Shown here piece after piece: positions 1 to 64,000 of a stretch of DNA of 64,000 nucleotides. A program made the position numbers and the translations under genes. Below the pieces are notes generated by a model, which was given only the letters and a program-made list of their open reading frames with translations, was not told the DNA's origin and ran no database searches. The first letter of the stretch is position 1. Each line of letters opens with the position of its first letter. The stretch is from an uncultured Pelagibacteraceae bacterium (GTDB lineage Bacteria > Pseudomonadota > Alphaproteobacteria > Pelagibacterales > Pelagibacteraceae), in NCBI GenBank assembly GCA_902599605.1, contig CACKFV010000001.1, forward strand, positions 1-64,000, written 5' to 3'.

Positions 1-1
1 T

Positions 2-247
2 AATAATCCTCCATCAGTTGAAATTGAATTTTTTGATAATCAAAAAAATATAAAGAATATAAATTGTTTTTCTAATGAAGGTGATAATTGGGGTAATCCT
101 AATATTTCAGTTAATGAAAATAATGTTATGAAAATTTCTTTTAGAGAAAAATTCACTTTTAGAAGGGGAAGATTGAATTGTTCTTTAAATGAAAATGGTA
201 AATGGAAGTGGTTTGGTCACCAATTTACGGTTCAAATTCCTAAATAA
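2..247 (+). CDS. C-terminal end of an unrecognised protein (cut by window edge)
   Basis: An open frame runs from the left edge to a TAA stop and gives about 81 residues, rich in Asn and aromatic residues. It ends in a basic, Trp-containing stretch (FRRGRLNCSL, then WKWFGHQF). No start is inside the window. The tail resembles what I remember of the C-terminal region of SAR11 polysaccharide-deacetylase-like proteins, but this is memory of style, not a motif match, so I give no function. Its last 8 bases overlap the 3' end of the convergent Bax-like gene. Confidence 0.5.
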   Translation, partial: NNPPSVEIEFFDNQKNIKNINCFSNEGDNWGNPNISVNENNVMKISFREKFTFRRGRLNCSLNENGKWKWFGHQFTVQIPK

Positions 248-1409
248 TATTTTTATATTTTACACTAAGAGGAAGTAGTTTAACTTCATCAAAATCTTTT
301 AATTGATTTTGTTGGATGATTTGTTTTAAAACTTTTGTATATTCGGTTCCTGTTTGAGCATAATTATCTAAATATTCCGCGAGTTTCAAACTATCCAATT
401 TTTTGTTATCATCTCTTAATTGCGCTCTTATAAATCTAAATTTTTTATAACTTGAATGTGTATTTAAATTTCTTTGGTAAGCTCTGACTGATGCTTTAAG
501 CACATTAAACTTCATAACTTTATAAGTTGCATTTGTATCAGCTCCAGCTGGTTTAATACCTTCTCCTGACCAAGTCCATTGGCCAAACAGTGCATTACCC
601 TCAATGGCAAATCTTGACGTTCCCCAACCAGTCTCTTTAGCCGCTTGAGCAATTGCAAGAGATACAGGTATTATGTCCATTCTAACTTTTAAAGTTGCAA
701 GATCTTTGTTTACAACTCCATATTGCTTAAATTTTTGATTTAACCACTTAATTTCATCTTTTGAATTTTTATTTTTATTTAAAATTGTAAACAGCTTTTT
801 TCTATCAATAATAATCCTATTATTTTCCTCAAGAACTAGCGGCAATATAATTTTTATAAACAAGTTTTTTCTTTTTCCTGAGTTCTCGATTGATTTCATT
901 TCATTGGGCAGCAATGATAGTCTTATGGGTTTAACTTTTTTAGTGCGTCTAACTTCAGATAAAGAATAGTTGGTATCTTTAAACAATTGCTCAATTGTAG
1001 AAGCGCTTAATCGTACTGTATCCTCTGGCAATTCATCAAACTTGAATACATCCTCTAAAATGTTTGATAAATCAAGACCTTCATCAACTTTTTCTTTATC
1101 ATCAATACTTTCACCACTTAAAACTTTTTCAAAAACTTTTTTTGAATTATTTATTTTAGAGTCATCATTACTTGCTATTTGTTTATCAATATCGACTGAC
1201 AATGGAATTATGAAAGAAAACATTACTATTAAGAAAGAGGCTATTCCAGTAAGATATAATGACTTAAACTCGTCAAATCTAAAATTTATACTCGAAAAAG
1301 GTTTTCTTTTTATTACGATACCTTGTTTTGATAAAATTCTTTTTAATTCTTTAAATTTTTTTAAATCAAAATTTTTCTTTGATAAACCTGAAAATAAATC
1401 TTTTTTCAT
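240..1409 (-). CDS. Bax-like glucosaminidase-domain protein
   Basis: Predicted peptidoglycan hydrolase of the Bax/GH73 glucosaminidase type, membrane-anchored and facing the periplasm. The 389-residue protein has a basic N-terminus of about 45 residues, one transmembrane segment (about 51-71), a charged linker, and a C-terminal domain (about 240-370). That domain holds AQAAKETGWGTSRFA, with E259 at the position of the family's catalytic acid, followed by GNALFGQW. The long cytoplasmic N-tail is unusual for Bax, which normally starts with a signal sequence. The start overlaps the stop of nfuA by 4 bases, so it is probably the last gene of a murJ-trpS-nfuA-bax run. The substrate bond cut is inferred from the family only. 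Confidence 0.85.
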   Translation of the reverse strand: MKKDLFSGLSKKNFDLKKFKELKRILSKQGIVIKRKPFSSINFRFDEFKSLYLTGIASFLIVMFSFIIPLSVDIDKQIASNDDSKINNSKKVFEKVLSGESIDDKEKVDEGLDLSNILEDVFKFDELPEDTVRLSASTIEQLFKDTNYSLSEVRRTKKVKPIRLSLLPNEMKSIENSGKRKNLFIKIILPLVLEENNRIIIDRKKLFTILNKNKNSKDEIKWLNQKFKQYGVVNKDLATLKVRMDIIPVSLAIAQAAKETGWGTSRFAIEGNALFGQWTWSGEGIKPAGADTNATYKVMKFNVLKASVRAYQRNLNTHSSYKKFRFIRAQLRDDNKKLDSLKLAEYLDNYAQTGTEYTKVLKQIIQQNQLKDFDEVKLLPLSVKYKNII

Positions 1410-1945
1410 ATTGCTTCAACTTCCTTCACTTCAGGAACATAATGACATAAGAGATTTTGAACACCTTTTTTAAGCGTTAGTGTAGAGCTTGGACAACCAG
1501 AGCAACTTCCTTGTAACTCCACTATTACTTTCCCATCTTTAAAATCTTTAAATTTTATATCACCCCCATCTCTAGCGACTGCAGGTCTGACCTTGGTTTC
1601 AAGTATTTTGATAATTGTATTTTTTACACTTGATAGTTCATCTGAATTTTCAGATATTTTTTCTGAAATTATACATTCGTTACCTTGGTCATAAAAATCA
1701 TTGATGTACGAAATTATTATGTGTTTAAGATCTTCCCATTTAGAATTTTCGTTTTTATTAACTGATAAATAATAATCAGATAGGAAAATTCCAGTTACCC
1801 CATTTATTGATAAAATATTTTTAATAAGGCTGACAGATGTCTCACTTTTATTTTTGAATTCAATAGGGCCAACTAATGAAACCTTTTTTTCAGTGAGAAA
1901 TTTTAAAGAATTGGGATTTGGAGTTTGTTGTGTCTGTATAAACAT
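1406..1945 (-). CDS. nfuA: Fe-S cluster scaffold/carrier NfuA (NifU-like)
   Basis: Carries a Fe-S cluster to apo-proteins in the cytoplasm. At 179 residues it has the two-domain layout usual for alphaproteobacteria and mitochondria: an N-terminal Nfu domain (about 1-88, starting MFIQTQQTPNPNSLKF) and a C-terminal NifU-like domain (about 105-175). The cluster-binding CxxC is in GSCSGCPSS (C148 and C151). The ATGA overlap with the downstream Bax-like gene and a 45-base gap from trpS suggest co-transcription. No missing key residue was seen. Confidence 0.95.
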   Translation of the reverse strand: MFIQTQQTPNPNSLKFLTEKKVSLVGPIEFKNKSETSVSLIKNILSINGVTGIFLSDYYLSVNKNENSKWEDLKHIIISYINDFYDQGNECIISEKISENSDELSSVKNTIIKILETKVRPAVARDGGDIKFKDFKDGKVIVELQGSCSGCPSSTLTLKKGVQNLLCHYVPEVKEVEAI

Positions 1946-1990
1946 TAAATTAATATAGTAATTGAAGATGTTTTTTAAAGTAAAAAATTT

Positions 1991-2995
1991 TTAAAAGCCA
2001 ATAATTTCTTTAATTTTTTTTACTTTTTCTGAAGCAATTACTTCAGCTTTTTCACTTCCATCTTTTAAAACTTGAAGAATATGACCCTTATCTGATTTTA
2101 ATTTTGATATCTCTTTTGAAATAGGTGAAATATTTTCTATCACAACCTCTGATAGTTTTTCTTTAAAATTTGAAAAATTTTTTCCCTGAAATTCATTTAT
2201 TGTTTCTGTAATTTTTTGAGATTTTAAACTTGAATATATACCTATCAAATTTTGAATTTCTGGTCTTTTATTCAAATCTTTTTCATTTGCAGGAAATGAT
2301 TTCGTATCAGTTTTTGCTTTTTTAATTTTATTATGGATTTGTTCTTTTGTGTCAGTGAGATTTATACGACTAGCATCAGATGGGTCTGATTTGCTCATTT
2401 TATTTTTTGCATCTTTAAGACTCATAATACGAGAGAATTTTTCTTGTATCAGGGGATCTGGTATTTTAAAAAAATCTTGTACTTTAAAATCTGTATTAAA
2501 TTTTTGAGCAATATCTCTTGTGAGTTCTAAATGTTGTTTTTGATCTTCTCCTACAGGAACATGAGTTGCATCATACAAAAGAATATCAGCTGCCATTAAA
2601 ATTGGGTAAATATATAATCCCACACTTGCTTTCTCTTTATCTTTGCCTGCTTTTTCTTTGAACTGGGTCATCCTGTTTAACCAACCCATTCTTGCAATAC
2701 AACTCAGTATCCATGTTCCCTCTGAATGAGCAGGTACCATAGATTGATTAAAAATTATACTTTTGCTTGGATCAATTCCGCTTGCTAAAAAAACTGCGGT
2801 CGTCTCAAGGATATTGTCTTTTAATTTTTGGGGGTCTTGTTTTGTAGTAATTGCATGTAAATCGACAACACAATAAATACATTTAGAGTCATTTTCTGAT
2901 TGTAGTTTAACAAAATTTTTAATTGCACCAATATAATTTCCTAAATGAAGATTGCCTGTAGGCTGAACTCCCGAAAATATATTTTTTTGTGACAT
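1991..2995 (-). CDS. trpS: Tryptophanyl-tRNA synthetase
   Basis: Charges tRNA-Trp with tryptophan using ATP. It is a class I synthetase of 334 residues, the usual length. The HIGH-type signature is GNLHLGNYIG near residue 14-23 (after QPT), and the second ATP motif is KMSKS at 199-203. The GEDQKQHLELTRDIA segment, typical of bacterial TrpRS, lies between. Only one base separates its start from the stop of murJ, so the two are translated from one transcript. Confidence 0.98.
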   Translation of the reverse strand: MSQKNIFSGVQPTGNLHLGNYIGAIKNFVKLQSENDSKCIYCVVDLHAITTKQDPQKLKDNILETTAVFLASGIDPSKSIIFNQSMVPAHSEGTWILSCIARMGWLNRMTQFKEKAGKDKEKASVGLYIYPILMAADILLYDATHVPVGEDQKQHLELTRDIAQKFNTDFKVQDFFKIPDPLIQEKFSRIMSLKDAKNKMSKSDPSDASRINLTDTKEQIHNKIKKAKTDTKSFPANEKDLNKRPEIQNLIGIYSSLKSQKITETINEFQGKNFSNFKEKLSEVVIENISPISKEISKLKSDKGHILQVLKDGSEKAEVIASEKVKKIKEIIGF

Positions 2996-2996
2996 C

Positions 2997-4526
2997 TTAA
3001 TATCTTATTTTAATATCACTTAATTTGAAAGCTTTAGTAAGTAAGGATATAGCAAAATAAATAATCGCAGATGAAATTACTAATAAAAAAAGATAAATAA
3101 CTTTAAAATCACTATTATATTCTAATTGAACACTAAAAAAATTAATTGAGCTAAAAAGGAATAAAGCCATTAATAAAACTGAAAAACTTATTTTGAAAAA
3201 TTGAAATATCAAACTTAAACTTACTTTAAAAAATTTCTTATGATTTAAATAATAATATAATAATAAAGCGTTAATCCAGGATGAAATAGATGTTGCAATT
3301 GGAATTATTATAAAGCCAAAATCTCTAAAATAATAAATACTTATTGAAGCGTTAATTATAACTGATATTAACGAGAAATAAAACGGTATCTTTGTATTGT
3401 CTCTAGCAAAAATAAAATTTGAGAGAATTTTAATGAGTGAAAATGCAGGTAAACCTAAAGCAAAATAAAACAATGCTTTTGCAGAATTTTCCACACCTTC
3501 TTTGTTAAAAGATCCATATCCAAATAACGATGAAACGATTTCTTCTGAAGCAATTAATAGACCTGCCATCGCAGGAAGACTTAAAAAAAGCGAAAGTTCC
3601 AATGACTTATTTTGTATCAAATCAATATCCTTCTTTTTTTTTTGAGCAATATAAGAGGACAGTTTTGGAAGTATGACAGTTCCTATTGCTATACCTGCAA
3701 TGGCAAGATTAATTTGATAAATTCGGTCAGCGTAATATAAATATGATACAGCCCCAGCCTGAAATGAGGCAATGATAGTTCCAATTAAAATATTAATTTG
3801 AGTTACTCCCGAAGAAAAAATACTAGGTAAAAGTTTTTTAAAAAAACTTTTTGTTTTATTATCAATATTTAAATTTACTTTAAACTGAGGCTTATAAATT
3901 TTTTTTAAAACTAAAATAAGGAAGATCATTTGAATGAGTCCAGCTATTGATACGCCATAGGACATATAAATCACAAGATGATCATCAAGGTATTTGGCGC
4001 ATAATAATATAATTATTAAAACTATATTTAGTATTATTGGAGCAGCTGAAGCAGCTGCAAATTTATTATGTGAGTTTAGAATTGCTGAAAAAAAAGATGC
4101 TAAACTTATAAACAATATAAAAGGAAATGTAATCCTTGTTAAGTCAGTTGCTATTATAAATTTTTCAGGGTCTGATTTAAAACCTGGCGCTATAAGTGAT
4201 ACAAATAAAGGCATAAATAATTCTACGAGAATCACAAGTCCAAGCAGTGAAAAAGTTAATAAACTAAAAACTTTATTTGCAAAGCTTTCAGAATTTTTTT
4301 TGGATTTTGTTAACTCTTTTGCGTAACTTGGCACAAAAGATGCATTGAAGGAACCTTCTCCAAAGATTCTCCTAAACGTATTTGGAATTCTAAATGCAAC
4401 AAAAAAAGCATCAGCAATAGGGCCAGAACCAAGAAATATTGCAATGAGAATGTCTCTAACGTACCCAGATATTCTGCTAATTATGGTATAAAAACTAAAA
4501 GTCCCAGTTGACTTAATTATATTCAT
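2997..4526 (-). CDS. murJ: Lipid II flippase MurJ
   Basis: Moves lipid II across the inner membrane for peptidoglycan synthesis. The 509-residue protein is hydrophobic throughout, with about 13-14 membrane helices. It carries the MviN/MurJ N-terminal pattern (RISGYVRDILIAIFLG, then DAFFVAFRIPNTFRRIFGEG and NASFVPSY). It is the first gene of the leftward run murJ-trpS-nfuA-bax. It diverges from maeB across only 50 bases, which must hold both promoters. Confidence 0.96.
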   Translation of the reverse strand: MNIIKSTGTFSFYTIISRISGYVRDILIAIFLGSGPIADAFFVAFRIPNTFRRIFGEGSFNASFVPSYAKELTKSKKNSESFANKVFSLLTFSLLGLVILVELFMPLFVSLIAPGFKSDPEKFIIATDLTRITFPFILFISLASFFSAILNSHNKFAAASAAPIILNIVLIIILLCAKYLDDHLVIYMSYGVSIAGLIQMIFLILVLKKIYKPQFKVNLNIDNKTKSFFKKLLPSIFSSGVTQINILIGTIIASFQAGAVSYLYYADRIYQINLAIAGIAIGTVILPKLSSYIAQKKKKDIDLIQNKSLELSLFLSLPAMAGLLIASEEIVSSLFGYGSFNKEGVENSAKALFYFALGLPAFSLIKILSNFIFARDNTKIPFYFSLISVIINASISIYYFRDFGFIIIPIATSISSWINALLLYYYLNHKKFFKVSLSLIFQFFKISFSVLLMALFLFSSINFFSVQLEYNSDFKVIYLFLLVISSAIIYFAISLLTKAFKLSDIKIRY

Positions 4527-4576
4527 AAATCATATTAGTCTTATTATTGGCTCATTTGTATACATAAATAATCAAA

Positions 4577-6865
4577 ATGAAAAAAAATAAAATTGAACAT
4601 TACTCAGATAAAGAAGCATTAGATTTTCATAATACTAATAAATCTGGCAAGATTGAGATTATTTCCTCTAAACCGATGACTTCAAAAAGAGACTTGGCCT
4701 TAGCATATTCACCTGGAGTTGCTGCTCCAGTAAAAGCGATTTCAAAAAATCCTGACCTCGCATATGACTATACTACTAAAGGTAATCTTGTTGCTGTAAT
4801 AAGTAATGGCTCAGCAATTTTAGGTCTTGGAAATTTGGGTGCAATTGCTTCAAAACCAGTTATGGAAGGAAAGGCTGTTTTATTTAAAAGATTTGCAGAC
4901 ATAGATTCCATTGACATTGAAATAGATTCTTCAGATACAAAAGAAATTATTAACTCTGTAAAAAATATTTCAAAAAGCTTTGGTGGAATTAATCTTGAAG
5001 ACATTAAAGCACCTGAGTGTTTTATAATAGAGAACGAATTAAAAAAATTATTAGATATTCCTGTATTCCATGACGATCAACATGGTACAGCTATAATCAC
5101 AAGTGCGGCACTTATTAATGCTTGTGATATTGCAAAAAAAAATATTAAGGATGTAAAAGTGGTCATTAATGGTGCAGGTGCATCTGCAATGGCTTGTGCA
5201 AATCTTTTTATAAATACAGGTGTAAAAGATGAAAATATCACAATGCTCGATTCAAAGGGGGTTATTCATTCTGAAAGAGATGATTTAAATGAATGGAAAA
5301 AGAAATTTGCTATCAAAACAAAAAATAGAACTTTAAATGACGCAATTAATGAGGCAGATGTATTCTTAGGTCTTTCTCAAGCTGGGGTCTTAAAAAAAGA
5401 GATGGTTAAAAAAATGTCTAAGAATCCAATTGTATTTGCATGTGCAAACCCAGATCCTGAAATCATTCCTGAGGACGTTGAAGATGTGCGAGATGATGCC
5501 ATCATAGCTACAGGAAGATCAGACTATCCAAATCAAGTAAATAATTTAATTGGTTTTCCGTATATCTTTAGAGGAGCTCTAGATGTTAGAGCTAAAACAA
5601 TAAATGAAGAAATGAAAGTCGCTGCTGTAAAAGCTATTGCTACATTAGCAAGAGAAAGAGTGCCAGATGAAGTGGTGGCTGCAATGGGTGGGGACAGGCC
5701 TCATTACGGGAGGGATTATATAATTCCTTCAACTTTCGATCCTAGATTAATAAGTGTAATTCCGGTTGCAGTTGCAAAAGCGGCAATCAAAACAGGTGTT
5801 GCAAGAAAAAATATTGAAGATTTCGATATTTATGCTGAACAACTCAAAAACAGATTAGATCCATCAGTGGCGGTAATTCAGGGAATAAACTCCCAAATTA
5901 AAAAAAATCAAAAAAGAGTGGTGTTCGCAGATGGAGAAGATGAAAATAATTTAAAAGCAGCAATAGCATTTAAAAATAATGGACTTGGTGAGCCAATCTT
6001 AATTGCTAAAGAAGATATAGTAAAAAAAAAATTATATGAAATTGGTTATGAAGAAAAGCTTGATATTAAAATAATCAACTCAACCGATAAAGAATTAAGA
6101 GAGAGATATGTAAAATTTTTATTTGAAAAACTTCAAAGAAAAGAGGGTTTATTAGAGAGAGATTGTGACAAATTAATCAGAAATGACAGAGTTATATGGG
6201 GGGCTTGTATGGTTTCTTGTGGAGATGCAGATGCAATGGTAACTGGAAATACCAGACGTTATTCTTCATCATTAGAGAAAATTACAAAAGTTGTAGATCC
6301 AAGGCCAGGCGAAATAATGTTTGGTCTAAACATGATAATTAACAGAGGTAAAACAATATTTGTCTGTGATACCTCCGTAATTGAGTATCCAGATGCAAAT
6401 CAATTGGCAGAAATGGCAATTTCAACAGCAAGGGTAGTGAGATTATTTGGTTTTGATCCAAAGGTCGCCTTTTTATCCCACTCAACTTTTGGTCAGCCTG
6501 CAACAGATAGAACAAAACGAATAAGTGATGCAGTGCAAATTTTAAAGGAGAGAAAAGTTGATTTTAAATTTGATGGCGAAATGCAACCCGATGTCGCTTT
6601 AGAGGAAACTTATAAAGAATTATATCCATTTTCAGAAATCGTGGGTAACGCAAATGTTTTGATAATGCCAAGCCAGCACAGTGCAGCGATATCATTTAAA
6701 ACAATGAAATCAATGAGTAGAGCAAAAGTAATTGGTCCACTTCTTATAGGATTGGGCCAAGCAATAGAGATAGCTCCACTTAGAAGTTCAACTTCAGAAA
6801 TTTTAAACTTAGCATCTGTTGCTGCATACTCAGCTGGTGTAATTGATTATAACAAAAAAAATTAA
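4577..6865 (+). CDS. maeB: NADP-dependent malic enzyme with phosphotransacetylase-like domain
   Basis: Decarboxylates malate to pyruvate. At 762 residues it is the long MaeB form. The malic-enzyme half (about 1-430) shows AYSPGVAAPVKAI, the metal-site region DDQHGTA and the nucleotide-binding GAGASAMACANL. The C-terminal half (about 440-760) resembles phosphate acetyltransferase, which in this family is regulatory rather than catalytic. The gene stands alone between divergent murJ and a convergent lipoprotein gene, with which it shares a TTAA that supplies both stop codons. The cofactor preference is family-based. Confidence 0.95.
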   Translation: MKKNKIEHYSDKEALDFHNTNKSGKIEIISSKPMTSKRDLALAYSPGVAAPVKAISKNPDLAYDYTTKGNLVAVISNGSAILGLGNLGAIASKPVMEGKAVLFKRFADIDSIDIEIDSSDTKEIINSVKNISKSFGGINLEDIKAPECFIIENELKKLLDIPVFHDDQHGTAIITSAALINACDIAKKNIKDVKVVINGAGASAMACANLFINTGVKDENITMLDSKGVIHSERDDLNEWKKKFAIKTKNRTLNDAINEADVFLGLSQAGVLKKEMVKKMSKNPIVFACANPDPEIIPEDVEDVRDDAIIATGRSDYPNQVNNLIGFPYIFRGALDVRAKTINEEMKVAAVKAIATLARERVPDEVVAAMGGDRPHYGRDYIIPSTFDPRLISVIPVAVAKAAIKTGVARKNIEDFDIYAEQLKNRLDPSVAVIQGINSQIKKNQKRVVFADGEDENNLKAAIAFKNNGLGEPILIAKEDIVKKKLYEIGYEEKLDIKIINSTDKELRERYVKFLFEKLQRKEGLLERDCDKLIRNDRVIWGACMVSCGDADAMVTGNTRRYSSSLEKITKVVDPRPGEIMFGLNMIINRGKTIFVCDTSVIEYPDANQLAEMAISTARVVRLFGFDPKVAFLSHSTFGQPATDRTKRISDAVQILKERKVDFKFDGEMQPDVALEETYKELYPFSEIVGNANVLIMPSQHSAAISFKTMKSMSRAKVIGPLLIGLGQAIEIAPLRSSTSEILNLASVAAYSAGVIDYNKKN

Positions 6866-7461
6866 TTCTTTTGAATTCTTAAATCATCCATTAACAGGAT
6901 ACTTGCAACAACCTTTTCAACATCTAAAATTGAATTAGCTTCATCAACAACAAGTTTGAGTTCATCTTGGGTTTCAGCGATACCATAAATGTAGACTCGT
7001 TTCTTATATGTATCTATTTGATAATTTCTTGATTTAATTTCTTTGTTAAACATCATGGCTGATCTCAATTGAGAGGTAATTAAAAGATCCTTGGCTGACT
7101 GTTTAAAATTAAATTCTTCTTTAATTTTAATATCATTTCTTACAGATCTTACTCCCTCTGTTTCCCAAGCTATTTTGGTAATTTTTAATTTATCCTCTGG
7201 ATTTTCAACTTTACCTGTTATAAATATTCTTCCATCAAGAACTTTTGATTTTACAGCTAAAAAATACTTTTTGTTTTCTAAAGTAAGTCTAGTTGATAAA
7301 TTTTTTTGCATTATAGTATCATCTATCTGAGTTCCAATTGACCTAGGATCGACCGCTACTGATACACCAGTTCCAAATAGCCCGCTTGTACCTGTTCCTA
7401 CACAAGAATTTAAAAATATTAACAATATAATTAAAAACTTAATTTTCATTTTTTTTTTCAA
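6862..7461 (-). CDS. BON-domain lipoprotein
   Basis: Predicted periplasmic or outer-membrane lipoprotein. The N-terminus is a basic/hydrophobic signal ending in the lipobox LNSC (C20). Two BON domains follow (about 50-115 and 122-195), each with the hydrophobic-Gly pattern (GRIFITGKV; KRVYIYGIAE). BON proteins such as OsmY and DolP bind phospholipid and protect the envelope; that role is inferred. The start overlaps the end of rsmI by 23 bases, and a Met at residue 5 is an alternative start. The rsmI/BON pairing mirrors the enterobacterial yraL-yraP neighbourhood, where YraP (DolP) is a BON lipoprotein. Confidence 0.88.
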   Translation of the reverse strand: MKKKMKIKFLIILLIFLNSCVGTGTSGLFGTGVSVAVDPRSIGTQIDDTIMQKNLSTRLTLENKKYFLAVKSKVLDGRIFITGKVENPEDKLKITKIAWETEGVRSVRNDIKIKEEFNFKQSAKDLLITSQLRSAMMFNKEIKSRNYQIDTYKKRVYIYGIAETQDELKLVVDEANSILDVEKVVASILLMDDLRIQKN

Positions 7462-8287
7462 GGCAATAATTGTAAATTATACGTTTTGGAATATTTCTAT
7501 CTTTAAAATAATGAACAATATCTTTAATTGTTTTTTTCGATAACATTTTATTAATTATTTTCTTATCAGATTCGGAAAGATAATTAAAATTGTTAATTAA
7601 ATTTTTTTTCTCAGAAAAGATAGCTGTTAATTCGCCCTTAATATTTAAATCAATTTTTTTCAAATCGCTTACTTTTAATCTAATAAACTCTTCATGTAGT
7701 TTTGTCATTTCTCTACAAATTACTAGTTCTCTATCATTTAAATACTCTTGAAATTTTTCTAAATTTTTAAGAAATTTTCTTGGAGATGAAAACAAAATAA
7801 TCGAACAATCAATTTTACTTAACATCTCAAGTTCTTTTTTTAAAGATGATGGTTTTTCGGACAAAAAACCAAAGAAAAAAAATTTTTCTGAAAAACCACT
7901 TATGGATGCTGTTGCAGTAACTGAAGAAACTCCTGGAATTGGAATAATTGGTATATTTTTTAACACACATTCTTTAATAAGTATTTTGCCTGGATCTGAA
8001 ATAACTGGAGTACCGGCATCTGAAATAAGAGATATGATATTATATTTTTGAATTTCAGAAACTATTTCCGAAGAAATTTTTTTCTCATTAAATTTATGAT
8101 ATGATACTAACTTTGACTTTATGTCGTAATGACTTAGTAGTTTTTTTGAATTCCTTGTATCTTCACATAAAATTATATCTGATTTCTTTAGTATATCTAT
8201 TGCTCTAAAAGTTATGTCTTTTAAATTACCTATTGGTGTAGAAACTATGTAAAGTCCCTTTTTAAGTTTTTGAGTTTTAGACTTCAT
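7439..8287 (-). CDS. rsmI: 16S rRNA (cytidine-1402-2'-O)-methyltransferase RsmI
   Basis: Methylates the 2'-OH of C1402 in the decoding centre of 16S rRNA. It is 282 residues, standard for the family. The tetrapyrrole-methylase fold signatures are GLYIVSTPIGNLKDIT at the N-terminus, CEDTRNSKKLL, and LISDAGTPVISDPG. It diverges from the LpoA-like gene by 32 bases and is followed by the BON lipoprotein. This retains the rsmI-lpoA-dolP association known from gammaproteobacteria, but with lpoA inverted and no yraN. Confidence 0.97.
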   Translation of the reverse strand: MKSKTQKLKKGLYIVSTPIGNLKDITFRAIDILKKSDIILCEDTRNSKKLLSHYDIKSKLVSYHKFNEKKISSEIVSEIQKYNIISLISDAGTPVISDPGKILIKECVLKNIPIIPIPGVSSVTATASISGFSEKFFFFGFLSEKPSSLKKELEMLSKIDCSIILFSSPRKFLKNLEKFQEYLNDRELVICREMTKLHEEFIRLKVSDLKKIDLNIKGELTAIFSEKKNLINNFNYLSESDKKIINKMLSKKTIKDIVHYFKDRNIPKRIIYNYCLEKKNEN

Positions 8288-8319
8288 TGTTTTAAAAGAA
8301 TATAATATTTAATACTGAA

Positions 8320-9471
8320 ATGAAAAATAAAATTAATTTTTTAATATCTATCCTAGGTATATTAATAGTAACAACAATTTCAGCATCGGCATCAGAGAAA
8401 ATAAAGATAGGATTACTATTACCTTTGAGTGGCGAGAATAAAAATATTGGAAGCTCAGTTTTAAGATCTGTAAGTATGGCTGTAAATAAAATTGACAGCT
8501 CTAAAATAGTAATTTTACCTAAAAACAATTTCGATGATCCTGAACAAAACTTTAAAGCTGCTAAAGAACTTTACGATAATGGTGTAAGAATTTTTATTGG
8601 CCCAATTTTTGAAAAAAATATTAAGGATTTATCTAAACTAAGTGATGCAATTTTTTTATCTTTTACAAATAAACTTGAAAAAAAAGGTAACAATATTATT
8701 TCTGTTGGTGTAAATGCATTATCACAACTTGAGGCAATTGAAAAATTTCAAAAAATGGAAGGATTAAACAAAACAATTTGTTTAATTCCTGAAGATCTCT
8801 TTAGGGATGAAATTGAAAATGGCTTATCTTCAACCAATATAAAATTAAAAAAAAAATATTTTTATGAATCTGATCCAACTTTGTTAACAAAGAGAATAGA
8901 AAAAATTACTAAATACGATAGAAGAAAACAAAATTTAGCAGACGAAATAAAAAGGGTGGAAGAGTCAGATGAGTTTAATAAAGAAAAAATAATAGAAAAT
9001 TTAGAAAAAAAGGACACCCTTGGAAAAGTCAATTTCGACTCCGTGATAATTTCTGCTTTCGATGAAACACTTAAAAGTATAACTACCTCTTTAATATATA
9101 CAGATGTCACTCCACAAAAAACATATTTTATTACATTAAACCAATGGTTTGATGAGTCTTTACTTAACGAAGATAGTTCTCAGAATCTTTATTTTCCCTC
9201 AATAAATAAAAAAAATTTTGACGAATTTAAACAGGAATATCTAAAGAAGTATTCATCTGAACCAAACCAAATCTCGTTATTAGGTTTTGATTTGGTTGGA
9301 CTAATTTTTTATCTTTCTAAAGTAAACAACTTTCAATTAAATAATAAAGTTTTTGATCAAAAGAATACCTTTAAGGGTAAAATTGGTTTATTTGAAATAG
9401 AGGACAAACGTATAAAACATGTTTTAAATTTTTACAAAGTAGAAAATAATAAATTTAAAAAAATCTTTTAA
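8320..9471 (+). CDS. LpoA-like periplasmic binding-fold protein (penicillin-binding protein activator family)
   Basis: Predicted periplasmic protein with a type-1 periplasmic-binding fold: KIKIGLLLPLSGENKNIG after the signal, then IFIGPIFEKNIK and a C-terminal FKGKIGLFEIEDKRIKHVLNFYKV. It belongs with the 'penicillin-binding protein activator' proteins that flank rsmI in many proteobacteria; E. coli LpoA stimulates PBP1a. Here the signal peptide ends in ASASE with no lipobox Cys, so it should be soluble rather than a lipoprotein. The 3' end overlaps convergent rdgB by 17 bases. A role in amino-acid uptake is the alternative, but no transporter genes are nearby. Confidence 0.8.
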   Translation: MKNKINFLISILGILIVTTISASASEKIKIGLLLPLSGENKNIGSSVLRSVSMAVNKIDSSKIVILPKNNFDDPEQNFKAAKELYDNGVRIFIGPIFEKNIKDLSKLSDAIFLSFTNKLEKKGNNIISVGVNALSQLEAIEKFQKMEGLNKTICLIPEDLFRDEIENGLSSTNIKLKKKYFYESDPTLLTKRIEKITKYDRRKQNLADEIKRVEESDEFNKEKIIENLEKKDTLGKVNFDSVIISAFDETLKSITTSLIYTDVTPQKTYFITLNQWFDESLLNEDSSQNLYFPSINKKNFDEFKQEYLKKYSSEPNQISLLGFDLVGLIFYLSKVNNFQLNNKVFDQKNTFKGKIGLFEIEDKRIKHVLNFYKVENNKFKKIF

Positions 9472-10057
9472 TTTTCTTGAAAGCTCGAGCCCTGTGGTCA
9501 ATTTTATATTTATAACTTTTATTCATTTCGGCAAAAGTCTTTTTATAACCATTAGGAATAAAGATAGGGTCATATCCAAATCCATTTCTCCCTTTTTTTG
9601 TTTTGGATATTTTTCCACTTATTTTTCCTACAGAGTAAATTTTTTTTCTATTTGGCCAATAAATAACTAGAGCACAAATAAATCTTGCTGAAATTTTTTT
9701 TTCTCTCCATTCTTTATCTTTCCTGTCTAATTCTTTATAGACTCTTTGCATTGCTTTATTAAAGTCACTTCCTTTCCCCCCCCATCGGGCTGAATAAATT
9801 CCTGGTTTTTTTTTAAGAAGATCAATTTCTAAACCTGAGTCATCTGATAAACATACAAGATTTGTTTTTTGAGAAAAAAATTTTGCTTTTATGAGAGCAT
9901 TAGATTTAAAAGTTTTGCCAGTTTCTCTAGGACTTTTGAGATTAAAATTTTTAGTTGAATAAATTTTTATATTTTTGGGTAATAAATTGGTAATTTCTCT
10001 TAGTTTTCCTTGGTTATTTGTACCTATCAATATTTTAGAAATTTTTTTATTTTTCAT
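9455..10057 (-). CDS. rdgB: XTP/dITP diphosphatase (RdgB/HAM1 family)
   Basis: Hydrolyses XTP, dITP and ITP to the monophosphates, keeping damaged purines out of DNA and RNA. The 200-residue protein has the family's ordered motifs: GTNNQGKLREI at the start, SDDSGLEID, GIYSARWGG, and GFGYDPIFIPNG followed by TFAEM. It diverges from grpE over 36 bases. A neighbouring hrcA, often found beside rdgB and grpE in alphaproteobacteria, is not present. Confidence 0.97.
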   Translation of the reverse strand: MKNKKISKILIGTNNQGKLREITNLLPKNIKIYSTKNFNLKSPRETGKTFKSNALIKAKFFSQKTNLVCLSDDSGLEIDLLKKKPGIYSARWGGKGSDFNKAMQRVYKELDRKDKEWREKKISARFICALVIYWPNRKKIYSVGKISGKISKTKKGRNGFGYDPIFIPNGYKKTFAEMNKSYKYKIDHRARAFKKIKRFF

Positions 10058-10093
10058 CTAGTAAATGCCAAATTTCTTACCATATAACCTTAA

Positions 10094-10684
10094 ATGGCTG
10101 AAGAAAAAAACACTATCGAAGAAAACAAAGAAGATATAAATAAAGAAAATAATGACAAGTCTAATGATAAGAAGACTGAAGCTGAAAAAAAAGAAACAAC
10201 CCCCGAGGAAAAAATAGTTGAATTAGAAGATAAACTTACAAGATCTTTTGCAGAATTAGAAAATCAACGTAGAAGATTTGAAAAAGAAAAAGATGAAGCA
10301 TTTGATTATGGTGGGATGGTTTTTGCGAGAGATGCATTAAATCTTTTAGACAATCTTGAAAGATCAAAACAATCAATAAATAATGATCAAAATTTAGATG
10401 AAAATTCAAAGAAGAAGATTATGGACCACATAGAAATTATTTTAAATGATACACTGACAATTTTTAAGAAGAATAATATTGTGCCCGTAATTTCAGTTAA
10501 TGAGAAGCTTGACCCAAATAAACATCAAGCAATGATGGAGATTGAAGACGACAGTAAAGAGCCTGGAACAATTGTGCAGGAAATACAAAAAGGATTTATG
10601 TTGAAAGATAGACTTTTAAGACCATCATTGGTTGGGGTATCGAAAAAACCACAGAAAACCGAGGAAAAAGAGCCAAAAAAATAA
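10094..10684 (+). CDS. grpE: Nucleotide exchange factor GrpE
   Basis: Releases ADP from DnaK. The 196-residue protein has a low-complexity Glu/Lys/Asn N-tail (about 1-40), a long coiled coil (about 42-130), and the C-terminal beta domain with VNEKLDPNKHQAMMEIE and PGTIVQEIQKGFMLKDRLLRPS, the family signature. It is first in grpE-dnaK-dnaJ. There is no clear Shine-Dalgarno sequence. A heat-shock promoter could lie in the 36 bases shared with rdgB, but I cannot define one. Confidence 0.97.
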   Translation: MAEEKNTIEENKEDINKENNDKSNDKKTEAEKKETTPEEKIVELEDKLTRSFAELENQRRRFEKEKDEAFDYGGMVFARDALNLLDNLERSKQSINNDQNLDENSKKKIMDHIEIILNDTLTIFKKNNIVPVISVNEKLDPNKHQAMMEIEDDSKEPGTIVQEIQKGFMLKDRLLRPSLVGVSKKPQKTEEKEPKK

Positions 10685-10743
10685 GATATGGGAACTTGTA
10701 GATTAAGAAATAGCACATATATGAGTTTTAAATATAAAAAATT

Positions 10744-12666
10744 ATGAGCAAAGTAATAGGAATAGATTTAGGAACTACAAACTCGTGTGTCTCCATAATG
10801 GAGGGTACACAGGCAAAGGTTTTAGAAAATGCAGAAGGTGCAAGAACTACTCCTTCGGTAGTAGCTTTTACAGAGAATGATGAGAAGCTCATTGGACAGC
10901 CAGCAAAAAGACAGGCTGTTACAAACCCTGAAAACACAATTTTTGCTGTTAAAAGGTTAATTGGAAGAAACTTTTCTGACCCATCAGTTAAAAAAGATAT
11001 TGAAACATCTCCTTTTAAGATAATTAACTCAGAAAAAGGTGACGCTTGGATAGAAGCTAAAGGAAAAAAATATTCACCATCTCAAATATCAGCGTTTGTT
11101 TTACAGAAAATGAAAGAAACTGCAGAAAAATATTTAGGTCAAGAAGTTACTAAAGCAGTAATTACTGTGCCGGCATATTTTAATGATGCTCAAAGACAAG
11201 CTACTAAGGATGCTGGTAAAATTGCAGGTTTAGAGGTTTTAAGAATTATTAATGAACCAACAGCTGCGTCTTTAGCATATGGTTTAGATAAAAAAGCAAA
11301 CAAAAAGATCGCTGTTTATGACCTAGGTGGCGGAACATTTGATGTATCGATTTTGGAATTAGGCGATGGTGTATTTGAAGTTAAGTCAACGAATGGTGAT
11401 ACTTTTTTAGGTGGAGAAGATTTTGATAACACTATAGTAGAGTACTTGCTTTCTGAATTTAAGAAAGATAATGGGATTGATTTAAAATCTGATAAGCTTG
11501 CATTACAAAGATTAAAAGAAGCAGCAGAAAAAGCTAAAATAGAATTGTCTTCTGCAGCACAAACTGAGATAAATCTTCCGTTTATTACAGCTGATAAAAC
11601 TGGTCCAAAACACATAAACTTAAAGATGACAAGAGCAAAACTAGAGGCTTTGGTTGAAGATTTAATTAAAAGAACAATGCCTCCATGTCAAACTGCTCTT
11701 AAGGATGCTGGTTTATCAGCAAGTGAAATTGATGAGATAGTTCTTGTTGGAGGTATGACAAGAATGCCAAAAATAATTGAAGAAGTTAAAAACTTCTTTG
11801 GTAAAGAACCGAATAAATCTGTTAACCCTGATGAAGTAGTTGCTATGGGTGCTGCAATTCAAGCTGGTGTACTTCAAGGTGATGTAAAAGATGTGTTGTT
11901 ATTAGATGTTACACCTCTTTCTTTAGGAATCGAAACTTTAGGTGGTGTATCAACAAAACTGATTGATAAGAATACAACCATTCCTACAAAGAAGAGCCAA
12001 GTATTTTCTACAGCTGAAGATAATCAACCAGCTGTATCAATAAGAGTTCTCCAAGGTGAAAGAGAAATGGCTTCTGATAATAAAATTTTAGGAAACTTTG
12101 AGCTGGTTGGAATTGCTCCAGCACCAAGAGGAGTTCCTCAAATTGAGGTAACTTTTGATATAGACGCTAACGGTATAGTAAACGTCTCAGCAAAAGATAA
12201 AGGAACTGGTAAAGAACAAAAAATTCAAATTCAAGCTTCTGGAGGCTTAAGCGATGAAGAGATTAGCAAAATGGTTAAAGATGCTGAAGCAAATAAAGAA
12301 GAAGATAAGAAAAAAAGAGAGGCTGTTGATGCAAGAAATCAAGCGGATACTCTTGTTCATTCAACTGAAAAAAATTTAAAAGAACATGGTTCTAAGGTTT
12401 CTGAAGCTGATAAAAAAGCTATTGAGACAGCAGCTGCAGATTTAAGAAATGCTTTGAAAGGAACTGATGTTGAAGCTATTAAAAAGAAAACTCAGGATTT
12501 AGTACAAGCTTCTATGAAACTTGGAGAAGCTATTTACAAATCTCAACAAAGTGCAAAACCAGCTGAAAATGCTAAAGACCAAAAACAAGAAGGAAAAAAA
12601 GACGACAACGTTGTTGATGCAGACTTTGAAGAAGTAAAAGACGAAAATAAAGAGAAAAGCGCCTAA
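10744..12666 (+). CDS. dnaK: Chaperone DnaK (Hsp70)
   Basis: ATP-driven folding chaperone. It is 640 residues, the typical length. The ATPase domain (about 1-380) has the Hsp70 signatures [31 protein letters not shown] and [12 protein letters not shown]. The substrate-binding domain follows (about 385-540), then a helical lid and an acidic tail ending in DADFEEVKD. It sits 59 bases after grpE and 26 before dnaJ. No strong ribosome-binding site precedes the ATG. Confidence 0.99.
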
Positions 12667-12692
12667 GATAGCAACTATTTGTCTTATTTATT

Positions 12693-13817
12693 ATGACAAA
12701 AAGAGATTATTACGACGTCTTAGGTATAAATAAATCAGCCTCACCTGAACAAATAAAAACTGCTTACAGGAAACTTGCAGTAAAATATCACCCAGATAAA
12801 AACAAAGGTGACAAAGCTTCAGAGGAAAAATTTAAAGAAGCTTCAGAAGCTTATCACGTGTTATCTAATACTGAGAGAAAACAAAACTACGATAATTTTG
12901 GACACGCTGCTTTTGAAAATGGTGGTGGTGGAAGAGGAGGATTTAGCAATTTTGATTTTTCAAGCCACTTTTCAGATATTTTTGAGGATTTTTTTGGTGA
13001 AGGTTTTGGAGGTGGTAGAAGGACAAGAAAATCAAACAATCGTGGTTCAGATTTAAGATATGATTTATCTATCTCTTTAAATGAAGCATATACTGGTAAG
13101 AAACAAGATATAAAATTTTCCACGTCAGAAAAATGTGACACTTGTAAAGGAAGTGGATCAAAGCCAGGTCACAACGCAAGTTCCTGCTCAATGTGCAATG
13201 GTCATGGTCAAGTTAGATCAAGCCAGGGTTTTTTTACTGTCCAACAAACCTGTCCACAGTGCTCTGGATCTGGAGAACAAATCACAAATCCATGTTCAAG
13301 TTGTAGTGGCCAAGGAAAAAAACAGGCTTCGAAAAGGTTATCTGTTACAATTCCAAAAGGTGTTGATGATGGCACAAGAATAAGATTAGCAGGTAAAGGT
13401 GAAGCTGGTTCTAGAGGTGCAGGTAGCGGAGATCTCTATCTATTTATAAATGTTTATTCACATGATCTTTTCAAAAGATCAGATGAAAATCTATACTTTG
13501 AATGTCCTATATCAATTGCAGATGCAGCTTTGGGGACAACAATTGAAATTCCTACTATCGATGGAGGAAAAGCTAAAATAAAAATACCAGCAGGTACACA
13601 AAGCGGAAAACAATTAAGACTTAAAGGTAAAGGAATGCCCTATATAAGAGGGAGTGGATATGGTGACCTTTATGTTCAGCTAAATACTGAGGTACCAATA
13701 TCTCTTAATAAGGAACAAAAAGAGTTGCTAGAAAAATTTAGACAAATTGAGAATGAAAAGTCAAACCCTAGTATAAAAAAATTCTTCGAAAAAGCTAAAA
13801 ATTTTTGGAAAAACTAA
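12693..13817 (+). CDS. dnaJ: Co-chaperone DnaJ (Hsp40, type I)
   Basis: Stimulates the DnaK ATPase and delivers clients. The 374-residue protein has a full type I layout: a J domain (about 1-70, with YHPDKN), a Gly/Phe-rich linker (about 72-115), and four zinc-finger CxxCxGxG repeats (CDTCKGSG, CSMCNGHG, CPQCSGSG, CSSCSGQG; about 145-210). The C-terminal substrate and dimerisation domains complete it. It is the last chaperone gene of the operon, with a small membrane-protein gene 3 bases downstream. Confidence 0.99.
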   Translation: MTKRDYYDVLGINKSASPEQIKTAYRKLAVKYHPDKNKGDKASEEKFKEASEAYHVLSNTERKQNYDNFGHAAFENGGGGRGGFSNFDFSSHFSDIFEDFFGEGFGGGRRTRKSNNRGSDLRYDLSISLNEAYTGKKQDIKFSTSEKCDTCKGSGSKPGHNASSCSMCNGHGQVRSSQGFFTVQQTCPQCSGSGEQITNPCSSCSGQGKKQASKRLSVTIPKGVDDGTRIRLAGKGEAGSRGAGSGDLYLFINVYSHDLFKRSDENLYFECPISIADAALGTTIEIPTIDGGKAKIKIPAGTQSGKQLRLKGKGMPYIRGSGYGDLYVQLNTEVPISLNKEQKELLEKFRQIENEKSNPSIKKFFEKAKNFWKN

Positions 13818-13820
13818 ATA

Positions 13821-13991
13821 ATGGGTCTTGAACAAATAGTACCAGCTATAGCATTAATTGCGGTTTTAATTTTAGTATTACCAAATTTTTTAAGAAGTAA
13901 TTCTGAAAAAAAACAACTTTTTAAAAACTTGTCTATTTGGGGTATTATTGTTTTAGTTGTTGTGATACTTTCATATTTAGTTTTTGCATGA
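13821..13991 (+). CDS. Small membrane protein of 57 residues (unrecognised)
   Basis: A short frame starts 3 bases after the dnaJ stop and ends in an ATGA overlap with the dapB start. That tight coupling is the main reason to believe it. The product starts MGLEQIVPAIALIAVLILV, so a first membrane helix spans about 5-20. A basic loop (about 24-35) and a second helix (about 38-56) follow. I do not recognise the family. It may simply ride along between dnaJ and dapB, or be one of the conserved small membrane proteins of SAR11. Confidence 0.7.
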   Translation: MGLEQIVPAIALIAVLILVLPNFLRSNSEKKQLFKNLSIWGIIVLVVVILSYLVFA

Positions 13992-14764
13992 ATAAAATTA
14001 AATTAGCTGTAACTGGTTGCCTCGGCCGAATGGGTCAACAAATTATTAAATCCTCAAAATTAGATAGAAAATTTAAACTTGTTACTCTTACTGAAAATAG
14101 AAAAATTGAAAGAAAAATTTATGGGATCAAACTCGAATTAAATAATGAAAGTGCTTTTAAAAAAGCAAATATCATTATCGATTTTACAGCACCAAAATGT
14201 ACTTTCCAGGTTTTAAAAATAGCATCAAAATTAAAAAAAAAGGTGGTGATTGGTACTACTGGATTTACTAAAAAAGAAGAACAATTAATAAAAAAATACT
14301 CTAGAAAAATTCCAATTTTAAAAGCAGGAAATATGAGTCTCGGGATTAATCTTTTAATGTATCTAACTGAGATTGCGTCAAGTTCTTTGGGCAACAATTT
14401 TTTGAGTAAGGTTTATGAAGTGCATCACAAACACAAAAAAGATCATCCATCAGGTACTGCTTTAATGCTGGGCAAAGGTATAGCGGTTGGGAAAAAAAAG
14501 GATTTTTATAAAATGATTGGTAATAAATACTTTAATAAGAAAACATTTCCTTACGGTAAAAAAATTAATTTTAATTCAATAAGAAAAGGTGAAACTGTTG
14601 GTGAACATGAGGTAAAGTTTTCAAGTGGTAAAGAAATTATAACCTTAAACCATGAGGCATTTGATAGAGCTTTATATTCAGAAGGGGCTCTAACGGCTGC
14701 TAAATGGCTTATGTCTAAAAAACCAGGACTTTACTCAATGAGAAATGTTTTAAATTTTAAATGA
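13988..14764 (+). CDS. dapB: 4-hydroxy-tetrahydrodipicolinate reductase DapB
   Basis: NAD(P)H-dependent step of lysine and diaminopimelate synthesis. With the start placed at the ATG of MNKIKLAVTG the protein has 258 residues, near the usual 265. A longer in-frame start 51 bases upstream would add a Cys-rich, non-conserved leader that overlaps the small membrane-protein gene. The nucleotide-binding motif is GCLGRMGQQI. The active-site segment is EVHHKHKKDHPSGTAL, with the catalytic His pair and Lys. The 3' end overlaps nth by 4 bases. Confidence 0.97.
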   Translation: MNKIKLAVTGCLGRMGQQIIKSSKLDRKFKLVTLTENRKIERKIYGIKLELNNESAFKKANIIIDFTAPKCTFQVLKIASKLKKKVVIGTTGFTKKEEQLIKKYSRKIPILKAGNMSLGINLLMYLTEIASSSLGNNFLSKVYEVHHKHKKDHPSGTALMLGKGIAVGKKKDFYKMIGNKYFNKKTFPYGKKINFNSIRKGETVGEHEVKFSSGKEIITLNHEAFDRALYSEGALTAAKWLMSKKPGLYSMRNVLNFK

Positions 14765-15429
14765 GGCTCATAGAAGCTGAAAAGAAAAAAAGAGCTAAAA
14801 TAGTTCTTAAAATTTTAAATAAGACATATCCAAAAATTTCAGTTCCTCTACATAGTAGAAATGTATTTACACTTTTAATTTCAGTTTTGCTTTCTGCTCA
14901 ATGTACAGATGTTAATGTGAACAATGTCACAAAAGATATTTACCCAAAATATTACAAACCAAATCACTTCGTTAAACTTGGTAGAAAAAAGATAGAAAAA
15001 TTGATCAAAAAAATTGGTATTTTCAGGATTAAAGCTAAAAGTATTTTTAATTTATCAAAAATATTAACGGAAAAATATGGAGGGCAAGTCCCTAAAACTT
15101 TTGAGCAATTAGAAGAACTTCCGGGTGTTGGTCATAAAACAGCAAGTGTAGTTATGTCCCAAGGTTTTGGTCATCCTGCTTTTCCAATAGATACGCATAT
15201 ACATAGATTGGCGCAGAGATGGGGGCTTACCAATGGTAAAAATGTAGTTCAAACAGAGGAAGATCTTAAAAAACTATTTCCTAAAAAGTACTGGAACAAG
15301 CTTCACTTGCAAATAATCTATTACGGAAGAGAGTTTTGCAAAGCAAGAGACTGCTATGGAATAACTTGTAAAATTTGTACATCTTGTTATCCTAATAGAA
15401 AAAGACCGGTCAAAACAAAGAAAGCATAA
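14761..15429 (+). CDS. nth: Endonuclease III (DNA glycosylase/AP lyase) with atypical Fe-S loop
   Basis: Removes oxidised pyrimidines and nicks abasic sites in base-excision repair. The 222-residue protein has the helix-hairpin-helix LEELPGVGHKTASVV with catalytic K126, and D144 in PIDTHIHRL (the equivalents of E. coli K120 and D138). The C-terminal cluster loop is unusual: relative to the E. coli spacing, Cys 193, 203 and 209 are kept, position 200 is Gly, and extra Cys are at 198 and 206. The gene overlaps dapB by 4 bases and is 1 base from the kinase gene. Confidence 0.95.
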   Translation: MRLIEAEKKKRAKIVLKILNKTYPKISVPLHSRNVFTLLISVLLSAQCTDVNVNNVTKDIYPKYYKPNHFVKLGRKKIEKLIKKIGIFRIKAKSIFNLSKILTEKYGGQVPKTFEQLEELPGVGHKTASVVMSQGFGHPAFPIDTHIHRLAQRWGLTNGKNVVQTEEDLKKLFPKKYWNKLHLQIIYYGREFCKARDCYGITCKICTSCYPNRKRPVKTKKA

Positions 15430-15430
15430 A

Positions 15431-16360
15431 ATGAAAATCTTGGGAATTGGAAACGCAATTGTCGATGTTATTTGTAAAGTTGATGATGAATTTATCAAAA
15501 AAAATAATCTTACAAAAAGCACCATGAAATTAATTTTTGATGAAAATGAATTCAAACAATTGCTCTCAAACCTAAAAATTGAAAAAACTGTTTCTGGTGG
15601 ATCAGTGGCCAATTCAATTGTTGGATTATCACAATTAGGAAATGATGTTGGATTTATCGGTAAAGTTAATGATGATGATCTGGGAGGAAAATATGAGGAA
15701 GGTCTTAAGACAGAAAATGTAAAATATTTTTATTCTAAAAAGAAAGAAGAATTACCAACAGGTACATGTTTAATATTAGTTACTCCAGACTCTGAGAGAA
15801 CTATGTGTACATTCCTTGGAACAGCTGGAAAAATAAATGAAAACGATGTTGATGCGAATGCTATTAAAAAAAGTGAAATTATTTTTTTAGAAGGATATCT
15901 TTGGGATGAAGGAGATCCAAAAAAAGCATTTGATAAAGCAATAAATAACGCAAATAAAGTTGCTATGTCATTATCAGATCAATTTTGTGTAGACAGACAC
16001 AAACCTCATTTTCTGGAATTAGTAAAAAGTAAACTAGATATAACTTTTGCTAATGAACAAGAGATTATGTCTTTAATTGATACAAAAGATTTTGATGAAG
16101 TAATTAATTTTGCAAAAGAATTAAAAAAGCTATTAGTGATAACAAGAGGCGAAAAAGGGGCCATATCTATTAATGGAAATGAAATAACAGAATGTGGGAT
16201 TAAAAAAAATTTGAAAATAGTAGATCTTACAGGTGCTGGTGATTTATTTGCTGCAGGTTTTCTACATGGTCATGTTAACAATATGTCTCAGAAAGAATGC
16301 CTAGAAAAGGGTACTGAGATGTCATCAAAAGTAATTCAACAAATTGGTGCACGAATTTAA
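15431..16360 (+). CDS. PfkB-family kinase, adenosine-kinase-like
   Basis: Predicted ATP-dependent sugar or nucleoside kinase. The 309-residue protein starts MKILGIGNAIVDVICKVDD, has SGGSVANSIVGLSQLG (substrate side), and ends with the PfkB signature DLTGAGDLFAAGFLHG, where the Asp is the catalytic base. The overall pattern, including GTCLILVTPDSERTMCTFLG, is that of the bacterial adenosine-kinase-like group. The exact substrate is inferred. The stop abuts the stop of the convergent ArfA-like gene with no spacer. Confidence 0.88.
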   Translation: MKILGIGNAIVDVICKVDDEFIKKNNLTKSTMKLIFDENEFKQLLSNLKIEKTVSGGSVANSIVGLSQLGNDVGFIGKVNDDDLGGKYEEGLKTENVKYFYSKKKEELPTGTCLILVTPDSERTMCTFLGTAGKINENDVDANAIKKSEIIFLEGYLWDEGDPKKAFDKAINNANKVAMSLSDQFCVDRHKPHFLELVKSKLDITFANEQEIMSLIDTKDFDEVINFAKELKKLLVITRGEKGAISINGNEITECGIKKNLKIVDLTGAGDLFAAGFLHGHVNNMSQKECLEKGTEMSSKVIQQIGARI

Positions 16361-16468
16361 TTACTTTTTTCTTCTCTTAAAACTTCCTTTTCCTTTTTTT
16401 GGTTTAATAACCCTTGGCTTGTATTTCTTTGAAAATAAATCTTTTGCAATTAAGTTTTTCTTTTTCAT
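16361..16468 (-). CDS. arfA: ArfA-like alternative ribosome-rescue factor (35 residues)
   Basis: A very short gene encoding a basic protein, MKKKNLIAKDLFSKKY and then a tail containing RVIKPKKGKGSFKRRKK. The tail matches the KKGKGSY/F basic motif of ArfA, which recruits RF2 to ribosomes stalled on mRNA lacking a stop codon. The segment before it (LIAKDLF...) aligns with the E. coli AIEALLHDPLF region. E. coli ArfA has a further C-terminal stretch that is dispensable; here the protein simply stops. The start overlaps the response-regulator stop by one base (TAATG), so the two are co-translated. The call rests on motif recognition only. Confidence 0.72.
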   Translation of the reverse strand: MKKKNLIAKDLFSKKYKPRVIKPKKGKGSFKRRKK

Positions 16469-17058
16469 TAAATAGTATATCCATCTTTATCACTTTTTAT
16501 TAATTCATCATTTCCAAACTCCGCTTTTATTTTTTTTCTAAGTCTATAAATATGAGTTTCAACTGTGTGAGTTTCAAGATCAGAAGAATGTTGCCAAATT
16601 TCCTTTTCCAATGTTTCAACATTGACTGGTTTTTTTGAATTATTTAAGTACAATATCATGTCGGTCTCTCGCTCGGTTAGTTTCAAAGTCAATTTATCTT
16701 TTTTAAGCTCTCTTGAATTGATATTCAAAAAAAAATCTTTAACATTTATGTTTGATTGATCTTGATATTTTTTCTGAATAAATCTTACGTTTAAATTTTC
16801 AACAAATTTGAAAATATTAACTGGTGTTTTAAATTTAATGATTTGATCTTCCTTTATACTTTTAGCAAAAAAATTGTATTCTTTCTCATTTACAATTAAA
16901 ATAGAATTTTCTAAAGAAATATTTTTGCTATTATATTTATCAAAAAAAATTTCTTTGCTATTAAATTTTGATATTTCATAACCAATATGTTCTTTAAGTT
17001 CGTCTAAGATATCGTAAAAACTTGATAAATTAATTATATATAATTTTTGATTTACCAT
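16468..17058 (-). CDS. Winged-helix transcriptional regulator with degenerate receiver domain
   Basis: The 196-residue protein has a C-terminal OmpR-type winged helix (about 112-196): LKLTERETDMILYL, then the recognition-helix region SSDLETHTVETHIYRLRKKI and a KSDKDGYTI wing. The N-terminal 100 residues have the length and strand/helix rhythm of a receiver domain, but the acidic pocket after strand 1 (here LYIINLSS) is lost. The phospho-acceptor after strand 3 appears as Asn (ILIVNEKEY). It is therefore unlikely to be switched by a kinase. No sensor kinase is adjacent. Its targets are unknown; the arfA-like gene is directly downstream in the same transcript. Confidence 0.85.
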   Translation of the reverse strand: MVNQKLYIINLSSFYDILDELKEHIGYEISKFNSKEIFFDKYNSKNISLENSILIVNEKEYNFFAKSIKEDQIIKFKTPVNIFKFVENLNVRFIQKKYQDQSNINVKDFFLNINSRELKKDKLTLKLTERETDMILYLNNSKKPVNVETLEKEIWQHSSDLETHTVETHIYRLRKKIKAEFGNDELIKSDKDGYTI

Positions 17059-17072
17059 ATATTTTAGAACTT

Positions 17073-17564
17073 ATGATAATTAAGCTAAAAAATAAAGACA
17101 CCTTAATTTGTGATGAGTTTCAATTTAAATGCTCTATTGGTAAAAATGGTCTAAGAAAGAATAAATTGGAGGGAGATAACTGTACTCCAAAAGGAACATT
17201 TACATTAGGACCAATTTATTACAGAAATGATAGGGTAGCTAAACTTAGCACACGATTAAAGACTATTAAAATTCATAAACAAATGGGTTGGTGTGATGAT
17301 CCCAACAATATTAATTATAATAAAGAAATTAAATTAAATAAAAAAATTAAAGCAGAAAAGTTATACAGGAAAGATAGAATTTATGACATTATCATTGTAA
17401 TCAATTACAACACTCAAAGAATAATCAAAAATAAAGGGAGCGCTATTTTTATTCACGTAACAAATAATTATAAACCTACTAGAGGGTGCATAACTTTAAG
17501 TTTAAGTGATCTTGAAATATTACTAAAAATAATAAAAAGGAATTCAAAGATAAAAATAACCTAG
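17073..17564 (+). CDS. L,D-transpeptidase (YkuD) family protein
   Basis: Predicted cross-linking or lipoprotein-attaching L,D-transpeptidase acting on peptidoglycan. The 163-residue protein consists of little more than the catalytic domain. An early TPKGTFTLGPIYYR segment is typical, and the active site is IFIHVTNNYKPTRGCITLS, with H128 and nucleophile C139. I see no signal peptide or membrane anchor, which is common in the short alphaproteobacterial version but leaves export unexplained. It diverges from the regulator gene by 14 bases, and its stop abuts the next convergent gene. Confidence 0.9.
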   Translation: MIIKLKNKDTLICDEFQFKCSIGKNGLRKNKLEGDNCTPKGTFTLGPIYYRNDRVAKLSTRLKTIKIHKQMGWCDDPNNINYNKEIKLNKKIKAEKLYRKDRIYDIIIVINYNTQRIIKNKGSAIFIHVTNNYKPTRGCITLSLSDLEILLKIIKRNSKIKIT

Positions 17565-19064
17565 TTAGAACTGCTTCGGCTTTAAATCAAAAGAAACTAT
17601 AATTCTATCGGTATTTGTTGAGAAAGGTATAGTTCTATGATGAAGTGAAGATGGGAAAAAAACTATATCTCCTAGCTTTGGTTGATGAATTAGTTTTGAG
17701 GAATTATCATTTGAATAATATTCACCATTTAAACTGAATTCAATTGCTCCTTCATTCTTATCCAAGGATGGAACAACTTTTAAATAAATCACACCACTCA
17801 ACCATCCGCCAGGGTGGATATGTGGATTTTGATATCCTTGTTTTTTTAAAACAACATACCATGCATTAAGATGATTTTGAGATGGCCATTTTTTTATATA
17901 TGTACAAGACTTTTGATTATATTTTTTATAATATACATCTAGTTCATTAATAATAATTGACTTGAGTTGTTTTATTTTACCTGATGGACTTTTAAATAAA
18001 TTAACCCCAGTTAGCGTTTGAAATCCGCCAACAGTAGTTTTTTTGGATGGCTGCCAAATTTTTTTTACACTATCTAGTTCATTAATCAATTCAGCAATAT
18101 AATTATTAGAATCATTTATATGAGTCGATAAATTAGCATGATGTATAAAATCTATAGGATTAGGACAAAAATTATACGCAGTATCCTTTTTCTCTACTTC
18201 AGATATAAATGAAGCAAAAGCAGCAATAGAAATATTTTCACTATCAATTTTAGATCTAACTTCAAGTCTTTTATAAATTTCATCAATTCGACCTAGTGCA
18301 TATAATGTTGTTAAATCAAGTTGTCTCGAACCTTTGGAAACATATAAGTCAGCATCTAATAATGCATCTTCGAATTTTTTTTGATTAAACAACAGTAGCC
18401 ATCTATTATTAATAGCTTCTTTAAAGTCTGGCTTCAGTGTTATTGCTTTTTTGTAACTCTCTTCAGCTTCGTCTAATCTTCCTAGTTCTTCCATTACGAT
18501 ACCTAAGTTATTATAGGCTTTATAGTCAGGTTTTAATTTTATTGCTTGTCTCAAGCTTATCTCAGCCTCATCTAATTTTCCCAGTTCTTTAAGCACTACA
18601 CCTAAATTGCTGTGTGCTACTATAAAGTCTGGCTTCAGAGTTATTGCTTTTTTGTAGCTTGCTGCAGCCTCATCTAATTTTCCCAGTTCTTTAAGCACTA
18701 CACCTAAATTGCTGTGTGCTACTATAAAGTCTGGCTTCAGAGTTATTGCTTTTTTGTAGCTCTCTTCAGCTTCGTCTAATCTTCCCAGTTCTTGCATTGC
18801 GATACCCAAATTGAATTGGGCTTCGGCATCCTGTGGATTTAGTTGTACAGATTTCTGACCAGCAACTAAGGACTCACTTATCTTTCCATTTTGTTTGAGT
18901 GTAGCGGCAAGAACTTTCCAAGAAAATTGATGTTTAGGAAACTCTTCAGTGATGGATACTGCTATTTTTTCAGCATTGTCGTATTGTTTAGTTTGATAAT
19001 ACTTAAGGAGAAGATTTAATTGTTGCTGAGATGGTTCTAATAATTTAACAGGTTTTTTTTTCAT
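17565..19064 (-). CDS. TPR protein with C-terminal 2OG-Fe(II) oxygenase-like domain
   Basis: The 499-residue protein joins a TPR array (about 50-240, at least five 34-residue units with NLGxxxxELGRLDEAE...ALTLKP-type spacing) to a C-terminal 2-oxoglutarate/iron oxygenase-like domain. That domain shows NPHIHPGGWLSGVIYL (H415 and H417), LGDIVFFPSSLHHRTIPF (H475/H476) and RIIVSFD (R487), consistent with metal and 2OG ligands. It is probably a hydroxylase whose TPR part binds a protein partner; the substrate is unknown. Two TPR units are almost identical at DNA level (see the repeat entry), pointing to recent duplication. Confidence 0.85.
   Translation of the reverse strand: MKKKPVKLLEPSQQQLNLLLKYYQTKQYDNAEKIAVSITEEFPKHQFSWKVLAATLKQNGKISESLVAGQKSVQLNPQDAEAQFNLGIAMQELGRLDEAEESYKKAITLKPDFIVAHSNLGVVLKELGKLDEAAASYKKAITLKPDFIVAHSNLGVVLKELGKLDEAEISLRQAIKLKPDYKAYNNLGIVMEELGRLDEAEESYKKAITLKPDFKEAINNRWLLLFNQKKFEDALLDADLYVSKGSRQLDLTTLYALGRIDEIYKRLEVRSKIDSENISIAAFASFISEVEKKDTAYNFCPNPIDFIHHANLSTHINDSNNYIAELINELDSVKKIWQPSKKTTVGGFQTLTGVNLFKSPSGKIKQLKSIIINELDVYYKKYNQKSCTYIKKWPSQNHLNAWYVVLKKQGYQNPHIHPGGWLSGVIYLKVVPSLDKNEGAIEFSLNGEYYSNDNSSKLIHQPKLGDIVFFPSSLHHRTIPFSTNTDRIIVSFDLKPKQF
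18563..18761. repeat. Tandem 102-base repeat inside the TPR array
   Basis: The 97 bases at 18563-18659 recur identically at 18665-18761, a period of 102 bases or exactly one 34-residue TPR unit. Flanking units at about 18430 and 18770 are similar but diverged. Identity at synonymous positions indicates a recent in-frame duplication or gene conversion, and the copy number may vary between strains. Confidence 0.95.
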
Positions 19065-19124
19065 AAACTTATATTTATCAAACCTCTAATCAAGAGTCTA
19101 GGTGATGGGGCTAGAGTAAATCAT

Positions 19125-19790
19125 CTAAGTAATTTGATTCTGTGCAGAGGGTGTTCTGCTTCCAAAAATTTTAGATCCAACTCTTATATATGTTGCCTTA
19201 AACCTTAACGCATCCATATAATCATTAGACATTCCCATACTAATTTCTTTTAAATTCAAACTTTCTGATAAATTTTGCATCTTTTTAAAAAAAGGAATTG
19301 GATCTTCATCAAACGGAGGTAAACACATAATACCTATGATGTTTAATTTATATTCAGTCACACATTTTTGATAGAAATTTTCTAGGTCATTTTCATCAAT
19401 GCCTGATTTTTGATTTTCTTTACCTAAGTTTATTTGAATAAAAATTTTTGGTTTAAAGTTCTTCTTTTCTTGTTCTAAAGATATTTTTTCTGCAAGTTTA
19501 ATGCTGTCTAATGAATGAATATAATCAAATAAAGGTAAGGCGAACTTAACTTTATTAGTTTGTAATTTACCAATTAAATGTAATTTTAATTGTGGAAAAT
19601 CTATCTTTATTGATGTCCATTTTTCTTGAGCTTCTTGAACCTTATTTTCTCCAAAATGTTGATGACCATGATTTATTAAAGGCAATATGTGACTAATTGG
19701 GAATGTTTTTGATACAGCAACAATATTAGCATTTTTAAAGTTGCTTATTTCCTCTTTTACTAAATCAAAATTTTTTACTACATTCTCCAT
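19125..19790 (-). CDS. YggS-family PLP homeostasis protein
   Basis: Binds pyridoxal 5'-phosphate and buffers its level in the cytoplasm; no enzyme activity is established for the family. The 221-residue protein is normal length. The PLP lysine is in IVAVSKTFP, followed by HFGENKVQEAQEKW. LHLIGKLQTNKVK, IFIQINLG and the phosphate-binding SMGMSNDYMDA also match. The start codon directly abuts the divergent start of the ThiE-like gene, with no bases between the two ATGs. Confidence 0.96.
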   Translation of the reverse strand: MENVVKNFDLVKEEISNFKNANIVAVSKTFPISHILPLINHGHQHFGENKVQEAQEKWTSIKIDFPQLKLHLIGKLQTNKVKFALPLFDYIHSLDSIKLAEKISLEQEKKNFKPKIFIQINLGKENQKSGIDENDLENFYQKCVTEYKLNIIGIMCLPPFDEDPIPFFKKMQNLSESLNLKEISMGMSNDYMDALRFKATYIRVGSKIFGSRTPSAQNQIT

Positions 19791-20345
19791 ATGAATATTA
19801 AGTATTATTATTTTATAGATGAATTCAACAAAAATGAAATTGAAAAATTATCTTCTCAAATTTCATTAATATATAGAAATTATCATAAAAAGAATAACCC
19901 TAATGAATTGAGAAAATTAGTTATTCATTGTAAAATGAATAGAAGGAAAGTTTATATTTCTAATAATTTAAAAGACGCAATTAAGTATAACTTCGACGGT
20001 TTATATATCCCCTCATTTCACAAACAACTAAGATTCCGAAATATAGCAAAAAAAAATCTTGAAATAATAGGTTCTGCACACAACGCAATCGAACTCAAAA
20101 TAAAGGAAAAACAGTGCTGTTCACGTATTTTTTTAAGTCCTATTTTTAAAAATGACAAAAATAAAAAATTTCTCGATGTTATAAAAACAAATTTATTAAA
20201 AAAAATGACAAAAAGAAAAATTGTTTTACTTGGTGGAATTAACCAAAAAACTCTCAAAAGATCTAAAATATGCACTCCTAATGGTGTAGCGGCAATATCT
20301 TGGATAAAAAAAAACGGCCCAAGTATAAATACTGGGCCGTTTTAA
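19791..20345 (+). CDS. Divergent thiamine-phosphate-synthase-like (ThiE/TenI fold) protein
   Basis: The 184-residue protein ends with the ThiE-like segment KIVLLGGINQKTLK followed by NGVAAISWIKKNGP, and has SPIFKNDKNK where ThiE has its phosphate-binding GP.FPT.TK loop. The usual HLGQ.D substrate segment appears as LYIPSFHKQ, so key contacts are changed. It may be a derived ThiE or a TenI-like relative with another role. SAR11 bacteria are known to need an external thiamine pyrimidine precursor, so a true ThiE would make sense, but the motifs are weak. The 3' end forms one arm of a terminator hairpin. Confidence 0.6.
   Translation: MNIKYYYFIDEFNKNEIEKLSSQISLIYRNYHKKNNPNELRKLVIHCKMNRRKVYISNNLKDAIKYNFDGLYIPSFHKQLRFRNIAKKNLEIIGSAHNAIELKIKEKQCCSRIFLSPIFKNDKNKKFLDVIKTNLLKKMTKRKIVLLGGINQKTLKRSKICTPNGVAAISWIKKNGPSINTGPF
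20311..20343. terminator. Bidirectional Rho-independent terminator
   Basis: An 11-bp stem (arms 20311-20321 and 20333-20343, core ACGGCCCA/TGGGCCGT) encloses an 11-base loop that can itself pair GTA with TAC. A-runs on the left and T-rich sequence on the right give a U-tract in both directions, so it can end the ThiE-like transcript (+) and the porin transcript (-). The right arm lies within the last codons and stop of the ThiE-like gene. Confidence 0.9.
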
Positions 20346-20364
20346 TTTTAAAAACTAAATTAAA

Positions 20365-21450
20365 TTAGAATGCAAATCCTAATGCAATTTCAGTTATGCT
20401 TTCATCAGCTGCGTTGTCGTCCTGATCTGGATTACTTACTTCCATGTTGTATGCTTTAACTGACATACCACCCATTGAGTAAGCTATCTGTATCGCATCA
20501 ATCGTTTCAGTTACGTCATCGTCATTAGTTGTTGCTGTTGCAGCATCATCCTGAGAGTCGTAAGTTTCATCTGAAGATGTGTACGAGATTGACAAATTGT
20601 CATTTACGTTGAACGCAATTGACATTTGCTCACCTGTAAAGATACCACCAGCTGTTCTCTCTGCTTTAGAAGCAGTTGGGTTCTCTAGGTTAGCTGTTAC
20701 ACCACCGTCTAGGTATGACTCTGAGTAACCAATCGATACTGGACCGAATGAGTACGTAGCGTACCATACACCGTTGAACTCGTCAGTGATTTGTTGACCA
20801 GTTGATGCATTTGGAGTTTTATTTTCTCTTTCTGCACCGTAGACACCAACTTTAAGAGCATCATAAGTAATTGTTACACCTGCTTCGTAACCTTTACCGT
20901 ATGTCTCACTGTAGTCAGGTTGTGCACCATCTCCAACTGTGTCATCTGAAGCTTGTAATACGTAACCAAGATGAGCTTGGATGCCTGCACCCATAAACTC
21001 CATTGCTGGAGGTGTGTACATAACACCGTTGTTATCCATAAAGTTACCAGCTATGTTTGCTGCAGTTGTTGCAACGTCAGATACTTGTTCGTAAGCAACT
21101 GGAACTTCTTCATCATACGCGTATGATGCAGAACCAGTACTTGCTCCCAATGTAAATGAACCCAATGATGGCGTTGTGATTGTTGTTATTGAGTTTGATA
21201 CTCCAAGATCGTCATTAGTAGTTGTGCTTACAGAAAACGTTGTACCGTTATCTAATTCACCACCACCTGAGAATGTTACGTCTCGGTCAGTACCAATTGA
21301 TCTGCCAGTAGTATTCTCTATCTTTTGTACACCAAATTTTAGAGTAGTATTAATGGCACCAGAAACAGACAGTTCGCCTGCGCCTGCAGAACCTAAAGAC
21401 ACTAGCGAACCTGCTAATGCTGTAAGTCCTATTTTTTTGATATTATTCAT
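20365..21450 (-). CDS. Major outer-membrane porin
   Basis: Predicted trimeric beta-barrel porin for small hydrophilic solutes. With the start at the ATG behind a clear AAGGAG (6 bases upstream), the protein has 361 residues; an in-frame ATG 30 bases further out lacks such a site. It has a signal peptide (MNNIKKIGLTALAGSLVSLG, cleavage after AGA), then alternating polar/hydrophobic strands, acidic turns, and a C-terminal Phe (EIALGFAF) as needed for barrel assembly. Codons are richer in G/C third positions than in neighbours, consistent with high expression. It has its own leader and terminator. Confidence 0.92.
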   Translation of the reverse strand: MNNIKKIGLTALAGSLVSLGSAGAGELSVSGAINTTLKFGVQKIENTTGRSIGTDRDVTFSGGGELDNGTTFSVSTTTNDDLGVSNSITTITTPSLGSFTLGASTGSASYAYDEEVPVAYEQVSDVATTAANIAGNFMDNNGVMYTPPAMEFMGAGIQAHLGYVLQASDDTVGDGAQPDYSETYGKGYEAGVTITYDALKVGVYGAERENKTPNASTGQQITDEFNGVWYATYSFGPVSIGYSESYLDGGVTANLENPTASKAERTAGGIFTGEQMSIAFNVNDNLSISYTSSDETYDSQDDAATATTNDDDVTETIDAIQIAYSMGGMSVKAYNMEVSNPDQDDNAADESITEIALGFAF

Positions 21451-21456
21451 AAAGTA

Positions 21457-21462
21457 CTCCTT
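21457..21462 (-). promoter_or_regulatory. Strong Shine-Dalgarno site of the porin gene
   Basis: AAGGAG on the minus strand, 6 bases before the chosen ATG. Most starts I examined in this window have no such site, so it both fixes the porin start and suggests strong translation. Confidence 0.85.
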
Positions 21463-21494
21463 TTTTACTGTTGTATTCATATGAACAGAGGTTT

Positions 21495-21515
21495 TTTACC
21501 AGAAACCCTAGTAAA
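21495..21515 (-). promoter_or_regulatory. Possible hairpin in the porin 5' leader
   Basis: TTTACTAG and CTGGTAAA can form an 8-bp stem (one G-U) around a 5-base loop. It lies about 45-65 bases upstream of the porin start, inside the leader if the TATAAT at 21550-21555 is the -10 box. It could stabilise the mRNA or be a regulatory target. This is inference only. Confidence 0.4.
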
Positions 21516-21549
21516 CACTTAAATTTTTGCAAAAATAGTGCATTTTTTT

Positions 21550-21572
21550 ATTATATGTGATATTTATGTCAC
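21550..21572 (-). promoter_or_regulatory. Putative porin promoter -10 box with overlapping inverted repeat
   Basis: On the minus strand a perfect TATAAT (21550-21555) is preceded, one base upstream, by GTGACATAAATATCAC (21557-21572), an inverted repeat with GTGA/TCAC ends and an 8-base centre. The -35 position 17 bases upstream of the -10 box is poor (AATAAA). The repeat lies in the -35/-10 spacer, where a regulator would control initiation. It resembles CRP/FNR-type ends, but its spacing is not canonical. Confidence 0.45.
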
Positions 21573-21635
21573 TTTATTTAGCCCTATTTTAATTAATTAT
21601 GAGATAATTGATATTTTCTGGTATCTATAATTTTC

Positions 21636-22208
21636 ATGAGAACAAATCTTACTAAAATATTTACACTAATAATTTTTACAACATTTTTCCTTAATTCGTG
21701 TGGTATTTACAAAAGATCTGACATCAAAGATAATCCTGTAAACGTCGATGAAAGAGTTAGGAAAAATATACAAGAAGGTAGAGGCTTTAGATTTGGTAAA
21801 GGGGCAACGCGAGGAGGGGACTTTGATTTTGCGTCTTCAAATCCACTATGGAGAGGTGCAGTAGATGTTCTTGATTTTGTTCCATTAACAAATGCAAGTT
21901 ATTCAGGTGGAATAATAATTACTGAATGGTTTTCAGCTGAAAATAATACTGAAAACACAAACAGAGAATTAAAATTAACAGTAAGATTTATGTCAAATGA
22001 AATTAGAGCTGATGCTATAAAAGTATTAGTTTTTGAAAAATCTTGCATTCAAAATAATTGTAAAACTAAAAAGATTAAATCAAAACTCGAAGGTGAATTA
22101 AAACTCGCTATATTAAAAAAAGCAGCTTTATTTGAAAAAGACGACTTCAAAAAATATAAAGAAACAAAGGGAAAAAATAAAGCTAAGGGGATAATTAAAA
22201 AAAATTAA
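21636..22208 (+). CDS. DUF3576 lipoprotein upstream of leuS
   Basis: The 190-residue protein has a lipoprotein signal ending FLNSCG (Cys near residue 22). Its body carries NPLWRGAVDVLDFVPLTNASYSGGIIITEW, which I recognise as the DUF3576 family found next to leuS and the LPS-transport gene lptE in alphaproteobacteria. The function is unknown; context suggests the outer membrane. The C-terminus is Lys-rich. It leads a rightward run with leuS (9 bases), lptE and holA. Confidence 0.85.
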   Translation: MRTNLTKIFTLIIFTTFFLNSCGIYKRSDIKDNPVNVDERVRKNIQEGRGFRFGKGATRGGDFDFASSNPLWRGAVDVLDFVPLTNASYSGGIIITEWFSAENNTENTNRELKLTVRFMSNEIRADAIKVLVFEKSCIQNNCKTKKIKSKLEGELKLAILKKAALFEKDDFKKYKETKGKNKAKGIIKKN

Positions 22209-22217
22209 TTTCTTTAA

Positions 22218-24755
22218 GTGGATAGATATAACTTCAAATCAACAGAGGAAAAATGGCAAAAGTTTTGGGACACTAACAAAACTTTTAAATCCAATTACGA
22301 AAAAGGCAAAAAAAAGTTTTATTGTTTAGAGATGTTCCCCTACCCGTCTGGAAAAATTCACATGGGGCACGTAAGAAATTATACGATCGGAGATGTCTTA
22401 GCTAGATTTAAAAAATTACAAGATTTTAATGTTCTTCATCCCATGGGGTGGGACTCTTTTGGTATGCCAGCTGAAAATGCTGCAAGAGAGAATAATTTAG
22501 ATCCAAAAGAATGGACAGAAAAGAATATATCTACAATGAAAAAACAACTTAAAAGATTAGGTCTTTCCATAGACTGGGACAGAGAAATATCCACTTGTTC
22601 TCCAAGCTATTATAAGCACCAACAACAATTTTTTTTAGAATTATACGACAAAGGTTTAGTTTATCGAAAGGAAAATTATGTCAATTGGGATCCTGTAGAT
22701 CAGACAGTTCTTGCTAATGAACAGGTCATAGATGGTAAAGGATGGAGATCTGGTGCACAGGTAGAGAGAAAAAAATTAAATCAATGGTTCTTTAATATTT
22801 CCAAATTTTCTGAACAATTACTTGATGGTTTAGAAGATTTGCCAGAATGGCCAAATAAAGTAAAAACCATGCAAAAGAATTGGATTGGAAAATCATTTGG
22901 TTGTGAAATTGATTTTAAAATTGAGGGGAATCTTCCAGTGGAATATATTAAATGTTTTACCACAAGACCTGATACTTTATTTGGTTTTTCTTTTTTAGCT
23001 CTATCTGTGGATCATCCTTTGTCTAAACATTTTGAAAACAATTTAGAATTTCAAAAATTTAAAAATGAGTGTTCAAAAACTGGGACAACAGAAGAATCCA
23101 TTGCTCAAGCTGAAAAGATTGGTTTTAAAACAAATCTTAAAGCTTTAAATCCTTTAGATCCAAAAATAAAAGTTCCGGTTTATTTTGCTAATTTTGTACT
23201 AATGGATTATGGTTTTGGAGCTGTTTTTGGATGCCCGGCTCATGATCAGCGTGATTTTGAATTTGCAAAAAAATACAAATTAAATATTAAAACTGTTGTC
23301 AGACCAAAGGATAAGGGTAATGATTTTCAAGTTAAAGATGAAGCCTTTATTGAGGAAGGCTTTATGATAAATTCATCCTTTTTAGATGGTCTTAAAACAC
23401 CTGGAGAAGCTATCGAAAAAAGTATTAATTATTTAAAAGAAAAAAAATTAGGAAAAAAAAAAATTAACTTTAGATTAAAAGATTGGGGTATATCCCGTCA
23501 AAGATATTGGGGATGCCCTATACCTATTGCATACGATAAAGATGGGAATGTTTATAAAGTTCCAAAAAATATGCTTCCAATTAAACTTCCAGAAAAAATA
23601 AATCTTAATACAAAAGGTAACCCTTTAGATCATCAAAAAGAGTGGCAGGAAATTATAATCGATGGAAAAAAATATACTCTAGAAACTGATACGCTTGATA
23701 CTTTTGTTGACTCTTCTTGGTATTTCTTAAGATTTTGTTCACCGGAAAATACCAAATATGGTTTTAATGAAGATGATATAAAATACTGGATGCCAGTTGA
23801 TCAATATATAGGTGGTGTAGAGCATGCAATTTTACATTTATTATATTCAAGATTTTTTATGCAAGCTTTAAGTTTCGAAAAAAAGAATTTTATTTCAACA
23901 GAACCATTCAAAGGTTTATTTACCCAAGGCATGGTATGTCATGAAACTTATAAAGATGAAAATAACAATTGGTTGAGTCCAGATGAAGTTTTTTCTGAGA
24001 ACGGAAAAGACTATTTTAAAATAAAGGATAAGAAGAAAATTATTATTGGGGCATCTGAGTCAATGTCAAAATCAAAGAAAAATATTATCGATCCCGAAAA
24101 GATTATAGATCAATACGGTGCCGACGCTGTTAGATTTTTTATTCTATCTGATAGTCCACCTGAAAAAGATGTGCAGTGGTCAGATCAGGGAATGATAGCA
24201 GCTTATAAATTTGTGCAAAAATTTTGGATATTACATAAAAAAATTATTCAACAGATTAAAAATAAAGAGAGAAAAAATGAAAATGTTAATCTTTCTGTTT
24301 ATACAAATAAATTAATTGAAAAGTACACATTCAGCTTAGAAAAATTTAATATGAATATCTTGATAGCCTACTTGCATGAAACGTATAACTTTTTAAATAA
24401 AGAAATCGATAAATTGGATATTAAGGATCTAGAAGAAAATTACTCAAAGATACTTGTATTGATGTTTCCTGTTTTACCTCATTTGGTATCAGAGTGTTTA
24501 AAAGACATTAAAAAAGACAAAAAAATTGCTTGGCCTTTGGCTCAAAAAGAATTCTTAGAAGATAAACACGTAAATATAGTGATACAAATTAATGGTAAAA
24601 AAAAATCTTTGATAAGAATTGAAAAAAATCTGGATGAAAAAATACTTTTAGAAAACATAAAAAAAGATAAAAAAATTTCGAATTTTCTAGAAAAGAGAAG
24701 TATTTTTAAACATATAATTGTTAAGAATAAGCTGGTAAATTTAATAGTAAAATGA
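22218..24755 (+). CDS. leuS: Leucyl-tRNA synthetase
   Basis: Charges tRNA-Leu. The 845-residue class I enzyme has the HIGH-type motif [10 protein letters not shown] near the N-terminus, an editing (CP1) domain in the middle with [13 protein letters not shown], and the SMSKSKKN loop. The gene starts with GTG, encoding the conserved beginning [14 protein letters not shown]; no ATG fits nearby. The stop overlaps the lptE start (ATGA). Confidence 0.98.
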
Positions 24756-25210
24756 AATCTTTAATATTAATTATAATTTTTTCAGTTTTATTAAATAGTT
24801 GTGGGTTTAAACCCATTTACAATTCTAAGAGCAGCAATTTTCAAGTTATAGAAATTACAAACAAAAATAAGAATAAAAATTCATTTGCTATTGAGCAAAT
24901 GGTGATGTCGCTCTCAAATCAAAAAGCGGTGCGAAAAGTGAAGCTAGAATTTGATTATAAAGAGTCAATCGACACAATTCTTAAAGATAATAAAGGTGAT
25001 CCCTCTAAGAAAAAATTATCAATCACTGTAAATTTAAAAATTAAAAATGAAATAGATAATATTCTTGCCACTAAAAATTTTAATGAAGAATTTAGTTATA
25101 ATGTGCAAAATGATAAATTTACTATGGCTCAATATGAGGATAATATTATTAATAATCTGTCCAATAAAATTTCAAATGATATTATCTTTTTACTGGGTAC
25201 ATTAGAATGA
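24752..25210 (+). CDS. lptE: LPS-assembly lipoprotein LptE
   Basis: Partner of the outer-membrane LPS translocon LptD. The 152-residue protein has a lipoprotein signal with lipobox LNSC (Cys near residue 17) followed by GFKPIYN, the usual LptE opening. The body is short and poorly conserved, as is normal for this family. The best support is its place between leuS and holA, an order conserved in many proteobacteria, with 4-base overlaps on both sides. Confidence 0.88.
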
Positions 25211-26193
25211 TAATTAAAAGCTTCGAAATTAATAAAAAGAAATTCGATACACAAAGTCTTTTTTTAATTTATGGTGAAAACGAAGGTTTGAAAAACGAAA
25301 TCATTGAAATCCTTAAGAAAAAATTAAGCGGAATTATTGAAAAGTTTGATGAAAGTCAAATCATTAATAACAATGAGTTGTTTTATGAAAAGATACTGAA
25401 TCAATCTCTTTTTGAAAAAGAAAGGATAATTGTTATTAATAGATGTTCAGAAAAAATTTATGGAATTATTGAAAGCGTAACTGAAAGAGTTTCTTCAGAT
25501 ACCAAAATAATATTAAATGCAAATTCTCTAGAGAAAAAATCTAAGTTAAGAACCTTATTTGAAAAAAGTACAAAGTTAATAATAATACCAACTTACAAAG
25601 ACACTTCTCTTAGTTTAATGGAAATTGCTAAAAAATTTTTTTACAACTATAAAATAAGCATTTCACAAGAAACAATTAATCTTCTAGTTAATCGATGTAA
25701 CGGAGACAGAGGTCATTTAAAATCTGAGTTGGACAAAATTCTTATATATATACAAGATAAAAAAAATATAAATTTAGAGGAAATATTTAAGTTAACAAAT
25801 TTATCTGAAAACTTTAGTATTAATGAACTTGTAGATACATCTCTATCAAAAAATACAAAAAAAACTTCTGAAATACTCAATGAAAGTAATTATAAATCTG
25901 AAGATGGAATATTAATTTTAAGAACATTTCTACAAAAATCAAAAAGATTACTTAACCTCTACGAAAAACATGATCAAAATTTAAGCTTCGATAGTTTGAT
26001 AAATAATCATACACCTCCAATTTTTTGGAAGGATAAACCAATAATAAAAAAACAACTTGAATGTTGGTCAAAATCAAAAATAAAGGATTTGATAATGAAT
26101 ATTAATAAAACTGAGATTTTCATAAAAAAAAACAGTTCAATTAGTTTAATGCTAATTTTTAATTTAATTTATGAAACTTCAAATAAAAATTAG
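25207..26193 (+). CDS. holA: DNA polymerase III delta subunit
   Basis: Opens the beta clamp as part of the clamp loader. The 328-residue protein matches the family length. It shows FLIYGENEGLKNEII at the N-terminus, LFEKERIIVINR, CNGDRGHLKSELDK in the middle, and a helical C-terminal collar domain. It overlaps lptE by 4 bases and shares a TTAG with convergent parB. Confidence 0.93.
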   Translation: MIIKSFEINKKKFDTQSLFLIYGENEGLKNEIIEILKKKLSGIIEKFDESQIINNNELFYEKILNQSLFEKERIIVINRCSEKIYGIIESVTERVSSDTKIILNANSLEKKSKLRTLFEKSTKLIIIPTYKDTSLSLMEIAKKFFYNYKISISQETINLLVNRCNGDRGHLKSELDKILIYIQDKKNINLEEIFKLTNLSENFSINELVDTSLSKNTKKTSEILNESNYKSEDGILILRTFLQKSKRLLNLYEKHDQNLSFDSLINNHTPPIFWKDKPIIKKQLECWSKSKIKDLIMNINKTEIFIKKNSSISLMLIFNLIYETSNKN

Positions 26194-27035
26194 TAATATT
26201 TCTTAATAATTTCTATCAATCGATTTAGTTGCTCTAAATCTCTATAATCAAAAGTTACAGACCCTTTGTTATTTTTCTTATTTGTAATTTGGGTTTTGAG
26301 ACCTATTTTTTCCATTAGATCGGTCTCAATTCTTTTAATATTAGGGTCCTTTGAATTTTTAATTAATTTACTTGGAGACTTGTAAAGTCTTACAAGATTT
26401 TCCGTTTGTCTTACTGAAAGGTTCTTTTTAATTATTTTTTTTGCAATTTGATCTGAGTTACTAAGCCCAACTAAAATTTTGGCGTGACCTGGGGAGATCT
26501 TATTAGTTTTTATCAAATCAGTTATATAACTTGATAGTGTTAAAAGTCTTAAACTATTAGTAATGTGACTTCTGCTTTTGCCTATAAATTTAGCAACTTG
26601 TTCTTGGTCATAACTAAACTCATCAATCAACCTTTTATAACCTTCTGCTTCCTCTATTGAATTTAAGTCATGTCTTTGAACATTTTCAACAATACCAAAC
26701 TCAAGAGCCTTTTTATCGTCAGCATCAACAACAACTACTGGCACCTCATGCAAACCTGCTCTTTGAGCTGCCAACCATCTTCTCTCTCCTGCTATTATCT
26801 CATATTTATTTCCACTTGAAGGCCTCGCAATAATTGGCTGAATGATACCTCTAGACTTAATTGAATTAGTTAACTCCTCCAAGCTTTCTTCATCAAATGT
26901 TTTTCTTGGTTGATATCTATTCCTAATTAAATCACTAACTGAAATTTTATTGTTTTTTGAAACTGTTTTTGTATCCCCTATTAAAGATGACAATCCTCTT
27001 CCTAAACCTTTTTTATTTTTAAAAATACTGCTCAT
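26190..27035 (-). CDS. parB: Chromosome partitioning protein ParB
   Basis: CTP-dependent clamp that loads at parS and spreads to organise the origin. The 281-residue protein begins with a short ParA-stimulating tail (KKGLGRGLSSLIGD). It has the CTP-binding motifs IIAGERRWLAAQRAGL and IVENVQRHDLN, a helix-turn-helix (DQEQVAKFIGKSRSHITNSLRLL), and a C-terminal dimerisation region ending YRDLEQLNRLIEIIKKYY. It overlaps parA by 4 bases. A cognate parS lies 1.4 kb away inside rsmG. Confidence 0.98.
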   Translation of the reverse strand: MSSIFKNKKGLGRGLSSLIGDTKTVSKNNKISVSDLIRNRYQPRKTFDEESLEELTNSIKSRGIIQPIIARPSSGNKYEIIAGERRWLAAQRAGLHEVPVVVVDADDKKALEFGIVENVQRHDLNSIEEAEGYKRLIDEFSYDQEQVAKFIGKSRSHITNSLRLLTLSSYITDLIKTNKISPGHAKILVGLSNSDQIAKKIIKKNLSVRQTENLVRLYKSPSKLIKNSKDPNIKRIETDLMEKIGLKTQITNKKNNKGSVTFDYRDLEQLNRLIEIIKKYY

Positions 27036-27832
27036 GCTGCCGTTACGAAACTCGATTCTTGAGCCAAAAACTCCTCTGTGAATTTAATATAAGATTTACT
27101 TCCTGGACATTGTTTATCATATATTAAAACAGGAACCCCATGTGAGGGTGCTTCTGATAAACGAACATTTCTAGGAACTACTGTTTGATAGACTTTTTCT
27201 TTAAAATAATCTCTTGCATCTGTTTCAACTTGTGCAGATAATCTGTTTCTTTTGTCATACATCGTTAACAATATTCCTCTTACAAATAAATTGGGATTAA
27301 GGCCGACCTTAATACGATCTATAGTTTTAATAAGCTGAGTTATCCCTTCAAGGGCAAAAAATTCTGTCTGTAAAGGCACAACTAATGAGTCTGATGCCAC
27401 CAAAGCCATCACGGTTAATAAACTCAAAGAAGGCGGGCAATCAATCAAGACATAGTCGTATGAGTGGCTAGAATTGTTTAAATATGCGGTTAATTTAGTC
27501 TTTAAAAGATAAGCTCTATTTTGGTCATCTGCGGTTTCAACCTCCAAACCAGATAAATCTACATTTGATGTTATGATATCTAAATTTTGAAAGTTAGTCT
27601 TCTGAATTGAGCCTTGAATCTCCTCTTTACCGTTTAAGACTCCATAAATTGATTTGTTAGTATCTGCTAAATTAGACAAACCTAATCCCGTTGTTGCATT
27701 TCCTTGTGGGTCCAAATCTATGACTAGTATTTTTTTTCCATTTAAACTAAGTCCTGCAGCCAAATTAATTACGGTCGTCGTTTTTCCAACACCGCCCTTT
27801 TGATTAATAACTGAAATAATTTTTTCTTTCAT
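27032..27832 (-). CDS. parA: Chromosome partitioning ATPase ParA
   Basis: Walker-type ATPase that moves ParB-bound origins over the nucleoid. The 266-residue protein has the deviant Walker A NQKGGVGKTTTVINLA, LVIDLDPQGNATTGLG (Walker A' region) and VLIDCPPSLSLLT (Walker B). It sits between rsmG and parB with 4-base overlaps on both sides, the classical origin-proximal order mnmG-rsmG-parA-parB. Confidence 0.98.
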   Translation of the reverse strand: MKEKIISVINQKGGVGKTTTVINLAAGLSLNGKKILVIDLDPQGNATTGLGLSNLADTNKSIYGVLNGKEEIQGSIQKTNFQNLDIITSNVDLSGLEVETADDQNRAYLLKTKLTAYLNNSSHSYDYVLIDCPPSLSLLTVMALVASDSLVVPLQTEFFALEGITQLIKTIDRIKVGLNPNLFVRGILLTMYDKRNRLSAQVETDARDYFKEKVYQTVVPRNVRLSEAPSHGVPVLIYDKQCPGSKSYIKFTEEFLAQESSFVTAA

Positions 27833-28467
27833 TTTTTTTTACTCACTTTATCTATCTTAATTATGATTGAATCTTTTTCTGTTACGCTTTTTTTTTCTAT
27901 AAATTCTAAATTCCATTTTTTTAAACTTTGCTCAATTGAACTCTTTCCACTCTTTCCTAAAAATAAAATGATGTCTTTAAAATCATCGAAGTTTTTCGTT
28001 ACTAAATCCAAAATAACCGGCAAAGGTTTAAACGCCCTTGCTACAATCAAATCAGAGTTTAATTTTTTTTGATCAAAGATATTTTGATTTATTACCTCGG
28101 CGTTTAGTTCAAATTTATCAATAACTCTTTTTAAAAAATTACTTTTCTTAAAACTTTTTTCGTAAAGAAAAAATTTCATTTTCGATTTTTGTTTTTTTTT
28201 TATAATAGCTATAACTAAGCCAGGTAGACCCGAGCCAGAACCTAGATCAGTGCAAGATAGATGATTTTCATCAATTAAATCAATAATTTGCGCACAATCA
28301 ATTATATGTCTATCTCTGGCTAATCCCTCGGTATGTTGGCTGATTAAATTTATATTTTTGTTCTCATTTAAAATCATTTCTTTAAATTCATCTAATTCAA
28401 GAAATGTTTCACGTGAAACATTCAAAGTCTCTAGTTTTGAGTAATCAATTTTATGCGAATCTATCAA
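27829..28467 (-). CDS. rsmG: 16S rRNA (guanine-527-N7)-methyltransferase RsmG
   Basis: Methylates N7 of G527 in 16S rRNA. The 212-residue protein has the GidB pattern: [13 protein letters not shown] followed by the SAM-binding [17 protein letters not shown], and [14 protein letters not shown]. The N-terminal segment NVSRETF is encoded by the parS site, as happens in other bacteria where NVSRET in GidB reflects an embedded parS. It overlaps both mnmG and parA by 4 bases. Confidence 0.97.
28404..28421. other. parS centromere site
   Basis: ATGTTTCACGTGAAACAT is a perfect 18-base palindrome containing the conserved 16-base bacterial parS consensus TGTTTCACGTGAAACA without mismatch. It lies in the 5' part of rsmG, upstream of parA-parB and about 10.6 kb from the proposed origin. 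ParB is expected to load here. Confidence 0.97.
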
Positions 28468-30335
28468 GCTATCTTCTTAATAGACTTTCTTTTAAGATGT
28501 GACAACAGAATAAATACTGCCGCTGGGGTTATGCCGTCAATTCTGAGTGCTTGACCCATTGTTTTTGGCCTTATTTCCTTGAATTTCGACTTAACTTCGT
28601 TTGAAAAACCAGAAAAACTGTCATAATTAATATTATCTGGGATTTTAAGATTTTCATCTCTTTTAAAAGCAAGTATATCAGCACTTTGCTTCTTTAAATA
28701 ACCCTTGTAATGGGCATTGGTCTCCAATTGATCATCTATCTCTTTTGATAAAAATCTTAATTCAGGCCAAATCTCCCTAATTTTACTCATAGTAACACCC
28801 TTTTGAGCCAATATATTGCTAGCAGTCCTTAAAATACCATCTTTTGCAATTTTTACACCAAATTTTGATACCTTCGAGGGTGAAATTTTCAAATTATCCA
28901 TTTTTAATGAAATATTTTTTAAATTTCTGCTTTTAACATTAAAAACCTTAGCCCTTTCTTTTGAAACTAAACCGACTCTAATCCCTATATCAGTCAATCT
29001 CAGATCAGCATTATCAGATCTGAGAGTTAATCGATATTCAGCTCTAGATGTAAACATTCTATAAGGCTCAGCAACTCCTTTTGTTACTAAATCATCTATC
29101 ATTACACCAATATAAGCTTGTGATCTATCCAAAATTAATGGTTCCTTATTTTGAATTGATAATGCTGCATTAGCACCAGCAATCAAACCTTGTGCAGCGG
29201 CCTCTTCATAGCCTGTCGTTCCATTTATTTGTCCTGCTAAATAGAAATTTTTAATCTTCTTAGTCTCCAAGGTTAAGAAAAGCTCTCTCGGGTCAACGTA
29301 ATCATATTCTATTGCATATCCAGGCCTTATAATTTTAACATCTTCTAAACCATTGATATTATGACATATTTTGTACTGTATCTCTTCTGGAAGTGATGTG
29401 GAAATACCATTTGGGTACACAGTATTATCTGCAAGACCTTCAGGTTCTAAAAAAATTTGATGTCTTGTTTTATCTTTAAATTTATAAATTTTATCTTCAA
29501 TAGATGGACAATATCTAGGACCAACACCCTTTATACTTCCAGAATACATTGCACTCTTTTTTAAATTGTCAGAAATTATCTCGTGAACTTTTTTATTTGT
29601 GTAAGTCATACTGCATGAGATTTGATCGTTATAAACTTTCTTAGTTAAGAAAGAGAAAAAAGAGATATCTTTATCTGCATCTTGTCGTTCGAGATTATCA
29701 TAGTTAATTGTTGTACCGTCTAATCTTGGAGGGGTTCCGGTCTTTAGTCTACCTAATTTAAAATCATGTTTTCTTAACTGATCCGATAAACCTAACGTTG
29801 GTTTTTCATCATACCTTCCCGCTGGCGTTTTTTTATCACCTATATGTATCAAACCATTTAAAAAAGTACCCGTTGTCAGAATTACCTTAGAACATTTGAT
29901 TTCTGTACCATCTACTGCTTTGAGACCTTTTATCTCATTATTTTCAATTATAAATTGATTTATTGACATCGAAAATATGCTTAAATTACAATAGTTTAGC
30001 AGTTTTAGTTGCATTTCTTTTTTATAAATAGACCTATCACTTTGGGTTCGCAGTCCTTGTACAGCTGGTCCTCTGCTTCTATTTAGAAGTCTAAATTGAA
30101 TCCCAGATTTATCAGCTATGTCTCCCATAACACCATCTAAAGCATCTATTTCTCTTACTAAATGCCCTTTACCAAGCCCACCGATTGCAGGGTTACAAGA
30201 CATCTCGCCTATAGTACTAGTGTCGTTCGTAAACAATGCAGTTGTGACACCCATTCGAGCGGATGCAGCTGCAGCCTCACAGCCAGCATGACCACCACCA
30301 ATTACAACAACATCAAATGAAAAATTATTTTTCAT
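28464..30335 (-). CDS. mnmG: tRNA uridine-5-carboxymethylaminomethyl modification enzyme MnmG (GidA)
   Basis: With MnmE, modifies the wobble uridine of several tRNAs using FAD and folate. The 623-residue protein has the FAD-binding [20 protein letters not shown] at the N-terminus and both family signatures: [13 protein letters not shown] and [21 protein letters not shown] helical C-terminal domain ([18 protein letters not shown]) contacts MnmE and tRNA. It overlaps rsmG by 4 bases and follows mnmE after 116 bases. Confidence 0.99.
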
Positions 30336-30451
30336 GCTTTGAATTTATAGTTGATGACAAATTTTACAAGTTTTAACCAAAAAATCCCTCAAAGTTGGCT
30401 AATACCAACGAATTTGTTTAAAAAGATGAAAAAAATCAAGGAAAATTGAAT

Positions 30452-31783
30452 TTATTTACCGATACAGAAATCGTTGAAAATACTACCTAATATCGTCTCT
30501 ACGTCAACTTTTCCAACAATTTTGCCTAAACTGACTTGTGCTAACCTAAGATCTTCAGCACCTTTGTCAAAATCTAAAGACTCAGTTTTGTCTTTAAAGT
30601 TTTGCAAGTTTATTAAGCACTCTTTTAGATTATTTTTATGTCTCTCTCTAGTTACAAAAACATCGTCATTAAACTTCATATCTCTAATTAAATTTTTTTT
30701 AATTCGGTCTAATAATTCATCTATGTTTTTTTCTTTAAGAAAAGATACAGAAATTGGATCATACTTGTTAAGTCTATCCTTCACATCAAATTTACTAAGG
30801 TCAGATTTGTTAATAACTAAAATTGTGTTTTTATTAAACAGATCGTTCAAAAAACCATAAAAATCAACATTTTTTGGCTCTATAACGACTATTCTAAGGT
30901 CCGCTTCTTCTGCTTTTTTGAAAGCAAGTTTAATACCTTCTTTTTCAATTACATCTTTTGACTCTCTGATACCTGCCGTGTCTGAAATTATTACTGGATA
31001 ACCATAAAAGTTTAAATTTGTTTGCAGCACATCTCTCGTAGTTCCCGCAACGTTAGAAACTATTGAAACATTTCTTTTGCTTAAATAATTCATCAAGGTT
31101 GATTTTCCGGAGTTAGGAGGACCAACGATTGCAATTTTATAACCTGTTCTTATTCTTTCTCCAACTTCATAGCTTAACAATATTTTTTTAATTTCGTTTT
31201 CAATAATGGAAACATCTTTGTTAACATCATCAAGAACATTGGAGGGTAAATCTTCATCAGGAAAGTCAATCTTTGCCTCAATCTTTGACAAAACTTTAAT
31301 TAATTTCTCTCTTAGTTCATTAAATTTTAAAAAAGATTTACCTTTTATGATATTTTGAGCTTGTTCCATTTGAATTTCTGTCTCTGCAGCTATTAAATCA
31401 CCTATCGCCTCTGCTTGAAGTAAATTTATCTTACCATTTAAGAATGCGAGTTTTGTAAATTCTCCAGGTTCTGCCAATCTACATTTTTTTGTGCTTATAA
31501 TTGTGTCTTGTAGCTCTTTAACTACAGCTTTGCTACCATGAACGTGTAATTCTGCCATATCTTCACCTGTATAACTTTTTGGACCTGGAAACCATAAAAC
31601 TATTCCTTGATCGATTGGTCTAGAATTGTTGATATTGTTTAATTCTAGAAGGGTGGCTTCTCTAGGGTTTGGCAGTGCCTTATTTGTTAAAGACTTGATG
31701 AGAAAACTGGTCTCGGGGCCTGATATTCGAATAATAGCAACCCCTGAAGCTCCTATTCCAGTTGATAGTGCACATATCGTCAT
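30452..31783 (-). CDS. mnmE: tRNA modification GTPase MnmE (TrmE)
   Basis: GTPase partner of MnmG. The 443-residue protein has the folate-binding N-domain (about 1-115, with GASGVAIIRISGP), a helical domain split around the G domain, and G motifs GPPNSGKS (G1), SDTAGIRES (G3) and NKSDL (G4). It ends in the catalytic CxGK (FCIGK). It lies downstream of the paired GT41 genes with a 19-base gap. Confidence 0.99.
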   Translation of the reverse strand: MTICALSTGIGASGVAIIRISGPETSFLIKSLTNKALPNPREATLLELNNINNSRPIDQGIVLWFPGPKSYTGEDMAELHVHGSKAVVKELQDTIISTKKCRLAEPGEFTKLAFLNGKINLLQAEAIGDLIAAETEIQMEQAQNIIKGKSFLKFNELREKLIKVLSKIEAKIDFPDEDLPSNVLDDVNKDVSIIENEIKKILLSYEVGERIRTGYKIAIVGPPNSGKSTLMNYLSKRNVSIVSNVAGTTRDVLQTNLNFYGYPVIISDTAGIRESKDVIEKEGIKLAFKKAEEADLRIVVIEPKNVDFYGFLNDLFNKNTILVINKSDLSKFDVKDRLNKYDPISVSFLKEKNIDELLDRIKKNLIRDMKFNDDVFVTRERHKNNLKECLINLQNFKDKTESLDFDKGAEDLRLAQVSLGKIVGKVDVETILGSIFNDFCIGK

Positions 31784-31802
31784 AAATTTTAAACGTTTAA
31801 GT

Positions 31803-33491
31803 CTATTTATGATTTGTATAAGTGTCTAGAATTGATTTCCAAAAATTGCCTGCAAATTTCTTGGTATTAAAGGTATTGGTTTTCAAAACTTCATCAAAAA
31901 TAAATTTTCGAATTTGTTTTAATTTATCTATGTCATTGGCTAATGAAACTACTTTAGAAATATAATCATCTTTGTTCTTTGCAACCAAATCCTTCAAATT
32001 GGAATTTATTAAAATGCTTTCACCGCATCTCGAATTAAAATTAAAACCTGCTAAACTTATTACTGGTACATTCATCCACAAAGCTTCACACGTTGTTGTT
32101 ACACCAGTATAGGGAAAAGTATCTAAACAAAGATCTATATCTTTATAAAGATTAATATGGTCCTCAAAGTTTTTTGATCTATTTTTAAAGACAACTTTGT
32201 TCAATACTCCCTCCTTCTCAAATAACTCTTTAAAATGAATTTCAGCATGTGAAACTGATGACTTTAATATAAGTTTACTATTGTTAATTTTTTTAAGTAT
32301 TTTTGACCAAACTTCAACAGTATCATCTGAAATTTTTGTAAAATTGTTGAAAGATCCTAGTGTAATGTAACCACTATTTTCTGATGGCAAATGATTATAC
32401 TTTCTCTCAATATTTAATCCTGAATGAGAACTCCAGATTTCATCTAGATAAATAATTTTTTCTTTATATAGGTCTTTTTCTTTCTCGAATATTAGATTTT
32501 TATCTGCAATTAAATAATCGCTGTGATTTAAACCTATAGTATTGTTATAACCTAGCCAAGATATTTGTAATTTGCAAACTCTAGAATTAAAAATTTCAAC
32601 TCTTCCTTTGCCCACATATCCATTAAGATCAATTAATATATCAATACCTATTGATCTTACAAATCTCGCAAATTCGCTGTTGTTCTTGTTCGAAATATTG
32701 TGAAAAAAGTCAACTTTAACCTTAAAAGTTTTTGTTGTATCATCTTCTCTCTTTTCATCAATGTCAGAAAAAATATGTGTTTCAAAGTTCTCATTTTTAT
32801 AATCTAGCAAATCTTTTATGAAATATGTGACTGAATGATTCCCACCTATATTTGATGAAACAAAACCAATTTTAATTTTTTTTTTTTTAGTTACTTCAAT
32901 TTTGGGCAATTCAATATGAGGTAAATTTTCTTTTGTTAAATCGGTAAAATTAAAGAAATCCTTTTGTGACCAGTTATATCTGTAATTATTATTATAAATA
33001 TACTCAAAAAGGATTAAATTTTTTTCTTTGGAACAATTTTTATCTAATAATTCTTTTAAAATTTCTTGTCTAAAGTCAATATTGGTATCCTTAAAACTTA
33101 AAAGTGACATTGCATGAAATAGCTTTTCGTCGTAACTCAATATAGATTTTGCTTCAAAAAAAAATTTTTTTATTTCAATATATTCGGCTGGGGATAAAGT
33201 ATTATCTAGTTCTACTTTTTCACTAACACTATAAAAATAGTATCTTAAGCATTCTAATCCAATTTTACTTTTTTTATCTAAAATATAGCCTTGTTTGAAA
33301 TTTTGTGCTGCTAACAAGATATCTTTTAGCTTTCGGCCTAACGATCTCATTCTAGCCAATCCTAAAATTAACAAAACTTGACTATTAGTTTCTTTATCGT
33401 CAAAATTGCTCTCAATTTCAAAAATTAATCTTCCGTATTGTTTGCTATTAAATAGAGGTATTAAATCATTAATTTTTCTTTCAATTGTCAT
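31803..33491 (-). CDS. GT41 (SPINDLY/OGT-like) glycosyltransferase, copy 1
   Basis: The 562-residue protein has a helical, TPR-like N-terminal part (about 1-200) and a C-terminal O-GlcNAc-transferase-type domain. Motifs include KIGFVSSNIGGNHSV, ILIDLNGYVGKGR, LQISWLGYNNTIGL, GSFNNFTKISDDTVEVW, and the nucleotide-sugar site LDTFPYTGVTTTCEALW with VPVISLAG. Such enzymes transfer a sugar from a UDP or GDP donor to Ser/Thr of proteins. The target and donor are unknown; there are no flagellar genes here. It overlaps its paralogue upstream by 11 bases. Confidence 0.88.
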   Translation of the reverse strand: MTIERKINDLIPLFNSKQYGRLIFEIESNFDDKETNSQVLLILGLARMRSLGRKLKDILLAAQNFKQGYILDKKSKIGLECLRYYFYSVSEKVELDNTLSPAEYIEIKKFFFEAKSILSYDEKLFHAMSLLSFKDTNIDFRQEILKELLDKNCSKEKNLILFEYIYNNNYRYNWSQKDFFNFTDLTKENLPHIELPKIEVTKKKKIKIGFVSSNIGGNHSVTYFIKDLLDYKNENFETHIFSDIDEKREDDTTKTFKVKVDFFHNISNKNNSEFARFVRSIGIDILIDLNGYVGKGRVEIFNSRVCKLQISWLGYNNTIGLNHSDYLIADKNLIFEKEKDLYKEKIIYLDEIWSSHSGLNIERKYNHLPSENSGYITLGSFNNFTKISDDTVEVWSKILKKINNSKLILKSSVSHAEIHFKELFEKEGVLNKVVFKNRSKNFEDHINLYKDIDLCLDTFPYTGVTTTCEALWMNVPVISLAGFNFNSRCGESILINSNLKDLVAKNKDDYISKVVSLANDIDKLKQIRKFIFDEVLKTNTFNTKKFAGNFWKSILDTYTNHK

Positions 33492-35187
33492 TTTTGTTTC
33501 TTATTTTTTGCATGTTTTCAAGTGCTTCGCAAAAGTCGCTACTGAATCCTTTTGTATCAAATAATGGAGAATCCTTAATCTTATCAAAAAGATGTTTTCT
33601 TGCTTTATCTAATTCATTAATATTATTTGAGAAAAACACTGCCTTTTTTATGTAATCATCATTACTAGTTGCAATAAAGTTTTCAATGTTTGCATTTTTT
33701 AAAATACTTTCTCCACACCTTGAATTAAAGTTATAACCTGCTTTTGTAATTACTGGGACATTTTTCCACAATGCTTCGAATGTTGTTGTTACTCCATTGA
33801 ACGGAAAAGTATCCAAACACAAATCAATTTTATCATAAAGATTTATGTGGGATAAAAAATCGTTCCTTTTTGTTTTTTTTAATATCTCGATCGAGTCAAT
33901 CAAGCCCTCTTTTTCGAATCTTTTCTTTAAAACATCTTCACAAACATATAAAGATGATTTCAATATTATCTTTGAATTTTCAACTTTTTTTAAAATATTT
34001 ATCCACGTATCTAAAACCTCTTCATTTATTTTCATGAAATTATTTAAAGAACCAAAAGTAATGTAATTATTCTTTTTGAAAGGTAATTCGTTATAAACTC
34101 TTTCATATTCAAAGCCGCAATGAGAATTCCAAATTTTAGGAAGTTTATAGATCCTCGTAACATATTCTTTTTCTTCATTTTTTACAGTATTAGTATCAGC
34201 CAAAATAAAATCTACTTCTTTAAGGCCAGTAGAATTGTTAAAACCTAACCAGCTTATTTGGAGTGGGCAAATTCTTGTATTGAAAATACTTAACCTGTTA
34301 TAGGACCATAAACCGGCAAGATCGATTAGAATGTCTATGTTTTCATCTTGAATTGCATCAACAATTTCTTGATCTGATTTATCACCTAAATCAACCCAAT
34401 TATCAAAAAGATTTGAAAATTTATCTGTAGTTTCATCATGTTGATTAGTCGTTAGAAGAGAAAGTCCAAAAGTTTCAAATTTTGTCTGTTTTAAATCCGT
34501 AATAAGGTTTTTTATAAAGTATGTAATCGAATGAGATTGTTTGAAATCTGGAGAAAGAAAACCAATTTTTAGTTTTTGTTTTGTTGTATCAATTTTTGAA
34601 AGTTTTTTAGAATTGAGAACGCGAAACAAATTTGAGAATTTTTTTTGAAATTCAGCAAAATTTATTTGTTTCCAGTTACTCAAATACATTTGTGATGTAA
34701 TATATGACGTACCAAAAAGTTTATTTAAACCATTTGATTTAAGAATTTTTTCTAGCACAGAAATTTTTTCCTTATGCTTAATAAGATATTTATATAAATC
34801 AATTCCGTGAGCTAAATACCTATAGTTTTCAGAAAATTTCTTTTCTGCCTCTAAATACATTTTTTGTGAAGTAAGCATATTATTTAAAAGCTCTGAATCT
34901 TTTCGACCCATTTCTGCACAAAGTTTTATATGATTACATAGAGACTCTAGAGATATATCACCAAAATTATCTTTATAAAAAGCTGTTTCAAAGTCATTGA
35001 GCGCATATTTAGTATCTCTATCAGTTCTTGCTTTCTGGGACGCTCTACAAACCCCCAGTAGATTATGTAAAGCAGGAGTTCTATTGTTTTCTGTCGTTGA
35101 TAACTCTATATCTAATATTACTTCGGAATATCTCTTCTCTTGAAAAAGTTTTTTTAATTTTAACAAATTGACGTCAGGCATAAGCAA
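33481..35187 (-). CDS. GT41 (SPINDLY/OGT-like) glycosyltransferase, copy 2
   Basis: The 568-residue paralogue of the downstream gene has the same layout: an N-terminal helical repeat region (about 1-190) with LHNLLGVCRASQ, then KIGFLSPDFKQSHSITYF, ILIDLAGLWSYNR, LQISWLGFNNSTGL, TFGSLNNFMKINEEVLDTW and LDTFPFNGVTTTFEALW with VPVITKAG. The catalytic-domain motifs are all present in both copies, so neither looks dead. Differences are concentrated in the N-terminal half, which in this family selects the protein substrate. Confidence 0.88.
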   Translation of the reverse strand: MLMPDVNLLKLKKLFQEKRYSEVILDIELSTTENNRTPALHNLLGVCRASQKARTDRDTKYALNDFETAFYKDNFGDISLESLCNHIKLCAEMGRKDSELLNNMLTSQKMYLEAEKKFSENYRYLAHGIDLYKYLIKHKEKISVLEKILKSNGLNKLFGTSYITSQMYLSNWKQINFAEFQKKFSNLFRVLNSKKLSKIDTTKQKLKIGFLSPDFKQSHSITYFIKNLITDLKQTKFETFGLSLLTTNQHDETTDKFSNLFDNWVDLGDKSDQEIVDAIQDENIDILIDLAGLWSYNRLSIFNTRICPLQISWLGFNNSTGLKEVDFILADTNTVKNEEKEYVTRIYKLPKIWNSHCGFEYERVYNELPFKKNNYITFGSLNNFMKINEEVLDTWINILKKVENSKIILKSSLYVCEDVLKKRFEKEGLIDSIEILKKTKRNDFLSHINLYDKIDLCLDTFPFNGVTTTFEALWKNVPVITKAGYNFNSRCGESILKNANIENFIATSNDDYIKKAVFFSNNINELDKARKHLFDKIKDSPLFDTKGFSSDFCEALENMQKIRNKNDN

Positions 35188-35238
35188 ATATTACCAAATT
35201 AAAGTCTAATTTAAATGAATTATTAAGCTTATCTCAAT

Positions 35239-36510
35239 CTAAGAAGGTTTATTCATTGAGTTAAAAAACTCTGTATTGCTTTTGGTATTTTTAAGCTTAG
35301 AATTTATAAATTCAATTGCATCCATTGATCCCATTGGAGCTATTATACGTCTTAGGACATTCATCTTTTGCAAGTCATTTTTATCGAAAAGAAGCTCCTC
35401 TCTTCGAGTACCGGACTTAGTAATATCGATCGCTGGAAATATTCTTTTTTCAGATATTTTTCTATCAAGGATAGTTTCGCTATTACCTGTTCCCTTAAAT
35501 TCTTCAAATATAACTTCATCCATTCTACTACCAGTGTCTATCAATGCGGTTGCAATAATCGTTAAAGATCCGCCTTCCTCAATATTTCTTGCTGCTCCAA
35601 AAAATCTTTTAGGCCTTTGAAGAGCGTTAGCATCAACACCACCAGTTAAAACTTTTCCAGAACTGGGGACTACAGCGTTATAGGCTCTTCCAAGTCTTGT
35701 TATTGAGTCTAAAAGAATAACCACATCTTTTTTATGTTCTGTCATTCTTTTGGCTTTTTCTATAACCATTTCTGCCACCGCTACGTGCCTTTGTGCTGGT
35801 TCATCAAAAGTTGAACTTATTACCTCTCCTTTAACAGTACGTTGCATATCTGTTACTTCTTCGGGTCTTTCATCAATAAGCAGAACCATCAGATAACACT
35901 CTGGATGATTAGCAGTAATTGAATTAGCTATACTTTGTAAAATCATTGTTTTGCCAGCTTTAGGTGGAGATATAATTAAAGATCTTTGACCCTTACCTAT
36001 TGGACTTACAAGATCAATTAATCTTGGAGTTAAATTTGGCTTTTTCTCGACTGTGTTAGTTTCAACTTCCATAATTATTTGTTTGTTAGGATATAATGGA
36101 GTCAGGTTATCAAATGCAATTTTGTGCCTAGATTTTTCAGGATCTTCAAGATTTATTTTGCTCACTTGAAGCAAAGCAAAGTATCTTTCTCCTTCTTTAG
36201 GTGCTCTAACAGGTCCTTCAACAGTGTCGCCTGTTCTTAATCCAAATTTCCTAATTTGGCTTGGGCTAACATAAATATCATCAGCTCCTGGTAAATAGTT
36301 TGACTCTAACGCTCTTAAAAAACCAAATCCATCCTGAAGCAGTTGAAGAACTCCCATCCCAGTTATTTCTTCGCCTTTTTCAGCAAGTTTTTTTAGTATA
36401 GCAAACAAAATTTCTTGTTTCCTAAGTGTGCTTGCATTTTCAATGCCTAGCTTCTCAGCTTGTTCAATCAATTGTGCAGGGCTATTTTTTTTTAGTTCTT
36501 GGATTTTCAT
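35239..36510 (-). CDS. rho: Transcription termination factor Rho
   Basis: Hexameric RNA-dependent ATPase that ends transcription. The 423-residue protein has the OB-fold primary RNA site ([31 protein letters not shown]), the Walker [23 protein letters not shown] (Walker B), and the Q-loop [11 protein letters not shown]. It is complete. In a genome whose convergent genes overlap, Rho may carry much of the termination load (inference). It lies between hemJ and the GT41 pair, within the origin-proximal rho-hem arrangement. Confidence 0.99.
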
Positions 36511-36562
36511 GTAGGGAATTGAATAATTTGGTATTAATAATATAATATATATTTGTGATTTT

Positions 36563-37003
36563 TCAACCTCCTAATGGCTTTAAAATTGCAAAGAATATGA
36601 TCAAAATTAACAATATGGTTGGTATTTCATTAATAATTCGAAAATACTTTGAGCTTGATGTGTTTCTATCATCTTTAAATGCTCTTAAACACGATCCAAG
36701 ATAAAAGTGATAAGCCGTTAAAGTGACTACTAAAAAAAATTTAACTTGCATCCAAAGTGCACTTAGTAATTCAAGGCCAACAAAATGTATTAAGGCCAAA
36801 CCAAATATCCAAGAAAGCAACATTGCTGGATACATAATGTAGAAATACAATTTTTTCTCCATTACTTTAAAAACTTTACAAACCTCAATATTTGATGAGT
36901 TTTCTGTGTGATAAACAAATATTCTTGGCAAATAAAGTAACCCGGCCATCCAAGAAATTACAGCAATTAAATGTAGAGATTTAAATATTAGGTAAAAATT
37001 CAT
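36563..37003 (-). CDS. hemJ: HemJ-type protoporphyrinogen IX oxidase
   Basis: Membrane enzyme converting protoporphyrinogen IX to protoporphyrin IX. The 146-residue protein has four membrane helices. It shows the UPF0093 pattern [25 protein letters not shown], with the conserved His in the first helix, and a C-terminal [19 protein letters not shown]. It overlaps hemH by 4 bases, which fits its place as the step before ferrochelatase. Confidence 0.93.
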
Positions 37004-38001
37004 TTTTCTATGCTCTTCTTGATTAAGTGCACCAATAATTTTATATGATCCTCGTTATCATTTAAGCAAGGAATTGTATCAAATCTTTCCCCACCAGACT
37101 CCAAAAAGCTTTCTTTTCCCTGAATAGAAATTTCCTCAAGGGTTTCAACACAATCAGAGGAAAAACCAGGAGAAATTACTAAGATATTTTTTTTTCCCTC
37201 TTTGGGTAAACTTTCCAAAGTTTTATCTGTATAAGGCTGAAGCCATTCTTGTGGACCAAATCTTGATTGAAAAGTTGTCAAAATGGGTATGTCTTTATTA
37301 AACTTTTCTTTAATCAATCTAGAAGTTTTGTGACAATAGCAATGATACGGATCGCCTTTGTCGAAATATTTTTTTGGTATACCGTGATAAGATGCTAATA
37401 TTAAATCTGGTTTCCAATTAATGCTGCTAAGTTTGTTATTTATAGAATTCACAATTGCCTGAATATAAAGTGGTTCAGATTCATAGTGAGGAATAATTTG
37501 AAGACTAGGTTGCCATCTCATTCTCATTAGCGTCCTGTACACTTCATCACAAACTGTAGCTGTTGTTGCTGCTGCATACTGAGGATACAAGGGAAAAATT
37601 ATAATGTTTTCACATCCTCTTTCTTGTAAGTCTAGCATTTTACTTTTTATGCTTGGATTTCCATATCTCATTGCATAATCAATAATTAAGTTTTCACTAG
37701 ATATAATAGATTTCACTTTTTCAGTTTGTTTAATAGTATAATAGCGTAGAGGTGATATATTTTCTTCTTTCATCCATATCTCTTTATATGCTTTGGCTGT
37801 TTTAGAGGGTCTAAAGGTAAGAATAAATAAGTTTAAAATAATTTGCCACAAAAAAGGATTTACTTCAATAACTCGTCTATCTGATAAAAACTCTTTTAAA
37901 TATTTTCTAATATCCCACCATCCTGTGGAGTCTGGTGTTCCAAGATTTATTAATAAAACACCAGTTTTTCCAAAATTTACTTGTGGATGATTACTGTCCA
38001 T
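37000..38001 (-). CDS. hemH: Ferrochelatase
   Basis: Inserts Fe2+ into protoporphyrin IX, the last heme step. The 333-residue protein has VLLINLGTPDSTG, DYAMRYGNPSI, the catalytic-His segment LASYHGIPKKYF, FQSRFGPQEWLQPYT and ISPGFSSDCVETLEEI with the conserved Glu. It overlaps hemE by 11 bases and hemJ by 4, giving a hemE-hemH-hemJ order that is the transcription order. Confidence 0.98.
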   Translation of the reverse strand: MDSNHPQVNFGKTGVLLINLGTPDSTGWWDIRKYLKEFLSDRRVIEVNPFLWQIILNLFILTFRPSKTAKAYKEIWMKEENISPLRYYTIKQTEKVKSIISSENLIIDYAMRYGNPSIKSKMLDLQERGCENIIIFPLYPQYAAATTATVCDEVYRTLMRMRWQPSLQIIPHYESEPLYIQAIVNSINNKLSSINWKPDLILASYHGIPKKYFDKGDPYHCYCHKTSRLIKEKFNKDIPILTTFQSRFGPQEWLQPYTDKTLESLPKEGKKNILVISPGFSSDCVETLEEISIQGKESFLESGGERFDTIPCLNDNEDHIKLLVHLIKKSIEK

Positions 38002-38998
38002 TAAAACTCCTAACTTCGTCTACTAAATATCTTACCATATCCGGATTTGTTTCAGGTAAAACACCATGTCCCAAGTTGAATATATATCTTTTTTTTTCAA
38101 AAGTTTTTAAATATTTTGTCACTTCTTTTTTCACAGCTTCTTTGCTTTGTAGTAAAATTTTTGGGTCAAGACCGCCTTGAATAGGAATATCAATAGTATC
38201 CCTTATAATTAAAGGATTTACATTATAATCAATGCTTATTATATCGGGGTTTACATTATCTACAAATTTTTTGTAACTATTGATGTTTCTTGGAAAACAA
38301 ATCGAGATTGTTTTTTTTTGTTTAATAAAATCTACTAAACTTTTGGTTGGTTTATAGACAAAATATTCTAAGTCTTTTTCTGGGAGAAGTCCGGCCCAAC
38401 TGTCAAATATTTGAATTATAGATGCACCACTTTTAATTTGAGCTTCAATATGTATTTTTAAGAATTCATCTAGCTTCATTAAAATATTATTTATATTTTT
38501 ATCTTTTGGAAAAACACTAAAATTCCCTTCTTTTGGAGACTTTCTATTAAGCATGTATAAAAGAAGAGTCCATGGGGCTCCAACAAAACCTATCATGTCC
38601 TTATTATTTGAGGATAATTTAGTTTTTGTTTGTTTAATTGTTTCATAAACAGGATTTAATTTTTTTAGAAAATTCTCTTTTTTAACATCATTTAATATTT
38701 TAAAATCAATCTTTTCTAAACTAGGTCCAAAATCTTTTTTAAAATTTACACTTTGACCAAGTGCATATGGAACTAAAAGGATATCAGAAAAAACTATAGC
38801 TGCATCAAAATTAAATCTTGTAATTGGTTGAATGGTAATTTCTGAGGCTAATTGAGTATTTAAACATAATTGAATAAAATCCTGATTTTCTTTTCTAATA
38901 AATCTAAATTCTGGCAAGTATCTACCGGCTTGTCTCATTAACCATATAGGTGTCTTTGAAAACTTGTTGTTGATACAGCTTTGTATGAGAGTATTCAT
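37991..38998 (-). CDS. hemE: Uroporphyrinogen decarboxylase
   Basis: Decarboxylates uroporphyrinogen III to coproporphyrinogen III. The 335-residue protein opens with the family signature TPIWLMRQAGRYLPEFR. GFVGAPWTLLLYML, SWAGLLP and the C-terminal FNLGHGVLPETNPD also match. It is the first gene of the leftward heme operon and immediately borders the proposed oriC, as in Caulobacter and Rickettsia. Confidence 0.98.
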   Translation of the reverse strand: MNTLIQSCINNKFSKTPIWLMRQAGRYLPEFRFIRKENQDFIQLCLNTQLASEITIQPITRFNFDAAIVFSDILLVPYALGQSVNFKKDFGPSLEKIDFKILNDVKKENFLKKLNPVYETIKQTKTKLSSNNKDMIGFVGAPWTLLLYMLNRKSPKEGNFSVFPKDKNINNILMKLDEFLKIHIEAQIKSGASIIQIFDSWAGLLPEKDLEYFVYKPTKSLVDFIKQKKTISICFPRNINSYKKFVDNVNPDIISIDYNVNPLIIRDTIDIPIQGGLDPKILLQSKEAVKKEVTKYLKTFEKKRYIFNLGHGVLPETNPDMVRYLVDEVRSFNGQ

Positions 38999-39079
38999 AT
39001 AATTAATTATTATTTATATTATTTGTAGTATGTATTGTTAATAATGGTAATTAATGTTTTTTAACAAGTTTATAACAGT

Positions 39080-39088
39080 TTTTTCACA
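39080..39088 (+). promoter_or_regulatory. Candidate DnaA box
   Basis: TTTTTCACA matches TTWTNCACA and differs from the E. coli consensus TTATCCACA at two positions. It is the only good match I found in the proposed origin interval. Confidence 0.45.
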
Positions 39089-39118
39089 TAAGATTTATTA
39101 AATATACGTTAGAATTCT

Positions 39119-39133
39119 TTAACTTTTAGTTAA
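39119..39133. promoter_or_regulatory. TTAA-N7-TTAA element (CtrA-type pattern)
   Basis: TTAACTTTTAGTTAA matches the alphaproteobacterial CtrA full-site pattern, which overlaps origins in Caulobacter. In DNA this AT-rich the pattern is easily found by chance, and no ctrA gene is in the window. Confidence 0.25.
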
Positions 39134-39276
39134 TTATCATTTTTTAATCTAATAGGTATTATATTTATTAACATGGTTAAAAATGTATATAAATGAGCAC
39201 TTATACATTAAAATCTTTGAATTGAGGTTTTTAGAATTTATGAAGCAATTTATACAAATAATTATACTTTTTATAC

Positions 39277-40098
39277 ATGATTAATACATACGATATATAT
39301 CTTATTTCTGACTCAACTGGAGAAACATTAGAAAGAATATTTCTTGCAATTAAAGCTCAATTTAAAAATTTTAAGTATAAAACTCACTTTTATTCTTTTA
39401 CGCGAACAGAAAATCAAATTTCTAAAATACTTGAAGCCTCGGAGAAGAATAACAACGCTATAGTATTATATACAATAGTTGATAATAAATTAGCTAGACA
39501 TTTATCAAATGAGTGTAGTTCAAAAAATATTCCATGTTTTGGTATTCTAGGGGATTTAATTATTAGTTTTTCAAAACTTCTTGATCAAAAAGCACTTAAT
39601 GTCCCAAGCAGACAGCACATAATGGATGATGAATATTATAAAAAAATTGAAGCGATACAATTTACAATGAACCACGATGATGGTAATTCAGTCGAGGATA
39701 TTGAAAAATCTGATATTATTCTTTTAGGAGTAAGCAGAACAAGCAAAACACCAACTTCAATTTATCTTGCAAATAAAGGAATGAAGATATCAAATATACC
39801 ACTGGTAAATGAAAAATCTGTTCCTGATATATTAAAAGAGAATCCTCAAAGGAAATGTGTTGTTGGTTTGACCGCAGAACCAAGTAGATTGGTAGATTTG
39901 CGTAAAAATAGAATTCAATCTATTAAGGACAATGAAAATACAGAATATACTAATTTAGATATTGTTCAAAAAGAAATGGAAGATGCTCGAAAACTTTTTC
40001 AAAAATATAAATGGCCAAGCATTGATGTAACAAGAAAATCTGTAGAAGAAACAGCTGCTTCAGTTTTGAAAATACATGATATTTTTAACCAAAAATGA
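39277..40098 (+). CDS. ppsR: PEP synthase/pyruvate phosphate dikinase regulatory protein (DUF299)
   Basis: Bifunctional kinase and phosphorylase that switches PEP synthase or pyruvate phosphate dikinase off and on by ADP-dependent phosphorylation. The 273-residue protein starts IYLISDSTGETLERIF and has the nucleotide-binding loop GVSRTSKTPTSIYLANKG followed by NIPLV. It starts directly at the proposed origin and overlaps maf by 4 bases. Which of the two enzymes it regulates cannot be told here. Confidence 0.95.
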   Translation: MINTYDIYLISDSTGETLERIFLAIKAQFKNFKYKTHFYSFTRTENQISKILEASEKNNNAIVLYTIVDNKLARHLSNECSSKNIPCFGILGDLIISFSKLLDQKALNVPSRQHIMDDEYYKKIEAIQFTMNHDDGNSVEDIEKSDIILLGVSRTSKTPTSIYLANKGMKISNIPLVNEKSVPDILKENPQRKCVVGLTAEPSRLVDLRKNRIQSIKDNENTEYTNLDIVQKEMEDARKLFQKYKWPSIDVTRKSVEETAASVLKIHDIFNQK

Positions 40099-40679
40099 AA
40101 TCGATAATTTTGGCATCAAGGAGCGAAGTAAGAAAGAAAATTTTAGATGAAAATAAAATTAAAAGTATAGTTGAACCGTCTAATTTAGATGAAGATGAAG
40201 TAAAAAAATCTTTAATAAATCAGGGTGCAACCCCAGAACTAATATCAAAAAATTTAGCTGAATTAAAAGCAAATAAAGTGAGTCAAAAAAGAGTAGGAAA
40301 GATAGTTTTGGGCGCAGATAGTGTAATTGATTTAAACGGCAAACTTATCTCAAAACCAACGAACAGAACAGAAGCTATGAATATTTTAACTTTATTAAAC
40401 GGCAAATCTCACTTTCTTATCAGCTCAGTTTGCATATCTTTAGATGGAAAAATGATATGGAATTATACAGAAAAAGCTGAGATGAAAATGAAAAATTTTA
40501 CTAAAAAGGAACTTGAAGTTTATCTTGGCAAAATCACAGATAAGGATCTGTATTCTTACAACGTTTATCAAATAGAAGGTGAAGGAAAAAAATTATTCAG
40601 TGAAATTAATGGAGATGTTGATACAATAATGGGTCTTCCAATTAAAAGCATTAAAAAATATTTGGATAATATTAAATGA
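40095..40679 (+). CDS. maf: Maf-like nucleoside triphosphate pyrophosphatase
   Basis: Hydrolyses non-canonical or dTTP/UTP-type nucleotides to monophosphates. The 194-residue protein has the Maf opening IILASRSEVRKKIL, VLGADSVIDLNGKLISKP with the catalytic Asp region, and the C-terminal INGDVDTIMGLPI. It overlaps ppsR and aroE by 4 bases each in the conserved run ppsR-maf-aroE-coaE-dnaQ. Confidence 0.95.
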   Translation: MKSIILASRSEVRKKILDENKIKSIVEPSNLDEDEVKKSLINQGATPELISKNLAELKANKVSQKRVGKIVLGADSVIDLNGKLISKPTNRTEAMNILTLLNGKSHFLISSVCISLDGKMIWNYTEKAEMKMKNFTKKELEVYLGKITDKDLYSYNVYQIEGEGKKLFSEINGDVDTIMGLPIKSIKKYLDNIK

Positions 40680-41464
40680 AAAAATTTTGTGTTATAGGAA
40701 ATCCAATTGATCACTCTTTGTCACCAAAACTTCATAATTTTTGGTTCAAAAAAAATAAAATTAATGCGACCTATGAAAAAAAACTTTTAAAAGATGAAGA
40801 AATTCCAGAATTAGTGGATAGTTTAAGAAAAACAGAAATAAATGGCGTTAACGTTACGGTTCCATTCAAAAATTCTATAATTCCCTTTTTAGATGATTTA
40901 AGCCCAGAGGCAAAAAAAACTTACTCCGTAAATACTTTGTTAAAAGAAGGAGATAAAATAATAGGCCATAACACTGATATTGCTGGATTTGAGCTAGCCA
41001 TTAGATATATAAATTATGATGTAAAAAGAAAAAAGGCTTTCATCATAGGGGCCGGGGGCGTCAGTCCTTCCATTATTTTTGCTTTAAAAAATATGGGATG
41101 TGAAGATATTTCTTTAACTAATAGAAATTTGGAAAAGGCCGAAAAAATAAAAGAAACTTTTAAAGACATTACAATTGAAAAATGGGGAAATATACCTGAA
41201 TTTGATATAGTTATTAATGCAACAAGCGTCGGCTTAAAAAATGAAAATCTCAATTTAGATTTTAACAAAACAGGAAACAATAAATTTTTTTATGATGTAA
41301 TTTATAATCCAAATGAAACTAATTTTTTAAAAAGCGCAAAACAAAGACAAAATAAAATAGAAAATGGCAAGATGATGTTTTTATATCAAGCTCATCAATC
41401 TTTTGCTTTGTGGAATAAGGTCTTACCGAAGATTGATAAAGAAACAATAGAAATTTTAAAATGA
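40676..41464 (+). CDS. aroE: Shikimate dehydrogenase
   Basis: NADPH-dependent reduction of 3-dehydroshikimate in aromatic amino-acid synthesis. The 262-residue protein has the substrate site NPIDHSLSPKLHNFWF, GVNVTVPFK with the catalytic Lys, NTDIAGFELAI with its Asp partner, and the nucleotide loop GAGGVSPSIIFAL. It is complete, and overlaps maf and coaE by 4 bases. Confidence 0.97.
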   Translation: MKKFCVIGNPIDHSLSPKLHNFWFKKNKINATYEKKLLKDEEIPELVDSLRKTEINGVNVTVPFKNSIIPFLDDLSPEAKKTYSVNTLLKEGDKIIGHNTDIAGFELAIRYINYDVKRKKAFIIGAGGVSPSIIFALKNMGCEDISLTNRNLEKAEKIKETFKDITIEKWGNIPEFDIVINATSVGLKNENLNLDFNKTGNNKFFYDVIYNPNETNFLKSAKQRQNKIENGKMMFLYQAHQSFALWNKVLPKIDKETIEILK

Positions 41465-42030
41465 GAAGGATTGCATTAGTTGGTGATATAGGCTCAGGAA
41501 AAACTTTTTTTTCAAAATTATTTAAGTATCCAGTTTTTAATGCTGATTTAATTGTCTCAAATCTTTATAAAAATGATAAATATTTATTTAGTAAAATTAA
41601 GAAAAGATTCCCTCAAATTATCAGCAGCTTTCCTCTTAAGAAAGCCGAACTATTAAAAATAATTTTAAAACGACCAAACAATTTAAAAATACTAAGTAAA
41701 ATAATACATCCACAGGTAAGAAAAAAAATGCGAGAATTTTTAAAAAAATACAGGAAAAAAAAATTTGTAATACTTGATGTACCTTTATTTTTAGAAAACA
41801 AATTAAATATAAAGAAAGATATTATTATTTTTATTGAAGCTGATAAAAAAAAAATTAGAGACAAGATTAAAAAAAGGAAAAATATCAATCTAAAGTTGAT
41901 AAATATACTTAGAAAAAACCAAATACCAATAAGATTAAAGAAAAAAAAATCAACTTTCTTTATAAAAAATAATTTTATTAGTAAGACTGCAAAGAAAAAT
42001 GTAAAATTAATTTTAAAAGAGATTAATTAA
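41461..42030 (+). CDS. coaE: Dephospho-CoA kinase
   Basis: Last step of coenzyme A synthesis. The 189-residue protein has the P-loop LVGDIGSGKTFFSKLF, the substrate lid region IIHPQVRKKMREFL and the conserved VILDVPLFLENKL. It is extremely Lys/Ile/Asn-rich. Its stop and the dnaQ start share one base. Confidence 0.94.
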   Translation: MRRIALVGDIGSGKTFFSKLFKYPVFNADLIVSNLYKNDKYLFSKIKKRFPQIISSFPLKKAELLKIILKRPNNLKILSKIIHPQVRKKMREFLKKYRKKKFVILDVPLFLENKLNIKKDIIIFIEADKKKIRDKIKKRKNINLKLINILRKNQIPIRLKKKKSTFFIKNNFISKTAKKNVKLILKEIN

Positions 42031-42695
42031 TGAAAGAAATTGTATTAGATACTGAAACTACTGGCCTGTCGGTTGAAAGTGGTCATCGAATAGTCGAGAT
42101 AGGTTGCATTGAACTTGACGATCAAATTTTAACTTCAAATCGTTTCCACTGTTATCTAAACCCACAAAGAAAAGTTTCAGAAGAAGCTTTTAAAGTTCAT
42201 GGATACTCTGATGAGTTTCTTTCTGATAAAAAAAAATTTCATGAAATAGCAGATGATTTTATAGAATTTATAGGAAATAAAAAATTAATAATACACAACG
42301 CTAAGTTTGATTTGTCCCATTTAAATAACGAATTAAAGATATTGGGAAAAAAGCCGATTTTAATGGAGCAGGTTATTGATACTCTAGATATAGCAAGAGA
42401 GAAATTTCCAGGTTCACAAATAAGTCTTGATGCACTATGTAAAAAATTTCGAATTGATAATTCAAAAAGGAAATTACATACTGCCTTGATTGATTGTGAA
42501 TTACTATCAAAAGTTTATGTAAACCTTATCGATCAAAAAGAACCAATGTTGAACTTTTCAGAGAAAAAAGATGGAATTAATAGTAACGTAAATTCAAAAA
42601 TCGATTTCTGTAAGAATATAATTCAACCTACTGATAGTGAGCTTAAAGAACATCAAATTTTTTTAAAAAAGTCCTTGAAAAAAAACTACTTTTGA
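42030..42695 (+). CDS. dnaQ: DNA polymerase III epsilon subunit (3'-5' proofreading exonuclease)
   Basis: Proofreading subunit of the replicase. The 221-residue protein has ExoI (VLDTETTGLSVESGHRIVEIG), ExoII (HNAKFDLSHLNNEL) and ExoIII (LHTALIDCELL), giving the full DEDDh set. A short C-terminal tail should contact the alpha subunit. Its end overlaps convergent secB by 10 bases. Its placement close to the proposed origin is conserved in alphaproteobacteria. Confidence 0.97.
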   Translation: MKEIVLDTETTGLSVESGHRIVEIGCIELDDQILTSNRFHCYLNPQRKVSEEAFKVHGYSDEFLSDKKKFHEIADDFIEFIGNKKLIIHNAKFDLSHLNNELKILGKKPILMEQVIDTLDIAREKFPGSQISLDALCKKFRIDNSKRKLHTALIDCELLSKVYVNLIDQKEPMLNFSEKKDGINSNVNSKIDFCKNIIQPTDSELKEHQIFLKKSLKKNYF

Positions 42696-43114
42696 TTTTT
42701 TTCAAACATTTCTTTAAAGTTAATTCTTTTTTCTAATTTGATTTCTGGATAGCCAATTGTTTTCACAATCTCAAAAAACTTCATTTCTATTTCGGGATAC
42801 ATTTCCGTAGGTACATCACTTAAGAAAATTTTTTTTAATTCTTTTTCATTCACGGCCGACTCTTCTACCCGAATAATAGTAGTGTGTGTCATCTCAAAAT
42901 TCGCTTTTTTTTCGCTTTCATTTTTATTATTAAAACTTAATTTTATATTCACTTCAGCCATATTATTTTTTAATGGAAAAGAATTTATATCTATTCCTAA
43001 AGAATATTTTGGAATATTTTCTTTAAGATATATATAGCTTTCAGTATCAGTTATTTGTGAAGAAACATTTTTTATGTAAGAAGTAAGAATTTTATAGTTT
43101 TTTGTCATTTTCAT
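42686..43114 (-). CDS. secB: Protein-export chaperone SecB
   Basis: Keeps precursor proteins unfolded and hands them to SecA. The 142-residue protein is diverged but has the SecB layout: YLKENIPKYSLGIDINSFPLKNNMAEVNIKLSF in the first half and a C-terminal helical part. Its place next to dnaQ and fxsA matches alphaproteobacterial order and supports the call. It overlaps fxsA by 23 bases. Confidence 0.8.
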   Translation of the reverse strand: MKMTKNYKILTSYIKNVSSQITDTESYIYLKENIPKYSLGIDINSFPLKNNMAEVNIKLSFNNKNESEKKANFEMTHTTIIRVEESAVNEKELKKIFLSDVPTEMYPEIEMKFFEIVKTIGYPEIKLEKRINFKEMFEKNQK

Positions 43115-43517
43115 TATCCTTATCTACAAATTCTCCTTCAATCAAATCATCTTTATTGTGCACTTCAACTTTTTTTTTCTTTGCGAGTAAAAAAAAGATT
43201 AATTTTCTTGTTATTGGAAATATTAATAAAAAACCTAATACGTCTGTTGCAAATCCAGGTAAAATTAGCAAAAGAGCTGCAAATGCTAAAGCGGCTCCAG
43301 ACATCAACTCAAATAAGGGCATTTGGTTTCTATAAAGTTGAGTAACCCCGGCTTTAAGAGTGTTAAGACCTTCGTATCTTGCATAAAAAACACCAACTAT
43401 TGCTGTAAAGAATATTAATGAAATTGTGGTAAAAGCTCCAATTTGGCTCCCAATTTTTATGAATAAATAAATTTCCAGAATAGGGATTAAAATAATCAAT
43501 AAAAGCACTGTGTTCAT
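43092..43517 (-). CDS. fxsA: FxsA-family membrane protein
   Basis: Inner-membrane protein of 141 residues. It has the FxsA pattern: an N-terminal helix with LLIILIPILEIYLFIKIGSQIG, TAIVGVFYARYEGLNTL, and a third hydrophobic stretch LAFAALLLILPGFATDVLGFLLIFP. A charged cytoplasmic tail follows. In E. coli FxsA relieves phage T7 exclusion by the F plasmid; the native role is unknown. It diverges from timA over 58 bases. Confidence 0.92.
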   Translation of the reverse strand: MNTVLLLIILIPILEIYLFIKIGSQIGAFTTISLIFFTAIVGVFYARYEGLNTLKAGVTQLYRNQMPLFELMSGAALAFAALLLILPGFATDVLGFLLIFPITRKLIFFLLAKKKKVEVHNKDDLIEGEFVDKDNENDKKL

Positions 43518-43575
43518 TTGTCATTAATCTAAATTGCTTGTTGAAATTAAGCAATAGAGTAAATATTATTAAATT

Positions 43576-44163
43576 ATGAATTATAGTTTTGAATATCTAG
43601 ATATCATTTTATTAGCAATGATAGCAGGTTTTATTTTTTTAAGATTAAGAGGTATCTTAGGTAAAAGATCGGGCTTTGAGGATGATATCTCAAATAGCTT
43701 TCCGCATGAAATGCCTGAAATGAAGACTGCAGAAAAGCCTAATTACAAAACTTTTGATGAAAGTGCTAAGAAAGACTTTATCAAGGGGGCAAAGGTTGCT
43801 TATGAAACTATCATTACAAATTTTTCAAAGGGTTCAATCAAAGAAATTAAAAACTTATTAGATAGAAAAGTTTTAAATCAATTTCAGGAGGCAATATCTA
43901 ATAGAGAAAAAAACGGAATAAAGTCTGAAACGACTTTTATTGGAATAAACTCAGCAGAAATTAAAAATCATGAGCAAAAAGATAATGTGCTTGAAGTTAC
44001 GGTAGACTTTATTAGTGAAATCATATCATGTAATAGGGATAAAAATTCTAAGATTTTAACAGGTGATCCAGAAAAAGTTAAAAAAGTTTATGACACTTGG
44101 AGATTTTCGAGAAACTTAAATTCTAATGACCCAAATTGGGTACTAGTCGAGACTAATATTTAA
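43576..44163 (+). CDS. Tim44-domain protein (TimA-like)
   Basis: The 195-residue protein has one N-terminal membrane helix (about 8-26) and a Tim44/MBA1-type domain (about 60-195) with KDFIKGAKVAYETIITNFSKG and a closing DTWRFSRNLNSNDPNWVLVET. Bacterial TimA is the likely ancestor of the mitochondrial import motor anchor Tim44; its bacterial job is unclear and probably tied to the inner membrane. The fxsA-timA pairing beside secB is usual in alphaproteobacteria. Confidence 0.9.
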   Translation: MNYSFEYLDIILLAMIAGFIFLRLRGILGKRSGFEDDISNSFPHEMPEMKTAEKPNYKTFDESAKKDFIKGAKVAYETIITNFSKGSIKEIKNLLDRKVLNQFQEAISNREKNGIKSETTFIGINSAEIKNHEQKDNVLEVTVDFISEIISCNRDKNSKILTGDPEKVKKVYDTWRFSRNLNSNDPNWVLVETNI

Positions 44164-44166
44164 TAT

Positions 44167-44589
44167 TTGAACAAAAAATTATCAGATAAAGATCTTAAGG
44201 ACTGGAACAAATTTATAAAAAGCAAAGATACAATTAATCCTAAAGATGAATTGAACGAAGCTTCAATAAATAAAAATAAATCTACATTTGTAATAGATTT
44301 ACATGGTTATGGTCTGGATCAAGCAAATAAATTTATTGAAAAAACTATTAATCAATGTTTCGAAAAACAATTTTCAATAATAAAAATAATTACTGGCAAA
44401 GGAATGAGATCTAAATCTGCTGAGGATCCTTATAAATCATCTGAATTAAGCATATTAAAACACTCTGTACCTGAATTTATTAATTCCAATGCTGAGCTTA
44501 TGAAAAAGATAAAAAGTATTGATAATACCAACGAAAAGAATTTAGGCTCTTTTAATGTTCATCTGAAATCAAAGAATAAATTTAGATAA
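44167..44589 (+). CDS. Smr-domain protein
   Basis: The 140-residue protein carries a single Smr (MutS2 C-terminal-like) domain: [20 protein letters not shown] and [14 protein letters not shown], then SVPEFI. Stand-alone Smr proteins are candidate nucleases. The only possible start is TTG, three bases after the timA stop, since no suitable ATG lies before the conserved region. The end overlaps convergent hslU by 21 bases. Confidence 0.88.
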
Positions 44590-45933
44590 ATCGTTATCTT
44601 TTACCAATTGTCCAAGATTTTCTTTCACATACTTAGAGTCAATTACAATTTTTTCACCCGATCTGTCTGTTGCTGTGAAACTAATTTCATCCAAAACTCT
44701 TTCAATTATAGTGTGAAGCCTTCTTGCACCAATATTTTCAACAGATGAGTTTACTTCGCTTGCTAGATTAGCAATAGTATCAATTCCATCATCTGAAAAT
44801 TCCAAATCAACATTTTCAGTTTTTAATAATGCTTTATACTGTTTAATTAAACTGTTATCTGGCTCTTTTAAAATTCTTTTGAAGTCAGCACTGTTTAATG
44901 CATCAAGCTCAACTCTTATTGGTAATCTTCCTTGTAATTCGGGAAGTAAATCTGAAGGTTTAGCGAGTTGAAAAGCACCTGATGCTATAAATAATATATG
45001 ATCTGTTTTTACTGGTCCATATTTTGTACTTACAGTAGTACCTTCTATTAATGGTAACAAATCTCTCTGAACTCCTTCTCTTGATACATCTCCACCAACC
45101 CTATCAGTTCTTGCAGAAATTTTATCAATTTCATCTAAGAAAACAATTCCGTTATTTTCAGTCACATTTTTTGCAGATTTAATAATTTTATCTTGTTCAA
45201 TAAGTTTGTCAGCCTCTTCATTTAACAAGATTTCATGAGACTCCTTTACAGTCATCTTTTTCTTTTTTGATTTATTGCCCATTGATTTACCGAGCATGTC
45301 CCCAATATTAATCATTCCAATATTTGCTCCAGGCATCCCAGGTATTTCAAAGCTTGGCATGTTTCCACTCTCATTAACTGGAACTTCAATTTCATTGTCG
45401 TCTAAATCTCCGTCTCTAAGTCTCTTTCTAAAACTTTCTCTTGTCGCTACACTCGCCTTGTTACCTACTAGAGCATCTAAAACTCTTTCTTCTGCAAGTT
45501 TTTGTGCCTTTGCGTGAACTTCTTTTCTTTTCTTAACCTTTTCCATTGCAATTGCAATTTCTAGCAAGTCTCTAATAATTTGTTCTACATCTCTTCCAAC
45601 ATAACCAACTTCAGTAAATCTTGTTGCCTCAACCTTTACAAAAGGCGCTTCAGCTAATTTGGATAATCTTCTTGATATTTCAGTTTTACCAACACCCGTT
45701 GGCCCAATCATTAATATATTTTTAGGTAAAACTTCGTCTCTCATTTCACCTTTTAAAGCCTGTCTTCTCCATCTATTTCTTAGAGCAATAGCAACAGCTC
45801 TTTTGGCTTTGTTTTGCCCTACAACGTATCTGTCTAATTCAGATACAATCTCTCTTGGCGAAAGGGAATCTATATCATTCTTTTTTTCCTCAGAACTTTT
45901 TTTTGGGAATGATTTAATGTTTGATTTTTCCAT
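44569..45933 (-). CDS. hslU: ATP-dependent protease ATPase subunit HslU
   Basis: AAA+ unfoldase that feeds HslV. The 454-residue protein has [23 protein letters not shown], Walker [16 protein letters not shown], the pore motif GYVGRDVE, Walker [10 protein letters not shown], and the sensor and C-terminal region. An intermediate domain (about 110-240) is charged as usual. It overlaps hslV by one base. Confidence 0.99.
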
Positions 45934-46448
45934 TATATTTTCTCAATTCTAATATTATCATTTGTAAAAACACAAATATCAGCTGCAACTTTAATTGCTT
46001 TTTTTGCAACTTCTTCAGCGTTCAATTCCGTATCCATTAAAACTTTTGCGGCTGCAAGCGCATAGTTTCCACCTGATCCAATTCCAATAACATCTCCTTC
46101 AGGTTCTAAAACATCTCCAGTTCCTGAAATTATAAAACTTTTTTCTTTATCACCAATTGCCATTAGCGCTTCTAGACGTCTTAAATATTTATCGGTTCTC
46201 CAATCTTTAGCGAGTTCGACTGCAGCACGAGTTAAATTTCCTGCGTGTTTTTCAAGTTTAGCCTCTAATCTTTCAAAAAGAGTTAACGCATCTGCTGTTG
46301 AACCTGCAAAACCTGCAATCACATTTCGTTTCTCAATTTTACGAACTTTGTTAGCATTGCTTTTAATTACTGTATTTCCCATGCTGACCTGGCCATCACT
46401 TGCCACAACTACGTCATTTTTTTTTCTTACTAATACAATTGTTGTCAT
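45933..46448 (-). CDS. hslV: HslV protease subunit
   Basis: Threonine protease forming the HslV double hexamer. The 171-residue protein starts [20 protein letters not shown]; removing Met exposes the catalytic Thr. [17 protein letters not shown] and [13 protein letters not shown] are family signatures. It is shorter than many homologues because it has no N-terminal propeptide. It diverges from hisB across 89 bases. Confidence 0.98.
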
Positions 46449-46537
46449 AAGATATAAATGGATACTAATTTCTAATCTTCAAGTGGCAAATTAGTTTTGT
46501 TGATATGACTAAATAATATAGATATACGTAGGTATAT

Positions 46538-47128
46538 ATGAAGCGGAAAGCATCTATAACAAGAAAAACAAAAGAGACAAAAATTGACGTTGAGTTAAAT
46601 ATAGACGGTAAAGGTCAATACAAAATAGATACTGGAATAGGTTTTCTTGATCATATGCTTGAACAACTTTCAAAACATTCATCGATTGATTTAAAGGTAA
46701 AAGCAAAAGGAGATACACACATAGATCTCCATCACACAACAGAAGATACTGGTATTGCTATTGGTGAATGTCTTAAAAAAGCATCAAAAAAATTCATCGG
46801 AATAAAAAGATATGCTCACGCAATGATACCCATGGATGAAACTTTAACTAGAGTAGCGCTTGATGTTTCAAACAGACCCTACTTAATTTGGAAAGTAGAT
46901 TTAAAAGTTGAAAAACTTGGGGAAATGGATACGGAACTATTCAAAGAATGGTTTCAAGCTTTTTCACAATCTGCAGGAATTACATTGCATATTGAGAATT
47001 TATATGGAGACAATAGTCACCACAAAGTAGAGTCGTGTTTTAAAGGTTTAGCAAGATCACTTAGAGCGGCATTAGAAATAGATTTAAAAAATAAAAAAGT
47101 TGTGCCATCTACCAAGGGCTCTTTATAA
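46538..47128 (+). CDS. hisB: Imidazoleglycerol-phosphate dehydratase
   Basis: Histidine biosynthesis dehydratase. The 196-residue mono-functional form has [20 protein letters not shown] and the manganese-binding [15 protein letters not shown], plus the second-half [17 protein letters not shown]. It is first of the his run and lies 6 bases before hisH. Confidence 0.98.
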
Positions 47129-47134
47129 AAATTA

Positions 47135-47761
47135 ATGAACGTAACAATTGTTGATTACAAATCAGGGAATATAAGCTCTGTTATTAACTCATTTAAAGAG
47201 GTAGCCCGAAACAAAGTTAAAATTGAAGTAACTTCTGATATAAACAAAATTAAATCTACTGACAAAGTCGTATTACCAGGCCAGGGATCATTTAAAAGTT
47301 GTATAGATGCACTACAGTCTATTAATGGACTTGTGGACTGCTTAAATGATTTTGCGATAAATAAAAAAAAACCTCTCCTTGGAATATGTGTTGGATTACA
47401 AATGTTCGCTGATGTTGGATATGAAGAGTCAGAAACAAAGGGATTGGGCTGGATCTCAGGGAAAGTGACAAAAATAGATAATCAAAATGGTAAATATAAA
47501 CTTCCCCACATTGGATGGAACCAAATAAACATAGTTAAAGGTAGTAAAATTTTTAAAGATATAAAAGATAAGTCACACATGTACTTTGTTCACAGTTATG
47601 AGTTTATCCCAACTAACAAAAATTCAATCTCAGCAACAACTGACTATTCATCAAATCATGTTTGTGCTGTTGAGAAAGACAACATATACGGAACTCAGTT
47701 TCACCCAGAAAAAAGTGATAAATTAGGATTACAAATAATCAAAAATTTTATAGATTTATAA
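47135..47761 (+). CDS. hisH: Imidazole glycerol phosphate synthase, glutaminase subunit
   Basis: Supplies ammonia to HisF. The 208-residue class I glutamine amidotransferase has VDYKSGNISSV, LPGQGSFKSC, the nucleophile elbow LLGICVGLQMF and the His-Glu pair in GTQFHPEKS. Its partner hisF lies about 2.6 kb downstream beyond inserted genes. Confidence 0.98.
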   Translation: MNVTIVDYKSGNISSVINSFKEVARNKVKIEVTSDINKIKSTDKVVLPGQGSFKSCIDALQSINGLVDCLNDFAINKKKPLLGICVGLQMFADVGYEESETKGLGWISGKVTKIDNQNGKYKLPHIGWNQINIVKGSKIFKDIKDKSHMYFVHSYEFIPTNKNSISATTDYSSNHVCAVEKDNIYGTQFHPEKSDKLGLQIIKNFIDL

Positions 47762-47763
47762 AA

Positions 47764-48423
47764 ATGAATTGGATTTTAAAACTAATCACCAAAGTTACTT
47801 TGATTGGAAAACTTGTCGAAAAACTTGGTCCCAAAGTTCCTATTATATTTATTTTTTTAGCTTTAATATTTGCTGCTTTTTATATTCCTTATGAGTATGA
47901 AAACATTTTAGAATTCAAACAGAAATATCCCGAGGATAATGTTGGACTAATTTTAAATTATTTAAGACCTTTAATAATAATATCAATTTTACTGATTTTG
48001 GTCATTTCTGCATTTAGTGCAGAAAATGAGAGAAAGAAAAAAATTGAATTTGAAGAGGCAGAACGTCAAAGAAAAGAAGCTGAAGCTCTAGCTATGAAAC
48101 AAGAGGCCATGAGAAAATTAGAAGAATTAAAAAAAAATCCGGTTGGAAAAACTGCTGGAGCAGTAGTATCAAAAAAAAGCGTTGGTGCCTTAGGTGGTGC
48201 GGCTATCGGTGCTACTTTAGGTGGATCTTTGGGTATTGCTGGGAAATTTTTAGGAGCGATGGTGTTTATAAATGGCGCCTGGGTTTTAGCTCCTGTTGGA
48301 GGCTTGCTAGGCTATTACGCTGCAAAAAAACTTGCTAAAAAAAAGGAAGAGAAAGAAGAATTGCAAAAGATCAAAGCTTATGGTGAAAAAATAAATCAGG
48401 AAAATAGAGATAGGAATAAATGA
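47764..48423 (+). CDS. Unrecognised membrane protein with glycine-rich segment (his-operon insertion, gene 1)
   Basis: The 219-residue protein is unrecognised. Two membrane helices (about 25-42 and 67-85) are followed by a charged coiled coil rich in Glu/Lys/Arg (about 87-125). A Gly/Ala-rich hydrophobic stretch with GGAAIGATLGGSLGIAG and APVGGLLGYYAA follows (about 140-187), then a Lys/Glu tail. The glycine-zipper look suggests helix packing in a membrane. It starts 2 bases after hisH and overlaps the next gene by 4, so it is made with the his enzymes, but no link to histidine synthesis is evident. Confidence 0.8.
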   Translation: MNWILKLITKVTLIGKLVEKLGPKVPIIFIFLALIFAAFYIPYEYENILEFKQKYPEDNVGLILNYLRPLIIISILLILVISAFSAENERKKKIEFEEAERQRKEAEALAMKQEAMRKLEELKKNPVGKTAGAVVSKKSVGALGGAAIGATLGGSLGIAGKFLGAMVFINGAWVLAPVGGLLGYYAAKKLAKKKEEKEELQKIKAYGEKINQENRDRNK

Positions 48424-48965
48424 GTGATGATTATAAAAAATTAGGTTCTGAAACATTAAAACTTCACAGAAAAATTAAAGAAGAAACAGCAAAATTAAAA
48501 GAAATGAAAAAAGATCTTTTAAAAAAAATGTCTGAAAAAAAAGTCAAAGAACTTGCTGTTGAGGATGGAAACATAAAAGTGTTTCAATGGAAATCAGCCT
48601 TTACAAGTATTTTAAAAAGAGAATTTAGTAAAATTAGTGATGATAAAAAAAAAGAACTTTTAGATAAAGGTTTAATAAAATTTCATTATAGACTTAATAC
48701 AAGTGAATATCAGGTAATAAAAGATAGAAATGATAAAACTGATATTGATAAATATGTTGTAAAAAGAAATAATCAGACATTTTTACAATTCAAAATAAAT
48801 AAAAATAAAATCCAATCCTCTCCTGAAATAATTATTGATGATGAGGAATACGATAATGAATTGACAGAGGAACTACTCGCAGAAATAAAGCCTGATCCAA
48901 TATACTTCGAAGATGATGGGGATGAACTTTCACAGCATGAAAGAGATTACAAGGGATATGATTGA
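48420..48965 (+). CDS. Unrecognised soluble protein (his-operon insertion, gene 2)
   Basis: The 181-residue protein is unrecognised. An N-terminal Lys/Glu-rich helix (about 8-45, probable coiled coil) precedes a mixed domain containing AVEDGNIKVFQWKSAFTSIL and LIKFHYRLNTSEYQVIKDR (about 48-115). A strongly acidic C-terminal tail follows (about 135-181, many Asp/Glu). There is no signal or membrane segment. It is translationally coupled to the preceding membrane protein (ATGA overlap), and the coiled coils in both could pair; that is speculation. Confidence 0.75.
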   Translation: MSDDYKKLGSETLKLHRKIKEETAKLKEMKKDLLKKMSEKKVKELAVEDGNIKVFQWKSAFTSILKREFSKISDDKKKELLDKGLIKFHYRLNTSEYQVIKDRNDKTDIDKYVVKRNNQTFLQFKINKNKIQSSPEIIIDDEEYDNELTEELLAEIKPDPIYFEDDGDELSQHERDYKGYD

Positions 48966-49020
48966 AACTCTTATCGCATTAGAGATAGCAGCTTTAATAA
49001 TAGCATTTTACTTTTTATAA
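48958..49020 (+). CDS. Possible 20-residue membrane microprotein
   Basis: An ATG overlapping the end of the preceding gene opens a 20-residue frame, MIETLIALEIAALIIAFYFL, essentially one membrane helix. It ends exactly where the next gene begins, with no spacer. The tiling stop/start arrangement is the reason to note it; at this length it could be chance. Confidence 0.3.
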   Translation: MIETLIALEIAALIIAFYFL

Positions 49021-49650
49021 ATGAACTTTAGAAGCCTTAAATATTTTATCTGGACAATAAAAAATAGAAAATCACTTAAAAACTGGAAAATAAGAAATTT
49101 TTTACCACCATCACCTGATTCAATTAAACATCAGGTTTTAATAAATAATAATTATAGTGATAGTTTATGGATTGAGACAGGAACATATTATGGTGAAACA
49201 ACTAAATTACTATCAAAAATATCAAAAAAAACTATTTCAATAGAAGCAGACAAAGAATTATTCGAAACTTCAAAAAAAAAATTAAAGAATTTAAAAAATG
49301 TAGAGTTGTTTAATGGTAAAAGTGAAGATCTTCTTGATAAATTGATTTCAGAAAATTTTGATTTTAAAAATATCTGCATTTATTTAGATGCACATTTATG
49401 TCAAGATCACTTAAAAAATATTCAAACATTTGGTAGCGAAGATACTGCAACACCGATACTTAAAGAACTTGAAATAATAAAAAAATACTATGGAAAATTT
49501 GAAAAAATTAACGTTTTGATTGACGATATAAGGCTTTTTTATGGAAATTTTCAAAACTATCCGGATAAAAATATTTTGGTTGATTGGTGTAAAGAGAATA
49601 ATTTTTCATGGGAAATAGAACACGACATATTTATTTGTAAAAAAAAATGA
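49021..49650 (+). CDS. Methyltransferase-like protein (his-operon insertion, gene 3)
   Basis: The 209-residue protein has features of a class I SAM methyltransferase: a glycine motif in SLWIETGTYYGETTKLLSKI, an acidic strand-2 end (TISIEADKELFETSKKKL), and a later IYLDAHLCQDH segment of the kind seen in small-molecule or glycan methyltransferases. No membrane segment is present. The substrate is unknown. It overlaps hisA by 4 bases and is the last gene of the non-his block within the operon. Confidence 0.65.
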   Translation: MNFRSLKYFIWTIKNRKSLKNWKIRNFLPPSPDSIKHQVLINNNYSDSLWIETGTYYGETTKLLSKISKKTISIEADKELFETSKKKLKNLKNVELFNGKSEDLLDKLISENFDFKNICIYLDAHLCQDHLKNIQTFGSEDTATPILKELEIIKKYYGKFEKINVLIDDIRLFYGNFQNYPDKNILVDWCKENNFSWEIEHDIFICKKK

Positions 49651-50363
49651 AAATATTTCCAGCAATTGATATTAAAGATAAAAAGTGTGTAAGATTAATT
49701 AAAGGTGATTTTAGTCAAAAGACAGAATATCAAATGTCACCAGTTGAACAGGCAACACAATTTATTGATAAAGGTTTTAAAAATTTGCATATTGTTGATC
49801 TTGATGGGGCTTTAGTGGGTGAAACAGTTAATCTTGATATTATTAAGGAGATAGTAAGTAAATTTGATTTTAAAGTAGAGGTAGGTGGAGGTGTGAGAGA
49901 TTTTGATAGTATTCAAGAATATGCCGATATAGGCGTAGATAAAGTAATATTAGGGAGCGCAGCTATAAAAGATAAAAATTTTTTGAAAAAAGCTTGTAAG
50001 AAATTTCCAAAAAAAATTGCATTGGGTTTAGACGCAAAAGATGGAAAACTCTCGTTATCAGGTTGGAGAGAAAGTTCAGGCATATCAACTTTAGATTTCT
50101 TAACCGAAGTAAATGACTACGGTATTAGTAGATTAATTTTTACCGATATTAATAAAGATGGTACAAAAGAAAGTCCGAATTTCGAAGAAACACTGAAAGT
50201 CGCTGAAATTTCGAATTGCCCTGTAATTATTTCTGGTGGGGTATCGTCAATAGAGGATATTAAAAAAGCTAAGACAATAAAAAATATCGAAGGTGTTATA
50301 GTTGGAAAAGCAATATACGATGGTGATATTAAACTAGAGGAACTGGCTAGAGAAGATGCTTAA
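49647..50363 (+). CDS. hisA: Phosphoribosyl-formimino-5-aminoimidazole carboxamide ribotide isomerase
   Basis: Amadori-type isomerase of histidine synthesis. The 238-residue half-repeat TIM barrel has [19 protein letters not shown] with the catalytic Asp, [19 protein letters not shown] with the second Asp, and [11 protein letters not shown]. It overlaps hisF by 8 bases. Confidence 0.98.
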
Positions 50364-51111
50364 AAATAGAATTATACCCTGCTTAGACGTTAAAAATGGT
50401 CGTGTTGTTAAAGGTATAAACTTTGTTGATCTTAAAGATGCCGGAGACCCTGTTGAACAAACAAAAATTTATAGTGATGGTGGAGCCGACGAGATTTGTT
50501 TTTTAGATATTACCGCTTCAAATGAGAATAGAGATACTATTTATGAGGTTGTTGAGAAGACTTCAAAGAAATGTTTTGTGCCCTTAACAGTAGGTGGTGG
50601 AGTAAGAAGTATTAATGATATTAATAAATTATTAAACTGCGGTGCTGATAAAGTTTCAATAAATACTGCGGCAGTAGAAAATTCCAAAGTCGTGGTCGAT
50701 AGTTCTAAAAAATTTGGCTCACAATGTATTATTGTTGCAATAGATGCTAAAAAAAATGGTGATAAGTGGGAAGTTTTTACTCATGGAGGAAGAAACAATA
50801 GTGGAATTGATGCATTGGAATATGCAAAAAAAATGGAAGATTGTGGAGCTGGTGAGTTATTAGTTACTTCAATGGATAGAGATGGAACACAGGTTGGTTA
50901 CGATATTGAGTTAATGTCTAAAATATCTTCCAAGGTAAATATTCCTTTAATTGCATCTGGTGGTGTTGGAAATCTTGATCACTTAGTAGAGGGCATAAAA
51001 TCAGGTAAAGCTAGTGCAGTTCTTGCAGCATCAATATTTCATTATGGAAAATACTCAGTGAAAGAAGCAAAGCAATATTTGGAGTCTAAAGGAATTCCTG
51101 TTAGAACTTAA
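50356..51111 (+). CDS. hisF: Imidazole glycerol phosphate synthase, cyclase subunit
   Basis: Closes the imidazole ring using ammonia from HisH. The 251-residue barrel has [44 protein letters not shown] with the catalytic Asp, and [14 protein letters not shown]. It is complete; the hisE start follows after 1 base. Confidence 0.99.
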
Positions 51112-51112
51112 C

Positions 51113-51385
51113 ATGCTAAAAACTCTGGAAGATATAATTTTAATGGTAAGAGAAAGGAAGACTAAACCTCAAAGCGAATCTTATACAAATAAATTATTAG
51201 CTAACAAAGAATTGTCAGTAGAAAAAGTGAAAGAGGAAGTTAAAGAATTAATCGAGGCTGTGGAAAATAATACAAATAAAGTTCATGAGACAGCCGATGT
51301 ATTGTATCATCTAATTGTGTATCTCGAAACAAATAACGTCAAAATAGAAGATGTTATGAAAGAACTAGATAAAAGAAAAAAATGA
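51113..51385 (+). CDS. hisE: Phosphoribosyl-ATP pyrophosphatase
   Basis: Second step of histidine synthesis. The 90-residue all-alpha protein has the EVKELIEAVENN and HETADVLYHLIVYL motifs that bind Mg2+ and pyrophosphate. It stands separate from HisI, as usual in alphaproteobacteria. It overlaps the HIT gene by 4 bases. hisG, hisD, hisC and hisI are not in this window. Confidence 0.95.
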   Translation: MLKTLEDIILMVRERKTKPQSESYTNKLLANKELSVEKVKEEVKELIEAVENNTNKVHETADVLYHLIVYLETNNVKIEDVMKELDKRKK

Positions 51386-51747
51386 GCTACGACGACAATA
51401 ACATTTTTGCAAAAATTCTCAGAGGTGAGATACCATGCAAAAAAATCTATGAGGACGAATTTGTTTTATCTTTTCATGATATAAATCCACAAAAAAAAGT
51501 TCATGCTTTAGTAATTCCAAAAGGCAAATATGTAAATTTAGAAGATTTTACTTCTAAAGCCACTTCTGAGGAAATTGTAGGTTTGATGAAAGGTATTTCT
51601 ACTGTGGCGAAAAAAATTGGTATATCAAGTATAGACAACGGAGGGTTCAGGACTTTATCAAACGTTGGGGAGAATGGCGGCCAAGAGGTACCTCATTTGC
51701 ACTTTCATTTATTTGGTGGTGAAAAAGTAGGAAGAATGGTTCAATGA
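51382..51747 (+). CDS. HIT-family (HINT-type) nucleotide-binding protein
   Basis: The 121-residue protein has the HINT opening NIFAKILRGEIPCKKIYED, FHDINPQKKVHALVIPK, and the histidine triad VPHLHFHLFGG. The family hydrolyses AMP-lysine and other nucleoside phosphoramidates; the natural substrate is unclear. It is co-transcribed between hisE and a GNAT gene, overlapping each by 4 bases. Confidence 0.95.
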   Translation: MSYDDNNIFAKILRGEIPCKKIYEDEFVLSFHDINPQKKVHALVIPKGKYVNLEDFTSKATSEEIVGLMKGISTVAKKIGISSIDNGGFRTLSNVGENGGQEVPHLHFHLFGGEKVGRMVQ

Positions 51748-52253
51748 TCATTAGTGTTAAAAGAAATTTTTTAGAATTAAAAAATATAAATGAACTTATT
51801 AAAAAGAGTAAACCAGCTGACAATTATTCTATCGAAAAAACGAAACCAGATTTTCAACTAAATAAGTTTTTTTACAAACAAATCGGTAAGAAATATAGAT
51901 GGACTGATAGATTGATTTGGACTGATCTTCAGTGGTCTAATTATGTTTCTAATAAAAATCTTGAAACTTACGTAATAAAGAATAATAAAGATCTAGTTGG
52001 ATATTTTGAACTGATACATCACCCAGAAAAAAATGAGACAGAGCTTGCATATTTAGGTTTGTTTGAAGATTATTTTGGTAAGGGAGTTGGGGGCTATGCT
52101 CTAACTACTGCAATCATAAAATCATTTGAAAAAAAAATTAAAAGAATGTGGGTTCACACTTGCACACTAGATCATCCTAATGCGATAAAAAATTACTTAG
52201 CAAGGGGAATGAAAATTTTCAAAGAAGAAAATCTGAATATTAGAGCGAGTTAG
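51744..52253 (+). CDS. GNAT-family N-acetyltransferase
   Basis: The 169-residue protein has a GNAT fold: TYVIKNNKDLVGYFELIH (strand 4 region), ELAYLGLFEDYFGKGVGGYALTTAI with the acetyl-CoA loop GKGVGGY, and WVHTCTLDHPNAIKNYLARGMKIF. The pattern fits the RimI/GNAT type; the acceptor is unknown. It ends the rightward his operon and shares TTAG with convergent lolA. Confidence 0.87.
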   Translation: MIISVKRNFLELKNINELIKKSKPADNYSIEKTKPDFQLNKFFYKQIGKKYRWTDRLIWTDLQWSNYVSNKNLETYVIKNNKDLVGYFELIHHPEKNETELAYLGLFEDYFGKGVGGYALTTAIIKSFEKKIKRMWVHTCTLDHPNAIKNYLARGMKIFKEENLNIRAS

Positions 52254-52792
52254 TTATAAAGATTTAGATTAAAAATACTATCAGATAAATCTTGATTAAT
52301 ATTTTTAACAACAATATTGGTTCTTACTTTGTTGCCATATAGATCAATCGTTTCCCACCCTTTAATCAAGTGGTTATTTTTATCAAAAAAAATATTTAAT
52401 TGATTAGTTTGATCATCAATTGAGAGAAGAAAATTTTGCTCTTTTTCGACAACATTTCCTTCAATTTTTGAGATCAAAAATTCTTTATTAAGAAAATATT
52501 TAAAATAAGTGTTTTCAGTTTTGTAAACATTTGCGAAATTTGAGTTTTTATTTTTAATTAAAAGTGTCTTTCCATTTGATACAATTAATTTTTCAGTTTC
52601 ATCGTATTTGCATAACATTTTATTATTAAATGAAATAATACAATTGCCAGTTTCTTTTTTATCGTTAATAAGTTGTTCAAAATCAAATGTAAAATTTTCA
52701 GTCTCAGAAATTTTGTTAATGATTTTAGGTTCTGTGTAAGCGTGTTGTTGTACTAATATAAAGATGATTAAAATCAGAAAAATTGTTCTCAT
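52250..52792 (-). CDS. lolA: Outer-membrane lipoprotein carrier LolA-like protein
   Basis: Periplasmic shuttle for lipoproteins. The 180-residue protein has a signal peptide (MRTIFLILIIFILVQQHAYT). A beta-rich body follows, with FTFDFEQLINDKKETGNCIISF and KGWETIDLYGNKVRTNIVVKN near the end, typical of LolA. It is diverged, and the call is strengthened by its one-base overlap with ftsK, an ftsK-lolA order common in alphaproteobacteria. Confidence 0.85.
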   Translation of the reverse strand: MRTIFLILIIFILVQQHAYTEPKIINKISETENFTFDFEQLINDKKETGNCIISFNNKMLCKYDETEKLIVSNGKTLLIKNKNSNFANVYKTENTYFKYFLNKEFLISKIEGNVVEKEQNFLLSIDDQTNQLNIFFDKNNHLIKGWETIDLYGNKVRTNIVVKNINQDLSDSIFNLNLYN

Positions 52793-54846
52793 TACAACAA
52801 TTCTCGTTTGCCAACATGATTGGCTTTACTGACAATGCCTCTACTTTCCATAATATCTATTATTCTCGCAGCCCTATTATAACCTATTTGAAGTTTTCTT
52901 TGCAAAAAGGAGGTTGATGCTTTTCCCTCGGATTTGACTATTTCAAGAGCTTTATTGTAAAGCTCATCATCTTGATCTGAGTCATTAGAGCCATCATCAG
53001 ATGGACTTTCAGAAGATAATTTTAAAATCTCATCAACATATTCCGGATCTCCTTGTGATTTAAGAAAAGAATTTATTTTTTCAATTTCATTATCCGAAAC
53101 AAATGGTGCATGTATTCTTGTTATTCGATTAGCAGAGGACATGAAAAGCATATCCCCTTTCCCTAATAATTGTTCAGCACCTTGTTCCCCGAGAATTGTT
53201 CTACTATCAATTTTTGAAGATACTTGAAAAGATATACGAGTTGGGAAATTTGCTTTGATAGTACCCGTTATTACATCAACACTTGGTCTTTGCGTTGCCA
53301 TTATTATATGAATACCTGCGGCCCTTGCCATTTGAGAAAGTTTCTGAATACAATTTTCAATGTCCTTACTAGCAACCAACATAAGATCTGACATTTCGTC
53401 TACTATAACTACAATGTAAGGCATAGAAATTTTGTGTTTGGCGTTGTAACTGTCAATATTTCTAACGCCAACCTTAGTCATTAACTTGTATCTATTTTCC
53501 ATTTCTTTCACTACCCAACCTAAAACCGAGGCAGCTTTTTTTGCCTCAGTTATCACAGGACATAATAAATGGGGAATTCCTTCATATGTCGAAAGCTCTA
53601 ACATTTTAGGATCAATTAAAATGAACTTGCAAATTTCTGGTTTGTGTCTGTATAGTAATGAAAGAATAATCGTATTTATACACACAGATTTACCAGAGCC
53701 AGTAGTACCAGCAATCAAAAGATGTGGCATTGAAGTTAAATCTCCAATTAATGGTTGACCAGAAATACTTTTACCAAGTGCTATCGGTAATTTTAATTCT
53801 TTATTGTTAAATTTTGGACTAGATATTATTTCTCTTAACATAACATTGTCTCTAAATGAATTCGGGAGTTCAATACCGATTGTACTAGATCCTGGAATTG
53901 TAGAAATCCTCGCAGACTCAGAACTTGTATTTCTCGCTAAATCCTCTGAAAGGTTTACGATTTTTGAGACTTTAACTCCCGCAGCAGGTTCAAACTCGTT
54001 AAGTGTAACAACTGGGCCCGTACTTATTTTTGTTATTTTTCCTTGTACACCAAAATCTAGCAATACTTTTTCCAAAAAATCAGCATCAATTTTTTTTTCT
54101 TCTTTTGCATTTTTAACTTTCTTTTCTGGAACCTTAAGGAAATCAAGCGATGGAAGTTTGAAAGCACCTACCTTTTTAGGCTCAGAAATGGACTCACTAA
54201 GGTTAAAAGTTTCTTGAACAGTTTCTTTTTCTTTAAATTTTGGATCTTGACTTATGATTTGATCTTTTACTTGATCATCTTTTTTCTTTCTTATGAATAT
54301 TTTAATCCAATAAGAATTTGGATTTAAACTCAATACAAATAAAAGAATAAAAGTTATTAAAGAAAAATAATAAGTAATTTTATTATTCAAGAACTCAAGT
54401 TTTAAAAAAACTGACTCATTTAAAAAATTACCAACAAATCCACCATTTCCATTAATGTAAAGAAAGTAGGGTGATGTTAAGAAAACACTTAAAAAGAAAG
54501 TCCCGATTAAACTATAGCAAACTACTAAAAAAATATTATTTACAATAATACTCGGTGTCTTTTTAAAAAAAATATTAATTGCTGAAAAGATAATTGTTAT
54601 AGGAATGAAATAACTTATTAATCCAATCGATTGGAAAAAAAAGTCTGATATTATACTTCCATTAATTCCGAGCAAATTTTTAACTTTTTGTCCCTCAGAA
54701 AATATAAAGTTTGGATCATCCGGTGTGTAAGTTACCACTGCCAAAGACAGCAAAATTGCCAACAGAAATAGCCCAATTGCAAAAATTTCAATTAAGCGAT
54801 TAAATATAAATGCTTTTAGATCGATATTCTTAATTTTTAAATTCAT
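52792..54846 (-). CDS. ftsK: DNA translocase FtsK
   Basis: Pumps DNA at the septum and helps resolve chromosome dimers. The 684-residue protein has four membrane helices (about 10-180), a short linker, the motor domain with Walker A AGTTGSGKSVCINT and Walker B YIVVIVDEMSDLM, and a C-terminal gamma winged helix (STSFLQRKLQIGYNRAARIID). The linker is short compared with E. coli FtsK. It diverges from the UbiH-like gene. Confidence 0.98.
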   Translation of the reverse strand: MNLKIKNIDLKAFIFNRLIEIFAIGLFLLAILLSLAVVTYTPDDPNFIFSEGQKVKNLLGINGSIISDFFFQSIGLISYFIPITIIFSAINIFFKKTPSIIVNNIFLVVCYSLIGTFFLSVFLTSPYFLYINGNGGFVGNFLNESVFLKLEFLNNKITYYFSLITFILLFVLSLNPNSYWIKIFIRKKKDDQVKDQIISQDPKFKEKETVQETFNLSESISEPKKVGAFKLPSLDFLKVPEKKVKNAKEEKKIDADFLEKVLLDFGVQGKITKISTGPVVTLNEFEPAAGVKVSKIVNLSEDLARNTSSESARISTIPGSSTIGIELPNSFRDNVMLREIISSPKFNNKELKLPIALGKSISGQPLIGDLTSMPHLLIAGTTGSGKSVCINTIILSLLYRHKPEICKFILIDPKMLELSTYEGIPHLLCPVITEAKKAASVLGWVVKEMENRYKLMTKVGVRNIDSYNAKHKISMPYIVVIVDEMSDLMLVASKDIENCIQKLSQMARAAGIHIIMATQRPSVDVITGTIKANFPTRISFQVSSKIDSRTILGEQGAEQLLGKGDMLFMSSANRITRIHAPFVSDNEIEKINSFLKSQGDPEYVDEILKLSSESPSDDGSNDSDQDDELYNKALEIVKSEGKASTSFLQRKLQIGYNRAARIIDIMESRGIVSKANHVGKRELL

Positions 54847-54906
54847 AAAGAATCAAATTTATCACTTTGTATCATTTAATATTTATTGTTAAAATTAAAA
54901 ATATTT

Positions 54907-55995
54907 ATGAAAATTTGCTTATTTGGAAAAAACTTAACGAACTTAATTTTATCTCAAGTTTTAATTAAAAAAGGGATATCAGTTCATATGTACCATCAAA
55001 AAAAAAATAAGTTAGCAAAAATTAACTATAATAGGACTATTGGATTATCTTTTGAAAACATAAAATTTTTAAAAAAGTATGACATAGATGTTGAAAAAAT
55101 TGGTCAAAAAATAAGTAAAATTTTTCTTTATAAAAACGATTCCAAAGAAACTTTTTTAAAGTTTGATAATAAAAATTCGCTTTTCTTTATAGTGAAAAAT
55201 CACTTGTTGTTTGACAGAGTATATAAAAAATTAAAAAAAAGAAAAAATTTCAAAGAAAGCTATATCAAAAAGGATTCTGATTACTTAAAATTATTAAAGA
55301 AAAAAGATTTTCAATTTTTTGTTAATTCAGACACATATAACTTTATTAATAAAAAATTCTTTTTTCAAAACATAAAAAAAGATTATAAAAGTACATCCTA
55401 TATTTCCGTGATTGATCATCAAAAATTAAAAAATAATACTTCAGTTCAGATTTTTACAAAAAGAGGTCCCTTAGCTTTCTTACCAATTTCAAACTCGAAA
55501 ACTTCCTTAGTTTATTCAGTAACCGATAAGTTAGATATAAATGAAAATGAATTTAAAGAGCTTGTTAAAAGATATAACAAATTTTATAAAATTAAAAAAT
55601 TTTTCAATGTAGATAAATTTAAGTTAAATTTCTTTTTATCAAAAAAATACACTTATAAGAATATTTTATCCTTTGGAGACACTCTTCATAAAGTCCATCC
55701 TTTAGCAGGACAGGGATTTAACATGACAGTAAGAGATATAAAATCTTTAACAGATCAAATTCAAAAAAATATAGATCTAGGTTTAGAGCTTTCAACTGCT
55801 ATCCTATCTTTTGAAAAAGAAAGAAAACATAATAATTTCTTTTTTGCATATGGAATTGATTTTCTTCACAATTTTTTTGAAAAAGAAAACAGATTTAAAA
55901 TATTAGATAACAAAAAAATTTCAGAGACTTTAGATAACAGTTTTTTCTTAAAGAAAATTTCAGAGAAATTTGCAAATAAGGGATTTAATTTTTAA
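54907..55995 (+). CDS. UbiH-like FAD monooxygenase, degenerate N-terminal motif
   Basis: Probably a ubiquinone-ring hydroxylase relative: the C-terminal half has GDTLHKVHPLAGQGFNMTVRD, the UbiH/UbiF/COQ6 signature that binds FAD. With the start at MKICLFGKN the protein has 362 residues; an ATG 21 bases upstream adds MLKLKIF, which is unlikely. The first beta-alpha-beta reads LFGKNLTNLILSQVLIKKG, so the GxGxxG is missing. The usual DG..S..R motif is also not clear (NSDTYNFINKKF). It may be a fast-evolving enzyme or one with altered FAD binding. Its stop abuts the convergent gene. Confidence 0.75.
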   Translation: MKICLFGKNLTNLILSQVLIKKGISVHMYHQKKNKLAKINYNRTIGLSFENIKFLKKYDIDVEKIGQKISKIFLYKNDSKETFLKFDNKNSLFFIVKNHLLFDRVYKKLKKRKNFKESYIKKDSDYLKLLKKKDFQFFVNSDTYNFINKKFFFQNIKKDYKSTSYISVIDHQKLKNNTSVQIFTKRGPLAFLPISNSKTSLVYSVTDKLDINENEFKELVKRYNKFYKIKKFFNVDKFKLNFFLSKKYTYKNILSFGDTLHKVHPLAGQGFNMTVRDIKSLTDQIQKNIDLGLELSTAILSFEKERKHNNFFFAYGIDFLHNFFEKENRFKILDNKKISETLDNSFFLKKISEKFANKGFNF

Positions 55996-56640
55996 TTACT
56001 GAATAGTTTTATTACTAAAGTTATCTTTAAGATATGTGTTAATTATTTGTTCTAATTTTTCTTTTCTATAATTAAGATTCTTTGTTTCTAGAAGCATTTG
56101 TTTTTCCTCAAGCGTAAAAGGTGAAGCCATCGCTAAAGTATTAATTGTTTGACTTAAGTCTTGTTTTTCAAATTCTTTCCAATTAATCAAATAACCCTGC
56201 TTTTCAAATAATGATCTTAAATTATCAAAGATAAGTCTTAAATCTGAAAATTTAATAGGTTCCTTTTTCTCACTAAGGTCTTGTTCAAAATCTTTATGAT
56301 CAACTTCACACATTCTATATGATTTATCACTTTTAATTTCATTGATTATTTTAAATCTTATTAAACCATTTAAGATAACTATATACCTACCATCATCAGT
56401 CTCATTAAAACTTGTAATTTTTCCCATACATCCAATTTTAAATAGATCAGGTTTTTTTGAATCCCCAGATTTTTTTGGCTGTATCATTCCAATAATCCTG
56501 TCACTCTTCATACTGTCGTCTATCATTTGAATATATCTTGGTTCAAAAATATTTAGAGGAGCGCTTGTATTTGGAAAAAATATAAAATTTGATAAAGGAA
56601 AAACTGGTATTTTTTTTGGTAATTTTGTTTCGTTATTCAT
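55996..56640 (-). CDS. Lon N-terminal-domain (substrate-binding) protein
   Basis: The 214-residue protein has the LAN/PUA-like Lon substrate-binding domain without ATPase or protease: IPVFPLSNFIFFPNTSAPLNIFEPRYIQMI, then GCMGKITSFNETDDGRYIVILNGLIRF. The C-terminus is helical. Such stand-alone proteins are widespread in alphaproteobacteria, and their role is not established. It lies upstream of no same-strand partner; tRNA-Gly is on the other side in the opposite orientation. Confidence 0.9.
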   Translation of the reverse strand: MNNETKLPKKIPVFPLSNFIFFPNTSAPLNIFEPRYIQMIDDSMKSDRIIGMIQPKKSGDSKKPDLFKIGCMGKITSFNETDDGRYIVILNGLIRFKIINEIKSDKSYRMCEVDHKDFEQDLSEKKEPIKFSDLRLIFDNLRSLFEKQGYLINWKEFEKQDLSQTINTLAMASPFTLEEKQMLLETKNLNYRKEKLEQIINTYLKDNFSNKTIQ

Positions 56641-56766
56641 AAATAAATTGTAGCAAAGAGTTTAAATAATATCCATAACAAAGCCTAAAGAATTCTTAAT
56701 TTAGACTAATCAATTTGTCGCTTGCTTAATTTTTAAAAAGCCTTTAACTTCAATTTAATTAAATAG

Positions 56767-56841
56767 GCGGGCATAGCTCAGTGGTAGAGCGTCTCGTTGC
56801 CAACGAGAAGGTCGTGGGTTCAAGTCCCATTGCCCGCTCCA
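56767..56841 (+). tRNA. tRNA-Gly (anticodon GCC), CCA encoded
   Basis: The cloverleaf is complete: acceptor GCGGGCA/TGCCCGC, D arm with GCTCAGTGGTAGAGC, anticodon stem TCTCGT... with loop TTGCCAA (GCC, reading GGC/GGU), variable loop AGGTC, and T arm with GGGTTCAAGTCCC. Discriminator T and CCA follow. The PCD gene starts 11 bases after the tRNA end, so they may share a transcript. Confidence 0.98.
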
Positions 56842-56852
56842 TTTTAAGTATT

Positions 56853-57191
56853 ATGAGTGATTTAGCAGAAAAAAAATGTATTCCGTGCGAAGGTGGAATT
56901 CCAAGTTTTAAGATTGATGAGATACATAAATATCTTAAAAAAGTTGACGGTTGGGATGTTAAACCTGATGAAAGTAAAAACTATTATTTAATTAAAGAAT
57001 TTAAATTTAAAAATTTTCTTGAAAGCCAGGAATTTGTCAACAAAGTTGGAGGCATTGCTGAAAGCGAAGGTCATCATCCTGATATTTGGTTTGGTTGGGG
57101 ATATGCAAAAATTAAAATTTTTACTCACGCTATAAACGGTCTTGCCGAAAGTGACTTCATTCTTGCAGCTAAAATAGATAAAATTTCTTAA
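56853..57191 (+). CDS. Pterin-4a-carbinolamine dehydratase (PCD/DCoH)
   Basis: Dehydrates the carbinolamine formed by aromatic amino-acid hydroxylases. The 112-residue protein has VDGWDV..., the active-site segment EGHHPDIWFGWGYAKIKIFTHA, and the closing GLAESDFILAAKID. The start is placed at MSDLAEKK; reading further upstream would translate the tRNA. In an organism with no evident phenylalanine hydroxylase here, a general pterin role is possible. It shares TTAA with convergent purH. Confidence 0.93.
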   Translation: MSDLAEKKCIPCEGGIPSFKIDEIHKYLKKVDGWDVKPDESKNYYLIKEFKFKNFLESQEFVNKVGGIAESEGHHPDIWFGWGYAKIKIFTHAINGLAESDFILAAKIDKIS

Positions 57192-58735
57192 TGTTTAAAA
57201 TGTCTTGTCTTGGAAAAGACAAGAATAGTATTTGTTTTATTTGCAAAATTTATAATTTCTTTATCTCTAATAGATCCACTTGGTTGAATTATAGCCTCAA
57301 CACCAGCTTGTACTAAAGTTTCAATCCCATCTACAAAAGGAAAAAAAGCGTCAGATGCAGCTACAACTTTTTCTTTACTATCAATTTTTCTTAATTTTTT
57401 CATTTTACTAACAGCAATCTTGCAGCTATCCAGTCTACTTGGTTGTCCAGATCCTATTCCAATAGTTGCATTGCTTTGTGAGATCACAATTGCATTTGAT
57501 TTTACAAATCTACATACATTAAATGTAAACAAAAGATTTTTCAGAGTCTCATTGGAAGGTCTAACTTTAGAGACAACTTTAAAGTCACCTTTTTTAAATA
57601 TCCCAGTGTCAGAAGTTTGCGAAAGAAAATTATTCATAATTGATGTATTTTGTTCAAAATTGACTTCTTTTAATGAACTAGAGTCAATCAATCTTAAATT
57701 TTTTTTCCTTTTTAATATTTTTAAAGCGCCAGTTTCAAAACCGTTAGCAACAACTACTTCATAAAACTTACTTGAAATTTCTTTTGCAACAGTTTTATCA
57801 ACTTTATAATTACATGAAATAATACCTCCAAAAGCACTTGTGGGGTCACACTCATATGCTTTTAGATAGCTATTGATTTTTCTTTTATCTAATGCAACTC
57901 CACAAGGGTTTGCATGTTTGATAATTACTGTCGAATAATCTTTAGTAAATGATTTTGATAAGGATATACCTGTAAAAATATCGTTATAATTATTGTAACT
58001 TAATTTTTTTCCATTTAGTTGTTTTATATTAATTTCTTTGTTTAAAGAATAGACACTTGCGCCTTGATGAGGATTTTCTCCATACCTTAAATTTTCAACT
58101 AAATTTCCACCAATCAATTTCCTTTTTGGTGGTGGAGAGTCATTGTTAGATTTGTTCAAATATTCAGTAATTTTTGTATCGTAATACCCGGTTTCAAGAA
58201 AAGCGTCTCTTGATAATATTTTTCTAAAATCAAGACTTGTTGATCCTCTATATTTGTTCATTTCATTTTGAAGTGCAATATACTGATTTGTGTCTGTAAT
58301 AACCGTTACATCCTCATAATTTTTTGCTGCTGCTCGAACTAAGGTTGGTCCCCCAATATCAATATTTTCGATTATTTTTTTATTATTTCCTGTTTTTACT
58401 GCATCTTCAAAAGGATAAAAATTTACAATAACTAAATCTATCTTTTTGATATCAATTTTTTTAATTTGTTTTTGATGTTTTTTATTATTCCTTTTGAATA
58501 AGATTCCTCCATAAAGCTTTGGATGTAAGGTTTTTACTCTTCCATCTAATATTTCAGGAGAATTAGTAAAATCACTTATTTCAATACTTTTATAACCTAG
58601 TCTATTAATTTTTTTATAAGTACCTCCAGAACTTAATATTTCAACTTTAAATTTTTTAAGAATTTTTAAAATTTTTGAAAGTTCAGATTTGTCAGAAACT
58701 GAAATTAGAGCTCGATTAATCTTTTTTAAATTCAT
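57188..58735 (-). CDS. purH: Bifunctional AICAR transformylase/IMP cyclohydrolase
   Basis: Last two steps of IMP synthesis. The 515-residue protein has the MGS-like cyclohydrolase domain (about 5-200, ALISVSDKSEL and RVKTLHPKLYGGIL) and the transformylase domain with NLRYGENPHQGASVY, IIKHANPCGVA (Lys-His active site) and FVKSNAIV. It is the last gene of the leftward run rpe-heparinase-purH and overlaps the heparinase gene by 4 bases. Confidence 0.98.
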   Translation of the reverse strand: MNLKKINRALISVSDKSELSKILKILKKFKVEILSSGGTYKKINRLGYKSIEISDFTNSPEILDGRVKTLHPKLYGGILFKRNNKKHQKQIKKIDIKKIDLVIVNFYPFEDAVKTGNNKKIIENIDIGGPTLVRAAAKNYEDVTVITDTNQYIALQNEMNKYRGSTSLDFRKILSRDAFLETGYYDTKITEYLNKSNNDSPPPKRKLIGGNLVENLRYGENPHQGASVYSLNKEINIKQLNGKKLSYNNYNDIFTGISLSKSFTKDYSTVIIKHANPCGVALDKRKINSYLKAYECDPTSAFGGIISCNYKVDKTVAKEISSKFYEVVVANGFETGALKILKRKKNLRLIDSSSLKEVNFEQNTSIMNNFLSQTSDTGIFKKGDFKVVSKVRPSNETLKNLLFTFNVCRFVKSNAIVISQSNATIGIGSGQPSRLDSCKIAVSKMKKLRKIDSKEKVVAASDAFFPFVDGIETLVQAGVEAIIQPSGSIRDKEIINFANKTNTILVFSKTRHFKH

Positions 58736-60357
58736 ATTTTTTCAATCGACCAATTTATTTCTTCTTCTTCATTCGAGATAAATCCATTTATAAATATATT
58801 TAAATTTTCAGAAAAAGAGTTTTTTCTTCCAAAATAAAGACCTTTTTCAATATCAAAAATTTCTTTATCACAGGTAAATTTCCAACCCGATTTTTTCAGT
58901 TGTATTAATATAGATTTTTGATCTTGCGTTTTTATCGCATTTATACCTGGCATAAGATGGAATCGAATTTCATATTCTAAATTTTGAAAACCTCTTTTGG
59001 ATATGATTTTATCGGTTCCAATAAATTTATTTTTATTTTTGAAAAAGATAAGGTCTCTCTGAATATTTAGGCCATATTTTTTTTGGTAACCATCATGTTT
59101 TGCTGAGATATGCCATTTATCTTGATCGTCCTCAATTTTTTTATCGAATATTTTTAGGTTACTTTTGAGGAAATTTTGACCATCAGGATTTTTCGAAAAA
59201 GAACATGAAGAACTGTCATCAATTGAAATAGTTGAATGCGATGCTGTTGATTTTGAAATAATATTTAATTTATGTTTAAAATCTTGATAGTACCCACAAT
59301 TAGTAATGAGTTTTTCATTTTCATGAAAAAATTCAAAAGATAAAGCTCCAGATTGATATTCTGATGAATTTTTCTTTTCTGGGGATGAACCAACATCCAT
59401 CGCTAAACAATTTTTTTTATGTGAGAGAATTGCGTATCCGCCTAAATTATTTAGGTTATTCTTAAATTTATAATCATGGATTTTAAGAAAATTTTGAAAA
59501 TCTAGGTTACTTATTTCTTGGTTGCCATTAAACAAAAATTTCTTTTCATTTTCTTTAAAGAAAAATGCATAACATTTTCCTAAGTAATAGATAATTTCAT
59601 TTAGATGTTCAGGAATTTCATTCTGTGAGTCTCTAAGAAGTTCCCTTATAAATATCAAATACTTGATGTAAAAAAGTAGTTGTCTTGGACTTCTAGATTT
59701 TGGAAATCCATCTAATTCAAAAGATGAGTTAATAATTTTTTTTAACAAATTTAGTCCAAAGTCTAGATATTTTGTTTGGCCATTAAAAGATAAACTAGCA
59801 AGAATTATCGCAGCACACCCCAACATTTTGTCGTTTAAAGTTGAAGAGTTATCAATCTCATTAATTAAATGATTTACTTGTTTTTTAATGTTTCTAGAAA
59901 ATAAAATTTTATAATTCTCTGTCGCATTTTCATAAGTAATTTGGCTATTAGCAATCCATGAAATAATTCTTTTTGCCAATGTATCAGTTTCCCAACTTTT
60001 TGGTGAATAGCTTTCATAATTTTCAATCCAGTTCGATATTATATTTTGAGTAATTTTTTTTGACGATTTTAAGTTAATTGTAAACAACCAATAAAAACTA
60101 TGAATCTTTTTAAAATCTTTATCACTAAGATCAATTTTGTTCCAAACATCTTCAAGACTAAAATCTTCAATTCTAAAATTTCTCTCTTTTGACTTAATAA
60201 TACAATTTAGTAAACTCAAATTTGGAACATAATTTAAGCCTCCGTCAAATACTCTAGATATTTTACGGTTATATATATTTGAGTTGAGATATACTTTTCT
60301 AATTTGTTTATAAAGATAAGAAAGAGAATTATTTAAAAATTTTTCTTTAGCTATCAT
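58732..60357 (-). CDS. Heparinase II/III-like family protein
   Basis: The 541-residue protein has an alpha-toroid N-terminal half (about 1-290) and a beta-sandwich C-terminal half with GGYAILSHKKNCLAMDVGSSP and TASHSTISIDDSSS, the pattern of the heparinase II/III family. No signal peptide is evident, so it may act inside the cell on an envelope or storage polysaccharide; the substrate is unknown. Alphaproteobacteria commonly keep this gene beside purH and rpe, which argues for a core role and against polysaccharide scavenging. Confidence 0.83.
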   Translation of the reverse strand: MIAKEKFLNNSLSYLYKQIRKVYLNSNIYNRKISRVFDGGLNYVPNLSLLNCIIKSKERNFRIEDFSLEDVWNKIDLSDKDFKKIHSFYWLFTINLKSSKKITQNIISNWIENYESYSPKSWETDTLAKRIISWIANSQITYENATENYKILFSRNIKKQVNHLINEIDNSSTLNDKMLGCAAIILASLSFNGQTKYLDFGLNLLKKIINSSFELDGFPKSRSPRQLLFYIKYLIFIRELLRDSQNEIPEHLNEIIYYLGKCYAFFFKENEKKFLFNGNQEISNLDFQNFLKIHDYKFKNNLNNLGGYAILSHKKNCLAMDVGSSPEKKNSSEYQSGALSFEFFHENEKLITNCGYYQDFKHKLNIISKSTASHSTISIDDSSSCSFSKNPDGQNFLKSNLKIFDKKIEDDQDKWHISAKHDGYQKKYGLNIQRDLIFFKNKNKFIGTDKIISKRGFQNLEYEIRFHLMPGINAIKTQDQKSILIQLKKSGWKFTCDKEIFDIEKGLYFGRKNSFSENLNIFINGFISNEEEEINWSIEKI

Positions 60358-60363
60358 GATAAA

Positions 60364-61023
60364 TCAAATCGATTTTAGAAAATCTATATTCTTTTTTATA
60401 TCCCCATTGTTCTCTTTGAAAATTGTAGTACCTGATACCAAGACATTTGCCCCAGCGTCAATTACTGATTTAAAATTTGAAAAATTAATTCCACCATCAA
60501 CTTCAATATCAAAATTTAATTTTTTTTTATCTTTTAAATTTTTTAAACTTTTAATTTTTTCTAAAACATCAGATATAAATTTTTGACCACCAAAACCTGG
60601 ATAAACACTCATGATAAGTATTAGATCTACTTTATCTAGATAATTTTCAACAATATCAATTTTGGTATCTGGATTTAAAGATATGCCTACTTTTTTTTTA
60701 AAACTTTTTATTTCATCAATGGACTCTTGTAAATTAGGAGTAGCCTCTGGATGAATTGTAATAATATCTGCTCCTGCATTCGCAAAATCTTTTATATATT
60801 TATGAACTGGACTAATCATTAAATGAACGTCAAATGGAAGTGACGTTTTATTTCTCAGCGCTTTAATAACAGGTGGACCAATAGTAATATTGGGTACAAA
60901 GTGGCCGTCCATTACATCAACATGAATCATGTCTGCTCCTGCCGTTTCAAGTTTCTTTATATCTTTTTCTAAATTACTGAAATCAGCCGAAAGAATTGAT
61001 GGAGATATTTGAATTTTTTTCAT
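60364..61023 (-). CDS. rpe: Ribulose-phosphate 3-epimerase
   Basis: Interconverts ribulose 5-phosphate and xylulose 5-phosphate. The 219-residue TIM barrel has SPSILSADFSNLEKDI, HVDVMDGHFVPNITIGP with catalytic Asp and metal His, LIMSVYPGFGGQKFI, and the second Asp in EVDGGINFSN. It starts the rpe-heparinase-purH run, with a 6-base gap to the next gene. Confidence 0.98.
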   Translation of the reverse strand: MKKIQISPSILSADFSNLEKDIKKLETAGADMIHVDVMDGHFVPNITIGPPVIKALRNKTSLPFDVHLMISPVHKYIKDFANAGADIITIHPEATPNLQESIDEIKSFKKKVGISLNPDTKIDIVENYLDKVDLILIMSVYPGFGGQKFISDVLEKIKSLKNLKDKKKLNFDIEVDGGINFSNFKSVIDAGANVLVSGTTIFKENNGDIKKNIDFLKSI

Positions 61024-61066
61024 TGATACTTAGAATACTAGTATCAATTTTTGTTTTTTTTTTGAA

Positions 61067-61417
61067 TCAATTTTTACCGAAAATTTGGTATATTTGAATA
61101 GCTATTTCACTTTCTAATGGAAATGATAACATTCCCATTACAGAATAGCCTAATAGATAAGGCATTAAGTAAAATCTAAACATATAGAAGAACCAAGCAA
61201 CATAAAGTGGCACTAATGGCTTTATAATGAAGGATGGAGTAATAAATGCAAACATCCTAAGAAATGGATCGGTCATCTTCACAAATATCTTCATAAAGAA
61301 GAAATTTGAGTCTTCTCTTTGAAATATATTCATCGCAACTCTTCCAATTAATGTCCACATAATTACGCCCATGACGTAATCGATTAAATAAACCATTGGA
61401 TGAAAGTTTGCGTACAT
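61067..61417 (-). CDS. Small membrane protein, possibly YggT-like
   Basis: The 116-residue protein has three or four hydrophobic segments. DYVMGVIMWTLIGRVAMNIF, then KMTDPFLRMFAFITP and a Pro-containing PLVPLYVAWFF segment, recall the YggT layout (helix, 'DP.LR.....P', helix). The match is loose and the call tentative. It follows the symporter operon on the same strand after a strong hairpin, so it is probably expressed at lower level or from its own promoter. Confidence 0.55.
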   Translation of the reverse strand: MYANFHPMVYLIDYVMGVIMWTLIGRVAMNIFQREDSNFFFMKIFVKMTDPFLRMFAFITPSFIIKPLVPLYVAWFFYMFRFYLMPYLLGYSVMGMLSFPLESEIAIQIYQIFGKN

Positions 61418-61432
61418 GAGTTTAAAAAGATT

Positions 61433-61456
61433 GAAGGGGCGAAAATTCGCCCCTTC
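61433..61456 (-). terminator. GC-rich hairpin after the symporter operon
   Basis: A 10-bp stem GAAGGGGCGA/TCGCCCCTTC with a 4-base loop lies 13 bases past the symporter stop. On the minus strand it is followed by AATCTTTTT, so it is a probable Rho-independent terminator or attenuator before the next gene. Such a GC-rich stem stands out in this AT-rich DNA. Confidence 0.8.
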
Positions 61457-61468
61457 GAAAGTAATTAT

Positions 61469-63289
61469 TTAGTGTTGTTTACCAAGTATCGCTTTACCGC
61501 TAGGTATTCGTACTTCGTCAACCATTCTTTGAGTAGCAGCATCAGGTGCTTTAGTCATCAAGCTGACTACCACCATTAATACTAAGCTTACTAAAGATCC
61601 AACAATACCAAATGTTAATTGAGTAACTCCCCAGAATCCAGGGTAACCACTTCTTACAGCAATTAGATATGCTGAACCAGCGATTAAACCACCTAACATT
61701 CCAGCGACTGCTCCTTGAGCATTAGCTCTCTTCCACCATACTCCTAATACAAGTGGGAAGAACAATCCTGACATTGCAAAGTCAAAAGCCCAGATGACTG
61801 AACCTAAGATACCTTGAATCTCAAGAGCTGCAATTGTTGCTCCTGCAAAACCAATTAATACAAGTAATACCCTTGCAACGATAAGTCTTTTCGCTGTTTC
61901 TGCTCTTGGGTTAATCATCTTGTAGTAAATATCATGCGATAGAGCATTTGATATCGCTAACACTAATCCGTCAGCTGTTGACATGGCAGCAGCCATACCT
62001 CCAGCAGCAACTAGACCAGAAATTACATAAGGCAATCCTGCTATCTCTGGAGTAGCCAATACAACGGCTTTACCACCCATGAAAAACTCGTTTAATTCAA
62101 GTGTTCCATTTCCGTTAAAGTCGCTTACAAACATTAAGTTTGCTTGGTTCCAGTTTTGATACCAGTCAATCGCTTGAACTTCAGAGATTGATTTACCAAT
62201 AATTCCAGTAGCTAAGTTTGGATCCATTAGTGATAGTTTAGACAAAGTCGCTAACATTGGTGCTGAAGAGTATAGTAGGAATATAAAGAATAGTGACCAA
62301 CCTACTGATCTTCTTGCAGCTTTCACACTTGGAGTTGTGAAATATCTCATCATAACGTGTGGTAATGAAGCTGTTCCAGCCATCATACAAACTGCTAATG
62401 AAATAAATTTCCAAGGTGTTGTGTTAACTTCTGCGTGCGCTTTAGTTATACCAGATAGTCCTTTTGGAACCTGTTTTAGGTCAGCTGCAGAGTTTTTAAC
62501 TTCGCCAAGACCAAACTGAGCTTCTAACTCAGCGATCCTTGCTACTTCATCTGCTAACATTAGGTGTGGAAATACTCCTGCACCCATTTTGTTACTGATC
62601 CAGAAAACTGGTAACAAGTATGCTATAATTAGTACAATGTACTGAGCAACTTGCGTCCAAGTAACTGCTCTCATTCCACCAAGCATTGAACACATCAATA
62701 TACTTGCAAGACCAACGTACACAGCAATCTCGAAAGGAATATCAAGTGCAACTGATGCAATTGTTCCTGTCGCGTTTATCTGTGCAGTCACGTATGTGAA
62801 TGATGCAACTGTTAAGACTATTACCGCAGATAGTCTAGCTAAGTTTCCGCCATATCTAGTTCCGATAAAATCTGGAACTGTGTAGCAACCAAACTTTCTT
62901 AAGTAAGGTGCTAATAGCGAAGCAACTAGTACGTATCCACCCGTCCAACCAACAAGCAATGCCATATAGCCGTAACCTTTGAAGTAAATTCCTCCAGCCA
63001 TCGCAACGAATGAAGCACCAGACATCCAGTCTGCTGCAGTAGCCATTCCGTTGAATACTGTTGGAACCTGTCTTCCAGCTACGTAATATGCATCTGTTTG
63101 CATTGTACGTGATAGGTAACCAATTAACGCATAAATTAAAACTGTGAACGCAACAAAGAAAATACCAATTAACTTCGCCGACATTCCAGCTTGTTCAGCA
63201 ATCGCCATTAAGATTATGAAAACAATAAACCCGCCGGTATATGTTCCATAAATCTTAGGAAGATTGTCTATAAATTTACCTTTAAACAT
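61469..63289 (-). CDS. Sodium:solute symporter (SSS family), DUF4212-associated large subunit
   Basis: Na+-driven uptake of a small carboxylate or similar solute. The 606-residue protein has about 13 membrane helices with SSS features: YYVAGRQVPTVFNGMATAADWMSGASF, FIGTRYGG, and PYVISGLVAAGGMAAAMSTADGL, the Na+-site region. It belongs with the ActP-like symporters paired with a DUF4212 protein; acetate or another organic acid is likely but unproven. Residues 390-401 (DFNGNGTLELNE), in an extracytoplasmic loop, match an EF-hand loop. Codon use is richer in G/C third bases than its neighbours, suggesting high expression. Confidence 0.92.
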   Translation of the reverse strand: MFKGKFIDNLPKIYGTYTGGFIVFIILMAIAEQAGMSAKLIGIFFVAFTVLIYALIGYLSRTMQTDAYYVAGRQVPTVFNGMATAADWMSGASFVAMAGGIYFKGYGYMALLVGWTGGYVLVASLLAPYLRKFGCYTVPDFIGTRYGGNLARLSAVIVLTVASFTYVTAQINATGTIASVALDIPFEIAVYVGLASILMCSMLGGMRAVTWTQVAQYIVLIIAYLLPVFWISNKMGAGVFPHLMLADEVARIAELEAQFGLGEVKNSAADLKQVPKGLSGITKAHAEVNTTPWKFISLAVCMMAGTASLPHVMMRYFTTPSVKAARRSVGWSLFFIFLLYSSAPMLATLSKLSLMDPNLATGIIGKSISEVQAIDWYQNWNQANLMFVSDFNGNGTLELNEFFMGGKAVVLATPEIAGLPYVISGLVAAGGMAAAMSTADGLVLAISNALSHDIYYKMINPRAETAKRLIVARVLLVLIGFAGATIAALEIQGILGSVIWAFDFAMSGLFFPLVLGVWWKRANAQGAVAGMLGGLIAGSAYLIAVRSGYPGFWGVTQLTFGIVGSLVSLVLMVVVSLMTKAPDAATQRMVDEVRIPSGKAILGKQH

Positions 63290-63552
63290 TAGTCATCCTC
63301 TCTTTCAGTGTAGCCGAACTCTTCATCAATTTTTTCTTGTCTTCCCGCAAACCAAAAAATTAGTATTACGAAAATTCCAAGAGAACCTTGACATGTCATA
63401 TAATAAGACAACGGATATCCAAGTGGTCTTATTGATGACGCTTCCATCTCGGCGCCGAAGAAAAAGATGCCAATAGAGAAAACAAACCAGATTGCTAATG
63501 TAATAAATAGCAACGTCCTAGTTTTTTCCCAGTGTTGTTGTTGTTTTGACAT
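63289..63552 (-). CDS. DUF4212 symporter small subunit
   Basis: Partner of the symporter. Starting at MSKQQQHWEKTR behind a clear GGGAGG (8 bases upstream), the protein has 87 residues; an upstream in-frame ATG adds a non-conserved 17-residue leader. It has two helices with IWFVFSIGIFFFGAE and PLSYYMTCQGSLGIFVILIFWFAG, the DUF4212 pattern, and an acidic tail. Its stop and the symporter start share one base (TAATG). Confidence 0.92.
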   Translation of the reverse strand: MSKQQQHWEKTRTLLFITLAIWFVFSIGIFFFGAEMEASSIRPLGYPLSYYMTCQGSLGIFVILIFWFAGRQEKIDEEFGYTEREDD

Positions 63553-63560
63553 TTTTTTTC

Positions 63561-63566
63561 CCTCCC
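63561..63566 (-). promoter_or_regulatory. Strong Shine-Dalgarno site of the DUF4212 gene
   Basis: GGGAGG on the minus strand, 8 bases before the chosen ATG. It fixes the start and, like the porin's site, stands out among starts that mostly lack one. Confidence 0.8.
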
Positions 63567-63674
63567 TATAGGTTAAAAGACGAAACATTACCCAAAATGA
63601 CATAGATTGGAACCCCTAAAAATGTTACAATTGAGTGTGTTTTTACACAATTAGACAACTTGAAGTAGAAAATA

Positions 63675-64000
63675 ATGCTAAAATACAAATTCAATCTAAA
63701 AGATATAAGCCTTGCTGATTTCAAAGTTTATTTAGGAGCAATGTTTAAAGCAGTGCTTCCTAAGAGCAAACTGAGGAATTTGGACGACTTAAAAAAATTT
63801 ATTCAACAGAAATCAGCTTGGGTGACCCAAGTTACCCTTTATAATTATTTAAAAACCAGAATGGGAACTAGATACGTTTTGCATTTTGATAATGAAGAAT
63901 TTTTATCTTCAATAAACAAAGCAAAATGGAATATCTATTATGTGGCTCTTCAAGATCTTACTTTTTACAGCTTCTCGTATTTAAATTATTTCTTCAAATA
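63675..64000 (+). CDS. N-terminal part of an unrecognised protein (cut by window edge)
   Basis: An ATG opens a frame of at least 108 residues to the right edge: MLKYKFNLKDISLADFKVYL, then a Gln/Trp segment (FIQQKSAWVTQVTLYNYLKT), RMGTRYVLHF, and NKAKWNIYYVALQDLTFYSF. It has no signal peptide and is not hydrophobic. The RMGTR-containing stretch looks like a conserved alphaproteobacterial protein I cannot name. It diverges from the symporter pair over about 120 bases. Confidence 0.7.
   Translation, partial: MLKYKFNLKDISLADFKVYLGAMFKAVLPKSKLRNLDDLKKFIQQKSAWVTQVTLYNYLKTRMGTRYVLHFDNEEFLSSINKAKWNIYYVALQDLTFYSFSYLNYFFK

Follow-up and report, generated by a model that had tools for sequence, protein, structure and literature searches.

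Within the window, the 64,000-nucleotide stretch of DNA analysed here, exactly 278 bases (38999-39276) separate the start codons of two divergent genes, hemE on the minus strand, whose start codon ends at 38998, and ppsR on the plus strand, which starts at 39277. NCBIfam assignments for the nine neighbouring genes give rho-hemJ-hemH-hemE to the left and ppsR-maf-aroE-coaE-dnaQ to the right, where the matches of the PpsR-type regulator and the Maf-like protein are clear, with equivalog cut-offs not all reached, and all nine genes are transcribed away from the gap on both sides. By an ORF-based count this is by far the longest intergenic gap of the window (next 155 bp, median 0), and its A+T content is 84% compared with ~70% for the window. 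Searches for Rfam families and tRNAs within the 278-bp gap found none. The first-pass annotation had described a gene-free, AT-rich interval of 278 bases with flanking operons pointing away on both sides, and the coordinates, composition and gap ranking, together with the gene calls and NCBIfam matches, bear out this description. The TTTTTCACA and TTATACA-type elements that it listed were likewise recovered, the former at 39080-39088 and the latter at 39201, 39250 and 39271.

Table 1. Features of the hemE-ppsR region in the window (coordinates of the whole stretch; putative functions are predictions).
Feature	Position	Strand	Basis
hemE, left boundary gene	37991..38998	-	NCBIfam TIGR01464 above cut-off
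Proposed oriC, gap between divergent hemE and ppsR	38999..39276	.	Conserved length and gene order
A+T-only flank beside hemE, candidate strand-opening site	38999..39019	.	Sequence
DnaA-trio-like triplets TAT-TTG-TAG-TAT	39020..39031	+	TA in phase across diverged clusters
DnaA box slot 1, TTATTAACA, inverted	39036..39044	-	Invariant in 19 distinct close relatives
DnaA box slot 2, TTTTTAACA, first of 11-bp tandem array	39058..39066	+	Recurrent slot
DnaA box-like slot 3, TTTATAACA, second of array	39069..39077	+	One mismatch to TTWTNMACA
DnaA box slot 4, TTTTTCACA, third of array	39080..39088	+	Identical in 18/19 close relatives
DnaA box slot 5, TTATTAACA	39165..39173	+	Slot common to genus
DnaA box-like slot, TTATATACA, inverted	39184..39192	-	Recurrent slot
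ppsR / COG1806 (DUF299) gene, right boundary	39277..40098	+	NF003742 above cut-off; PF03618

A scan of the same-genus gaps for enriched 9-mers, made without any DnaA model, returned TTATTCACA, TTATCAACA, TTATTAACA, TTATAAACA and TTTTTCACA among its top words, and these top words are DnaA boxes of the form TTWTNMACA. This form occurs 152 times over 43 representatives, where shuffled sequences give 16.3 (sd 3.7), and four times in the window gap, for which shuffling predicts 0.34 (P ~0.001). The strict TTATNCACA box is absent from the window copy of the gap; over the representatives it was found 29 times with 1.3 expected. The boxes recur at defined offsets from the ppsR start, at about -241 (minus), -219, -208, -197, -112, -93 (minus) and -17, with no single genome filling every slot, and those at -219, -208 and -197 form a tandem array with 11-bp spacing that is present in the window (39058, 39069, 39080). 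Slot 1 is occupied by TTATTCACA, TTATTAACA or a similar word in most same-genus gaps, and among 19 close relatives 18 have either TTATTAACA or TTATCAACA in slot 5; the 9-mer at 39070-39078, overlapping slot 3, is invariant in close relatives. When the 19 distinct close relatives are compared, invariant columns make up 82% of the box positions and 42% of the remaining gap (P ~1e-6). Since the box positions were picked from the window copy, its own match is partly circular, but the constraint seen in the other 18 is free of this circularity. The first-pass view of few and weak boxes in a reduced initiation region holds for size, as lengths of >400 bp are reported for the Caulobacter and Rickettsia counterparts (PMC1914354), but not for the boxes, since six near-consensus boxes occupy conserved slots, together with a DnaA-trio-like element. 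Their weak look comes mainly from box position 6, where this genus has A besides C, and a better description is six near-consensus boxes whose sixth position is relaxed.

Conservation of the gap within the genus extends to its position and size. The order hemE-gap-ppsR was found at all 30 hemE loci of the window genome and 36 same-genus relatives, and in each of 37 additional Pelagibacteraceae records whose two flanks could be read (named genomes scanned by ppsR). Gap length lies between 261 and 288 bp in 67/67 same-genus records with both flanks readable, a count of records and not of species because some represent one genome reached twice (L032 and L085, for example, have identical gaps and stem from equally long contigs); the box statistics use the 43 representatives. 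Outside a few blocks, sequence identity of the gap among same-genus relatives is low. An alignment across relatives, which had been proposed as a check, thus finds position, length and DnaA boxes all conserved. We also observed that the TATAC immediately before the ppsR ATG (39273-39276 in the window) is kept in nearly all same-genus genomes; it may be a promoter, a leader or a last box-like element.

The inverted box at 39036 is preceded by a 4-nt spacer, GTAT (39032-39035), which separates it from the phased triplets, and the A+T-only flank lies beyond the triplets on the side away from the box. To the left of the inverted box, same-genus gaps carry T at -16, -13, -10 and -7 in 78-98% of cases and A directly after these positions in 56-76%. 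Among 14 clusters less than 70% identical, 2.64 of 4 triplets start with TA in phase compared with 0.96 (sd 0.23) in shuffles, a value reached by 0 of 2000; the phase was itself found in this alignment, so that the figures describe a strong contrast and do not amount to a blind test. On the triplet strand C hardly occurs (12/820). A DnaA-trio is recognised by triplets that repeat in phase next to a DnaA box, which is the arrangement found here, and together with a DnaA box it makes up the basal unwinding system of Bacillus subtilis and other bacteria (PMC8287927). Like that system, the SAR11 element has TAN triplets with a period of 3 next to an inverted DnaA box; unlike it, the window triplets are degenerate and their distance from the box is 4 nt, where 10-13 nt is common. 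From this likeness we infer that the phased triplets may act as a DnaA-trio-like unwinding element.

A SAR11 sister family in the same order provides a comparison. The ppsR family, PF03618, was searched for in 24 sister-family genomes, 12 of them at least 90% complete, and none was found; in the 20 genomes whose hemE region was read, hemE directly faces maf. The hemE-maf gap nevertheless measures 271-281 bp in 19 of these 20, with the remaining one reading 207 bp after automatic start-codon extension, and it keeps a box-plus-triplet element as well as the length. In two sister-family sequences (L062 and L079) TAGTAGTAGTAG stands at the same place as the window triplets, and exact TAG repeats occur only in some sister-family genomes. 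The gap thus persists after loss of ppsR and is kept independently of that gene. Between the two families HemE is only ~34-39% identical (window 37991-38998 compared with L061-L080), which is little for a core enzyme whose locus is conserved.

The window's own genome is in 33 contigs, and genomic position was assessed in the one closed same-genus genome, G012 (1,343,202 bp). Cumulative GC skew in G012 peaks at 616 kb and is lowest at 1231-1291 kb, according to how it is detrended; maximum and minimum are separated by nearly half the circle, and the hemE-ppsR gap lies inside the minimum, at 1,261,949-1,262,209. In no other 280-bp stretch of G012 are there two strict TTATNCACA boxes, and the gap ranks first for TTATNMACA as well. 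In partial skew profiles of 400 kb each, from G061 and from G037 of the sister family, the minimum falls ~40 kb away from the gap. The skew check advocated in the first-pass annotation therefore points to the gap with a resolution of ~40-60 kb, which supports the region and not the exact base. In G012, a strand-corrected fourfold skew gave a noisy profile whose minimum was no sharper; at window scale the skew follows gene orientation and is not informative, and the raw minimum at 68 kb on the window's own 184-kb contig was attributed to gene orientation and is not counted as support. Four relaxed boxes clustered at 1,324.4 kb in G012 were rejected as a candidate, since they are inside coding sequence and not top for the stricter patterns. 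A 486-bp convergent gap at the G012 GC-skew maximum (618,614-619,099) also carries three TTWTNMACA boxes and is possibly a terminus-region element.

Taken together, anatomy, conservation and genomic position make it very likely that 38999-39276 is the chromosomal oriC of this SAR11 bacterium, with DnaA boxes and probably triplet-led opening. The gap has the features by which hemE-linked origins are recognised, namely hemE and ppsR as bounds, a box cluster beyond chance, raised A+T and, in G012, a skew shift, and the origin proposed in the first-pass annotation is upheld by the conserved gap with its boxes and by the G012 skew minimum. A DnaA with intact domain IV and the gene pair shared with Caulobacter also favour it; against it stand the coarse resolution of the skew, the raw minimum at 68 kb in the window's own contig, the lack of a strict TTATNCACA box in the window copy, and searches that found neither an IHF consensus site nor a CtrA orthologue. 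In the mechanism that we envisage, DnaA would bind about six boxes of the form TTWT-N-(A/C)-ACA, and the inverted box at 39036 with the 11-bp array (39058, 39069, 39080) would probably nucleate a DnaA-ATP filament. This filament could then run onto the T-A-N triplets at 39020-39031 and melt the A+T-only flank beside hemE, which is the presumed unwinding site. The boxes near ppsR (39165, 39184) probably aid assembly or timing, and regulation would proceed without CtrA.

We consider it improbable that the gap is instead a divergent regulatory region holding the hemE and ppsR promoters, perhaps DnaA-regulated, with the origin elsewhere in the skew-minimum plateau. The divergence of the flanking genes and the conserved TATAC directly before the ppsR start would suit such a region, and the exact origin site is beyond the resolution of the skew, but the median divergent gap in G012 is only 56 bp and no other 280-bp stretch of that genome has two strict boxes. 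The sister family lacks ppsR and retains both the gap length and the box-plus-triplet element, a persistence that is hard to explain for a ppsR promoter and easy to explain for an origin. In many other bacterial phyla the origin lies at dnaA. An origin there, with the hemE gap serving as a DnaA-titration or regulatory site, can be rejected with near certainty from the G012 box windows, since dnaA (1,198.4-1,199.7 kb), although close to the skew plateau's edge and ~63 kb away from the gap, has no box cluster beside it among the top windows, the hemE-ppsR gap ranks first for strict and TTATNMACA boxes alike, and known or predicted alphaproteobacterial origins are at hemE and not at dnaA (PMC1914354).

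The oriC reading places the gap, very probably, in the known family of hemE-linked alphaproteobacterial origins, as a member shorter than its known relatives. The Caulobacter origin lies between hemE and COG1806 and the Rickettsia origin is predicted there, and in Wolbachia, where the two genes are separated, the predicted origin stayed with hemE (PMC1914354), a parallel to the SAR11 sister family after ppsR loss. The gap shares with Cori of Caulobacter crescentus the boundary genes and their divergent arrangement (PMC1914354), as well as an A+T-rich sequence with several weak DnaA boxes (PMC1914354, PMC4285127). It differs in its length (278 bp compared with >400 bp in Caulobacter), in having TTWTNMACA boxes where Cori has TGATCCACA G-boxes and TCCCCA W-boxes, and in that searches for a CtrA orthologue and an IHF consensus site found neither. 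The predicted origins of Rickettsia and Wolbachia are likewise hemE-linked and A+T-rich, but as a rule have CtrA and IHF sites and longer gaps, whereas the SAR11 gap has fixed box slots over the whole genus and a phased triplet element.

A search of 61 genomes for a CtrA orthologue found none, the best match to Caulobacter CtrA, for which an approximate query sequence was used, being 35% identical. The motif TTAA-N7-TTAA occurs once in the window gap, 24 times against 11.8 expected over the genus representatives and 0 times in the sister family, and the IHF consensus WATCAANNNNTTR, which is of the E. coli type, occurs 0 times in the window gap and 5 times against 3.2 expected over the genus; CtrA- and IHF-type sites in the gap are thus not convincing. 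As far as sequence indicates, this is apparently a compact alphaproteobacterial origin that would function without CtrA. GcrA has been described as following the CcrM pattern, with SAR11 as an exception (PMC3973325). We found GcrA (PF07750) in 54/61 SAR11 genomes, in contrast with that statement; the window genome's own gcrA match (G000:C5:27891-28371) is in two pieces, split with stop codons.

SAR11 is among the most abundant cell groups in the ocean. Its growth in nature has been estimated from origin-to-terminus read ratios, and SAR11 metagenomes have a single-origin, single-terminus coverage pattern, without coordinates in the text consulted (PMC9589681). No published SAR11 origin sequence was found among the papers searched, as distinct from databases such as DoriC, which predict origins automatically. 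A precise, alignable origin in fragmented single-cell genomes would anchor such growth estimates, and a compact, apparently CtrA-free origin makes its DnaA code and unwinding element directly testable.

The DnaA protein itself is present with a complete domain IV, in which the contact residues listed for E. coli (PMC5043019, PMC7561715) are kept apart from a conservative change at position 438, as judged with an approximate E. coli domain IV query sequence. Within domain IV, all 15 proteins of the window genus (14 relatives and the window's own) read SNRDHTT and all 16 sister-family proteins read GGRDHTT (proteins G000:C24 (L267) and L197-L226). Position 6 of TTWTNNACA in same-genus gaps is A 105 times, C 47, T 17 and G 2, with 12.9, 3.4, 13.6 and 1.7 expected, so that A and C are each strongly enriched. 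Strict-form boxes of the sister family (A 7, C 4 at this position) are too few to compare; with a looser pattern only C is enriched there (43 against 11.4 expected; A 25 against 24.9). These patterns raise the tentative and rather doubtful idea that DnaA (GG to SN before RDHTT) and its boxes (A or C at position 6) changed together, giving a CtrA-free origin with a shifted code. If true, TTWTNMACA boxes would be missed by standard box searches; A+T drift could also explain the shift at position 6. Most genomes additionally encode a second, shorter DnaA-like protein of ~220 aa, which is probably Hda.
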